The position numbers and the translations under genes are program-made. From assembly GCF_963576615.1 (NCBI RefSeq), contig NC_088711.1, forward strand, positions 3,224,001-3,288,000: a DNA stretch of 64,000 bases, given 5' to 3'. Below are positions 1 through 64,000 of this stretch, piece by piece (within the stretch, counting starts at the first letter, position 1; the number at the start of each line of letters is the position of its first letter). Source of the stretch: Watersipora subatra (lineage: Eukaryota > Bryozoa > Gymnolaemata > Cheilostomatida > Watersiporidae). The notes beneath the pieces are model-generated. The model searched no databases. It saw nothing but the letters and a program-made list of their open reading frames with translations, and was not told where the DNA came from.

Positions 1-2690
1 CACTATCTTCCTACAACTCACAAAAATCGTTAGAGATGTTATTATTAGCACACTCATGGCTGCCTTTGTAATTGTTCGTATCATTAGGGAAATTCTCTTG
101 AAATTGTTATTTAAGAGAAACTTGTTTTTTAAATTCTTCTGATATCACTCTAACCAACCCTTACCCAATAACTCTTAGGTGCACTGTCCTTTTTCACTAC
201 CGTATCTGCTGATCCGGTGTCAGTATATGTCTTCACGTAGATTACCTGTCCTGGCTCTAATTCTGGCAATTTCGATACCTTATGTTAGATATTCCAACTG
301 CTTTTTAACATCGATTTCTTTTCCCTTTCTTTACTTTCAAACTCTTCATAATTTTCTTCCCTTTTACTGCTTATACCCAAATTTGACTTGATCGCTTTGC
401 AAAACATCAGTTCGCTCGGTGAGTAACCAGTTGACAGAAGAGTTGTCCTATATACTAACAATGCCATATCCTTTTCTTTTTTCCACAAATTTTTCATTGT
501 TTTAACTGCACTCTTTGCCAGCCCAGAAATCTGTGGGTACTGAGGACTAATGGTAACTACTCTGATTTTGCACAAATCTGCAAAATCTTCAAACTCTTTA
601 CTATCGTAACAAGGCCCATTATCTGAGTGCAAAGTACTAGGGATAACGAAGCTATCAAATACTTTTTTCATAACAGATATTACTTCCCTAGATGTTTGAG
701 TGTTGATGTGCAGTGTTTCAATTCACCTGGAATAGTGATCAACTATTACTAAATATAACTTTCCATCCAATACAAATACGTCACTACCAAGTACTTACCA
801 AGGCCTTGTTGGTAACTCATATTCAACCATAGGTTGGTACTTGACTGCCCCATAGATGACACAAGTATCGCAGTGCTTTGCGAATTTGTGGATCTCACAA
901 ATGTCTGCACTCACTTCTGGCCACCAGAAGTGGCACCTAGCTCTCCTACGACATTTATCAATTCTTTGGTGACCAGCGTGACAGTTCTCTAAATACAGTT
1001 TCTTCATTGACCAAGGTATGTATACCCGGTTCCTGGAGAAAAGCAACCCATCTTGTACTGTAAACCATTCTCTCGCACGATAAAGCTTTAAAAGCTCACT
1101 GCCCAACTTTTTACCACTTCTTGACCATCCTTCCATAGCAAACTGCAAACACTCCGTAGCCTCTTCATCCTCCAACATTTCCAGCCTTAACTCTGTCATT
1201 AGACCATCCATGAAATTGTCAGTATTCATGCAGCCATCTCCAGCAATATCTACCTCTTCCCACTTATTCACATCATTTTCGCTGTAAAACTTACCATTAG
1301 GTCAGCTCAAAAAGTCAGCCAAATAAATTTCTTCTCCAGGTGTAGGAAAATATGTGCAATCATACCTCATCAAATCAACTTCATTTTAAACCTATGAACA
1401 CTGACTGATAAGACTGACAAGTCCTTGTCATCCAAGAGTAAAATAAGTGGCTTATAGTCAGTCTCAATCTCAAACCTTTTTCCTACTAAATAGTAGTCAA
1501 ATTTCTCACACACCCACGTAATGGCCAATTCTTCTTTCTTTATCATCGCATACCTTTTCTCGGTCTAAATCATTTTCCATGATGCATACTCTACTGGCTG
1601 CCACATATTACCCTCATTCAATTGCAACAATACTTTTCCAACCACATTTCTACTGGCATTCACAGACACCCTATGCCTTTTATTTAGATCGACGGAACAC
1701 AATACTGGTGCTCTAGATAAAGCTATCTTCACCTCCTTAAAAGCCCTTTTCTGATCTAGACCCCAATACCACTCTGATCTACTTCTTGACACCTTGTAAA
1801 TTGGTGTACATAACTCTGCTAGCTCTCTGCTAAACTTACTCAAATAATGTACCATTTCTGTAAACCTTCTCGTCTCCGTTGTATTAGCCGGCAGCTTCAA
1901 GCCTAAAACTGCTTCGCCTTTACATGGATATGGCTTAATGCCAGTCACGCTAACCAAATGGCCCAGAAACTTAATCTCATTTTTGCCGAACTCACACTTA
2001 TGCTTAATGTTATGCCTGAACACATGATTCTCCTCAGTACCTCCCTCAATCTCGACCAATGCTCATCTGCATCTCTCACATATACTAGGATATCATCCAT
2101 CAAACATACTACTCCCTTCATACTACCAATAACCTTTTTCATCGCTCTCTGGAAAAATTCAAGAGCGGAGGAGATACCAAATGGCATTCGATTGAACCTA
2201 TATCTACCCAAAGGGATGATAAAGGTTGTCAATGACTTTGACCTGTCCATTTGAACTTGCCAAAACCGTGAATTCGCATCTAGTTTCGAAAACATCGTTC
2301 CTTTTGACAATTCATTGGGCAAGTCTGAAATCCCATGCATAGGGTAAACCTTGTGCTTTACAGATTTGTTCAGCCCAGTCAAATCTAAACCCATCCTTAT
2401 CTTATTTTAGAGCTTTTGTCAGCTGCACCATGTTGTATAAATGGATGAACTTGCATGAACTGAAGCAAATAAGGAACCGCTCCTGTCTTGCTTTTGCTTT
2501 TATAATCATCCCTATACTGCCTCGCTATTACATCACCGACTTCTTGTCACTACCCGTCACTGCCATGACCTTAGACATTAGCGTAGCCTGGGGCCAACTA
2601 ACCCAATTATACAACAGGTGGTATAACTATCAGAAACCACAGGAAACTATCCCTTAACATTAGTGGCCGGGCGCAAGCATTAAATAGAAA
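1..2690 (-). mobile_element. Fossil Ty3/Gypsy-type LTR retrotransposon, pol region, 5'-truncated by window edge
   Basis: On the minus strand, conceptual translation gives pieces of a Ty3/Gypsy pol. Reverse transcriptase lies at about 1.6-2.4 kb (FSKLDANSRFWQV, RYRFNRMPFGI and LMDDILVY). An integrase zinc-binding stretch lies at about 0.8-1.1 kb (HAGHQRIDKCRRRA, then a C..C pair), and part of the integrase core lies at about 0.3-0.7 kb (HSDNGPCYDSKEF). The order RT then integrase is that of Gypsy elements. The element is broken, with at least several breaks, and neither LTR is visible; the low-coordinate end runs off the window. It looks old. No host function is inferred. Confidence 0.85.
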
Positions 2691-2925
2691 TAGTGGAGTT
2701 GCGAACTCACCAGATAGTGAGAGACATGAATGTTCAGTAATAAAGGACAGCGATTTTTGGGCATTTTCTGATGGCATTAAATAGAGTATACCATGGAGAT
2801 GAAAAGTGAAGAGTCGGAATTAAGTAACAAATATAAACTGTATTCAGTACTAGAGCATGCTCGTGACGTGTGACTCTGGGGTTAAGCAATGGGTTGCTCT
2901 AACATCACAATGAAACAATTCATAG

Positions 2926-3089
2926 AATGGTGACAGGAGTCATACCATTGATAACAGCTTCACAACCTAATAATCCAAGGAAGATCCGACCAGTAATGGA
3001 TGTCAGCAAGGAGCTCAAGTGTTATATTAATAGCCATCCTGGTGCTGATGTTGGTATATGCAAGAGAAAGTGTATATGGAATGCTAGTA
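2926..3089 (+). mobile_element. Fossil retroelement RT fragment, interrupted by a DNA transposon
   Basis: A short plus-strand stretch reads like the start of a retroelement reverse transcriptase (IPLITASQPN, then RPVMD and NSHPGADV). It is cut off exactly at the TA that precedes the inverted repeat of the transposon beginning at 3090. Host-side sequence resumes at 5182. It is a broken fragment. The family is probably an LTR retrotransposon, but this short piece does not settle which clade. Confidence 0.5.
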
Positions 3090-5181
3090 TAGTGCACCCT
3101 CAGGATACGATTACCCTGGTATATGATTTTTTCACCTTACGAGGTTGAACATGGGGAGAAATTTACCTTGCCATACAAATTTTATTTAACCATACGAGTT
3201 CAAAAAACTTTCGTGGGAGTTCAAATTTGGCAGTCGGTAAGCTTATTACGTACGCCAAAATGTGGTTTGCCGAAAACATTTTCACAACGTTTAGAAGAGA
3301 CACGATGACTGACTTTTCTCAAGTCGGCATTCCATGTGGAAAATTTTGTGAAAATTGTGTGAGCAAGAGCAAATATTTTTAATAATATACTCCATTTTAC
3401 TATCAACTTTTATTCAGCATACGTATATAACTACAAGTATCTATATTTAATTCGTTAGCTATGGAATCTGAGACCATTACAAAATGAAGGAAAAAGGATT
3501 TCTATGACAACAAAGTTGGAAGTCATAAATATGTAGGAAGAATGCACTCGTATTGTTAGTATTGCCAAGGAATATGGTCGCAGTCAATGAACAATTGTGA
3601 ATATTGTTATTAAAACAAGAAATTCGTTAAAGCAAACACAAGGCGGAGCTTAGGGCTGATGACTTGAAGGAGTTCGATGTCATGCACAAGATCAGCATTC
3701 AAGTGAAGCAACCATTTACTAGTAGCAAGGAAATAGAAGAGACAGAAAAACCGACATCGGCAGAAAAATTTCAATTGTTTAATTTACTGCTGTGGACCGG
3801 TACATAAAAACTATACTGTACAATGTACGTATAATTTATATCATTAATTTATTTTCTTTGTGTGGATTGTTTTTCATGTTTTATTCACTTCATGTTTTAT
3901 TTATTTCATTTTGATTTTATGTTTTATTTTTTTGTTTAATCATGTCTTTGCAGGCGGGCCTGTTTTCTACTACGTAAATACAAAGCATCGTGTGTTTGTA
4001 ACTCATATATAACTACCTACTCAAGGTAGTTGATGCATCCACATTACTTTCTAGAACTTGTTAAAGCTCTGCCTTCTAGGGTATAAATACGTACAAACTT
4101 CTGCATGTATGGTTACACAGATTCTTGTGCACATTTCATACAAGACAAACTACTGTACAACCTTCTCTAGATCCTTTTACAAGCGTTAGCTTGCTAGCAA
4201 TTTTCTGCATTGCACCAGCAAGCATCATCCTCAATAAGTGATCAAGTAAGCTATCTTCTACATTGCCCCAAGTTAGCCTGTTTTCTTAGAGCACTCTTTG
4301 CACCAGCAGGAAAGCTGTGTTTTCCTGGCCGTTTCTGCTTTTCACGACCCTAGAGTGTTAAACATTTTCTTTCAAAATCAGTCGAAAGAATTCGACAAGA
4401 TTAGACAACTTCTTTTAGCCTGCCAAAAAATTCCATTTCATTATTTATTAAATATATTTTTTAAGTGTACTGTAACATAATTAGCATTGATACGTTTTTT
4501 CCACCTCTCTGCTCAACTCGCTACATGTACCAGCTCAAGTCACTTTACTCCAAAGGTATGTACGTCGTGCATAGTAAATAAAATTTCATTTTTCTTTCCA
4601 ATTGCCATTAAATGGTCAAGTGTGCGAGAGGCTTTTGATAACTGCATCGCTCGGCCTTTCTTGTTGAGTTAGGTTGAAAAAGGTTTTAACCAGACACGTT
4701 AAACGTGAAAGTGAAGACAGCAACTGATGAGGAATAAAATTTTCGCGATATAAAGTTGAAATTCAGTAAAACAGTCAAAAAACATATTAAAACTTAGTTT
4801 CATGTGTCAGTTTAGTAAGCTAAACCTACTTGAAGTGAATTGAAAGTTCATGTTATACGTACGCCTTAAAGGTAAGAAATTTTTTCTGTACGTACTGGCA
4901 CTTGGTACACATATCATGGTGTTGCATTTTACAGTATTGCAGATCATAATCACTAGGTGCACTTAATACAATGCAGCTACTGTAGGTAACTAAAGTTAAC
5001 ATACTATTTTGTTAATAATTTTCAATATGTACAACATTTTTATAAAATTTTGGACAATTTTTACCATTTTTATTTTGCATTGTATAATTACAATGGTTTC
5101 TATACCCTACATACGATTATTTTTCTCACCATACGATGCCAACCTTGGAACGGATCAAGACCGTATCCCGAGGGTGCACTG
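3090..5181 (+). mobile_element. pogo/Tigger-like DNA transposon, about 2.1 kb, degenerate
   Basis: Both ends carry the inverted repeat CAGTGCACCCTCGGGATACG. The left end reads TAGTGCACCCTCAGGATACG, with its first base changed. The right end is the reverse complement ending in GGGTGCACTG at 5181. A TA dinucleotide flanks each side (3088-3089 and 5182-5183). CAG...CTG termini plus TA duplication are the pogo/Tigger signature. A degraded helix-turn-helix of a pogo-type transposase lies at 3483-3640. The rest of the interior has no long open frame, so the copy is dead. It sits inside a retroelement remnant. Confidence 0.8.
3483..3640 (+). pseudogene. Remnant of pogo/Tigger transposase N-terminal helix-turn-helix
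   Basis: One plus-strand frame gives RISMTTKLEVINM, stop, EECTRIVSIAKEYGRSQ, stop, TIVNIVIKTRNSLK. This matches the first DNA-binding helices of CENP-B/Tigger transposases (typical pattern: KLEVI, then E.G.RI..IAKEYG.S.STI..I). There are two in-frame stops within about 50 codons, and no downstream DDE domain could be read. It is a non-functional remnant that helps assign the 3090-5181 element to its family. Confidence 0.7.
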
Positions 5182-6216
5182 TATATTGGATTCCAAGAAG
5201 GCGGCTAGGAACAATTACCCAACTGGTTGACCAGTAAAGTTTGACAGTAGACATTCAGTCGGTCAAGTCTGCTGAGATTTGTGCTGATCTGGTGACAAAA
5301 GTAGAGAAAAAGTCGCTGGTTAGTGATATGCCATGTGTGAACATAGCAATGCAGCCGAATACGATGTTTGGCAAATACATAACAGGCATCACCATAGAGT
5401 GCAAAGGACATTTTATTTAGCTAAATGCAAGCTGGGTACCATTATACAGTTGAAAACTGTAGAAAAAATGATAAAAGAATGCCTAACATGCTCCTGAGAT
5501 GGCTCCTCATATGAATTGAGAGATTGTCATGAGATTCTCAATTTTTGTCATATTTTTACCGGCTGTACTGTTGGAAAAGTTGGATATGCATTGGTAGCTT
5601 CCATAAGCAACAGAAAGAGTTGTACAAATTCAGCAAGTCGTAGTTATATTAGCGAGAATGTAAGGCTGATTGGCGGGTACAATTATAAAAGTCAGATAAC
5701 ATTGAATTAGCTAGCTGAAATACAAGTTGAATGTTAGCCAGCTGCAGGTAGCACATTTGTGAGCAAGTCTTTAGTATTTTTACGGTAGTTGCTATTGAGG
5801 CATATAAGGAGCTGTACTTATGGCAAGTAAAAACTCACCAAGCTCCACACTTGGTCTTTACACTGATGTTTGTCTTTTGGCAAAATGGTTTTTGCCTAGG
5901 TACATTGTAGGTTACATCAAGATGGTTTACACCAATATAGTTTTCGTCAAAGTGATCTTAGGTGTTATTAGTCACCCAGCATTTTGATGACAAACCTTAG
6001 AACATTGAGATATAAAATTGTGGAATATTAATAAATTTACATCTGTAGTTTTCCTCATTTAGTAACTGAATCAGCACATATTATAAAAGCTTATGCGATG
6101 ATTTGTAATACAGTTTGAAAAGAAAAAGCTTGTCATTAGTTAGATAAAATATAAGATTCATTGTCTCGTCTCGCGCTATAGTCTCTATATTCTTGTTTTG
6201 CAACATTTGCTATATA
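5182..6216. other. Unassigned stretch
   Basis: The first few hundred bases may continue the retroelement interrupted at 3089, but no motif is clear enough to name. A 64-codon open frame at 5516-5710 resembles nothing I recognise. No RNA gene or repeat boundary was seen. Confidence 0.4.
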
Positions 6217-7107
6217 CAATAGATGCTCTTTTTACGTAAATTCCACTTAACGTAGAGAATTAATGTAAAATTCTTGCTTTGTGTTATGTAAAATTTTTCA
6301 TAAAATGTAACGAGTCCAGTTTGGGAAAGCTCTATTAGAAGGGAGAGATTAGATTGGGAGAGCTCTATTAAGTTCTATTAGAATAGTGAGAATCTCATAG
6401 TTAGCCTTGAAAGTATCATTTTTTCTTTTGCTATACTTAGAAAAAAAACGACGTATGTGGGTATCTATTATATATACTAGTACTCTTGCAGTCTAGTGTG
6501 TCTGAGAGATATTCAGGTGTGCTGGGAAAGCACAGAGAATAAGCACAATCATTGAGAAATAGCTAGAGGTAATCGTTTCATGTACGTGTTAGAGTGTTGG
6601 TCTTCCAAGCTGAACGTCACAAGTTGGAATCTCGTTGAAAGTGTTTTTTATGCTCACTTTTAACCCTGGCTTTGGATGGACAGACAGAATTATTACAGTA
6701 GAGATGTATTTTTGTTTTACTTTATTTTAGACATGCAATTTTTTCTTTGCAGCATAGATCTTGCTATGTAGAAAAAGGGAAAAAATCGATTTAAATTAAC
6801 ATTAAAGGTATCCGCTAGCCTTAACTTAAAATTACTGTAATCATGACCTTAAATCAAGTGAAGGTAATAAGAAAAAAAGAGAAAAGTTGACGATACAAAC
6901 CAGTAATACCACCGTTACTGTACACTCATTAAATTTAAATGTCAAGTTTAGTTTTTTTCTTTCTGACGATTTAAGGGGTGAGTTTGGGAAGATCTTCCAA
7001 CGGATTAGGCAATTCACGTGTATTTTACTGTTTGTATAACGTAAAATACCTATAACGTCAATGTTACTAAAACGGGTTTTGTACGTAGGCTGTAAGACCG
7101 TCTACTG
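6217..7107 (+). mobile_element. M1 element copy 1 (TA-flanked non-autonomous transposon, about 0.89 kb)
   Basis: The element begins CAATAGATGCTC and ends GACCGTCTACTG. These are diverged forms of the CAGTAGATGCTCCTA / TAGGAGCATCTACTG termini seen in the copies at 17832-20104 and 32705-33570. Shared internal blocks include AAGATCTTCC..GGATTAGGCAATT near the right end. A tRNA-like block lies at about 6575-6640 (TTAGAGTGTTGGTCTTCCAA, then CACAAGTTGGAATCTCG). It has no coding capacity. CAG..CTG ends and TA targets suggest a pogo/mariner-mobilised element. This is the most diverged of the three copies. Confidence 0.7.
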
Positions 7108-10100
7108 CCTATGAAATTTATGTAATCATTTTTATTTGCTCGTATGAATGTACTCATGTTTTGTATGTAATGATTGTCCAGTCAATATAGTTTTTAGTAG
7201 TAGAATCTTATGTAACTTTGATCATTAAGGAATTGTTTGTACATTTGGTTCAAGCATTTTATTGTGAGACTAATGGATAGTTCGTAAACCAATCTACTCC
7301 AATTCAACAGTAAATCGATCGAGCAGCATGCATCTCTTTCCTGTGTGTATTAGAAAGACAAATCTCTGTAACCAATCAAGTTGGCAGTACGAGCATGATC
7401 TTACAGATAATCCTTTTATAACAGAATTCAGTAAATCTTGATTTGAGCTAAAACTGATACATTAGATTATGACTCACAGATTTTTTTTCAGTGTCTCATT
7501 GTTATTATTTATAGAACTAACTGAATTTGTCTTAGTTTTTTGTTACCTAAACTTAGTTGTTATAGTTCAAATGACAATATATATGAAACTAGAAAGTCTG
7601 ATAGAACTGACCACTATCTTTTAATGTGAGGACGTTTTAAGAATGAAACTAAACAGACTGCGACAACTGGTATAAACAAAAAGCTGTATGAAGTATAAAG
7701 ATGATGGTTTTATTCACTGTAATCAATGAAGATTTTTAAAAATGCAATTTGTGACTTGTAGAGGACAGCCTTGGTTAAATAATTCATATTAGTATTTCTG
7801 TATAGAGTCAAGATTCTGTTTTGCTTGTATTACACATATTACATTATAACATTTTTCTCTTTTTAGTTAGGGTTCGACCATGGAAAATAAATGTTGTCAT
7901 AGATAACTGATATTTTATTACAAATTTGTACAAAAACGAGTTTGGAATCAGGCAAATTTATGAGCCAAGATCAATGCAGTCCTAAAATGTAAATCGTAGA
8001 AAGTATAACGTCTGAAAAACAAGGCTTGTTCTAGCTTTCTATTTCTTCAGTGCCAAACATATCACATAGCAACGATCGAAATAACTTAATAAAGAAGATG
8101 ACATCCACTTTTATGAATACTGCAAAACAGTTTATGACGAATGATTACAGATTTTTGTCGTGAATGAGGCTCTTAATAATAGTAGCCATTCAAAAGACTG
8201 CACTGTCATGCGAGTATGGGAAAAAACATTTTTTCTCACATTATGTTCATATAGTCATAGGTGAAGATTTATTTGCAAGCCTTTGCGCAGAAAGCTGCAA
8301 AAAATTACATGAAAATCTTGTAATAGCAATGTTGTAAAAGTGTTTATTCGAATTATACAGGAGACTCTTGATTGTTGTGCACGTGGCTTGACAAAGTCGA
8401 GGCAATGAGTTTGAAACACTGCTATAAAACTGTGCTTCAACTAAAATGTCCAGTAAAACAATCATTAGTGTATTAGCTAAATATGACACAAAACAAAACC
8501 AATTTCTTTTGTAGCTTATGATGACCCTAGACCAAAAACAGATGTATTTTGAATGTTATTCTGCAGTGCAAGGCTACCAAACAGTTGGTGTGATTTTCAT
8601 AGAAAAGGCGGATAATCGTAGATATTATTTATTGGGTCGGCTTAACCGCAATGACAGCCAACTGAAATTGTGTAAGTCAGGTTGAATAATTGACCTCTGG
8701 CTGAAACTAGCAATGAAAGTTGCAATAGGTGCTATTCTTTGCCTGTCACCACCCCGTCACCACAGTCTCGTATCAGGCTAACAAAGAGACTATGAGCCTA
8801 GGGTGCTTAGTTGGTTGATCCAGAATGACCTGAAGCGAAGTTCTACCTAACATAATTTAGAAGCAAACTTCTACCCACAATAATTTTCAGGATAAGAATC
8901 ATATTTTACATAGTAAGTCATGTACCACGCCCACAAATCCTCTTACATAAGTTAATGATCCTGTTCAGTCTAGAATTGTTGTATTCATAAAGACCTCCAA
9001 GTAAGCATGTTTAAATACGATATTGGTTAACTACCTACCTGTTTCCTTAATGGGTCTCCATTTGCTACAAATGGACTTGATACTTACTGGATTTTATGTG
9101 TGCATTACCTCTGAGACTTTAATTGATCACACTATGTGTAAGCCATTCACTCAGTATGACTATTTAATTGTTTTACACTCATTTGGCAATGGTCTCATAG
9201 GAAAGTGGATGATATTTCTGAATACTATTAATTATCTTGCTGTTCTTTTTAAAAAATATTTTCACAGAATGCTGCTAATATAAAGAAAAAATGTTCCATT
9301 GGTGTGTCTTGTTGTTTATGAAGGGCAGCTAATAAGAAGACTTGAGTTTTTAGTGGAACAATGTTAAAATTTCTATTTGTTATAAATTTCTGCTTAAGCT
9401 AAAAAGCCTTTTGCTGTGACAGTTGAGTGAGTGATAAAGAAGTCAGCTATGATTAGGTAGCCTCAGGAAATTATTGGTATTAGGCATTTTTAAAGTTTTC
9501 CCAGGCCAAATCAAAAAGTAAAATACCTTAATTATTTTCACCTGGCAGAAAATGGGATGTACAGAAAGCATTGTTAAAACGGTTAGGATAGAGTTGAATA
9601 ATTATTGGATTTAAGGCATAAAATGGACCAGCGCTGATCAGAAAATGAGATAAAGTCAATAGTAATTCTTGCATGTATGTTTTACACAGATACTTGCTAA
9701 TACAGAAATCATGTTCATCTTGTTGAATAACAGTTTTTAATGAAAATAAGTATAAATGTCTTGCCAACTTGACTCTAAGAGGCATTAATTGTTTTGTAAA
9801 CAATTGACTTTTCCTAACCTCAATAAACTTGTTCCAACAAGTGTTTGTTATATCTTGCTACATAAAGTTCTCAGTAAAATTTTATGTCACCCAGAATCTA
9901 TAACTATCCATGAAAACATTGTTTCAAGTTCAGACACTTTCGCAACTTTGTTTTATTATGTGACTAATCGTCATAACAACTTGCTTTAAAGTTTAAGTTG
10001 AATGCATTAACTTATTATCATTTTTAAGTACAAACTTTTGGCATATCGAATAGAACCCAAAGTTCTCATGAATTTCTAGTAATTGTTTGGATGTTGGTGT

Positions 10101-10930
10101 GTTTTATTTCTCTTGTTAACATGACTGGAAAACATGTTATAGTTTTCTAGTCAGCTTTATTCTTCGTAAGATGGCTGCTGTATATCTACTTGTATAGTGT
10201 ATAATAAAATGACTCGATTGATCCTCTATGTCATACTTGGAAGATAATTGGATATAGCTCACTTCTCCACTTACACACAGTCAGCCAGCCCTCATCTGAC
10301 AGATTTTGCAATTTGATGCATTGACAAAAATAATTCTGTTGCAGGGAGTAATAAACCTAAATCGTATGCCTTGCTTTTTAGGATCAATTGAAATTGTTCT
10401 TCAATAAGGCGCCCCAAAATCTTGTGCTTCAAACACACATGCTTATTGTTTAGACTGTTTGCAATATCTGGCAGTTTTTTTACTCATGCTAGCCTGTTAT
10501 GATTTCAATATCACACGTGTTTAGCAGCAATTCAGTGTTGTATGATCTAAGAGAAAACTTTTTGCTGTTGAATGGTAGGGTGAGATTTGAAGATTTGGAA
10601 ATTCCAGCATTTTCAACCATGTCATATGCCTGTTGCTAGTGACACAGCAGCTTATACAAGAAGCTCATCAATGCTCAACTGGGGTTAGCTGCTGTCAAAC
10701 AATAAAAAGCAATTTGGGAAACTATATGGCTGATAACTGATACAAAGTGTCAAATCTTGTACATAAAAAACCTCTATTTGAATAGATTTTATGGTTTTGA
10801 TTAAAAATACTCACTACAAAGTATCTCGTTAAAGAAAGCAGCAAAACTAATGCAGCACAACAAAGTTTTTTATTCTCATTTTTTAAAAGCATATCAATGT
10901 TTTTTCAATCAATCAAATCTCTCTCTCTAG
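7108..10930. other. Unassigned 3.8-kb stretch upstream of REC114
   Basis: AT-rich sequence without a recognisable gene. Small open frames (8247-8489 minus, 9023-9283 plus, 9528-9803 minus) have no family signature and no convincing splice context. The end of this stretch should contain the REC114 promoter or a non-coding first exon. A CT-rich run ending in TAG immediately precedes 10931 and could be a splice acceptor. Confidence 0.4.
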
Positions 10931-10948
10931 GCTTTAAGAACTTTGAAG

Positions 10949-13900
10949 ATGGACATCGTCCATGACTGGGAGCTAGAGCGATATGGCAAGTTTGATACGC
11001 AAGTTCAGAATGGCTGGTCTACCATAGAGAATAAAGGCCATAGCGTAAAGATCTTGGCTTCAAGGAAGTTCCTCATCTCTTCAGAATCTACAGTTTTGGT
11101 ACTTTTTTATTTTACTGGATGTATATATGAAAATAGGCAATTTAAATTTATTCTAAAATTTTCTTATACATGATATGTTAATATCTTTAGCACTTATGAG
11201 TAACTCATATACCACAGTCCTCAATTTGAGGGTGTAAAACTACCTGACATGCCTCGTAATTCCTGAAAAGAATAATTGGCATAAAATTGCTTAAAAGACA
11301 AATCACAAACAAATTAAAAACTCACAATTATAAATCAAAAAGTATACTAACTAACGTCAAAAACATTACAGTCAATTTTCTACACACAAAATAATTCCTT
11401 CTGAGATCTGCTTAATACGTCAAATGTTGGAGCAAGTATTCATACAGGACTGCTAGAATTTACGCCACATCCGTAAAACTGTTGGAAACATACTAATAAA
11501 TATTGTAGGTAATTAAACAAAACATTGTATTACAACAAATGCATTATAAAATGAAGTAATGATTCAAATATAAGAACTTATCAATTTTTAAAACTAACAA
11601 ATAATAAAAATTAAAGGTACTGTTATTGTTGTTTTATCTTTGAGAAATCCTAACGGATGTGTTGATGGTGATGCATAGGTTCAAAGGTAGAGGAGGTGAT
11701 TCATGGTGATGCATAGGTTCAAAGGTAGAGGAGGGGATTGATGGTGGTGCATAGGTTTTAAAGTAGAGGAGGTGATGGATGGTGATGCATAGGTTTAAAG
11801 GTAGAGGAGGTGATTCATGGTGGTGCATAGGTTTAAAGGTAGAGGAGGTGATTCATGGTGGTGCATAGGTTTAAAGGTAGAGGAGGTGATTGATGGTGAT
11901 GCATAGGTTTAAAGGTAGAGGAGGTGATTGATGGTGATGCATAAGTTTAAAGGTAGAGGAGGTGATTGACGGTGGTGCATAGGTTTAAAGGTAGAGGAGG
12001 TGATTGATGGTGGTGCATAGGTTTAAAGGTAGAGGAGGTGATTGATGGTGATGCATAGGTTTAAAGGTAGAGGAGGTGATTCATGGTGGTGCATAGGTTT
12101 TAAAGTAGAGGAGGTGATGGATGGTGATGCATAGGTTTAAAGGTAGAGGAGGTGATTCATGGTGGTGCATAGGTTTAAAGGTAGAGGAGGTGATTGATGG
12201 TGATGCATAGGTTTAAAGGTAGAGGAGGTGATTGACGGTGGTGCATAGGTTTAAAGGTAGAGGAGGTGATTGATGGTGGTGCATAGGTTTAAAGGTAGAG
12301 GAGGTGATTGATGGTGATGCATAGTTTTAAAGGTAGAGGAGGTGATTGACGGTGATGCATAGGTTTAAAGGTAGAGGAGGTGATTGACGGTGATGCATAG
12401 GTTTAAAGGTAGAGGAGGTGATTGACGGTGATGCATAGGTTTAAAGGTAGAGGAGGTGATTGACGGTGATGCATAGGTTTAAAGGTAGAGGAGGTGATTG
12501 ACGGTGATGCATAGGTTTAAAGGTAGAGGAGGTGATTGACGGTGATGCATAGGTTTAAAGGTAGAGGAGGTGATTGACGGTGATGCATAGGTTTAAAGGT
12601 AGAGGAGGTGATTGACGGTGATGCATAGGTTTAAAGGTAGAGGAGGTGATTGACGGTGATGCATAGGTTTAAAGGTAGAGGAGGTGATTCATGGTGGTGC
12701 ATAGGTTTAAAGGTAGAGGAAGTGATTGATGGTGGTGCATAGGTTTAAAGGTAGAGGAGGTGATTGACGGTGATGCATAGGTTTAAAGGTAGAGGAAGTG
12801 ATTGATGGTGGTGCATAGGTTTAAAGGTAGAGGAGGCGATTGATGGTGATGCATAGGTTTAAAGGTAGAGGAGGTGATTGACGGTGATGCATAGGTTTAA
12901 AGGTAGAGGAGGTGATTGACGGTGATGCATAGGTTTAAAGGTAGAGGAAGTGATTGACGGTGATGCATAGGTTTAAAGGTAGAGGATGTGATTGAGATTT
13001 TATCCACAACTTATTCTAACATGGACTAAATAAAGTTTAAATTAACTTAGCTTATATATTTCTGAAACATTCTTACCTTTTGTGGTACTTTTCACCAGCA
13101 CTCTTTCACTTACGAAACTGCTATTTTCTGAGAAACTTTGAACGTTGTAGGTTAGAAATTACTCAGGTGTAGAAACAAATCTTTATTTAAAATGTGTAGT
13201 AATATGGCAAATTCATACATGGAGCTAATCGTAAATAAGGTTCACGCCAGGCAGGCAAATTAAAATATTTTCATTTGCATCATACAACATTAAGCCAATG
13301 TTCACAGTGAAGTTCAGTCTTTTAATGGTGATATCTGCTCGCCAGATTTAAGGGAGAAGCATGCATGTATTGCCTGGAGAGTAATCATCTCGTTCGTTAG
13401 AGCTATAGACAATGTGAAGAAAATGTATCCCCTACACCAAATGACCTACTTGCTATACTATGAAATAATTGTGCACATATTTATCACTCCTGCCAATCTT
13501 GAATGGTGATTGGCTAAAATATCCACGCTTCACCTAGCGCGCTGTAAAATATTTTACTAAAAAAAGACATGCCCAGACTTCCCTCAAAATGCTATAAATA
13601 CGTATGTATACATAATTGTATATGTACACATACTTACTATATACTTACTATATTTACTTGTTTCACATACATATACATACTTGTTTATGTATACATATAC
13701 AAGTATGTATACATAATTGTATATATATACTATATGCCCAGGTCATAAAAGAGATTTTGCACAGAAAATTTATTTTTATTTAACATTTAACAACAGTTAC
13801 TGTTCTAACTTTCAAATTTCATATCATGAGAAAAGCGTTTCGTGCAGTAGAAATGAGAAATAAAAATAAAACAGCTGTAAAGGTGTTTAAATGTAAATGT

Positions 13901-16900
13901 GAAATAATTAGCAATTAATGGCTAAATAACGTCTGTTTTGCTACGATTACAATGAAAAATGATTTGGTATACAATTATATGATTTTAATTCGTTTTAGTG
14001 ATGGCATCATAAAGCGAAAACGTCATATAGAGTGGTATAGAGACCTATGGTAACTATCTAATGCAAACACCCCTTGGTAAAAATCATCAAAATTTGATAG
14101 ACCTCTGTACATATTAAAAATTAGTAACAAGATGATATATGTTAACCTTAGTAGTTATAGTTACCTACAGTAACTTGGGTGTATTTATTGGTTATGATCT
14201 GCAAGAAAATGTAACATTACAATGTACTACCTTATCTAACTTCAAGGAATGTAGCTTTTTAAACACATACTTCTTAGAAAGCAAAGTTCTAGTATGTATG
14301 TTATTACGATAAACCTCAACTTGGTCATAGGCTAAAATTATATCACTTATTTGTTTTCGGTTTTCGTTTTCACTATAACGTATAATGAATAACGCTGAAA
14401 TGAGAAAGTGAGATAGAGAGCAAGCAAGCATCATATCTCATTTAGGCGTTGTGTAACGGATTTCGGGAATAGCACATCGGCAGTTTGTCATAATCAGTAA
14501 ACTGAGTGTCCAATTTGAATTTTAAGAAAAAATTGTTGTTGATATATGGCGGAAAAGACAAAAACGGTGAAGACAAAAAACATCGTGTTCCATATTGTAA
14601 AACAAAAAAATCTTTTCACATGGGCATCGTAACCCGAGGGCATCGTGACTCGAGGGCATCGTAACCCGAGAGCATCGTAACCCGAGGGCGCACTGTATTA
14701 ATTAATAATTTAGCGCGTGCGATCGCCAAAAATGATGTACAGTAGATGGTAAGAGCGACTGGTGTGATAAAAATGGCTCAGTCTTGTGGTTATGCGTGCT
14801 TGTTGGTAGACTTGCGACTTGGATGTTGCAAGTTCAATCCAGTGATCAAGCAGATATTTCATTGCTAGATTGTAATCGTTACAAGTGAATATAGGCTGCG
14901 CATAGAGTATAGCCTTTTGGCAGTTCACGAAGTTGGCAAATTGGCAAATGAATGGCTTGAATGGATTTCGGTGATGTTTTTCAATAACAACCGATTCATA
15001 GTTACGTTTTTACATATTCAGATTTTATCAGGTTTAAAGCAATTTCCTAATCTAGACAAAGCCAGCTAGAAATTGTTCGCTAGAGTTGTGGTGTTAGCTT
15101 GGCAAGGTTCTATGAATTGATGGCTTTTCTTATGCTAACAGGAAAGCTTCAGCTTGTTCAATCCTACAACATGGCTAAAGTGTTATCAGAAGGGAGATAG
15201 TCTTTTACTCCTTCATAGAGTCAAGGTGAGCAATTTTTAGATTCCCAAGTCTTGAAATAAGACACTACCAAAGGCCACGAAGTGTTGAATACAGTCGAGG
15301 CAGGATAACCATTGCCTCGTTGTATTTTTTTAAGCAATTATCTGTGCTCACAGTGCAAAGAGACACCTAGTCGCACGTTTTTGATAATAAAATAAATATT
15401 GTTATATTTTGTATATTATAAGTGTATTGTAAAGTCTTTTTTACAGTTTTTTGCAACAAGTCAACTTTGTTACAGGATTTGTCACGAAAGTTTAGATTAA
15501 AGTTTAAGGCTACGGTGCGGAAGAGCTCTTTGGAGATATGTGATGAAGTGGCGCAGGTGCTCCGACAGTACTTAACTGTTGCTAAGCTAGATGCCCACTG
15601 TCAGCAGAGCCAGCCGATGGAGCTTGAACCCACTCAGTGTTTAACTGGACAAGTTTCACAGGATGTCTTTGCTCAGGTAACCAATTACATGTAGCTCATA
15701 ATCAGGTAACCAATCATAATCGACTCACTGGTAAAGACTAATAATAAAATACAGTCAAACATGGATAACTTGCCCACGGATAGCTCGAACACATGGTTAA
15801 CTCGAACGGTTTCTTTGGTCCGTTCCCACGTAATGATAAATTGCTATAGATAACTCGACCTCAACTCTGTTAACTCGAACAGTTTTTTGCCCAACGTCTA
15901 CCGAGACGTTTGTTATCGCTTTAGAAAATCACTTTATTCCAAGTCATAGAGGTAAACCTCAACTTTTCGTAAATCATAGGCGTCGTTATTACCACCGTCG
16001 GCAAAATATTTTTGTCAACGACTTTTCTAAAGGTTTGGTGAATTTTGATTTTTACCAAACATCCGCTTAGCGATAGCTTGTCGGAAGCATGGAAAAGTGA
16101 GGTGACCTTCGCATAAACTTTAAAAAAAATCGGCAAAATTGATCTCGGTTAAAACGCTCAAAAGAAAAGAATGTCTTTTCTTCTGAGCATTTCAACAACG
16201 ATCAAGTTTTGCCAATTTCAATCTAAAAAACGTCCTGGCAATAACATCACCTCAAACAACAAAACAATCTCAAGTGATAGAAAAATTTCCTATACTTTTT
16301 GATAAAAAAGTTTTAAACTTTACATTAGAAGCATTTAATTTGAAACAAGCCATTTATGCTTTTGATTTCTATTATAGTTTGTATATGTTAGAGGTGGAAC
16401 GAGACACGAGACGTCTCGAGTATTGACCTGTCTTGTATCGGTCTCGTCTCGACTTAACCATTGCCAAACTCGAGACAGGAAATAGAACTAAAGCGCCCGC
16501 GCACGGTTGTTAAAACATGGCTTCTTGTGGTAGCAACAACTCCATATATTGTAATGGATTGCGGGCAACTGCCTTAAAAGTTATACCCGGTCCGTTACTA
16601 CCTGTTGCTATTGATTATGTTGGCCACCGAGTCTAATCATGTAGTCCGGACAACGGCCCTGTTAATATATTGTAGTTCGGTTCTGTGTCCTTAAAACAGA
16701 TACCGGGTCGTATCTAATTACCCTTCGGATAATCCAATTTAATAAATAAGACTTTGCGGGTAAAATGTCTGTATTTTATCGTATCGTGTCTAAACACTAA
16801 TCTGTGTATCGTGTCTAAACAACTGCCCTTCATAAAATTCGGGCCTCTTTTATATACTACCAATCGCGGGTAAAACTTGCCTGGACATGGAGAAACGAAC

Positions 16901-19900
16901 GAAAGGCCGTGTCGACCATAGTCCGTGTTCGGTTAACAATGAAGTTATTGTTAGTTCAATATAAGAATATACATGTACATGTATACAGTAATTAATATAG
17001 TTTCATGAGTACAATTTAAATATAATTCACATACTACAGTTAATACACAAACAACACTTAACATTAATCAAACGATAAGAATGAAAGTGTTATCGTGTGT
17101 TCTTTTAGTTGCGGTATTTCTTTGTAGAGTGACGGCTATCGGTTTCATTACACATTACATTAAAAAGTAAGACCTATTCAATAGATGGTAAAAATATACA
17201 TGTACAAAGCAATATGTTTATAATAATTATGATCAATCAAGCTAAAGATTCTTAGAATATATAACTTCGGTATTTTAGAGCTGTTTGTGTCACCTTTATT
17301 TATTTATATCACTATTAAAATGTTGTATTTAAATCATTTACACCAGGTGAAAATTCAATTTAAAAAGAGTTTTATCAATTTTATATATACCAAGTAGCTA
17401 GTACTTGTGTAGTAAAATCATCACCAAATGCTCATTATTTTACTGTCTCGTGTCTCGAGTCTCGAATTTTTACAAGACAGTGTCTCGAGTCTCGTCTCGA
17501 ACTTAAAAAACCTGTCTCGTTCTACCTCTAGTATATGTGCATATATCTACTAATAAATAAATACATGGACTTGTGACAGTGCTCTGATAACTTGAACGCT
17601 CTGATAACTCGAACGCTCTGATAACTTGATCACTTTCGCTCGGTCCCGTGAAGTTCGAGCTATCCATGTTTGACTGTACTTGTAATATTTGATTTACAGA
17701 TAACCTAGTCTGAAAATGAATGTGTTCATTGCTTTCAAGTTGTCATCAAGGTTACATGAACGCATCACTCCAAAACAAACTGGAGTTCAATAAAACCGTA
17801 AGCCTTGTAAACCTGTATACCCTGTTAAATACAGTAGACACTTCTATTACGTGTACCTCCTATAACTTCAATTCCAGATAATATAAACAATTTATGCAAA
17901 GTTTTTGCTTCGTACTACGTAAAAAATGTCATATAACGTAAGGTGCCAAGTAGTTGCAACTATTCAAATTGGATTTGAATGGTAACATATCTCGCCCCAC
18001 TTGTGAGAAAAAATAACGTATGTATTGCATTATATATACAACTTCTATGACATTTTACTTCATCGTGAGTGACCGTCAGATGCATTGACAAAGCAGAGAA
18101 TAGGTAGCTGCGCAATTGTTCATAAATACTTAAAGGCGATCGATTGGTGCAGGTGTTACTGCGTGGGTCTACCAATCTAAATGTCACAAGTTGAGTGTAT
18201 CGCCGAAAGTTATCTTTTATCCTAATCTTGACCCCCCTCCCCCCTAGATACAGATAGACGACGAACTGGTAGTACCACATTTTTATAGTATAAATATTTT
18301 TGTTCTACTCTATGTAGACGTATAAAATATTTGTTATTAGTTCTACTATGCGCTCCCATCAACTTATTGTAAAATTAACCAATCATAATCTATTAAACCA
18401 GTGGAATTGATCAGAAAAAGGAGAAGAGTTGTCAATGCAAACTAATCCCACGACCAAACACGAGCGAAGCGTGTGTTTGGAAGCTTTATGATAAATGCAT
18501 ATGTGCACACAACTCCTGAAAATTATCCATCAACATCCATACCCAAACTCTTGTACCGAAATCCCATCAAAAACTTTAACCATTTTTCTGTGGAGTCGTT
18601 TAAGTATAATAATGATACAAAACACATAAACCTATTTAAAAATGTTACCAAGTCTTTTAAAAACGTCGACAATATCCTAAAACTTACCCATCTGATCAGA
18701 TTATACATTACTTGAAAGATTAATTTGGCCTAAAATCGTCATTAAAACCTGACAAGACTTTTTAATCAAAATTAAGACCGGCTAACAAAACTCCCATAAA
18801 GCCGTGCGACAGATAGTAGAACCGTGCGCATTTCACGAGAAAAATGTGCACATGTCACCAGTCTATGGCCTAAATTACCACTGGAATACCGTTTGTTGCT
18901 TTCTCTCTAGGAAGAGTATAGTTCATATTGGAAAAAGTTCGTTTCCTGTTACAACGGTAAAATATTGAGAATAGTAACTTTAAAATCTTGAGATTAGATT
19001 TTACTGAACTCTACTTTTCCCTATTATTAGGGAAACTGAAAAATTTCCGCACCTTCAGTAAAATCCAATTACAAGATCTTGAAGTTACTATTCATCGGCT
19101 TACGCCAACCAACTCTCAATATTTTACCGTTGTAACAGGAAATGAACTTTTTCCAATATGAGCTATACTCTTCCGTCTCTCTAGTTCGAAACATTAATGA
19201 CTTACTTGTTAACAACTTCGCTAGGAAGCGCATCACTCGATTAGCTATCAATGACCAAATCCTACAACGTAAAAGAGAGGAGACTAGACTGCGCGACCTT
19301 TAACGGAACACTGCACTTATCTAACAAAACTGTTTCTATTATTTTCTATATGAACTTTTTCTAAACACTTTATATGTCTCCTTTTCGATATTTCTATTAT
19401 TATATATTTCCTTTGATGTTAGTTCGTATACAAAATACTTTACATATACTTATATAGGGCCTACATATAAATCTATTTACAACATTATTCTATATCATAT
19501 ACCATAATTCCATTTCTATTACTTTATATACAACTTTACGTTCCCCATATGCTTTTCATTCACAACATTCCTAACATTTTTCTATACTTACACTTCTAAA
19601 ATAGAACTTTTTCACTTTTATATATTTATTTATATTACACTACCAAATACAACTGTAATATCAACAATTAACCAATTACTCATATACCTGGCTTGAACCC
19701 AACATTACCTCCAAAATAAATTGTTAGTTGCACCTTTTTGGAGTCGTGCTCCCTCAAATGTATTTTATATCATCTCGAACAACTCTCATTTACACTATAC
19801 TCTGTCAATTCCTGCTGACAACTACTTTTTCTACAACCAGCAGTACCCTTTCTTTTTTCCATTATCACTTTGGTCGTGGGCTGTATTACAGGGGAATTCC

Positions 19901-22900
19901 TAGTAATATTACAGCTACGATACTGCCAACAAATTAAAAAGGTAAGTCTGGTTTTTCTTTTTTGTATGGCCAAAGGGGTGAATTTGGAAAGATCTTGGAT
20001 TAGGATTAGGCAATTTACACGTATTTTACTGTTCGTATAATGCAAAATCTTTATAACGTAAAACTTCCTGAAACAGATTATTTACGATGTAGGAGCATCT
20101 ACTGTATATATTACTGCAGTAAAAGATATGACCAATGATAAGCTTTTTCTGATCATGTTGCAAAAAATTGATACTCCACATAATTTCTCTATGTTTTGCA
20201 CCTTTATTCCAATAATGCCTCATTGGAGAAATCACTCATCAACTTGTGAAGTGTAAAGTCAGCTAGTAGTACCATTTCCTATGCACTCACAAATTACAGT
20301 TCATTGTAATGTCTATAGTTCGCTGCCACCACCGGGCCACGCATGAAACCTATTAACCTTGCCGAAACACATTAAAATATCAGTTATGCCATAATTACAC
20401 TGCTTATTAAAACATACTCATGCTGCCGCACTGGAAACGGTTTTTCTAAACGACTTCCACTGGTTTCCCTAATGGTGACATTGTACGTGCTGACTCATAT
20501 TTGCTTTTACATATATATACGCCAGTTTCAGATTAGCCACGCAGTAGCAGTTTTAGTGCTGTGGGCAGCAAGTAACCCAGCACAAAAAGTTTTATTATCA
20601 ATAAGTGACAAAATTATAAGTGAGAGACTAGCAGGCCTACGGAGGCAAAAGGTCAGTTTTATTATATACCTATATGTATTTTATTTGACTAAATTGAATG
20701 CTTTTGTTTTAATGTGACTTTCATGTCAATTATATAATGTTTGTTTTATGTTATTATACTTTACACTGTAGTTTTATTGTGACATGTACTTTTGTAGACT
20801 TCACGGTCTATTCCGGCTATCAGTAAAATAAACAGTCATATCTACCAGAATACGATCAGTTCAGTTTAAACCACCGCAAAACCTGCTGTCATCTCGATTC
20901 GTGGCAATTTCGCTACAGTGAAGTCTTATCCTATGGTGGAATAAGAAACAATCAGTAAATCAGCACAGAAGCAACAAATCTTCTGGATCATCAGAAAACA
21001 GTCAGCTATTCAACGTAAGAGACATATCGTTAGAATTGTTGAACAATCAGTTATTCGTGGAACGAAAGAACCACAGCAGTCGATCAGTATATCAAAAGAA
21101 TCAGCATACGTAACATTTATCAGTACAGGACATTATCGTCTTAAAGCAGTCAACTCAGCAAAAGGCAGTTACATATTGCATCAGCAGAAAACCACAGCAT
21201 CCCAACTCTCCTCAACAGGAACAGATAAGCAATTTACTTCTATTCTTATTTTTCAATCAGTGTTTTTGCAAGCTTTCTTTTCAAACTTGCAATCAACTCC
21301 AGTTTTAGTAACTTGGAACAAGCTTGCTATCAGTCTTTGTTTAGACAATTTGGTTTTGATTTATTTAGAATCATATTGTAAACCGTGCTGGCTAATCTGA
21401 AAGGCAGTTATATGAAAATTTGTGTTCGTTAATTGTTAAAAGCAGCTAGAGTGTCACCAGCGTTTGTGGTTACGGTGGAAGAAGTTTAGTCAGCCGTTCT
21501 ATTGTCGCTTGCGCGTGAGATGAATTAATAGGCTATTAATATTGGCACAAACTCATCGCAATCCTTACATATTTTGTGGTTTGCTGTCGCGGAATTGTGG
21601 GTAATATCGTGCAGATTTGGCAGCAGCAGTAATTAACCAGGTGCAATACTCATCACAGCTATTAGAAACTTTGATTTTACACATAATATTTGGTGTGCCA
21701 CCGTGTTGAGTAACGATGGCTGATGAAGAAAATCATGCCACAAATTCTTTTGAAAATGTAACTGAAACAGAAAGTGCAGAGGCACCATCTGTAAGCATGG
21801 CAGCTAGTGAACAAAGTACGACACATTTGAGCAGTATAGATGTTGTAAAACAGCGAAGCTATAGAAAGCCATCTGAAAAAAGTAAACAGAATAAAGCCAG
21901 CCAACTAAAGACAGAAATAATCAGTGTGATTAGCTCAAAGCTAGATTCTTTTGAAAAGAGTTTTCCTAGCATAGACAGAACTGATTATGATGCATTGTAT
22001 ACCTATTTGTCTCACCTTGAGAAAGATGATGGTAGTGAAATACAAATGCTTTGTGAAGAATTTTATACTCTGTGTAATAATAAAACAGATGAACAAGTTG
22101 AAAACCTGAGAGCAATTTATCGCAGCGAGCGAGAAGAAAATGTTGCATCATTAAATGGGCTTTTGGATGAGATCGAAGCTAAGGAAGAGGAGGAGAAAGC
22201 TTTAATAGAGCAAGAGATGGAGAGACGGCTAGCAATGCTGGAGGAGCAAAGGAAGAGGCAAGCAGAAGCAAGAAGAGCATTTCAAGAACGGTTAAACCCA
22301 ACACTGAGAAGAGTTACTAGTCAACCACTCAGTGTTGAACTTGACCAATCAGCAGAAGTGGAGATGCCAACAACTATTGATATGCAATCTCCTTCTCGAA
22401 GTTTAAATGAGCAGCCAGTTCTCTCTAAGTCAGTTGTGAAGTCGTCGCCAACACAACACGCAAGCAATCGCCTCTCACAGGAATCGACACCAAAGCTCAC
22501 AAGCACGAGTCAGGAGTACGGTGCTCTAGAACGACTAACAAACTCCATCACAGAAGCAGTAAAAATTACAAAACGTACTATAGTTGAACCGACAATCTTC
22601 TACGGCGACCCGATGAAGTTTAGAGATTGGGAATCCGATTTTGATGAATTTCTCGACGCAGAAGGCATCACAACAAGTGCTAGAAAGATGCGCATACTCA
22701 AGAAGTTTATCAGTGGCGATGCCCGCCGATGTGTTGAAGGCTTTTTGCTGGATGACTCATTAAATTCGTATACTGAAGCAAGAAAACTCTTACAAGAACG
22801 ATTTGGGAAAAAGGTGAACATAGCTCGTCATCTGAAGAAAAAACTCAAAGATTGGCCTAAAATAGGAAACAGGGATGGTCAAGCATTGCAACAGTTTGCA

Positions 22901-25900
22901 GACTTTCTCAGTCATTTACTTAGCGCAAAACCAACAGTCTCACATTTGAACAGTCTTGATGAATCTGAAAGCAACGAAGAAATGCTCGAGAAGCTGCCTG
23001 ACTGGTTAAAGATCAAGTGGAAGTACCAAATACGTAAGTATGAAAAAGACCATGATGACTACCCTCCCTTCAGCGTATTCAAGGAATTCATTAATGAGGA
23101 AGCTTCAACAGCTAACATCTTGGGAACCAAAGAAAGTACACGCAGTGACAAGTTTTCGGAGCTAAATAGAAGAGCAAATTCGAAGCAGTTGCAAACATTG
23201 CAAGCTTCAACATCGAAAGACAGGAAAAGCATGACAGCAGAACAATCAACCAAGTATTGCAAGAAGTGTGATCAATACAATCACCATACAGCCCAGTGTA
23301 ATTTGCTTGTCAAGGCCACATACGAAGAAGCCTTACAGTTCTTTAAGGAAAATCACCTCTGTTTCCATTGTGGAAAGGGTAATCACAAACACAATGAATG
23401 CTCTAATCGGTGGAAGTGCAAGGTCTGTAAACGTTCACATCCAGATTGTCTCCATAAATCAAGCAGCGATTGGGAAAGTGAAAAGCCTCAGCAGTACAAC
23501 AAAACAGAAAAAATACCCGTAGCTCAGAGCTCGCAAGCAAGCCCTAAAGACTCAACTCAACCATCTAAGCAACATATTGTGGCTATGGCTAAACAACCCA
23601 ACCAAATCGGACTACTAAGTATGCTTCTTCCAGTAACGATCTTATGAGGAAATGGACGCGAAATGACAGTCTATGCGTTACTAGACAATGGATCTGACAC
23701 AACATATATCACAGAAAATGCTGTAGATCAGATAAAGCTGAAATCTTATGGTGAACCAGAAAAGGTTACAATATGTACTTTGGCAGGAGAAGAAACTAGG
23801 TACAGAAAGAAGTATAAGTTCTCCATTAAAGGAACTGGACCAGCAGCAGATAGCTCTAGTTTTTCAATTGTTGCGCTAGAGCAAAAAACTATACCTCACA
23901 ATGAGAACCAAATACCAACCGAAAAGGTAGCCAAATCCATACCTCATTTGAGTCATATCGCCCACCTCATCTCACCAAAGCTAGACCTTGCTGTAGACAT
24001 GCTGATTGGACGAGACAATTCTCACCTATTAGCACCACATGAGTCGATAATTGCAGATGCGTCAGAGCCGTTTGCTATGAGAACAGTTTTAGGTTGGACA
24101 CTATGTGGAGGAAATCCAAGTGCTGATGCACTACCATCGAGCTGTTTCGCCTCACAAAACGATGAGTTTCATGACATAAACGACCAAAGAAAGATGTCGC
24201 AAAATGACATGACCTTCCTGAAAATACTAGAAAGTGGAACTAAAACAACAGATGATGGTTCTCTTTCGTTACCATTACCTTTTACTACTACTCCATACAT
24301 GCCAAACAACAAGTCTCAAGCCTTGAAAAGACTTAAACAGCTCATCAAAAGATTGCAGGGTGATGCCATTCTAAAGAATGAGTATTTCAAGTTTATGCAG
24401 GATATGATAAACAGTGGACACGCAGAACTTGTGCCTGACGGAAGCACACCTGAAGGGCAGAAATGGTATTTACCACATTTCGCTGTATTTCATCCTAAAA
24501 AGCGAAGTCTTCGAGTTGTATTTGATGCCAGTGCAAGGTATGGAAACAGAAGTCTCAATGAAGAACTGCTATCTGGGCCTGACCAAATGAACAGCTTGCG
24601 TGGAATTTTATTAAGATTTCGTCGTGAACCTATAGCCATATCATGCGACATACAGAAGATGTTTCACAATTTCAAAGTCGACGAAAAAGATAGAAACTAT
24701 TTACGGTTTTTGTGGGTAGAGGCTGATTTGCAGACTGTCAAAGAGTATCGGATGACTGTACATCTATTCGGAGCTACAAGCTCTCCAGGAGTAGCTACCT
24801 TTGCTCTAAACAAGGTAGCAGCCGACTTCAGACAAATATCCCGAAGCAGCAAAGTTCATCATAAATGACTTTTATGTAGATGATGGCATAACTGGCGTCA
24901 AAACCGAACAGGAAGCCACAGACTTGATCGAGAATGCAGTGAGCATATGCAAAAAAGTCAACCTTCGTTTGCACAAGTTTCTCAGCAACAAGGGAAATGT
25001 GCTTGAAACCATCCCAAACACTGAAGTAAGCAAGAACTTGCAAGGACTCGACATCTACAAAGACAAGCTACCTTCAGAAAGAACACTTGGCCTGGAATGG
25101 TGCACAGACAGTGACACCTTCACTTTTACTAACAATAAGACTGAGAAGCCACCTACTAAAAGGGGCATTCTTTCTTCTGTATCCCAATTGTACGATCCTA
25201 TTGGTCTTATCGCACCTTTTACCCTTCAAGGAAAAATCTTGATGCAGCAGTCTTGTAAAGAGGACAAAAGTTGGGACCAAACCGTATCCCCTGATTTACA
25301 AGAAAAATGGAGAAAATGGAATGATGGTTTTGACCAACTCCAAAACATTAAAATACCAAGGTGTCTAAAACCAGCTGGTTTTGGAGAGGCTCTCAGAAGT
25401 GAGCTGCATTATTTTGGTGATGCAAGTTTGCAAGGGTTTGGTGCCTGTGCCTATTTGAGGATTATCAACAAAGAACAAAGAGTGCACGTTGCACTGATCT
25501 CTGCCAAATCTAGAGTAGTACCTGTCAAAGGGCTAACGATTCCTCGCTTAGAGTTACAAGCAGCAGTGGAAGCGGTGAGACTTGCCAACTTTATTAGAAC
25601 AGAGCTGCAGACACATATTGACCAAGAATACTTTTGGTCAGACTCTACAACCACCTTGGGATATATTAAGAACAGTGATACTCAATTCCGCATGTTCACA
25701 GCAAACAGAGTTAATGAGATCCGAGAGAGCAGCAACCCCAACCAGTGGTACCATATCTCAGGAGTTGAAAATCCAGCCGACATTGTATCACGGGGTGCTT
25801 CAGCCGAACAACTAGCAGCAAGCAATTGGTACAAAGGACCAGCCTTTCTCCAGCAACTTACTATCGATGAACAAGTAAAGAGTGACAAAGACTATCAAGA

Positions 25901-28900
25901 AACTTTAAAAAACGACCCAGAGGTAAAGATCCTTAAAACAGCGCTAATGGCCAAAAGTACTTCAGAATCCTTCATTGAGACAATTTCAAAGAAATTCAGC
26001 TCGTGGAGACGTTTCGTTAGAGCCATAGCAAACGTTCAATCCGTTTTAAGAAACAAGAGCTTGAAGAAAGTGTTGAAACTTTCTGTAGAGCAAATGCAAG
26101 ACGCTGAGACAGCTATAGTTCGACTACTACAACAAACAACTTATTTGCAAGAAATCAAGAAGTTAGCAGCTGGGAAACAAATCAACAAGGACAGCAAAAT
26201 CCGCAGTTTGACACCATTTCTTGATGAGTCTGGATTGCTACGAGTCAATAGTAGGTCGATGTCTATCTTAACCTTTCAAGAAAAGCGGCCGCTAATCATT
26301 CCCAAAACAGACTTAGCCAAACTGCTCATCAGCCACTTTCACCAGTCCACTCATCATTCAGGCACTAATGTGACTGTGTCAGCAGTCAGACAAGCTGGCT
26401 ACTGGGTCACAGGAGCTACAGCCCTAGCGAGATCAATTGTTTTTAACTGCGTCAAGTGCCGTCTACAGCGAAGCAGACCGACAGAGCAGATCATGGGATT
26501 GCTACCTGAAGAACGCACCAGCCCTTCTCCGCCATTTACTCACGTTGGGCTCGACGTATTTGGTCACTTTCTTGTCAAAGAGCGTAGGTCAGAGATTAAA
26601 AGATGGGGCATAGTGTTCACATGTACTTATACCAGAGGTATCCATATTGAACTGATTGACAACTTGACAACTGATAGTTTCTTGCAAGCTTTGAGAAGGT
26701 TTCAAGCCATAAGAGGACAAGTACGAACAATATTCTGCGATAATGGCACAAATTTCGTTGGTGGGAGAAATCAGCTAGAAAGGGATCTATTAGAAATGAA
26801 AGACTCCAGAGCCAAACAATTTTTATTAGACAACAAAATACAGTTCAAAATGAATACGCCTTCAGCAAGTCATCAGGGGGGCTTGTGGGAAAGACAAATA
26901 CGCACAATCCGAAGTATCCTCAATAGCATGACTCCAAAGTATTCCGGACGACTAACCACAGAAAGTTTGCAAACAGCCTTCATGGAAATTACAGCAGCCA
27001 TAAACAACAGGCCTCTCTCAACCATAAGTGCAACGGACACCGAACCAGTTATAACGATCAACCATTTACTGACGGGCAAATCTCAGAATATTTTACCACC
27101 ACCAGGAGAATTCACATCGGATGAGCTATATGGAAGGCACATGTATAGGAAAACCCAACAGCTAGCACAAGAATTCTGGGAAATGTGGAACAGTCAATAT
27201 TTAAGCAAAATAGAGATGAGAAGTAAATGGCAGCATCCGCAGCCAAACCTCAAGGTGGGAGATGTTGTTTTGATCATAGACGAAAACCAGCCCAGGAACT
27301 TTTGGTCAACTGGCAAGATAGTTGCCTTACATTTCGGAGCTGACTCACGAGTGAGAAAAGCGACAGTAATGCTTGCAACACCAGATCTGGACGCTAAGGG
27401 AAAACCTATCGACAATAGAAAGGTTATAGATAGACCAGTACAGAAACTGATTCTGCTTGTGTCACCTTAAGAATGTTAGCTAGTACATTTATTCAATTGC
27501 TTATAGTCCATTTTATTGTATGATCATATGCAACTTAAATAGTGAATTCATATTACTGGTCAATTATATTTACATAATACAAAACAAAACTTGAACACCC
27601 TTCATCTTAAATTAAATGCAAATTTAGGTGGGAGTGTGAAGTGTAAAGTCAGCTAGTAGTACCATTTCCTATGCACTCACAAATTACAGTTCATTGTAAT
27701 GTCTATAGTTCGCTGCCACCACCGGGCCACGCATGAAACCTATTAACCTTGCCGAAACACATTAAAATATCAGTTATGCCATAATTACACTGCTTATTAA
27801 AACATACTCATGCTGCCGCACTGGAAACGGTTTTTCTAAACGACTTCCACTGGTTTCCCTAATGGTGACATTGTACGTGCTGACTCATATTTGCTTTTAC
27901 ATATATATATGCCAGTTTCAGATTAGCCACGCAGTAGCAGTTTTAGTGCTGTGGGCAGCAAGTAACCCAGCACAAAAAGTTTTATTATCAATAAGTGACA
28001 AAATTATAAGTGAGAGACTAGCAGGCCTACGAAGGCAAAAGGTCAGTTTTATTATATACCTATATGTATTTTATTTGACTAAATTGAATGCTTTTGTTTT
28101 AATGTGACTTTCATGTCAATTATATAATGTTTGTTTTATGTTATTATACTTTACACTGTAGTTTTATTGTGACATGTACTTTTGTAGACTTCACGGTCTA
28201 TTCCGGCTATCAGTAAAATAAACAGTCATATCTACCAGAATACGATCAGTTCAGTTTAAACCACCGCAAAACCTGCTGTCATCTCGATTCGTGGCAATTT
28301 CGCTACAGTATATATTACTGCAGTAAAAGATATGACCAATGATAAGCTTTTTCTGATCATGTTGCAAAAAATTGATACTCCACATAATTTCTCTATGTTT
28401 TGCACCTTTATTCCAATAATGCCTCATTGGAGAAATCACTCATCAACTTGCAATGGAGCAAGAATTGTGCATCATTCTTAAAGAACAAGTTTTCATCTGC
28501 ATTCGACGTAGTTGCGTTCACATTGACTGGTCGTAAGTCGGCCTGAATACAAAAGTTGAACTATTAAATATAATATTATTTATATGATCCTTTAAATATT
28601 TTTGCTGTAGACTATCATATATAGTCTACAGTAAGTTTATGATATTGAATAAAATAATTGTAAATATACCGCACTGTCAAGAATGGCACATCTATTCGCT
28701 ACTCTACACAATGTTAAATATGTCTATGCATTATAAAGATATTATAAATTGTGGTCATTTTAAAGATGGTGAAACGTCAGTTGCATAGGGTTTAAGTCGA
28801 TGACAATTATTAGTCGCATTAACAAGCTGACACTGATGAGGGTCATACAAGTTTGATGTTTTGGAGTCTTTCTCCCGTTCAATAAGGAAAACAACTTCAA

Positions 28901-29443
28901 ATTATTTAATTTGCATTGCGCTAAACTTTTTTATGGTAGTATTTTATGAATAGTTACACATTTGAAGAATCTGCTTTTGTACTGTTTTTAAAATAATAAT
29001 CATTAACATATTTTTTTGTCATTTATGAACATAAACCCCTTTACAAATTTAAATTCTCATGTATGTTCTATTCATAAAACCTTCATTTTACTACATACAT
29101 TTTTCATCGAGCAGGATAAAAATAGGATAGGATGATAACAGTGATAGGATAAAAATGATGGTTTTTGTCTATCAAGATGTAAAGTCACTCTTGGCTGTTT
29201 TAAAGTTGGACCACTTTTGACTTCTACTAGTGGTATTATACCATTATTATACAATTACCTAGGTATCTCATGTTTTAGGCTGTGTTGGGTAAGAAGTACA
29301 GCCTACCATCAGCCTATGCAGCATGTAACTATCCAACAGAAGGCTTAGAGACTCTTGTGAGGCTCTGTATTATTGATCCCAATTTTCCTTCCTTCGTTGC
29401 TGAGGTGGAAAAGATTATGGAGTCTGTTACTGCTAACAAATAA
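10949..29443 (+). CDS. REC114: REC114, meiotic recombination initiation protein (four coding exons)
   Basis: Exons: 10931-11098 (ATG at 10949), 15142-15225, 15476-15676 and 29279-29443 (stop TAA 29441-29443). All junctions are GT-AG and phase 0, giving about 199 residues; mammalian REC114 has about 260. The family's PH-like N-terminal domain is recognisable. WELERYGKF matches the WPLQRYGRF region, SESTVL|ESFSL spans the next junction, then comes W-L-K with LLLLHRVK|DLSRKFRLKF, and a helix ending LRQYLTV closes the domain. The last exon holds the conserved C-terminal helix (LPSAYAA, then LVRLCIIDPNFPSFVAEVEK), which in mouse binds MEI4. REC114 works with MEI4, IHO1 and TOPOVIBL on meiotic chromosome axes to promote SPO11 breaks. 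Exon 3 joined straight to exon 4 (VSQDVFAQ|AVLGKKYSLPSAY) fits the family best. Intron 1 carries a VNTR; intron 3 (13.6 kb) is filled with transposons. An extra 5' exon is possible. Confidence 0.82.
11655..12995. repeat. 38-bp VNTR, about 35 copies, in REC114 intron 1
   Basis: About 35 head-to-tail copies of a 38-bp unit containing GATGCATAGG, TTTAAAGG and TAGAGGAGGTGATTGA. Variant units differ by a few bases (GGTGGT or GGTGAT; ATTGAC, ATTGAT or ATTCAT). A distinctive variant with AAAGTAGAGG followed by GATGGATGG occurs near 11761 and again 342 bp later near 12103, which is exactly nine units. A run of nine or more near-identical ATTGACGGTGATG units follows (about 12340-12670). The repeat is flanked by unique intron sequence. 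Confidence 0.95.
12996..13733. other. Intron sequence with AT-rich simple repeat
   Basis: No gene seen. About 13605-13735 is a mixture of ATAC/GTAT motifs (TATGTATACATA and similar palindromic words), low-complexity sequence directly before the repeat that starts at 13734. Confidence 0.5.
13734..14125 (+). repeat. Interspersed repeat family R, copy 1 (partial)
   Basis: Begins ATGCCCAGGTCATAAAAGAG and continues TTTGCACAGAAAATTTATTT, then AACTTTCAAATTTCATATCA. The same block order opens the repeats at about 32268 and 61512, whose consensus start is TGAATGCCCGGCGTTGCCC followed by GGGTAATAAAAA. The similarity fades near 14125. A tRNA-like block at 14770-14860 may belong to the same copy, as tRNA-like blocks occur near the far end of the other copies. 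Classification is unknown. Confidence 0.6.
14625..14695. repeat. Pogo-type terminus with the inner part of its inverted repeat tandemly amplified (16 bp x 4)
   Basis: Four 16-bp units CATCGTAACCCGAGGG (with minor changes) run into CGCACTG, followed by TA. Reverse complemented this is CAGTGCGCCCTCGGGTTACG, close to the terminus of the 3090-5181 element. The matching opposite end was not found upstream, so only one end of the element can be placed. Confidence 0.65.
14770..14860 (+). repeat. tRNA-like block of a SINE-type repeat
   Basis: Contains TTGTGGTTATGCG (A-box-like) and, about 45 bases on, GTTGCAAGTTCAATCC (B-box-like). The same arrangement appears on the minus strand at 63820-63910. It is not a true tRNA gene: the acceptor stem and cloverleaf do not close. 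Probably a tRNA-derived repeat in REC114 intron 1. Confidence 0.5.
15752..17676. mobile_element. Second pogo/Tigger-like transposon, about 1.9 kb, containing a hAT insertion
   Basis: Left end CAGTCAAACATGGATAACT and right end AGCTATCCATGTTTGACTG are inverted repeats, flanked by TA on both sides (15750-15751 and 17677-17678). Further copies of TAACTCGAAC/GATAACTTGAACGC lie inside each end. A minus-strand frame at about 15921-16136 has VYAKVTSLFHASDK and weakly recalls the CENP-B-type DNA-binding part of Tigger transposases. A 1.1-kb hAT element sits inside at 16389-17530, leaving about 0.78 kb of the host element. It lies in REC114 intron 3 and is inactive. Confidence 0.8.
16389..17530. mobile_element. 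Non-autonomous hAT transposon, 1142 bp, nested
   Basis: The terminal inverted repeats are TAGAGGTGGAACGAGACA on the left and TGTCTCGTTCTACCTCTA on the right. They are flanked by a perfect 8-bp target duplication GTATATGT (16381-16388 and 17531-17538), the hAT hallmark. Subterminal GAGACTCGAG/CTCGAGAC words are clustered at both ends, as transposase-binding repeats often are. There is no open frame of transposase size. It inserted into the pogo-like element at 15752-17676 and so is younger than it. Confidence 0.9.
18446..19903 (+). mobile_element. Helitron, non-autonomous, 1458 bp
   Basis: The element starts TCCCACGACCAAACACGAGC and ends GGGGAATTCCTAG (CTAG terminus). It lies between host A (18445) and T (19904) with no target duplication, exactly as Helitrons insert. 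Removing it joins CAAACTAA to TAATATTACAG, which matches the uninterrupted M1 copy (reverse complement of 32705-33570: CAAATCAA / TAATACTGCAG). A hairpin-forming word (CCAAACAC..GTGTTTGG) follows the 5' end, and TTTGGTCGTGGG near the 3' end is the inverse of the 5' CCCACGACCAAA. No Rep/helicase coding is seen. Confidence 0.88.
18911..19174. repeat. Long imperfect inverted repeat inside the Helitron
   Basis: The arm GGAAGAGTATAGTTCATATT...TGTTACAACGGTAAAATATTG at 18911-18970 recurs as its reverse complement at about 19110-19174. Further matching sequence runs inward (AGTAACTT, AAGATCTTG, TTTTACTGAA, GGGAAACTG). One arm carries about 20 extra bases. The centre is near 19030. A transcript could fold into a hairpin of more than 100 bp. 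It may be an older fold-back element carried by the Helitron. Confidence 0.8.
20104..20244. repeat. 141-bp direct repeat, left copy, flanking the BEL/Pao element
   Basis: Begins GTATATATTACTGCAGTAAA and ends GAGAAATCACTCATCAACT. By eye it is identical to 28308-28448, immediately after the right LTR. The left copy starts at the last base of the M1 element, so the duplication breakpoint coincides with the M1 end. Confidence 0.93.
20245..20917 (+). repeat. BEL/Pao left LTR
   Basis: 673 bp, TG...CA termini, nearly identical to the right LTR. A short open frame inside it (around 20472-20717) is bounded by splice-like signals but occurs in both LTRs and is not needed by REC114. Confidence 0.92.
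27635..28307 (+). repeat. BEL/Pao right LTR
   Basis: 673 bp, the same length as the left LTR with about two differences. It is preceded by the polypurine tract AGGTGGGAG. Confidence 0.92.
28308..28448. repeat. 141-bp direct repeat, right copy
   Basis: Identical by eye to 20104-20244. It is followed by unique intron sequence (CAATGGAGCAAG...), whereas the left copy runs into the LTR. Confidence 0.93.
28449..29278. other. End of REC114 intron 3
   Basis: Plain AT-rich intron. No repeat boundary or exon seen before the acceptor CATGTTTTAG at 29278. Confidence 0.5.
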
Positions 29444-31754
29444 TTTAGCATTCAGTAATGTTTTTTTTATAATTTTCGAACAGTGATTATTACTCTGCAT
29501 TGCAATTTAAATGTGTTATTGCTAGTAACCTGTAACACTAACGAAGCCTTGCTCTAATAGACTTGCGTTACTGTTAGCACTTGTGGCAGTTTGCGGAACT
29601 CTTGCTGGTGATGGAACTACATATGAATCTGTCTATGCAATGCACTGTGATATTATTCTAAATCTGTTTAAAATAATTATTTTTAAGCATCAACTTTGAG
29701 TCATTGCAAATACTGTGCTATAGTTATTAATACATAAATGTATAGCTCTGTAATAACTTTGAATTCTGTAATTGTCTCTTTACTAGTTGTACACGCTACC
29801 ACACACCTTATTTAATACCAAGATGTAGATTTAACAAAGGTTTTAGCCTTTGTACAAGGTAGGTAGCAGTACATAAATGTTTGAATATCTTGCTCAGATT
29901 GTCACAATATGGTGTGTTGAGTATAAATAGAATGGAGGTTCTCTTATTGTTCATTGTTTAGGCTGTACATCGATGTAATCGTAATTCGATATATCGCTAA
30001 ATTTAATAGAAGTAGTGGCAACTAAACGAGATTATAGCTTTGACACCAAAATCGCTCATTGTCTCCAGCTATCTTTTAATCAATAAAGCAAACTGCCTTT
30101 TAGTGCCTTGTACTTGACTCTTATTCACACCCATTGCAAAGTTGACTTGGATCGGAAAATGAAGTCCCTGGAATTCAAATGGTAGATCTAATGAAATGAG
30201 AAACAAAACATTCTATCAGAAACGAAAAAAATGAACACATTTTTACCTTTGTATTTGCCTGTCAAAATTGTGCCTCTAAAACATAGGTCATTCTCTGTTA
30301 AATTGCCAATCGAGTCCCATTCCCAAGCTTTAGCGGGTTTGAGTCTCTAGGAAGATTAGCTAAGACTTCTTTTTTCAAAATAAGATTATGAAGAGGCAGG
30401 CTGCTGGCCGTTTAGATATTCTATTAGATAGTTAACAATTTGATATTGATCAGCCATATTGTCAGCCAATTTGTAGCTCTTGTGTTTATTAGGTTGTTGT
30501 CAAAGAGTTTGGCATTGATTGAAACAACAGCATCATTCTAGCGAGCAAGAACGGCTTTTTCCCCAAGCCTTGTTTGGTCAGAGAATTTAACTGAAAGATT
30601 TAGAAACACCATGAACATGAGTTTTTTGGATCATTTTGAAACAAAAAATAATGCTTTGAAGTGGGGAAAGAATTTCGTAGTGAATTTTACAGCGCAAATC
30701 TTAAAACTTTCATGGGCTTAAAACCTTCCCCTACCCTCGCAGCTCAAGCTGATTAAGAACATATAGGGTTTGTAAGGTATTAAAGGCTTAGTTTAGACGA
30801 AGTGAGTATTCAAACAACCATCTTTGTCATTAATATGTTAGATAGAGCTGGCTATTTTTACACAAACTACTATTCGATTAGGTTGACAGTGTGGTGGGGA
30901 AAAGCTATTTAAACCAGAAGTTGCATTGCCGATTTCTAACATGGCGGATTAGAATAACTATGCGCTTATAAATAAAATACTGATAGTCAGTCCTCTTTGA
31001 TTAAAACTTGCGCAACAGGTCATATTAAAAAATATTCTATACTACTGGCAACAAAGTTACCCGCAAGAAGTGTTCCATGAAATGATTTCTGATAACAGAC
31101 TCACAACACCTTAGCTAAAAACTGTTGCAAACTTTGTAACCTTACCATGCATGACTATTAAACGCCCTTTATAGGCCTACGTGATGACAGTCACAATTCA
31201 ATGTAGAATCAGGGAGTAGAAGTATTCAGTAGCTCAAACTTTCATTCAATCAGTTGAACATTTTACCTACATTTGATGAAGCTTAAACCAAAGGGTAAGA
31301 TTGATGATAAACTGTAACAGTAACTTTTATGAATTTAAATAAGCAATGCTTCAACTCATCGCTGATCAATAATTAATTGATACTGGTAGGAAATGTTTTA
31401 TATATGCTTGAATTCCTGTAGTTTTTTAGTTCATCAGGAATTTTCCAGGAGTACTCTTGGCTGTCTTTGAGGCGTGCGTGTTTTTGCAATAGGTTGTTTG
31501 TGAAGAAAGATGCGGTAGGTTATTCCTCTGGCTGGCTGTCGAGTTCGGGGGAACTGTTCACGCTGCTTATTAGTGACAGCTTGATATATAACTCACTCGT
31601 GAAGTTCACAGTACACGTATTGCCTGCATGATATCTTTCAATCCTAGTAATCTATTGGTCATTTCTCGAGCTCATTGAAGCGCAACAGGCTGGTTTATAA
31701 CCTTGTATACAATACGCTACTTTGTTGTTATCGGGAAGACTCGACTAGTTACAG
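29444..31754. other. REC114 3' flank and intergenic sequence
   Basis: The first AATAAA in a plausible place is at 30082-30087, about 640 bp after the stop. It could end the REC114 transcript. No other gene was recognised here. Confidence 0.45.
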
Positions 31755-34700
31755 CGTTTAACGTACATCTTGAAGCCTGGGAGGCCTACGAAGAATGGGC
31801 TGGAAATGCAAGTGATTTGTTAGCAAAAGTAAGATAATTAGTTTTTCTTACAACTATAATTAAAAGTTTTTACGTAATTTGGTTATGCAGCAATTTGCTA
31901 ATACCTCTATCGGTAGATATGCAAAAATTAGTATTGTAACTACATATACTAGTCGGCGTAGTATGCAGTAACTCTCAAACGGTTATTGTAGAACCATACT
32001 GTTTGTGAACTTGTTCAGTTCTCTCAACTTAACGTTTTCATTATTTGTGTTAGTTCTGCAAGAGTCAAACATAGTCTATTTGTTTGACTGGTGTACTGTT
32101 TAGTCTGCGCGTTTCGCTGACCGAAACGCTCATTTTGGCAGTTTTATACCGAAAACTACTCGAGACATGTGTTTTTTAAATAAACATTTACCTCATAGTT
32201 TCCACTTTCACCCTAGGGTGGTCTAGAAGCTATTTTAACACAAACCTAAGTATATACGTATACTAAATGAATGTCCGGCGTTGCCCAGGTAATAAAAAGT
32301 TTGTGCACGGAAGATTTATTTTTATTTAACATATAACAACATTTATCATTCTAACTTTCAAATTTCATATCATAAGAAAAGTGTTTTGTGCAGTTCAAAT
32401 AAATTTAGAGAAAAAGTAAAACAAATGTAAATGTGTTCAAATTTGAAATAATAGGCTAGTAATAGCTAGATATAGTAGCCTATGGTCTACTCTAATGCGT
32501 AGGCCTACAACAACAAAAAATGATTTGATACTCATACAATTAATACGAACTAAGAAAACAAAAATCGTACACAAGTTGACTTAATAACAATGAACACATA
32601 AAAGTGTGTGTATAAAAAGGTTACTGTTGCGGCAGAAACCATCCATCCAAAATTTGAATACAACTACTGGTACAGACGTAAAAATGATATATCGGAATTA
32701 AATACAGTAGGCGCTCCTACAATGTAAATAATCCAGTCCAGAAACATTTACGTTATGGTGAATTTACGTTGTAAGAACAGTAAGATACATGTAAATTGCC
32801 TAATCCGTTCCGAGATCTTTTCAAACTCGCCCCTTTGACCATTCCAAAAGGTAAAACTTTACGTAACTCTTTTAATTTGTGAGCTGTACCGTAACTGCAG
32901 TATTATTGATTTGCATCGGTATCTTTTCTCCTTTCTTTGATCAATCTCACTGGTTTTATAGACCATGATTGCGGTAATTTTACAACAAGTTGATGGGGAC
33001 TGCGCCTTTTCGACGTTCATTTACGATTTGCTTATTTTTCTAAACAGCAAAGTCTATTCTGCAAAGTAAAACTAATAACAAACATTTTGTACATCTACAA
33101 TACGGCAAAACAAAATATTTTTACTATAAAAAGCGCTTCTCCTCGTTTGTTGCCTATCTGTATGCAGGGATCAAGGTTAGGATAAATGATAACTGTCGAT
33201 GTTACTTGAACTTGTGGCATTCAGATTGGTGGACCTACGTTGTTGTATCTGCACCAATCGATCGCCTATAAGTATTTATGAGCATTTGCGCAGCTATCCT
33301 ATTCTCTGTTTTGTCGACACATTTGATGAGTTATTACGATGACCTAGAATGTCGCGAAAGATATATAGTAGATATAACGCTACACGCCCGTCGTTTTTTG
33401 CAAGTGCGCCGTGATAAACTAACATTTAAATCAATTTTGAAAACTTGCCCAAATTGACACTTTACGTTATGGAATTTTTTACGTAGTACTGAACAAAAAC
33501 TTCGCATAAATCTTTTACGTTATTTAGGAGGTATACGTATAGGAGGTATACGTTTTAGGAGCATCTACTGTACATTACTGAAGCAGTGAAACGCACACGG
33601 TATTTTGTGACCAAATCAAGAGAAAATGTAGAGGTAATTCCTATTTGAGATAAAGTAACATACAACTGTCCATGTAAAAAGTTTTGGGTTAGTTTTTAGC
33701 AATTGACCTTAGTTGCTAAGGGGATTGAAGGCGTGTGAATTGAAATGGAATATGAAAATGACAAACTAAAAAAATAGGTAATGAATATAAGGCTTTTAAA
33801 AAAATTTTAAAGGAAAAACATGCAAAATGTAATATTAACAATAAATAGTACATACTTAGCTTGTAACCTGCAATTGCGGCTAGAAGTAAACGTGGTATTA
33901 CAACTTCGGTATGTCGAACCGATGCAATGTGGAAAAATGAAGCTGAACAAACAGATTTTAGATAAGGATAGATAGATATGTTAGTAAGATATGGACAGTG
34001 TAGTGGTAAGGCACGCCTGTCTGCAGGCTTGGAGGCTGTGTTCAAATCCCATGCGAAGCGTATTTTTCGCTGTAAGATTTTTATCTATAACTGAACAGAC
34101 ATAGAATCAACAGACCGACAAACAAACGACAAACATGGAGTTTCATTTTTATATATATATATATGTATAGACCGTTATCGGAATACTTAGGATCTTGTTT
34201 TAACACCTGTCAACTGCGTTGATGAAGTGCTACTAATGTTATTCGGGTTGTTAACGGCTCTAAACTTTGTAATGCCTTGTGTTAAATAGTTCTTGGTCCT
34301 TCTGGACTCTCACCATACTTTTTAAATTTGCTGTATTTGTGCTGCAGAGTTGTTTTGTCACTTTTGATCATAGAACACTCGAATAAACACCGATGACGTT
34401 GTGTGTATAAGGGAGAAAGTGCTTCATATGGTTTCTGATTTGGGGACTACTCATAATGAGGACAGTGGGAATACAGCATGCTGCTGAGCTTCTTGATTGT
34501 TTGTCGGCTCAATCCTCATACATCTTTCACTATATGAGAGAAAATTGTTGTACATGTAGTTTTATAGCTGCATAGGGTTCACCCATTAAAGCCGAACAAT
34601 AATTTTTGTTTCTTTTTTGTCAAGGCTCTCAAGGCCTGCTTGGACCATTTTTGACAGAAATTGAAGGTTAATTGACAGGTCACAAATGCCTTATTAGTAA

Positions 34701-37604
34701 CACATGGCATTACAAATTGGAGTTTCAATAGTATTTTGAAACCTCAATTTTGAAGTATTATAATATTTTGTAATTATATTGAAAAGCTATAATATTAATT
34801 AAATTATATATGTATATATAATTTATATATAATTAATAAATTATAACATTATACATGTAGTTATATTGAAATCGCTCACTTTTTGAGCTAGATTTACAAA
34901 ATAATCGCTCATTCAAAACTCGTATTCATGAAAGCAGAGCGTATGTTGATATGTTTTTGAATAATTATGAATGAACACAAAATCAATTATGATACCAATA
35001 CCTTCTATTATTGAACATCTGATATTGAGCCTGTCAATGTTCAATAGTGATATCTACAATATTTAGTATCCCGATACTGAGTCTATGTCCCGCAGTAGAT
35101 CAATCTTGCTCACTGGTGAATTCGTACCCTGTAAGCTTTAATGAAATCGTGTAGTCTTCAAACTTAATGTTCCTCAGTGGTCATGAGCTCATGGTTGCCT
35201 CACATACAAACTTGGCATCTAATTTTTGCTACAAACTCCTGGCATTGGTACACTGTGTTTGAATGGAATGTGAATAATTTTCATTTTCAATTATGTTGCC
35301 TTATTATAAAAAGACATTGCGAAGATGTATGATTAAGCTGATTATCTAGAGGTATCTAGAGGTATCTGTATTTACTACATACATGAAGCTCTAATACGAC
35401 TCGCATGAAAATCCTAATGGATGCATCGATACTATATGTGACAATATCCAATACTGCTTTTGCCTAAATTTTCAATAGCAACATCAATATCTAATTAACT
35501 GAACCTAATGAACACTTGATCAAGAAGTTTGATAGACTCTACTGTTAGATCTGTTAAAATTACATATTTATAATCCAACCAATCAGTAAAGCAACGGGTC
35601 TCGTTCCTTCATTAGTTGCCAAAGCACTGTCAGAATTTGTGCATGCACTCGCAGCACAAACTTGCCTCTTTCCTGCATCACTGTAACACCCATTGTAAAT
35701 AGAGTTTGGACAGCGTTTGTATTTACTGAAATTTCACTAGGATAAACGTGCTATACCTTCTATCTATTGTAGACAGACTGATAGTACCATCAAAGGTTGA
35801 CATCTCCGTCTAATAGTTGGGATAAAACATGTCTGCCGTCCCATGGGTGCAGATACAGATGTGCCGTGCTCAAATGGAGCAAAAAGGTTCTATTGAAAAC
35901 CGACCAAAACTATCTACCCACATGAAAACACAAATATACATTAATACAGGTATGTGTAAGTCGCACCTTTCAGGCTTACAGGGTGTTTCAACCCCATTTT
36001 GAAGGAGCTGATGTAATGCATACGTAATCATATTAATGCGCTAACGCACTTACTGCCCACGTGTAAAATATACACGTACATGCACCTAGTCTCTATTCTA
36101 CTCGCTACTACTCTACTATAATACAGATATTAACATTGTTCTTGTCTCTATGATTAGAGGTATTTCCATTCTTATTGTATGCATTATGTTGCTTAGCAGA
36201 CTAAGTGCATTATAGTACAAGAAATTGTAATTTGGATGGTCTAATTGGTTTTATTATATTTTGTATGACAGACAGGCTGAGTGCTGTGGCCACAAAGGCA
36301 AAGGCAGTCTGGAGCAACTGCGGCAAATCATTCTCTCAATGGTATGTATTGTATATATGTGTATGCGCGAGTTGACATGTGGTTGCCAAGCAACTGTAAC
36401 TATATATTAGCTGCGTTGTTGCCTGTCGGTTGTTGGTTGCTGCTGCGATATGAATCACGTTTTGCTTAGACCCATCAGTGCTTAACCACTGATACAACCT
36501 TGATGGTAACCATTGATGTGCTGCAGTTCGGTTCGCTGTCAAGTAGAAAGCAAGACAACCTTTCAAGTCACTTCGTTTTAATGAGATATTGAATGGCTAT
36601 TGGCTGAATAAGGGTGGTGTAAAAACATAATTAAAATGACACTTGCAACAAGATGTCGGATTCGATTAAATTAGGCATTGACTGGCATTAACCTGATGAA
36701 GCATCTATGCCTTGAAGGTCCGTTTTTTTCTCGCTGCAAGACCAATAAATGACATCTTCGTCAGGCCTAATAATAGATACAAAATAATTTTTATGCAAAG
36801 CAGATATTTCTGGTCATGAAAAGAATTATAATTAACCCTGAAGTTGATCATGTAATGCTCTAATCGTGTAATTAACACTGCAGTTGATCGTGTAATGCTC
36901 TTTTGCGATTAATCATGGTGTTGATTCAGTAAAATTTGTCTTAAAAGAATCTCAGGTTGAATTGATTCATTAACTAGTTTAGGGAGCAAAATATTTTTGT
37001 ATATAATCAGTTTTAAAGATGTCTTGTAGAGCAACGATTTCTACATGATACACAGGTGGTAAAGTTAAATGAATTAATGATAGTATTATCTTTCAAATAT
37101 TGCTGATATATATACAACTTACACAATACCATTTCAAGTCTGCACTTTCAACCTACCATAGATGTGAACAATGTGGAGGTAATTGTAAAGCTCTAGTCGC
37201 TTAACTCCAGATCAGTTTGAATGTAAAACTAAGAACAATTTCCTATGAATGCACGGCTAACATATGAACATTTTGATAAAAAAAGCTTCTATACATAATC
37301 TAGCCAGTTGTAGTTATAGATCTTTAGGAGCTCGCATGAGTGCACGAGCTACAGGAATATGACTATAATATTTAACATTATATTGGTCTCCTTTTCAATT
37401 ATCAATGATAAGAAAAGGGCCAGAAGCATGACTCTTTTTTCACTTGTTTGGCATCAACTCGTATATCAACCCTTTCATACATTTCACTGTGTGACATCAC
37501 CTCCTAATGTCCGAACTTGATCAGTGTTAGTATAACATGAACTTTTCTCTGTCAGTAAAAGTTTATTTGGTTTTTACAGGCAGCCGTTATCAAAGGATGA
37601 CTAG
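31755..37604 (+). CDS. Tentative small multi-exon gene, function unknown
   Basis: Four segments with splice-like borders join in one frame. 31755-31828 gives FNVHLEAWEAYEEWAGNASD..LAK, ending at GTAAGA. About 35853-35886 gives QMCRAQMEQK, ending at a weak GTTCTA. 36272-36341 gives RLSAVATKAKAVWSNCGKSF.., ending at GTATGT. 37580-37604 gives WQPLSKDD and stop TAG. Junction phases agree (0, 1, 2). The product would be helical and rich in charged residues. No start codon is placed and I do not recognise the family. Another frame of the third segment is also open (..GSLEQLRQIILSM then AAVIKG and stop), so frame choice is uncertain. The first intron holds the R and M1 repeats. Treat this as a hypothesis. 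Confidence 0.25.
32268..34172 (+). repeat. Interspersed repeat family R, copy 2, containing an M1 insertion
   Basis: Begins TGAATGTCCGGCGTTGCCCA then GGTAATAAAAAG. It is interrupted by the M1 copy at 32705-33570 and continues to a tRNA-like segment at about 33985-34055 (TAGTGGTAAGGC A-box-like, GTGTTCAAATCCC B-box-like). The tail is TATAACTGAACAGACA, then GACAAACAAACGACAA and an (AT)n run ending near 34172. Copy 3 (61512-62035) has the same start, the same tRNA-like block and the same tail order, which supports one family. Confidence 0.65.
32705..33570 (-). mobile_element. M1 element copy 3, 866 bp, uninterrupted
   Basis: Ends CAGTAGGCGCTCCTAC and GTTTTAGGAGCATCTACTG, flanked by TA on both sides. 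As the reverse complement it aligns over its length with the copy at 17832-20104 and shows that copy's empty Helitron site. It contains the tRNA-like block CACCAATCGATCGCC and GTGGACC...GGCATTCAGATT (minus-strand sense). No coding frame. It inserted into repeat R copy 2. Confidence 0.85.
34173..35852. other. Unassigned stretch
   Basis: No gene recognised. An AT-only run at about 34780-34850 (ATATATGTATATATAATTT and similar) is simple sequence. If the tentative gene is real this is intron. Confidence 0.4.
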
Positions 37605-37966
37605 CCTCCAGGACTGAGAGCATCAACTTATTGTATAGATAAACTGAATTGTACAGACCTTTTCTATCTCTACTGTACATTTACTTTGCTTAGCCAGATC
37701 TTAGCCGCTTGATATACATGTCTCTAGTCTCATCGCTAGTGAAAAGTCTTGTTTAACCAAGTCTCTCCTTGTATCCTACTTTTAATACATCTGATTGGTA
37801 GATAGATAAGTCATTAATTTCCACGTTATCTTTAAAGTGGGCAAAATCTGTATTTTTAAAAGCAAAAAATTACTGTTGCTGCATCATGGACCAATGGGAA
37901 ATATTTGTCTGGTGTCATTGCCGTATCTTCCATTGCACTCAATATCAATATTTATGATAAGATAAA

Positions 37967-38047
37967 TTTTGTATTTCCCAACCATCTATTGTCTTTTGTA
38001 TTTCCCAACCATCTATTGTCTTTTGTATTTCCCAACCATCTATTGTC
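37967..38047. repeat. 27-bp tandem repeat, three copies
   Basis: Three perfect units built from TTTTGTATTTCCCAACC and ATCTATTGTC, with the start of a fourth. It lies just after the stop of the tentative gene, possibly in its 3' UTR. Confidence 0.9.
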
Positions 38048-38308
38048 TTTTGTACTGAACTTGAAATCCGCACTTTCTAAACGTTAGCCATATTTAGTAG
38101 CTTGTTTCTTGGACTTCTTGAAACCAAATGTAAAAGATTCATAGGCTTGGTACCAAGAGATGTAATATTACAATGTTGCACATGACCACAATAGCATTAA
38201 ATTCTTCACCAAGTCTGGCAATCTTTACCCATTACTATACATAACATCGATGAGAAGAAACATATTCTTCTCTTGAGAGCACAGACCTATTAAATATACC
38301 TAATATAG

Positions 38309-38590
38309 TTAATAGTTTGTACAGTTGAAGTCGGAGGTAGGACTGTTCGTATTATACGCTGAACCTGCAGTACTTGTAGTCTCAGTCATTAAGTCTGGGG
38401 TCAGTTTAGTGTCTAGAGCAAATTTAGGATAACTTGTTCTCAGCTTGTACATTACCTTCCGTATTACAACAACACTGTCTGGGAATGCTCGCTGTAAAAA
38501 TACTATTGTATAGAAAAATGTGATAACCAATTGCTGATACAGTCGATCAAAGTAACGTGATGGTGCACCAGTATGTCTGCTCCTGGAGCG
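38309..38590 (-). CDS. Tentative terminal exon of an unknown gene
   Basis: A minus-strand open frame of 93 codons follows an acceptor-like AAATAG and ends at TAA. It reads RSRSRHTGAPSRYFDRLY.. then RAFPDSVVVIRKVMYKLR.. and ..SYPKFALDTKLTPDLM, finishing in a Ser/Thr/Asn-rich tail. The middle section looks like real protein with charged and aromatic residues well spaced, but I cannot name a family. No upstream exons were identified. A second acceptor, TTTTTACAG, lies inside the frame just before CGAGCATTCC, so the exon could be shorter. It would converge on the tentative plus-strand gene. Confidence 0.25.
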   Translation of the reverse strand, partial: RSRSRHTGAPSRYFDRLYQQLVITFFYTIVFLQRAFPDSVVVIRKVMYKLRTSYPKFALDTKLTPDLMTETTSTAGSAYNTNSPTSDFNCTNY

Positions 38591-38592
38591 CT

Positions 38593-40312
38593 ATTTCTGT
38601 CTAGGGGTAGTCTGATGTTGGTGCTATGTCCCCGAATATTTGAGGTACCATTGGCAATCAAACGTATCTATAAATATTAACCTACCACCCTACTCTTGTC
38701 ATCAGCTCCCATTTACTCTGCCAGCTCAGGAATCCTTTTATACTTTCCTCTTTACAGCTTATGTAATGTGGATGACATACGATGCTGCAGGCATCATATA
38801 CATCTATGAGCAATCAGTATGACTATACGAGTTAGTTAGCATGCCAATGAATGAGCTGTACATTACTTCTAGCTGCTTATATGTTGTACAAGTTTGTATC
38901 ATCCTAATTGTTTTAAACCCAAAAAACTTATCGCCTCACACTAAATTGGTTTGGTGTGCCTAAAATGAATAAAAAAGGCTAAAATTCAAACTATTATTTC
39001 TGGAAAATCTGCAAATAAGTAAAAGTAAGAAGTTTGTTGAAGTTAAGTAACAAGTTAATTGCACTAAGCGGAGTTCGATTTTGTTGTGCTAAGCGTAGGC
39101 TGGGTTAGAGTCTTGCTTCCATGCCATACCAAGGATTCATTGTCATGTCTATGATAATCTTAAATGTCTATATAATTAGAACTGTTTCTTTACAAATACA
39201 CAACTAGCTAGAAACTCTTCTGGGCTGGAATATCCAGCACTACTACTAATCATTTGTTCATCTCACTCATCGACTACCCATACATATATTGTATGCTCAT
39301 GCAGGAGCTAGCAACTCTTGTAAGTATCAAAGAGGAGACAATTTTAGGTTTTTTGGAAGTAAGATCCAGTTGTGCATTCAACTGAATCACCAGCGGACTG
39401 CCAACTCTGCCATATCTGCCACATCTATACTTCTCTACAATCTGCACGCTCGCACAGCTTCAAGTGCGCCACAATTATTACTAAACGCCTGGCATAAACA
39501 ACAATCCATGTGCAGGGTGGTCAATGCTTGGCTGGAGCTTTGGTTTACCATAGATGCAGTTTTCAGAATGAATCAGACTTTGCAAGGTATAAGTTTACTC
39601 ATCCTACCAGATCCAGGTTTGAAATTCTAACAAAGTAAAAACTATTTAGTAGCATGTTCTGTGTACAATAGATGATCGTTATCAGTGAGTGAGATGGACA
39701 ACTTTATGGCCACTTCCTAAATAAGTATCAAAGGTGCCCACATGCTCACTTCTGTGCTAGAAATATTCACCATTGGTAGATGTTTCTTCAATTGTTTCTT
39801 TACATGGTCTAATCATAAAACTCTACCAAAAAAGTAATACTTATTTTTTAAATTCACAGTTATGACAGTAATAAAGATTTATTAAGAGAAATGTCATCAA
39901 AAAATGCCATTTTTATTCCTACAGTGTTTAGAAAATGCACTTACTGTTTGTGTTTTTAATAAAACACAAACACAGAATTGTTCAAGTTTGAGTTGACTAT
40001 ATCAATACTTAAAATAAATACATTAGCAATTATTGTTAGCTAATATTTTTTTGGTTTTGATGGTGACCTGAATAATTTAAAGTCTGGCTCATATGAGCTT
40101 CACATTTCATATTATTACAACAAACAGGCAGGAAGTTGATTCGAAAGATTAATTGCAAAATGTGACTTCTAAATAAAGTTTTGTTTTTTAAACTACAAGC
40201 GAATTTTGTCCAATTAAAAACCTATTTGAACAGGTAGGGTTATCATTCAACTATTACATATAACGTATAATAAGAGTTTCCTTACACGCTATAATTGATT
40301 CTAATCTTATAC
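38593..40312. other. Unassigned stretch
   Basis: A 113-codon plus-strand open frame at 39289-39630 has no recognisable domain and no good splice context. No repeats with clear ends were found. Confidence 0.4.
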
Positions 40313-40799
40313 CAGGGATTACGTGTTTGTCACAATTTCCATTTCCATAACATTTCCATAATTCATTTCCATATTATTTCCATAACATTTCCATAATTCA
40401 TTTCCATATTATTTCCATTTCCATAACATTTCCATAATTTATTTCCATATTATTTCCATTTCCATGACATTTCCATAATTCATTTCCATGGTTTTTTCCA
40501 TTTCCATAATATTTCCATAATTCATTTCCATATTATTTCCATTTCCATAATATTTCCATAATTTATTTTCATATTATTTCCATTTCCATAATATTTCCAT
40601 GATTCATTTCCATTTCCATTTCCATTTTTTTCCATTTCCATAACATTTCCATAATTCATTTCCATATTATTTCCATTTCCATAACATTTCCATATTTCTA
40701 AAATAAAATTTCCTTATCCATTTCCATAAAATTATGGAAATATTTATGTTTATGGAAATGGAAAAGTAAACATTTCCATAATATGTTTAGCGATCCCTG
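40313..40799. mobile_element. hAT MITE with TTTCCAT-rich body, left copy
   Basis: 487 bp, ends CAGGGATTACGTG and TTTAGCGATCCCTG. The body is tandem variants of ATTTCCATAACATTTCC / ATTCATTTCCATATT. The right part contains the inverse word ATGGAAAT, so the element can fold back on itself. Confidence 0.75.
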
Positions 40800-40963
40800 C
40801 TTGATAGTCAACAGAATGGGTACGCTATATCAAGATAGCTTCTTGATAGACAACAGAATGGGTACATTATATCAATATAGCTTCTTGATAGTCAACAGAA
40901 TGGGTGCATTATATCAATATAGCTTCTTGCTAGTCAACATAATGTGTGCATTATATCAAGTAG
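40800..40963. repeat. 42-bp tandem repeat, four copies
   Basis: Units begin CTTGATAGTCAACAGAATGG and end ATATCAATATAGCTT, with the last copy diverged and slightly short. The array starts at the base immediately after the left hAT copy. Confidence 0.9.
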
Positions 40964-42274
40964 ATGGGCAATAAGGTTGGTATTTATTTCAAGGCAATCA
41001 TATTTAATAACAATGCTTCTCCCTGTAGGAGCAGCAAACACACCCATTTGCTTTCATAAATATATAAATCTAACAAAGTTCTCAATGGCTGGTATGAATC
41101 CACCCACATATATATGAGAACGAGCTAAAACAGGCCACGCTGTCAGCCTTATATGATGACAGATCAGATCGATTCTGATGATAAAATGAGTCATAACTTG
41201 GCTTACAGCAGCCCCGCCTAGATGTTGATTATATGATTTGTGGCAGCATTGTGTAATGTAGGACCTTTGCTCAAAGCTCTGCAGATTTACCTTTCGGCTA
41301 GCTAATCTGCTGTCTGTATTAAAAAATGTAAAAGTGTAGTTCTGACGCTGCTCTTGCATAAATGCTGACTTTATTACCTCTCACACGACCTGCTCTAATC
41401 TGCCGTTCATGCAGTCAGCCTAGTGCGCTCACTTTGCCCACTTGCTTGCAATAAATTGCGCAGTTTTGGTCATAAAGCAACAAATCTCGCGGAATTTTAG
41501 CCTGCTAATTGCTTTATTACATAGAAATGGCTGTTAATTTTGTATTATGTTTATGAACTCGTTAATTGCGGTCTAGTGCTGTTGAGAGCTGATGCTGCCA
41601 GCTTTAATGAGCTTTAGATGGCAGTGGAATTCAATCCTAGCAAAGTTGTTTAGCTGGTAGCTGAGCATGAGAAGGAATGGTAGCTCATCCGCGTTACTGG
41701 GCCGCGCTATCGTTTATTGTGTCACCTGTTGAGTGACTTCAATAGATGATGACTCACACATTGATACCATCATGTCTGGTCTAAAGTAGTTGTCGATATT
41801 ATAGTAAGCATGAAAGCTTATTGCATTAGCCACTCTTTTAAGTGACCATTGTTTCTAATAAAATCTTTATACTTTTCATTAAGGTGCAATTATTTATCTA
41901 TATATTTGTTCATTTATGCTTATGCCTACCAAAGATTTCTCAATAATTTTATTTATTAAATAAGTCAAATTTTATGAACATCAAACCTTCAGAGGTATTC
42001 AGACGCAACCCTAAATGAATATTTCACAGAGTCTTGGTGTATACAAGGAGCGCTTAGTATCTTTTATTTAGAACAGAGAAATTCTCGACAGTATTTCAGC
42101 ACGTATTTATAGTAACTTTATTGGGATAAATGTCATTCAGGAATAATTTTTTAAGATAAATACATAACTAAGTAATTAACTAATTACAAATAATAATATA
42201 TATTTTATTCAGTTGTTGCTTTCAGCCAGTAAAATGCTGAACTCAAACATCTCACAGCATTGTATAGGACTATA

Positions 42275-42397
42275 GGGGAATGTATAATATATGTATCACT
42301 AGGCTAAGAAATGTACAATAGATGTATCATTATGCTGGGGGAGTGTTTAATAGATTTATCACTAGGCAAAGGGAGTGTACAATATATGTATCACTGT
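42275..42397. repeat. 32-bp tandem repeat, about four copies
   Basis: Diverged units of the type GGGAGTGTACAATATATGTA then TCACTAGGCAAA. It lies in the cargo of the composite hAT. A longer imperfect duplication (about 140 bp x 2, with AATAGTTTCTGTAATA) follows at roughly 42530-42790. Confidence 0.75.
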
Positions 42398-42816
42398 GTA
42401 CGTATGTCTGCGCGCTTGCGTGTCAAATGAGCGTGTGTGTGTGCAATCGTCAACTCTTCCCGAACATGTGATTAATTTATACATAATATGAATATGATAT
42501 TTGCTTGCTAATATACTTTATTTAGGGTCCAGGCAAGATCAAAGCTGTATGCTACCATTGCCTATAACTAAGCAAGAGACGATTTGAGATAGTTTCATTC
42601 AGACTCCCTTAATAGTTTCTGTAATATCACTGATGTTAGCTGGGTTTGTGTGTTACCATTGTCTGTACATGTAGCCAAGTCCAGAGACAATTTGAGTTAA
42701 TTTCTTCCAGATCTCTTTAATAGTTTCTGTAATACCACTGATCTTAGCTGTTTGTGTATTACCATTGTCTATTCATGTAGCCTAGTCTATACAATATAAC
42801 TTCCCTCTGTTTATAT

Positions 42817-43247
42817 CTTGGATTACGTGTATGTTACAATTTCCATAATTCATTTCTATATTATTTCCATTTCCATAATTCATTTCCATATTATTTCCAT
42901 AACATTTCCATAGTTTTTTCCATTTCCATAATTCATTTTCATATTATTTCCATTTCCATAACATTTCCATAATTTATTTCCATATTATTTCCATTTCCAT
43001 AATATTTCCATAATTCATTTCCATATTATTTCCATTTCCATAACATTTCCATAATTCATTTCCATAGTTTTTTCCATTTCCATAACATTTCCATAATTCA
43101 TTTCCATATTATTTCCATTTCCATAACATATCCATATTTTTAAAATAAAATTTCCATATCCATTTCCATAAAATTATGGAAATATTTATGTTTATGGAAA
43201 TGGATATGGAAAAATAAACATTTCCATAATATGTTTAGCGATCCCTG
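42817..43247. mobile_element. hAT MITE with TTTCCAT-rich body, right copy
   Basis: 431 bp, about the same structure and orientation as 40313-40799. The left terminus reads CTTGGATTACG instead of CAGGGATTACG; the right terminus GCGATCCCTG is intact. Confidence 0.75.
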
Positions 43248-43999
43248 TCTTATACTAATCAAATAAGTTTCCAATTGGTTAAAATTAACTATTAGCTATG
43301 TTCTTATATGACTACTGTGCTCCTTGTTTGTGTGCTATATCATTACAGCTCTGAGTTTGTATGTTATTGTTGTGTTTGTACAACCAGTAATATTGTTATT
43401 CACAATATCATATTTCTGATATTCACATGAAGAAAGTTTTTGAAATAAACCGGTAGCTTATAGCTTGAGTTATGGCTGCCATCAGAATCCCGCTAATGAA
43501 ATCCAGAGTGGGATCACTTTATGGCAGCTCCCTAGTGAAGCACCTTCACTTCGAAACCATCACTCTGAGTTATTAACCTTGGTAGCGTCGAGTTGGTGAA
43601 TAGAGGCAAGTGTGGTTATATGTGTATTGGTCTAAACTCTACAGCGAGTAATAGAGTTACACAAGAGCATCTGCTTGCACTGACAGTCTCATTACTCCGT
43701 CTGCTAAACTCGAAGTAGCATTAAATAACAGAGCAGGAATTTACATCCGAATTAAAAAAATTGCGGTTTGTAATGTGGTTAAATTTGAATCAAAGCCGAA
43801 AGCATCAGCTAAACTAGTGAGATGTTCACTTTCTGTTGATGAGAGTGCTCAAGTACCGCAGACACCAGGTTTATCATTCCTACAAAAAATCTCACAATCA
43901 TTATTGAGAGAACATAGTGCCTTTATCAGTTGTTAAAGTTAATAGAAGCTTCATAGATGCTGTCTCCTTAAGCATATACAATCACCATCAATGGGAGAC

Positions 44000-44460
44000 G
44001 CTGAAGCAATGTAAGACCTTTCTATATCCTGGAGGTGCTGTAGCTAACATAACTGGATGATGAAACAACTGAAGATGGAAAATGATGGTGCAGTATATAG
44101 CAACTTGAGGACTAGGCTCTCAAGAAATCACTATATGTGAAAAGTCAGATACATCAGTCCAGAGTGCTGACAGTTTTGCTGTCCGGGGCTGAAACATGGA
44201 CTGTCTAAAGTATGCAAACGAATGGACTGCAAGACTATATGTTTGAATTTATGATTTATCATGGGTATTCCATGGAAGAGCAATACTCAAGTATTAATAC
44301 GAGCAGAAAGATCATCACTCAACACCTTCTCTAAATGGATTTGAGGTGGTTCAGATATTTTATTTTGAAGGTCAAATACAACCAGCTGAATCTTCCCCCA
44401 TGACCATGGCCCTTGATCATGGGTAGAAAGACTGTTACAATAAATATGACACCAGCATGT
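44000..44460 (+). pseudogene. LINE reverse-transcriptase C-terminal remnant
   Basis: Frame pieces read FLYPGGAVANI (family: F.YLG..VS), TVLLSGAETWTV followed by a stop (family: VLLYGCETWTL), and LRWFRYFILKVKYNQL (family: LRWFGHV.RM). Their order and spacing are those of the end of many non-LTR retrotransposon ORF2 proteins. Stops and frame changes are frequent, so it is dead. The poly(A) tail or 3' end was not located. Confidence 0.7.
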
Positions 44461-45360
44461 AAAAACCAGAAAACAAGTAATTGAATTTATGAGTTTTTTT
44501 TCTACCAGCATTCTATTAATAATGGCACCATGCTACAATACCAATACACGAATATTCATCTTTACGGATAACTTTTTGAAACACGATGATTGACCTTTCA
44601 AAACAGTTTAAATACTCTGTTGCAGTCGTAGCCAAATCTTCTCAAATTGTGGTTATTGAAATATATCAATGACAGTTTTATTTAGCTATCAAAATCTTGC
44701 ATGATGTTCTCTACATTCAATGCATTCTGTTGGCGTCACTGAACTAATCACAGAGCCTCAAGTTTATAAATACATATAATATATTACTTATATTATGTTT
44801 TTGTTAACATTGGTTCATCATCACGTGTCATCATCTGTAGTGTTTAAAATACTCGATGCCGTATATCTGTTATACCTTCATAACAAACTGGATATATTAG
44901 AACTTGATAGAACAGGATATAGCATCACAAGTATATTGCTGGTTACTCCTGTATTAGTAGGGCACTGATACATCAACTTATACAATAGACCATTCGAAAC
45001 TTTTTATGTTTCCTTTTAAAACAAGCAATTTTAGGCATCAATCAATGTATAGCAATAAATTTGTTTTCAAAACATCAGGATTTGCAATAACCTTATAATG
45101 ATATTGGAATTCAAACAAGAAAACTGGAATCACTTTGTATGATAGATGCATACGACAACTAAAACACAGCCAATACGCCTTCAACCTTACTCTCAACTAA
45201 CTATGTAAAGTACGATGCGTTTGTAGAGTCTAAGAGCGAGCGATATCGATGTCAACTTAGCATAACCTTTTGCACTTCTGTCTCTCTTGACTAGGTCAGC
45301 CATAATCAATATCACGACGAATGGCAGCTCTAAAGTCAGCTAAAAAGAATAAATCACAGA
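44461..45360. other. Sequence downstream of CMC1
   Basis: No gene recognised. The CMC1 transcript (minus strand) should end here. A minus-strand AATAAA (TTTATT on the plus strand, near 44677) is one candidate polyadenylation signal. Confidence 0.35.
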
Positions 45361-48137
45361 TTAGTCATAAAGTCGTCCCATTGGTTTCCTTTTCCCAGTC
45401 CTTCTGTATTCGGATCTCATATCCAGATATTCTCTTGTCACTTCATCGATATTCTTCTGATCGGACATTCTAGGAGAATAATAGTATTCTATCATCGTCT
45501 GACAAAAAGCTATAAATGCGCTGACAAAATCGACACAATGACCTTTAGCCGCTATTGGAATCAGCGCTGATTGAAATGAATGTAGGAGAAAGTAAACATT
45601 GTATTAGTTAAGACAAACATCATTCCAAGAATAAAAGTCAAGACTAACGAGTAACCATTTTCTGTAAGTCTCAACAACCAGCAGTGTAAATGTTCACAAA
45701 ATCTTTTAAGCCTACACTAAACTAGTCCATGAGCTAAAACAACATCGTTCATTCTGTCAGAGTTACATTCCCTTGCACAGTATTTATTACTTTTGACTGC
45801 ACACTGCGCACATTCTGTAGAATATGAACTTCCATACAACAAATATGTTAGATATAAGTACATTGTCATTTAAAAGAAATGTATTCCTTGAATATTAATT
45901 ACTCTATTAATTCATCACCAAAAATATTGTCGTTAATAGAAATGAAGCCTTACCGGTATATGGTTATCATATGTCATGTTATAAGCCTTACCGGTATATG
46001 GTTATCACATGTCATGTTATAACGACCAAAGATGGAATCAGTAATATAATTATCAGTAATGTAAACATCCTGTACTGCTTGGATTTACTAGTTCAAATGA
46101 AATTAATTATTGAAAATTAATTAATTGAAATTACACATTGAGTTTTGTTCAGCCTACATTTGCATGCGTGCACAACATGTGATGCGAATTTCTTAAACAG
46201 AGTGCTAGAGAAGGCAATGCTCTAAAGTTAATAGTACATATTAAATTACATCAAAACTAGCCTGGTTTCAACATCGAAACTTTCCTAGACCAAATGCTAC
46301 CAAATATCAATGTCAAAATGATGTCGGTGGATTATTCATTTTAACATGTTAACAAGCATTCTAAGCAAATTTGGCATTTTTCCTTGTTGGCGTTCATTGC
46401 AGTCTACGATTAAATCTTGGCATATAGAGTTAATATGTTTCGAGATTCTTTCCTCTGTAGAAACTGTCAGATATTAAAGCAAATATTCTTATAAGAATAC
46501 ATTGTTTTTTACTTAATGTTCCACAGTTTATAAACCAAATGATATGTACTTAAATTTATTACATATAACATTAAAACAGACATAATTTGTAGAAACTAAA
46601 TTGACTGTGACAAATGAAGTAATAAAAAATACGTTTTTTTATTGTCAGAAACTAATCAAAATGTTGAGTCCAATATTTACTCAATTTAAAACAAATGCTA
46701 AAAATTTATTTCATGTTTATTCACGCATACTTTTATTTCAAACTTTTCCAAAACATCTACCACGGGTGGGGTTCGAACCCACGCGGATATACATCCATTG
46801 GATCTTAAGTCCAACGCCTTAACCACTCGGCCACCATGGTTGCATGATACAGTATATATTATAGTATTATCTGAAAATATGATATCGAAATACGTATGAC
46901 ACAGAAACAAGTCATAACAAATATACATACGCTGCTTTTCCACAAGCCTCAAATAGATTTGCTAAAGGTCGGCATTGCCATGTCATCCGCATCATTCCAG
47001 CCTTTTCGGCACAACTGAAGAAGGCTAAATAAAAAAGTACGAAAACAGTATTACATAAAGTAGATTAGCAATTTGCTGAATATGTATAATATTATTGCTT
47101 ATCAACACTTCATAACCAAACAATTATTTGTTCGGGTGCATAATGCTCATTTGCTACTAATCCATGTCACTTAGACATGTTCATGCAAGGCATGATGAAA
47201 ACACTTTTGCTGCTTTTCATAAATGAACAAAATATAGTGTATCACAAGCACATGCACAAGAAAGGCCTAGGTCCTAGGAATGAATTTATAATAAAAGAAT
47301 TTATAATGAATGTGTTTGCTGTAATGAGTTGAGTTGCTGTAACAGGACTTTGCTGTAATAAGTTGAGTTGCTGTAACAGGAGTTTGCAATAATAAGTTGA
47401 GTTGCTGCAACAGGATCTTTCTGTAATAAGTTGAGTTGCTGTAACAGGATTATGATGTAACAAGTTGAGTTGCTGCAACAGGATTTTTCTGTAATAAGTT
47501 GAGTTGCAATAACAAGTGTTTGCTGTAATAAAAGCAAGTGCTGTCACAGGAAGATGTGTTGAAAAGGTGAGAATGGAATCATGAACCAGGCTGATCTATA
47601 TGATATTGTTAGCAATTGCAGATTTACATGCCCCTTACATCATTTATTAGCAAACTCTCCACAAAATATATCGGAAAGACGATCTGAGGCAAAATATCTG
47701 CTGAAACATTATCTATTAGAGATGACTTGGTACAAGCCATTCATTTACCTTCACTTTCTGCTTTGCACCAGATCGAATTGACTCTTTTTTTCATTATCTT
47801 TGGGATGAGCATTTCTTTCTCATGCCTTCGTAATGTTTCATCTTCAGGGTCCCCTTATAACAACAGAGGATATTCACTTTCAGTCAGTACTACTAACTCA
47901 ACCATGATATAAAAATTGTCCAAAAAACACTACATATTTAGAGTAAACCTTATGAAAAGTCTTACCCAACCCCATTGGCCCTTGAAAAGAGTTGTTGGCA
48001 TTTGACAAAGTGTCACGAACTTTATAAGGACCCCATATTCGCTCCCCTACAACTCTTTGTTGATGTGGTGGCTCTTGAATGGGTTTCTCAGTCTCAGCAA
48101 ATGAGGATTCATCCACTGCTGTTGTAGCCGAGCTCAT
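45361..48137 (-). CDS. CMC1: CMC1, COX assembly mitochondrial protein (twin CX9C), four coding exons
   Basis: Exons on the minus strand: 48137-47966, 47853-47749, 47024-46931 and 45520-45361 (stop 45363-45361). All are GT-AG with phases 1, 1 and 2. The core DPEDETLRRHEKEMLIPKIM matches human CMC1 (DPADQHLRHVEKDVLIPKIM). The two CX9C pairs are CKAESEAFFSC and CRPLANLFEAC, forming the CHCH helical hairpin oxidised by Mia40 in the intermembrane space. REYLDMRSEYRRTGKRKP matches the conserved C-terminal EYL..R.E.R.TG. CMC1 binds copper and stabilises COX1 early in complex IV assembly. The first ATG (48137) gives 176 residues; human CMC1 has 106. An in-frame ATG at 47975 (MGLGDPEDE) corresponds to the human start, so the first 54 residues may be an extension or 5' UTR. 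The join of exons 3 and 4 adds residues (GKAAAFIAFCQTMIEYYY) and is the least certain junction. A tRNA-Leu gene lies in intron 3. Confidence 0.85.
45945..46020. repeat. 38-bp perfect-type tandem duplication in CMC1 intron 3
   Basis: Two adjacent copies of AAGCCTTACCGGTATATGGT then TATCATATGTCATGTTAT with one base difference. Confidence 0.95.
46758..46840 (-). tRNA. tRNA-Leu (anticodon UAA)
   Basis: The minus-strand 83-mer folds as a class II tRNA. The acceptor stem pairs ACCATGG with CCGTGGT (one T-G pair), and the discriminator is A. The D arm contains GGCCGAGTGGTTAAGGC (A box). The anticodon stem TTGGA/TCCAA closes the loop CTTAAGA, giving UAA for UUA codons. A long variable arm follows, then the T arm GTGGG-TTCGAAC-CCCAC (B box). 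CCA is not encoded. A TTTT run about 5 bases downstream would terminate Pol III. It lies in intron 3 of CMC1, same strand, about 90 bp past the exon 3 donor. It looks functional and has no intron. Confidence 0.95.
47307..47540. repeat. 34-bp tandem repeat, about six copies, in CMC1 intron 2
   Basis: Units of the type GAGTTGCTGTAACAGGA then CTTTGCTGTAATAAGTT, diverging towards the edges. Period 34 was measured from successive GAGTTG words (47331, 47365, 47399). Confidence 0.9.
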
Positions 48138-50529
48138 GGCTTGTATCCTATGTCTCTAATAGATATGGCCAACAGGCATGTCTGACAGTCATGCAGAAAC
48201 AAATACAAAAACATGTAAATTAACTACAACTGTAAACACCACACGAAACGCAATGAGCCAAATAAATTATTTTGAGATAAACATATTACCGTGTGATGAA
48301 TAGCAGTGTAGTACATGTATATACGTATAAATGTTATTATGTGCAGAACGATAATTTTAATCCAGCTAAATGCTTCTATGTAATAAGAAAAAGCAGCACC
48401 CAATTTTCTGGCTTTATAATGAACATTGAAACAAAGCAAAAACTCGCTATGAAGCAGGAAACAGGCTTTTTGCAAAAAACAACTGGCTAGTGACAAAATA
48501 TTGAAATACACCAGCATATCTATTACTGAATGTAAAGTACTGATATATTGTCTATACCATAAAAAACATGATCAAAGCTTCACAATTTTTATAATAAATG
48601 GTATTCCATAGAATCATGACAACTTGATACAACTACTAATAAACTAGCTTAGACATTGATGATAAATCCTTACACGTACTTGCTTCTACATTTTAGTGTT
48701 TACGTATGGTAAGGCTAATAGCTTAACAATGGCTCTCTTATATTTGCATCATCAGAACCCAATGATCCTTATTGAGCCTTTTTAAGCTTATAATCTAAAA
48801 AAATGGTCTCCCGGAAGAATATTTCTTAAAATTCAAATTAAGAATGGATGGCACACTAACCTTGTTTAGAACACTCAAAAAATGAAAATTTAGAAGAAGT
48901 ACAAATGTGACACTTACTTTTTGTGTGAAGCTAATCTTCTTAAAACTGCAGAAAGCAAATTATTAGTTGTTGAATACAAACTTCAACAATTATGTTATTA
49001 CAAAAACTAAAAATTTGTGATATATTTGTGATAAAATTTGTGATACAAGAATAAGAAAGCCCTATGTATTAAGCTTTAATAAGGAATACAGATGCAAATC
49101 AAGAGAGCGTACATAACTCAAGGATGTTCCACAAACCTTTCTTAGAGGTGATTGTTCTGGTATTATACCAGAAATGGTACTCTAATTGGTAAGCTATATA
49201 TGATTGACCTTCGACTTTAGGTACTTCTACGCGTACAAATTAAGTAGTTTTTATCAAAGCTTGAAGCTCTGCCATTTTTTTTGTCATAGTATTATCTATA
49301 TATATATAGATATATAAAACTGAGATACTGCACACAGTACTTCATATTAAAACAGAATTTACACATGCACATTTATTCTATCACCTTATTCACGCCTACT
49401 AAACTGTCAACTCAAGTAGCACAACCATCCTCCTCAAGTTTTGATTGGTAGCAAAAATTAAACAGCACACACGGCTGAGGAGTCAAGTCTATTGGTGACA
49501 TGAGCTTGAGCTTTCATCATAAATAACAATAGCTTTAGAGTAAAACTTATATTTTTAATTGGTAACATAAAATAAACATGTGAAAATCATAGATAACGAT
49601 ACAGATGAAGCAAAGAAGCACTCTAAATACTGCATTAGTTATCTTGAAAAGAGATACAGCAAAATTAATTGCATGCTATCAAAAGCAAAATTAGTGACTT
49701 AGTTGGACGCAGCCTGTAACATATTATCTGGAAGTTCCTTTATGGGTTTTTTACACAAATTTGCTATAGGCATTTAAACTAAATCCACAAAGATAGCTTG
49801 CAGAATGCTATGCATAGCTGTCGCATGACATATCTGTTGTCAATCTTACTGGTGAGTGATAACCATTTTACCCACTGTTAGGCTGTCACAAAAATGACAA
49901 ACTCAAAGTAGTCAGCTCAGCCACAACAACTCAACCTCACGAGCTAACTCTCCTTGAGTTAGCTCTCCTTATTCAAAACGAGTCGTATTTTCTAAACTTC
50001 ATCCGTACAATACGTGTAACCTGTTATAGCTGCAGCCATACAGTGTCTATCCTTTTAGAGACAGCTAGTTGTTAATAACTTTTATCGATAGCAACTGACA
50101 TAATAATAAGTTGCGATAATGAAAAGACTCACTAATCAAATTGAACGCAAGCTTTCTAATTCAAGTTTCCAAAAAGCCTGTTTAAATAGAAATTAACTTC
50201 AGATGGATAAATACTTCACTAGTAAGATACCAACTTGGTTGTCATCCATTTTATGGCCGTGTATGACTTGGCTTTACCTATGTGTTTTTTAGCCTGTGTG
50301 AGCATTCAAAAGAAGCTGATCATAATGTGTGCAGTTATATTATAGCTAGACATAATTGTCTTCTATTGCATTCATTTTACTCTTTAGCTAGAAGTCTATG
50401 AAGAAGAAAGTGTCTAATGTTGTAGTGCATTGATGCTAGAGTTTCTAGATTTAGCACTTCAAGCGTTGGTTACACTTTTTATTTCTCTTACATTAAAAAT
50501 AAAAAACTGTACAGCGGTATTTTGCATCG
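48138..50529. other. Upstream region of CMC1 and unassigned sequence
   Basis: Holds the CMC1 promoter by position, but no clear core promoter element could be identified. No other gene seen. A short AT palindrome (ATCTATATATATATAGAT) lies near 49293. Confidence 0.4.
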
Positions 50530-52060
50530 TCTTTATGTTGTACACTTAATACTGTTGGCATGGGTCCCACACTGCTACACTACAATCTAAATGCGAACTA
50601 GATAGACTTGTGTAGGCCAGTAGTTTAGCCTGCTCAGGAGCATTGTACAAAGTGCGTTTGATCATACCGAGTTGGCGCTTTGTTTTTGATATTTTACTGT
50701 CAATACGAATTGTAAATGTAAGTTGGATTGTAAGATAACACCAAAGTATTTGGTCTCCTGCACAACTTCTAGAGTGGTATGCAGTACTGTGTAATTTGCT
50801 TGGGGTGATGTATGCTTTGTATTGAAGACAAGAACAGAACATTTGCCTATGTTGAAAGACATACACCAAGTCGAAGCTCAGGACTCTAAGGTATTAATGT
50901 TCTCTTGAAAGACCTGTTTGCCAGTGTGATTATTTACTACTTGGTAGATGACTAATTGGTAGATGTCAATGTACTAATACTACAGTTAACTTGAGTAGGT
51001 AAATCATTGATGTAAGCTAGAAGTAAAGTAGGGCCAAGAACAGAGCTGTGTGGAACGTGAGATGCGACCGGGAGTTCTATAAATGTTTGACCTTTAATGA
51101 CTTTTTACGATTATATAAGAAGCTGTGTATCCACATCAGTAATTGGTTGCTGATGTTTGGTACTGTGAATAACCTTTGCATCAGCAGTTTGTGGGGCACT
51201 TTGTCAAACGCTTTTGCAAAATTTAGTACTACACCCGCTGTCTTAACAAAATAATCCTCTTCTGAATCTATGTTGGCGATTATACAGTGTCCCATCGAGA
51301 ACAGCATTGAGCTCATGTAGAATTATATGTTGTAGGAGCTTACTCGAGATATTTGTCCAAGAGACTGGTAAAAAATTACTGGATTTGTCTTATACAACTC
51401 TTTTAGGCAGCGGCGTAACATTGACTAACTTTCATTCAGTTGGTAGTTCTGAAGCATGTGCATGCAAAATATGTGCATACATTTTTTCGGGCTTTCATCT
51501 GAGTTCAGCTGGTCTTCGGCACAGAATTGTGCACTGAAAAAATTATTCAACAAGTTAGCACATTCCTTGGAATCTTCACTATGGGCTCCATCGATACGAA
51601 CTAGTCTCATGACTAGTTTAGTTGTGCTCTGCATCTATTGTAGATGGTGATAGAAAAGTTTGATGTTGCCATTTTCGAGATGTTTGCATATTTTTGTGGT
51701 TAAATCGTCTTGCTCTGTTCGACATAATTGTCGGCATAAATTTACGCCTTTTTTCCTTGTATCTAGTTAGGTAGAAGAACTTCATAGTTGATGGTCATAA
51801 GTGATGTGTTTTATTACGTTTTGTCATCAGTTTTTTGGCGGCTTTATTAAACCAGATGGGTTCAGTGTAGTCCTTGTTTTCGATTGCCTTTTTGGAGAAA
51901 GATGCTTCGACAGCCATTTTAAGATGTTGACGGAAGTGGTTCTACATGTCATTGATATTGTTTATCTTGTTTAGTTTTAACTGCACAGGATAACAAACCT
52001 CTTAAAAATTTTTCACATCAGCCAGTCTATAAAGTTTAATGGCTCGACTCTGTGTGTGTG
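50530..52060 (-). pseudogene. LINE (non-LTR retrotransposon) ORF2 remnant
   Basis: Minus-strand pieces, in order from high to low coordinates, are: SKKAIENKDYTEPIWFNKAA (linker before RT, about 51.9 kb), FAKAFDKVPHKLLMQRL (RT motif A region, about 51.2 kb), PQGSVLGPTLLLAYINDLP-like sequence (motif B, about 51.03 kb), and WCMSFNIGKCSVLVF with YFGVILQSNLHLQF (after the catalytic YADD). The YADD box itself is degraded. The final piece KTKRQLGMIKRTLYNAPEQA matches the RT thumb of Jockey/CR1-like LINEs. Many stops and frame changes make it dead, and the 5' end is lost. Confidence 0.82.
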
Positions 52061-55000
52061 CTTCTCGCCGCTGGATATGTCTAATGTCTACACCCAAAAG
52101 AAAATGGTGACTTATTCAGGGACATATTACTTTTGAAGTTATACAAGCAGGGTTTGTTGTGCAAAAAAAGTCAAATGCATTTCCTTTAATGTGGATAGGT
52201 TGCTCAATTACTTGAGTCAAACTATTGATATAGTAGCTTGAAATCTTTTGTGGTGATAAGCCTGCTGGGCCAAGTATGCAAAATGTAAATTAGAATAATT
52301 AAAAAAGATCATACCATGTCGGAAGGTCTTTTAGGTATAAGTAAATAATTTCAATAAACCAAGCATGCACATAATGTAAGGGATTTTTTGATACAACAGA
52401 TATAGCAGCATGATGAAACTTCACGTCTGCACGCTAGTCAGACACGAAAATCATTGTTGATGTGTCTATTTTTAACGAACATGTTTGAAGAGTAAATTTA
52501 GTTCACTGTGAGCTCAACTAAAACTTACTTAATTGTGTACAGAAATAATAATTACCGTTTTATTACATTTACGGCAGCGATAATGGTAGCCTGTGATCTA
52601 CGTGACACCAAGAATCTGGAAAAGAATTTATACTTAGCGAGCCAATAAAAGATACCGCTTATCGCTGTTACCACTATAGGTTGCCACTGACCTCTGTTAC
52701 CTATATGCAGAGCCGTATAGTTTCACATGTGAAACTATACGACACTGGGTTGCATAAGTCAGTGGCTGTTACTAATAAGAGGCGTGTCAAGGACGATTGA
52801 AAAAAAGCAACCCTTTTTCCGCTTATGTAAATTAATTGTTCAGTACAGCATAGCACAACTCTGGTAAGTGCTTAGGAACAGCACTGGTCTACTTGAAAAC
52901 AAACCGTTTTTTATTTAGTGTTGCAATTTATCAACACTTATGAACTCAACATTGATTTAGTTTCACATATGAATTCTTTCAAAGTAAAAATTATTATAGC
53001 GTACCCAGATACCCTTTATATAGTTACAAATTCGCGTTACGGGATATTAGTCACCTTGTTGTATTCAGGCATGGTTAAGTATCGAATGGGTGATTATTTT
53101 TGTAAACCAGATGTGTGTAATCAAAATTGTTAGATTGTACTAACACTCACTTAATAGTGACACCGAGTCAAAGCCTGAGAGGTCTTAATTTTTTACGAAA
53201 AAACGTTAATAAAAGTGTTTCCTTTTTTAAACAACACTCTTATGTTATGTACATATGCTAATAACAATTTAAACTATTAAATTTTACACTTACGTATAAA
53301 CATACGAGTGGTCACACTCATATGACCAGTCAACACGTCTTGCAAGCATAACAGGGAAAGGCAAAGAGAATTTGTTGCCTAATCTAAATGCTTCTGATTT
53401 GCGTATGCAATGTTAAGGTGTTTGCACTGCGGTGTGCTTGTGGATTGGAGGACATTTAAAAACACTTACTAGAGTTAATCAGTGGATGGGTTATGGAACA
53501 TTCCCTTTTGGAAGAGGCAATACATTTTTGGTTGTTTCACACTGCTTGTTATGTAATGGAACGGAAGTTTATCTGAATAATTTATGATTTTTTTTAGTAT
53601 AGATAGTTGACAAATATTGGCATTTTTCACAAAATCTGCTCTGTTTCCTTGTAGTCCTAGATTTTAGTGTGTGGCTATCAATGACAAATGCTTTCTTCTA
53701 AGACACACTTTAATTTGAAAAACTAATGTGGAAGGAAAATAATGCGATGACATAATACACAAACAGAAGAAGCTAGCATTAGTTATTTTTTATGTATGTT
53801 ACGTTCTTTGCTGAACAACAAACAAAATCTGCCAACCAAGAGAGTGATTTTTGAACACTAATTACGTACCAGAAATGGCTTAATTTTCTAAGTCTAGTGT
53901 AAAAGGCTTCATGTTAAGCCCATGATTAACTTTTGAAGCAGAGCTAGGCTCGTAGTTCACTGTTATTGGCTGTTTTTTTTACGTTTCCAACACAGGCTAA
54001 AGTACCCTCTGCGCCTAATTATTTTTTATTTTTACTACTGTGTTAAAAACTAAGTCTGTAGCTTTTTCTGTTTTCAAAACTGTAGCACATTTTAAATTGC
54101 TTGATTTTGCATATGCATTCACTTGGTCTGCAATATTATAAGGATTTAGTATTTCACAGGTTCACAATGGATACATCTCGTTTTATTGGCATTATACGTT
54201 GTGATAATTGTGCTAGATATCTAAACAGTTTATTACATGAAATGACAGATTTATACCCTTAGTCCTTTAAAAACTGTTATTCCAGAGCAACAAATCTGTA
54301 ACAGGGTCTCCAGAAAAAATTGACATTCTTTTTGTGGCGCGATGTTTCCTTTCAATTATGTCAGTATCTGAAGTCTTTATAAGTGCAACTGACTATCTGG
54401 TTTATATCTTACTCTCCTAGCATAGGCTCAAGGCTTTACAATTGAAGCCATTGTCAGAAATATGTCAGTGGGGGAATTTTTTCTGAAAAAATATGGTACA
54501 GATGTTCTTCAACTAATGCAGCAGTTTTATTTTTGAGTTTTTTTGCATGACATCGTTGAAGGGTTACGCTATATAAGAATAAGGTACTGTAATCCATTAT
54601 AGTGAGTAACGGTCTGTTTTAGTCTCTTTTAGTTACTTTTCACACTTGGAATTGTTGAAACTAAACCTAATATATCATGATTCAGCTGAAATATATAACT
54701 TGTCAACTGTATTGTTTTGCTCTGAGCAACATGATATACTACATATAGCTTGCAGTAAGACTTGGTTATAATTTGAATGTGTAAAACCAAAAAATTGAAG
54801 GTTACCTACATGTAGTTAATTTCTAGAATTAGAAATAGCATTATTATGCATATTTAATGAAGCTGTTAGAAAATGGTGACTCAAATAAGCTTAAAATACA
54901 TTATGGTGCTATATAAAATGGTGATATATGACATTATCTGTCAAGGATTCATCGGGTCCCAATTAAATATTATTAGGTATGCTGTAATAAATAACATTTC

Positions 55001-55649
55001 ATTTTAGCGATATCTGTATCGTTATTCATTTGTGCGTTAAGGCAAGCTTCTATGAAAAAACCTCATGTAAAGGATCTAAGAAAACACTGAGCACTATCGA
55101 GGAGAATACCTGTCTGGACTTGACAGTACTTGTATGTTCCCGTGTGCTATTAATGGCATCATGAGCTCCTCTTATTTTTGTAACTCACTACATGTCTTGT
55201 ATGACACAACAACATTCTCTAATTTATATAATTTAGTACTGCTATCTCTTATTATTTATATTTGTATTATTTTTAAATTTCAATTTTTTAGTGAATAAAA
55301 ATCTATGAGCTGTCTATAGAAAAAAATTACAGTGCTATTCACTTCATGTTATAGTTCTTGTTGAGCTATGTTCGATTTCATCAACCGATATCAAGCGGAT
55401 TTTTGTTGTGGTTTTCTTGGTTTGCTCTTAATACACATCAGCATTCATATGTTTTTGGGACTTGCATTTTAATAGTTATGCACCTCTTTTTTATTACTAT
55501 CTAGGTAATTCTTTGACTTTGGGCTTGCTGATGTATTCTCTATTTACATTATATAGCTTTCATTCTTTATCTACGACATTCTAAACCGGTTATACCAGTT
55601 ATGGTGTTAGTTGTTTGTACGCTAATGTAAGTGCTAATCACTTTTGCAG
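52061..55649. other. Unassigned stretch upstream of OSBPL9
   Basis: No coding exon recognised. It should contain the OSBPL9 promoter and 5' UTR exon(s), since exon 1 as read begins with an acceptor-like CTTTTGCAG at 55649. Confidence 0.4.
52714..52741. repeat. 28-bp perfect palindrome
   Basis: The half-site CGTATAGTTTCACA is followed directly by its exact reverse complement TGTGAAACTATACG with no spacer. Confidence 0.95.
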
Positions 55650-55659
55650 TCGAGCCAGG

Positions 55660-58600
55660 ATGGAGGGACCACTAAGCAAGTGGACCAATGTTATGCAGGG
55701 ATGGCAGTATCGCTGGTTTGTGCTCAATGAAAATGTCTCTCTCCTTTCCTACTATACGGCAAGTTTAGTTCCAGTTCTTCCTTTTTGTTGCTATATCTTC
55801 CTGAAGATTTAGCCCACTACATGAGGTAATGTGAACTAGCAGGATTTGTTTGTTAAAGCTTGGCCTACACCAGATGCCGGTTGACAGAACGGGTATGTGA
55901 ATATTAGTGTAAAAGATATATGCCTGTTGTACAATGCAATGATCGATGTATTCACTACGCTTGATCGATGTCTCCGTGGGCGAAGTTACATTATATTGGT
56001 TAAAATGAAATTAATACTAATTTAAACATTTTGAAATAATAATATTTATAAACTGTTAATGTTTTATTAGCATTTTAATGTTTTTGTATTTTGTAGTTTA
56101 TTAAAATTCAACAGATTTTTTATTTTATAAAAGTGCATTTAACAGCTTAACATTCATTCAGATTTCACAGAATGTTCCAAAAAGTCTCCTCTGTTTTCTC
56201 TTATATGTCTTTATACTGATTACTAATACTGTTTGTGCTGGTATTTCACAAGTTGTTGCTTTGACTAAAATTATTAGTTTTAAATAACTAATCGTTGTGA
56301 TGACCTTCGTCTAATTGATTGTTGTACTAAATTTGTTGTTGCGGCGGAGTCTAGATTAGCGCTCAGACTAGACAGTAGAAAGATAATTCGATAAGCGTAT
56401 GATGTGAAGATATGGTAACTTGCCGAGGGCATGCATGGCAACATAACGGCAGCAGGATTCTAACAGCATCCAGTGTGATATAAACTTAGCTTAGTATATT
56501 GGTAGCGGTAAGAGTCAGGTGCACTGCACAAGCAATCAGTTTCACTGGAGGAACACATAGACTACTCACTATCTTAAGGATATCTAATGTGAAACTAATC
56601 ATAGAACAGTCTCTTACTAGCTGAGAGCTCACTTGTACTGTACTCCTTCCTGCAGCCCCTATTTATCGTACTTGTATTGGTTGTGCTGTGCTCGACAGCG
56701 TTGCGTTTTACACAACGAGAAGCTTTTTATTGTGCCTCAAAGCAATGACATCCGTGGTTTCAGTATAAGTTGCTATCCATCTGTCTGTGTGATATGCATA
56801 CAAATGTTGATGTTCATTTGTAACTGCTTTACAGTCGAAGGATAAAATGAAGAGAGGCTCGAGACGAGGATGTGTACGATTGAAGGTAGCGATCACTCTT
56901 ACTCATAGCATGTACATGTAGTTTGGGCAGGCTTCCAGCAATGGAATTCTGTCTGGAATGCCAGCGTGTCCTTGTGTCGCTGTATGGTGCTAGGGACTAG
57001 TTGCTAATTGGTCAAATGTTTGCCTAACGCTTATTGTTAAGCTCTGGTACTAGCCTTTTTGTAAATTCAACCTTGACATTCATACGCCACTTTCATACGC
57101 CATACCTTACTTGATACGCCAAAATTGTCATATGTCGGTGCAAATATTTTCATTCGAATATATTGTATTTTGTTGAATTCGTTCTGAGCTTAAAAAATAA
57201 TAGTAAGACAAATACATTATATAAAACTATATAATTAACTAAATGTCAAAACTTAAACTATATGTAAAACCAAATTAATAAAGTAATAATTGTTACTAAG
57301 TTTTTTGTTGATGCAATTTTTAAATTACTTTCATGTTTTATTTTCACCAACTTCTTCATTTAGCATACAGAACTGTAGGGGAGAAACTTTGTCCCATATA
57401 TGATATTTATGCGTCGAAACAAATATTTGTTCATATTTCACGTCACTTGCCGACAAATATGCATGTAACGGTAATCGTACCTAGAGGTTAGACTGTATTA
57501 GTACTCCGTACTCTTCACCACTGAATATTATCTAAAGTACATTTTGATACTAACTGGAGTCCGAAAAAGGTTTACTCGGTTGGTGTTAGAGGTCATGGCT
57601 GTGCCATATTCTCAACTGCAGGGCGCCATACTCGGTATTGATGATGATGATGAGTCAACCTTCACCATAACAACTCATGACCAGAAAACCTTTCATTTTC
57701 AAGGTACTTCAGTTATTCATTGTCTTTACAGAGCATAAGTCTTTACTCATACATGTAGATGTATAATATTAAGTTCCCATTATGCTTATGCATCAGAAGA
57801 CTGACTCCCTAAATATACCTGAGAGTTGTCTTCTAGTCTTTGAATTACCTTATTTGAATCTGAATAATGCATTTCATCTGAAGGATGCACGCGGCAATTG
57901 TGTAAGAATTAGTATTTTGTACGCTTTAGCCAGAGACAGGGAGGAGCGAGAGAAGTGGATGGAAAGGCTGGAGGAATCTATTAATCGAGCCTCAAAGCCG
58001 AGGGTACGATTGACCTTTATATTTATATCCTGTGGCCTGCTAGCTTTAAATATGCTAATTATCTATATCATCTTATCTCTTTAATATCTATTAATATCTA
58101 TTACATATGTAAGCTCTTGCACATTTTATCCTAGAGCAAACGGTGTGATCTCTTGATAACACTTACATTAGCTTTAGAAATTTACTCTCAAATATTAGTC
58201 ATTTTGTCCTTGTGGTACGTATCGGTATGAGTAATCAAGTTTAAATTTTGTAAGTAAAGACTTAGCCTTGTTTTTGATGTAGTCTAATATGGCTTCATTT
58301 GCTTTTCAATCAACAGATAGAAATGATGAGTATTTCCATGAGTCTATCAAAAGTAGAGTAGGTTGACAAACAATGTATTAAGTTGCTATGACAAGGATGC
58401 TTTGAACTATCAATCACTCCTGGTTGCTAGTAGAGATTCTATAAATAGATTTGTTGTGCACAAATAATTTCCTTGTTTACTTTAATGCCCGCCAAATGGC
58501 TTGGTTTCACTTGTGTTAGCCACTAGCAGACATAAAGTTTTATCTAGTAGAAAAACTTAGAAATGCTTTAGGTGGCTTATTTAATTATGTTTTTGTCATC

Positions 58601-61600
58601 CATGGACGAGCATGGTTGTTAGTCTTGTATGAATTATGAATTGAAGGACTTGCAACTGTTGGATTCTGTTTAAAAATATTAAAATACCGAGGAAAGCATG
58701 CTAATAACACCTCATCTCAAATCTAGCTAAAAGGTACCATACATTTGTTTTTTTGAACGATCATTTCTCTAGAGATCAGTTTAGCGTGAAATTGCATTTT
58801 AAAGCTACCATAAGACAAATCCTTCAATTAATCATTTACTGCTAGAAAGCTTGCTGTAATTAGTGCTGATTGTGATTGATGAAGGCTTCAAACTCCTAAC
58901 TGTTATTTTAGTATAAGATACGTTTGAAGTATTCCACTTCTATCTGCAGAATACAGCTATCTTGAGGTAACCCTGATCTTTGATATCTTCGAAATAGAGT
59001 AAAATATTTATATAAAAATCTTAAAATAAATTAAGGTTCATTCTCCAATGAGATTTGTACTATCTTGAATCATTTATTTAGGTATAACAAGGCGTGTACG
59101 GTACACTGACCATGCAAAGGTGGATGCATACAATGATCTCTTCGGTAGAATAAAATATTGTAGAAACCTTTATTCATGGTACCCTCTGCACGATATGAGA
59201 TTCATCTGAAATCCTTGTAGGGTTCCTCGCCTAAGGAGGTGCCAAGCTCTGCAGAGCTGGACAGAAAACTAGCGGAGACAGACGCCTACCTGCAACTGCT
59301 TATTCAACAAGTGAAGGTGAGACTAGATACACTGCGTTCTCAATTGTGAGCAGTTTCCTGTTACTAGCCGTGATGACAACATGAGTTTGTCTGCCTTAAT
59401 AAGCGAGTCAGGCTGGCTCGAGTGCAGCGGTGTCGGTGGTTAGAGGCGGAGTGAGGTGGTTATTTCTACCATCCTAAGCTGGATAATCTTCTTTTGGAGC
59501 TGGTTGTCCTTGGTAACAGGAATAGCCACAGTTGTTACACTTGTCTAACAACAGCGGTACTTCTGTCGCTGCAGCCTTTAAGCGGTCTAAGTTTCACCCT
59601 GATGTCTATACAGCTAAAAGTGTTATAACATTTATTGCTCCATTGTCACTGTATTTTTGATGAGCAGGGGCTGGAAACGAGGATAGCTCTATGTGCAGAT
59701 GAAGAAGAGGTAGAGAAATACAATCTGATAAAAGTAACTGCCGAGTCTATGATAGAGTCTGTGAAGCACTCCATAGTCATGATGCAGCTAGCAAAGGTTA
59801 AGTGACTTTTCTAATATATTTGGAATCTTTCATGATTACAGCTACCAATCACCATTGTTCTACCTTTGTTCCTTCAATGTTCTACCAATCACCATCGGGT
59901 TTCTTTCTCTCTGATATACTATAGTTTGGTTGCAGCCACGGGAAGAGGCAGAGGAGGAGAATGGGTTTGGAGAAGAGTTGTTCGACGCTGCGGAAGGTAA
60001 GCGCTTGATAGTGGTTAGTTCCAAAGTCGTACGTACGTGTGTTGCTGGTAGTCCACTGTAGTCGACCCTTTGACACGAAGAGACGACTAGAGTTAATATC
60101 GATTTTACACTGCATAGCTTAATAAAAACTTAGCATTCTATATCTTGCAAGTTTTTTAAATTTTGAACCAGAGTTGGCTCACTTGTAACACAATCGCTCT
60201 CTGCTCACTTGTAACACAATCGCTCTCTGACTGCTGCTGTCACATTACCAGAGTTGGCTCACTTGTAACACAATCGCTCTCTGACTGGTGCTGTCACATT
60301 ACCAGAGTTGGCTCACTTGTAACACAATCACTCTCTGACTGGTGCTGTCACATTACCGATAACGATTTTGTCTGTACAGTTTCCTTCCTTTAGGAGCTTC
60401 CCAGAGGTCTTCTAGGAGCAACTCTCTATCAACAACTACACCTCCCTTGTGTCAGTCAGCGTCTCACCTCGCAGCCGGTTAGTATTTTTAGTTTCCTTTT
60501 TTTGTGGATTTGATCACACCGGTACATTTGAGGTTGTCTCATGGCGTCTGCTGGTCATGCTGATGATGTTATCTCTGCTATTGCTCACATTTCTCTTATC
60601 ACCTCCAATTGAATTGCTCTTCAACTCTGCGGCTAGATATCATCAAGTGGCTTCTGGTCAGATGCTGCTGTACAGGACTTGTCGGCTTATGTACAGCAAA
60701 GCAAGCTAAAAATTCATGCTTATGACATTTGGATCACTTCATGAATAAGCATTTCTTATTTCCTTATTTCCTTAGGCCGTTATACTGTATGTATGAAAAT
60801 ATGTGGAGCGTATAAGGTATTAAGATTGTTTGTGTGCAAAAGCCAAGCTACTTGGTTTTTTGTCATAAATTAAATTATTAAAGATTAAGATTTTTTTATC
60901 AACAGTTATTTGCTTATTGTCTTTTTCAAAGACCATAAATGCTGCTGGAGCTGTTGCGATGTACAGATCAGCTGTGAGATGTCTAAACGCTCTGCGCGCC
61001 GCTGCCATGTTTTGTTATTCTCTCTTTAAACAACCTGCAACTCAGTTCATTATGGCCCTTATTGACAGTTTTTAAATTGGTTTTGTCTCACTAAATAAAC
61101 TAGAAACCATCTTGAATCTGGTCATAATCAAGGTAGAACATCCTTGCTAGCCTCAATTTGGTTGTAAGTTTTCATACAGTGATACCAGAGCCGTGTCACT
61201 GTCTGTCATGATTCATTGTTGCTGTTGGGAAGTGAAACACCCATGCAATGTGCCATATTTATGCCAAAGAAATGACCTTGGTGGCCAATAACGTCCCACT
61301 TGTGCAAATAGTGACCAATAACATCGCACATGTGCAAATAAGTCTTGATTTCCTGTTGCTTCATATGCAAAAATATTTGTTGCCATAAGGCATCGCGCAG
61401 CCATCACTGTACCATAGCGCCCTTTGGAAACATGATCCGCTTGTCAGACCAGCGTAATGATTTGGCACTGTCGTACCCAGGTGTCATGACACTATCTTTG
61501 TATGGAAACTACTGAATGCCCGGCGTTGCACGAGTAATAAAAAAGTTTTTGCAGAGAAAATTACTTTTAATCAACATGCACAACATCTACCACGCTAACT

Positions 61601-63274
61601 TTTAAATGTTTGTTTATTTCTGTGTACTGTGTTTATTTCTGTGTAATTCATACTTTACTGGCTGCAGTGCCTACTACAGCTCTGTACTGATTGCAATAGT
61701 CTTGCTGCCTGTGTGGGTTTTAGCAGTTTTCATGAGGCCAACAATTTCAGCATAATACTAGCTGAAGTGTTAAGTGTGAAACCATGAAAGACTGGCATGT
61801 GTAATAAGTATGTGACCAATTTATTGCCTAGTATAGCCAGTTGGGCAGAATAGTGTATTGGATATAGTTGTTGGATTTATCTAACAAGTATTGGATAAAT
61901 GCTTGACTGCAGAACTGGAGGTTCCAAGTTCAAATCCAGGGCACAGCGAATTTTTCATTCCTAAAGCTTTGTAGCTATAACTGGACAGACAGGCAAACAA
62001 ATGACAAGCTTTGAGATTTATATAAATTATAGACCTAGCATACCTACCTTAATATACCTACGGCTAGGTGCTGCAGTAAACAGCCATAATTTACATAAAT
62101 TTTTAGCTGTTCTCAGATTATTTCAAAGCTATGACAGAAGGTATTTGTTGAATAAGAGACCGGCGAGTATGAGCTGTGAATCCTTATACACACTTACAAT
62201 CGTCTCGTATGTTAAACACACTTAATACGTTAGCTGGGCTATGTGAAACATGTCATAGCTTATCTACACAACTACAGGGGACCATAGAGTTAGTGACAGC
62301 CCACTTCTTAAAGAGGCGATCAAACAGGACAGCGATGGCCACTTCTCCAGCAGTGATGAGGAAGAGTTCTTTGACACTACGGAGTGAGTACCTACTGCCA
62401 TAGAGCTGCATTACTCTCCGTGTTCCTTACGAGTCCTACCAATGCATTTTTCGCCATACCTGAAATAACCATTAGTCCGTTCATACATCAACCCTACAAA
62501 AGTGCTTTCATATCTTCTATAGTTTGTGGTCATTTCAAGACCTTCCGGGTCTAAATTCTACAACTTTGTAATAGTCCTCATGTCTCATGTAGTGCGATAG
62601 CAGTTGTGCTTATGACATGCATATATTCATCGTTTTGTTTGCGCTAGTTGGTTTTGCTGACTTACTAGCCTTAAAATGGAACTTGTATTCCTTTCTCTGC
62701 TATTACTTTATGCCTCTACGCTAACTCCTTTTTGAAAATGTGAGGCAGATTATGACCTGCAGGTTTGTTTATAACCTTCTGCCACTGTTTATAAGCTGTT
62801 TTTTAATACCGTGCAGATTTTCCCGGGCTAATGTATGGAAAGTACATTGCTCTGAGTTTTTTATATTCATCAGTAGACATGTCTATGTGTATATGGCCAA
62901 AGGAATATACATGTAGTATGCTATTTCAGTTTCATTCGCTACTTAATATACAATTCGATCACTTTTAGCCATTCCGAAAGCAGTCACACAGTGGCAGCGA
63001 AGAAAGTGGAGGGGGTTGTGCCTAAGGTCACAGGAAATGAGCTCGACAAGTATGATGGTATGGCAGCCATAATGTCCTCGAAACGTATTGTTCATTCTTT
63101 TCTTTAAAACTGATTTTCCAGATAGGATGTTTACTAAGGTTTACTTTTTGTTGTTATCGATTAATATAGTGAAAAGATGCTGGTTGGTTTGTAGGACTCT
63201 ATGATGAGGGAGATGAAGAAGGGCTTGGCTCACTGAAAGAACATGGCAGCATCATCACTCACTTACTCAGCCAG
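55660..63274 (+). CDS. OSBPL9: OSBPL9 / ORP9, oxysterol-binding-protein-related lipid transfer protein (5' part, 11 exons)
   Basis: Exons: 55660-55758, 56835-56885, 57622-57703, 57930-58003, 59221-59316, 59668-59796, 59936-59996, 60394-60477, 62278-62383, 62969-63057, 63195-63274. Reading phases agree throughout, giving the first 317 residues. The PH domain (1-100) is close to human ORP9: [54 protein letters not shown] coiled coil follows (103-177: [34 protein letters not shown]). A Ser-rich linker holds two FFAT-like motifs, ELFDAAE (191-197) and EFFDTTD (255-261, preceded by SSSDEE). Exon 11 ([10 protein letters not shown]) leads into the ORD beyond the window. ORP9 exchanges PI4P with sterol or phosphatidylserine at ER-Golgi contacts, binding VAP by FFAT and PI4P by PH. 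Intron 1 uses a GC donor. An upstream non-coding exon is likely. Confidence 0.93.
55759..56834 (+). other. GC-AG intron in OSBPL9
   Basis: Exon 1 ends TAT ACG and is followed by GCAAGT. The next exon starts after TTTACAG at 56835 with SKDKMKRG, the residues that follow SYYT in human ORP9. Only the GC donor keeps the frame; the nearest GT, three bases later, would shift it. Confidence 0.85.
60168..60357. repeat. 54-bp tandem repeat, about 3.5 copies, in an OSBPL9 intron
   Basis: Units of TTGGCTCACTTGTAACACAA, TCGCTCTCTGACTG and GTGCTGTCACATTACCAGAG. The first copy is partial. It lies shortly before exon 8. Confidence 0.95.
61512..62035 (+). repeat. Interspersed repeat family R, copy 3, in an OSBPL9 intron
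   Basis: Starts TGAATGCCCGGCGTTGCACG then AGTAATAAAAAAG. It has a tRNA-like block near 61890-61955 (CAAGTTCAAATCCAGGGC as B box) and ends with TATAACTGGACAGACAGGCA, AACAAATGACAAGC and TTTATATAAAT. The start, tRNA block and tail occur in the same order as in copy 2. Confidence 0.65.
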
Positions 63275-63424
63275 GTAAGCGCTGACATCACTTGCGCTTT
63301 CGCTAAAGCAACACGTAAGGGTTTTTTGAAGTTGCCACCTGATGAGAGCAAACCTACATTGGCTTGAAACAAGTTTGTATTGGTTAACTAACAGCTAAGT
63401 GTTCTTTATATTCTATATTATGCT

Positions 63425-63560
63425 ATATTTATAAATCTCAGTGTTTGTATTTTGCACACCTTATGTCCAATGAAAAAACTTTCTCAAGAGGATTTGATCT
63501 CGGAACCTCCCATTTAGTAGGCAACAAGCTAAGCCATTAAGCTACACAGGATACAATGGA
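63425..63560 (-). repeat. tRNA-derived SINE-like repeat, minus strand
   Basis: Minus-strand sense: GTAGCTTAATGGCTTAGCTT (A-box region), GGGAGGTTCCGAGATCAAAT (B-box region), and a tail with CAAACACTGAGATTTATAAA. The cloverleaf does not close fully and there is no CCA-adjacent stem, so it is a repeat and not a gene. Confidence 0.55.
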
Positions 63561-63769
63561 TTTATTGAGCCGATAGTCATTATGTGGGTTAAAATGCACA
63601 TAGCGACTCTGTGTTACGCGCAATGTCACTAAAGCTTGTTCTCACGGCTGTTATTAGTAGGCTTAGCAATACGCATACTAGTTTACTCAAATTAGCCAAT
63701 GACAACTACATTACTTACCACTGTTTATAAGCTGTTTTAATACCCCTGCAACACCGGGCATTCAGCCAG

Positions 63770-63915
63770 TATATCTATAAATCTCAGCGTTTGTCTGTTG
63801 TCATTCGTCCAGTTATAATGATAAAGATCAAGGAACGAAAAATGTCTGCGTCCTGGTTTTGAACTCGCAACATTAAAACTGCAAGTCTACTAACATTTGC
63901 TCTTAACCACAAGGT
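63770..63915 (-). repeat. tRNA-derived SINE-like repeat, minus strand, second copy
   Basis: Minus-strand sense: GGCTTAACCTTGTGGTTAAG (A-box region), GTTGCGAGTTCAAAACC (B box), then ATAACTGGACGAATGACAAC and ACGCTGAGATTTATAGATAT. It is followed directly by CTGAATGCCCGGTGTTGCAG, the start word of family R, so an R head abuts this tail. Confidence 0.6.
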
Positions 63916-63923
63916 TAAGCCGT

Positions 63924-64000
63924 TCTTATCGTACCATATACCGTATATCATACCATATACCGTATATCATACCATATACCGTATATCATACCATATACCG
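63924..64000. repeat. 19-bp tandem repeat running off the window
   Basis: About four copies of CCATATACCGTATATCATA up to the last base of the window. The full array length is unknown. Confidence 0.95.

Follow-up and report, generated by a model that had tools for sequence, protein, structure and literature searches.

For LTR elements of an annelid, the study concerned describes target duplications of 3-5 bp as usual and defines intact elements by paired target duplications. Longer duplications are on record for retroviruses. Among the 15 XMRV integrations described in one report, the duplication measures 4 bp in 13 cases, 5 bp in one, and 273 bp in another (PMC2857682). The last of these, clone C-3, has lost 5 bp at its left LTR end, which, according to the corresponding passage, might have caused uncoordinated joining (PMC2857682).

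HIV vectors integrated under perturbed integrase yield aberrant proviruses, most of which, in the published description, keep one normal end (PMC5041404). At the aberrant end, a duplication of host DNA is the commonest finding; the repeats are usually much longer than 5 bp and reach hundreds or thousands of bp. This end usually carries a short homology and is often truncated, as the same description states (PMC5041404). In the account proposed there, the free viral 3' end primes on nearby DNA, usually via the short homology, and host recombination follows (PMC5041404). Aberrant proviruses made up 0/99 and 0/85 in the unperturbed controls and 6.6-14.8% with elvitegravir in the counts given (PMC5041404). 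Among the matches listed, no title or abstract opening mentions a BEL/Pao element between long flush repeats. Here, we describe a BEL/Pao element of the bryozoan Watersipora subatra which lies between such repeats.

Results

Identity and age of the element

The window, i.e., the whole stretch of 64,000 nucleotides that was analysed, contains the element together with the features compiled in Table 1. The element is a BEL/Pao LTR retrotransposon because its reading frames match the Pao retrotransposon peptidase (Peptidase_A17, PF05380, E 3.1e-51), DUF5641 (E 1e-22), and DUF1759, all above the curated Pfam cut-offs; the matches to RVT_1 and to the zinc-binding and core domains of integrase are all below them. 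The paired LTRs have TG...CA ends, as BEL/Pao elements do, and the 4-6 bp target duplication of this group is absent at the insertion. The missing short duplication is a trait of this insertion and leaves the pol-defined membership in BEL/Pao unaffected.

Table 1 Positions of the element, its flanks, and the older repeat copies in the window
Feature	Position	Strand	Remarks
TIR element, third copy	6217-7107		Similar to copy A
TIR element, copy A	17832-20104	+	TA-flanked, older than the BEL/Pao insertion; similar copies at 32705-33570 and 6217-7107
Host segment, left duplicate	20104-20244	+	141 bp (143 bp with the shared TG); exact match to 28308-28448
BEL/Pao element	20245-28307	+	8,063 bp, bounded by two LTRs
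Left LTR	20245-20917	+	673 bp, TGT...ACA; 2 differences from the right LTR
Internal region of the element	20918-27634	+	Between the LTRs; Pfam matches in its reading frames
gag-like ORF (DUF1759)	21716-23647	+	Ends with a stop; same frame as the next ORF
pol, first part	23663-24868	+	RVT_1 match below cut-off near the ORF end; frame shifts afterwards
pol, remainder	24924-27470	+	Peptidase_A17, DUF5641; integrase zinc-binding and core, both below cut-off
Right LTR	27635-28307	+	673 bp
Host segment, right duplicate	28308-28448	+	Exact match to 20104-20244
TIR element, further copy	32705-33570	minus	Similar to copy A

The insertion is young. Its LTRs are 99.7% identical (2 differences in 673 bp), and one of the two differences, a C in the left and a T in the right LTR, is in CpG context. 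As read in the window, the coding region is interrupted by an in-frame stop between ORFs 1 and 2 and by a frame change before ORF 3, which may be mutations or sequence errors. An uninterrupted coding region is not required of old or damaged BEL/Pao copies. Inspection by eye identified no primer-binding site in the element.

Relatives of the element were searched for in two sets of contigs. In viral_contigs, the protein-based search gave two stretches that matched the pattern, neither of which encoded a relative, and a 28-base word of the LTR had no match. A degenerate integrase pattern matched once in the same set (L001); the best tblastn alignment covered 9 residues (E 0.19), i.e., no relative. 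In genome_contigs, 53 stretches matched the pattern for the integrase region, and none of them encoded a relative.

Nine further open frames from elsewhere in the window were compared with Pfam; four had a match, and each of these lies on the minus strand at 288-2406. This region consists of pieces of a retroelement pol spread over several frames, with matches to RVT_1, RNase H, and the zinc-binding and core domains of integrase. At 11655-12995, a 38-bp unit is repeated some 35 times as a minisatellite (95% matches). Repeats of the ATTTCCATAA type form two related arrays, at 40335-40696 and 42839-43163, whose starts are about 2.5 kb apart.

The flanking duplication

A reading made from the sequence alone had proposed a BEL/Pao insertion between 141-bp direct repeats, with unmatched bases next to the LTRs. 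Both statements are confirmed by the Pfam domains described above and by the junctions. Positions 20104-20246 are repeated exactly at 28308-28450, and the host copies directly adjoin both LTR ends. This exact repeat ends in TG, which on the left is already the start of the LTR and on the right consists of the two host bases that follow the segment. The duplication is therefore 141 bp long if the LTR is read as TGT...ACA and 143 bp long if it starts at TGAAG; within this 2-bp ambiguity, both LTR ends are complete. The host bases adjoining the LTRs, CAACT and GTATA, agree at 1/5 positions, and no short target duplication of 3-10 bp was found at the LTR ends (best agreement 4/9).

Within the 64-kb window, the 141-bp segment has no further copy; the best remaining similarities span 20 bp (90% identical) and 13 bp, with E values of up to 0.5, and shared exact words are 12-13 bases long. 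An exact match of 141 bp would lie far beyond chance expectation. No differences between the two flank copies are observed; 0.42 would be expected at the LTR rate, and the probability of none is 0.66. The identical flank copies and the 99.7% identity of the LTRs hence fit a single recent event.

We rejected the segment as a part of the LTR or as another repeat of the window, as it lies outside both LTRs and lacks a further copy there. A coding exon is also considered unlikely; in a six-frame translation of the joined host flanks, frames extend to about 70 residues. A near-palindrome at 20105-20128, at the start of the duplicated segment, is 83% self-complementary over 24 bp.

Simulated insertions

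Insertions were simulated in two kinds of target, and the resulting flanks were compared with the observed ones over 100 bases on each side. One target was a two-copy array of the 141-bp segment, to which 300 bp of host sequence was added at each end. The element was placed at every base from 100 bp before copy 1 to 100 bp after copy 2, with target duplications of 0-7 bp. With target duplications of 1-7 bp, the observed flanks were obtained at no position tested; with zero target duplication, they were obtained only when the insertion was exactly at the joint of the repeats. In a single-copy target, staggers of 0-299 were tried, and only a stagger of 141 gave the observed flanks. Thus, the 141-bp repeat is not a chance likeness; it was made by the insertion event, or else two insertions, one at each of its borders, recombined later.

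Homology at the junctions

At the left junction, the shared bases are TG, and the host bases ahead are TG at 7.2% of host positions. At the right junction, the LTR end CTACA faces a host sequence ending in CTACT, with the mismatch at the terminal base beside the junction. A likeness of at least 4/5 bases, noticed after the fact, is reached at 1,047 of 55,635 host positions (1.9%), and exact CTAC at this offset is present at 185 of 55,643. The CTAC likeness suggests that the right LTR end is the one joined by the host, but the terminal base differs and this LTR is not truncated; the likeness could be the short homology expected at an aberrant end.

The repeat element at the border

The left border of the duplication coincides with the terminus of a TIR element, three copies of which were seen in the window. 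Its inverted ends are CAGTAGA...TCTACTG, and five of the six termini are flanked by TA. By these ends, it may be Tc1/mariner- or pogo-like. The longest frame wholly inside a copy, among those of at least 90 codons, has 114 codons. Copy A is much older than the BEL/Pao insertion because, at the border end, its identity to a second copy, B, is 77% over 208 bp. It is split by about 1.46 kb (18442-19903) that the other two copies lack in their aligned parts.

Copy A and the left duplicated segment overlap by a single base, so that the segment starts one base inside the terminus. The far border of the segment, CATCAACT, agrees with the TIR terminus, CATCTACT, at 7/8 bases. Agreement of at least 7/8 is found at 134 of 63,780 window positions (0.21%), this site and the tandem arrays included. 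The expectation that a border falls no more than 2 bp from any of the six TIR termini seen is 0.05% per border and 0.11% for two. Both coincidences were picked post hoc, involve overlapping bases, are not independent, and leave the termini of other repeats uncounted, and we do not treat them as proof. The likeness between CATCAACT and CATCTACT may be accidental, may mark a break site, or may have assisted repair. That a break at the transposon end, from failed cleavage of the DNA transposon, seeded the entry of the retrotransposon cDNA and that the 141-bp copy was made during repair seems improbable to us.

Discussion

Uncoordinated, one-ended integration of a BEL/Pao cDNA into single-copy host DNA is the best explanation of the locus, with a probability of roughly 45%. 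Integrase would have joined one LTR end, the left one at the boundary of CATCAACT and TG being the more natural choice. The second end would have been joined not at the usual distance of 4-6 bp but 141 bp upstream, where the TIR element ends. The other end may have been joined by a separate second strand transfer. Alternatively, the free 3' end of the LTR may have served as a primer at the CTACT/GTATA site close by, from which host polymerase copied the 141 bp before the chromosome was rejoined. In either case, filling or copying of the 141-bp stretch would leave one copy on each side. We infer the single-copy ancestry of the target, the order of joining, the enzymes, and the end that was joined first.

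The locus has the two features that one-ended integration calls for, a long flush duplication of host DNA and no short one, and in the simulation both flanks are recovered when the two ends are joined to a single-copy target at points 141 bp from each other. One-ended integration is further supported because a recent single event fits the 99.7% identity of the LTRs and the identical flanks. Against it, neither LTR end is clearly truncated, unlike the often truncated aberrant ends of HIV and the XMRV clone, and the homology at the right junction is mismatched at the terminal base and was chosen post hoc. Its precedents come from cell culture and concern retroviruses rather than BEL/Pao elements. 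Such an event is rare, since aberrant proviruses were absent from both HIV-vector controls and amounted to the percentages quoted above with elvitegravir.

One-ended integration, recombination between two insertions, and capture of cDNA at a break all account for the observed structure. For recombination, two allelic insertions of the same family would have been present on the homologues, 136 bp apart if each had a 5-bp duplication. One parent would contribute its right flank at GTATA (20104) and the other its left flank at CAACT (20244), and a crossover inside the element would duplicate the interval. Flush repeats and unmatched short flanks are predicted as observed, and the geometry is fitted as well as by one-ended integration. 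Crossing over between roo elements at white has been published. In P. tricornutum, five apparently intact elements with LTRs more than 99% identical and without target duplication were read as recombinants between two members of the family in the passage that deals with them (PMC2806351). However, the family must have inserted twice, independently and in trans, at sites 136 bp apart, both insertions must segregate together, and recombination yields any duplication length, of which 141 bp is presumably a small share. The need for these two insertions in trans is the sole reason, and a matter of judgement, for which we rank recombination below one-ended integration and regard it as a credible but unlikely course of events. 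A phase switch of the assembly inside the element would mimic the recombinant sequence artificially. A plain assembly artefact is very improbable: the window contains no N, and for contigs joined within the element to yield this sequence, both junctions would have to be real in some molecule.

The sequence-only reading had favoured capture of the cDNA, with microhomology at both ends, at a break that had 141-nt overhangs. Here, a linear cDNA would be end-joined into a break whose two ends both bear the 141 bp, from staggered nicks or breaks of sister chromatids, and the gaps filled afterwards. The same structure results, TG is common to both sides of the left junction, CTAC lies near the right one, and the border at the end of the TIR element is a conceivable break site. 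The shared bases thus exist as claimed, but they are slight, with 2 bp only on the left and a mismatched terminal base on the right. Both LTR ends are complete, and a rare break with long overhangs would be needed. We therefore consider capture at a break distinctly unlikely and do not prefer it. The other proposal of that reading, a tandem duplication of the flank which the element split later, could have arisen by slippage between CATCTACT and CATCAACT at the borders, where the octamer preceding the segment and the one at its end have 7/8 bases in common. It fails in the simulation, as no tested position combines the observed flanks with a target duplication of 1-7 bp. What is left of it, an insertion without any duplication exactly at the joint, is very improbable.

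If one-ended integration is true, the locus is a genomic example of an outcome described for retroviruses in cultured cells. Annotation pipelines that require a target duplication can drop such copies. Screening elements without a short duplication for long flush flanking repeats would yield a direct count, and the length distribution of these repeats should help to distinguish one-ended integration from recombination between elements.

In comparison with known systems, the element resembles the LTR elements of Daphnia pulex, BEL included, in its TGT/ACA ends; the BEL elements there average 7,350 bp compared with 8,063 bp here (PMC2996953). It is unlike them in its target duplication, as the 251 LTR elements of this species, all groups taken together, are described with TGT/ACA ends and target duplications of 4-6 bp (PMC2996953). 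With the recombinants of P. tricornutum, it shares a complete element, nearly identical LTRs, and the lack of a matching short duplication (PMC2806351). The passage on these recombinants, in contrast, describes no long flush flanking repeat (PMC2806351). Aberrant HIV-1 proviruses differ in that they are reported with inhibitors or integrase mutants and often have truncated viral ends (PMC5041404). They are like the present locus in the long duplication of flanking host DNA, for which a short homology is given as usual in HIV (PMC5041404). XMRV clone C-3 is a retrovirus in cultured cells with 5 bp missing from its left LTR; the present element has two complete LTR ends within the 2-bp ambiguity. 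Both are integrase-type elements with a long direct repeat of host DNA, which in the case of C-3 was tentatively attributed to uncoordinated joining in the passage on this clone (PMC2857682).
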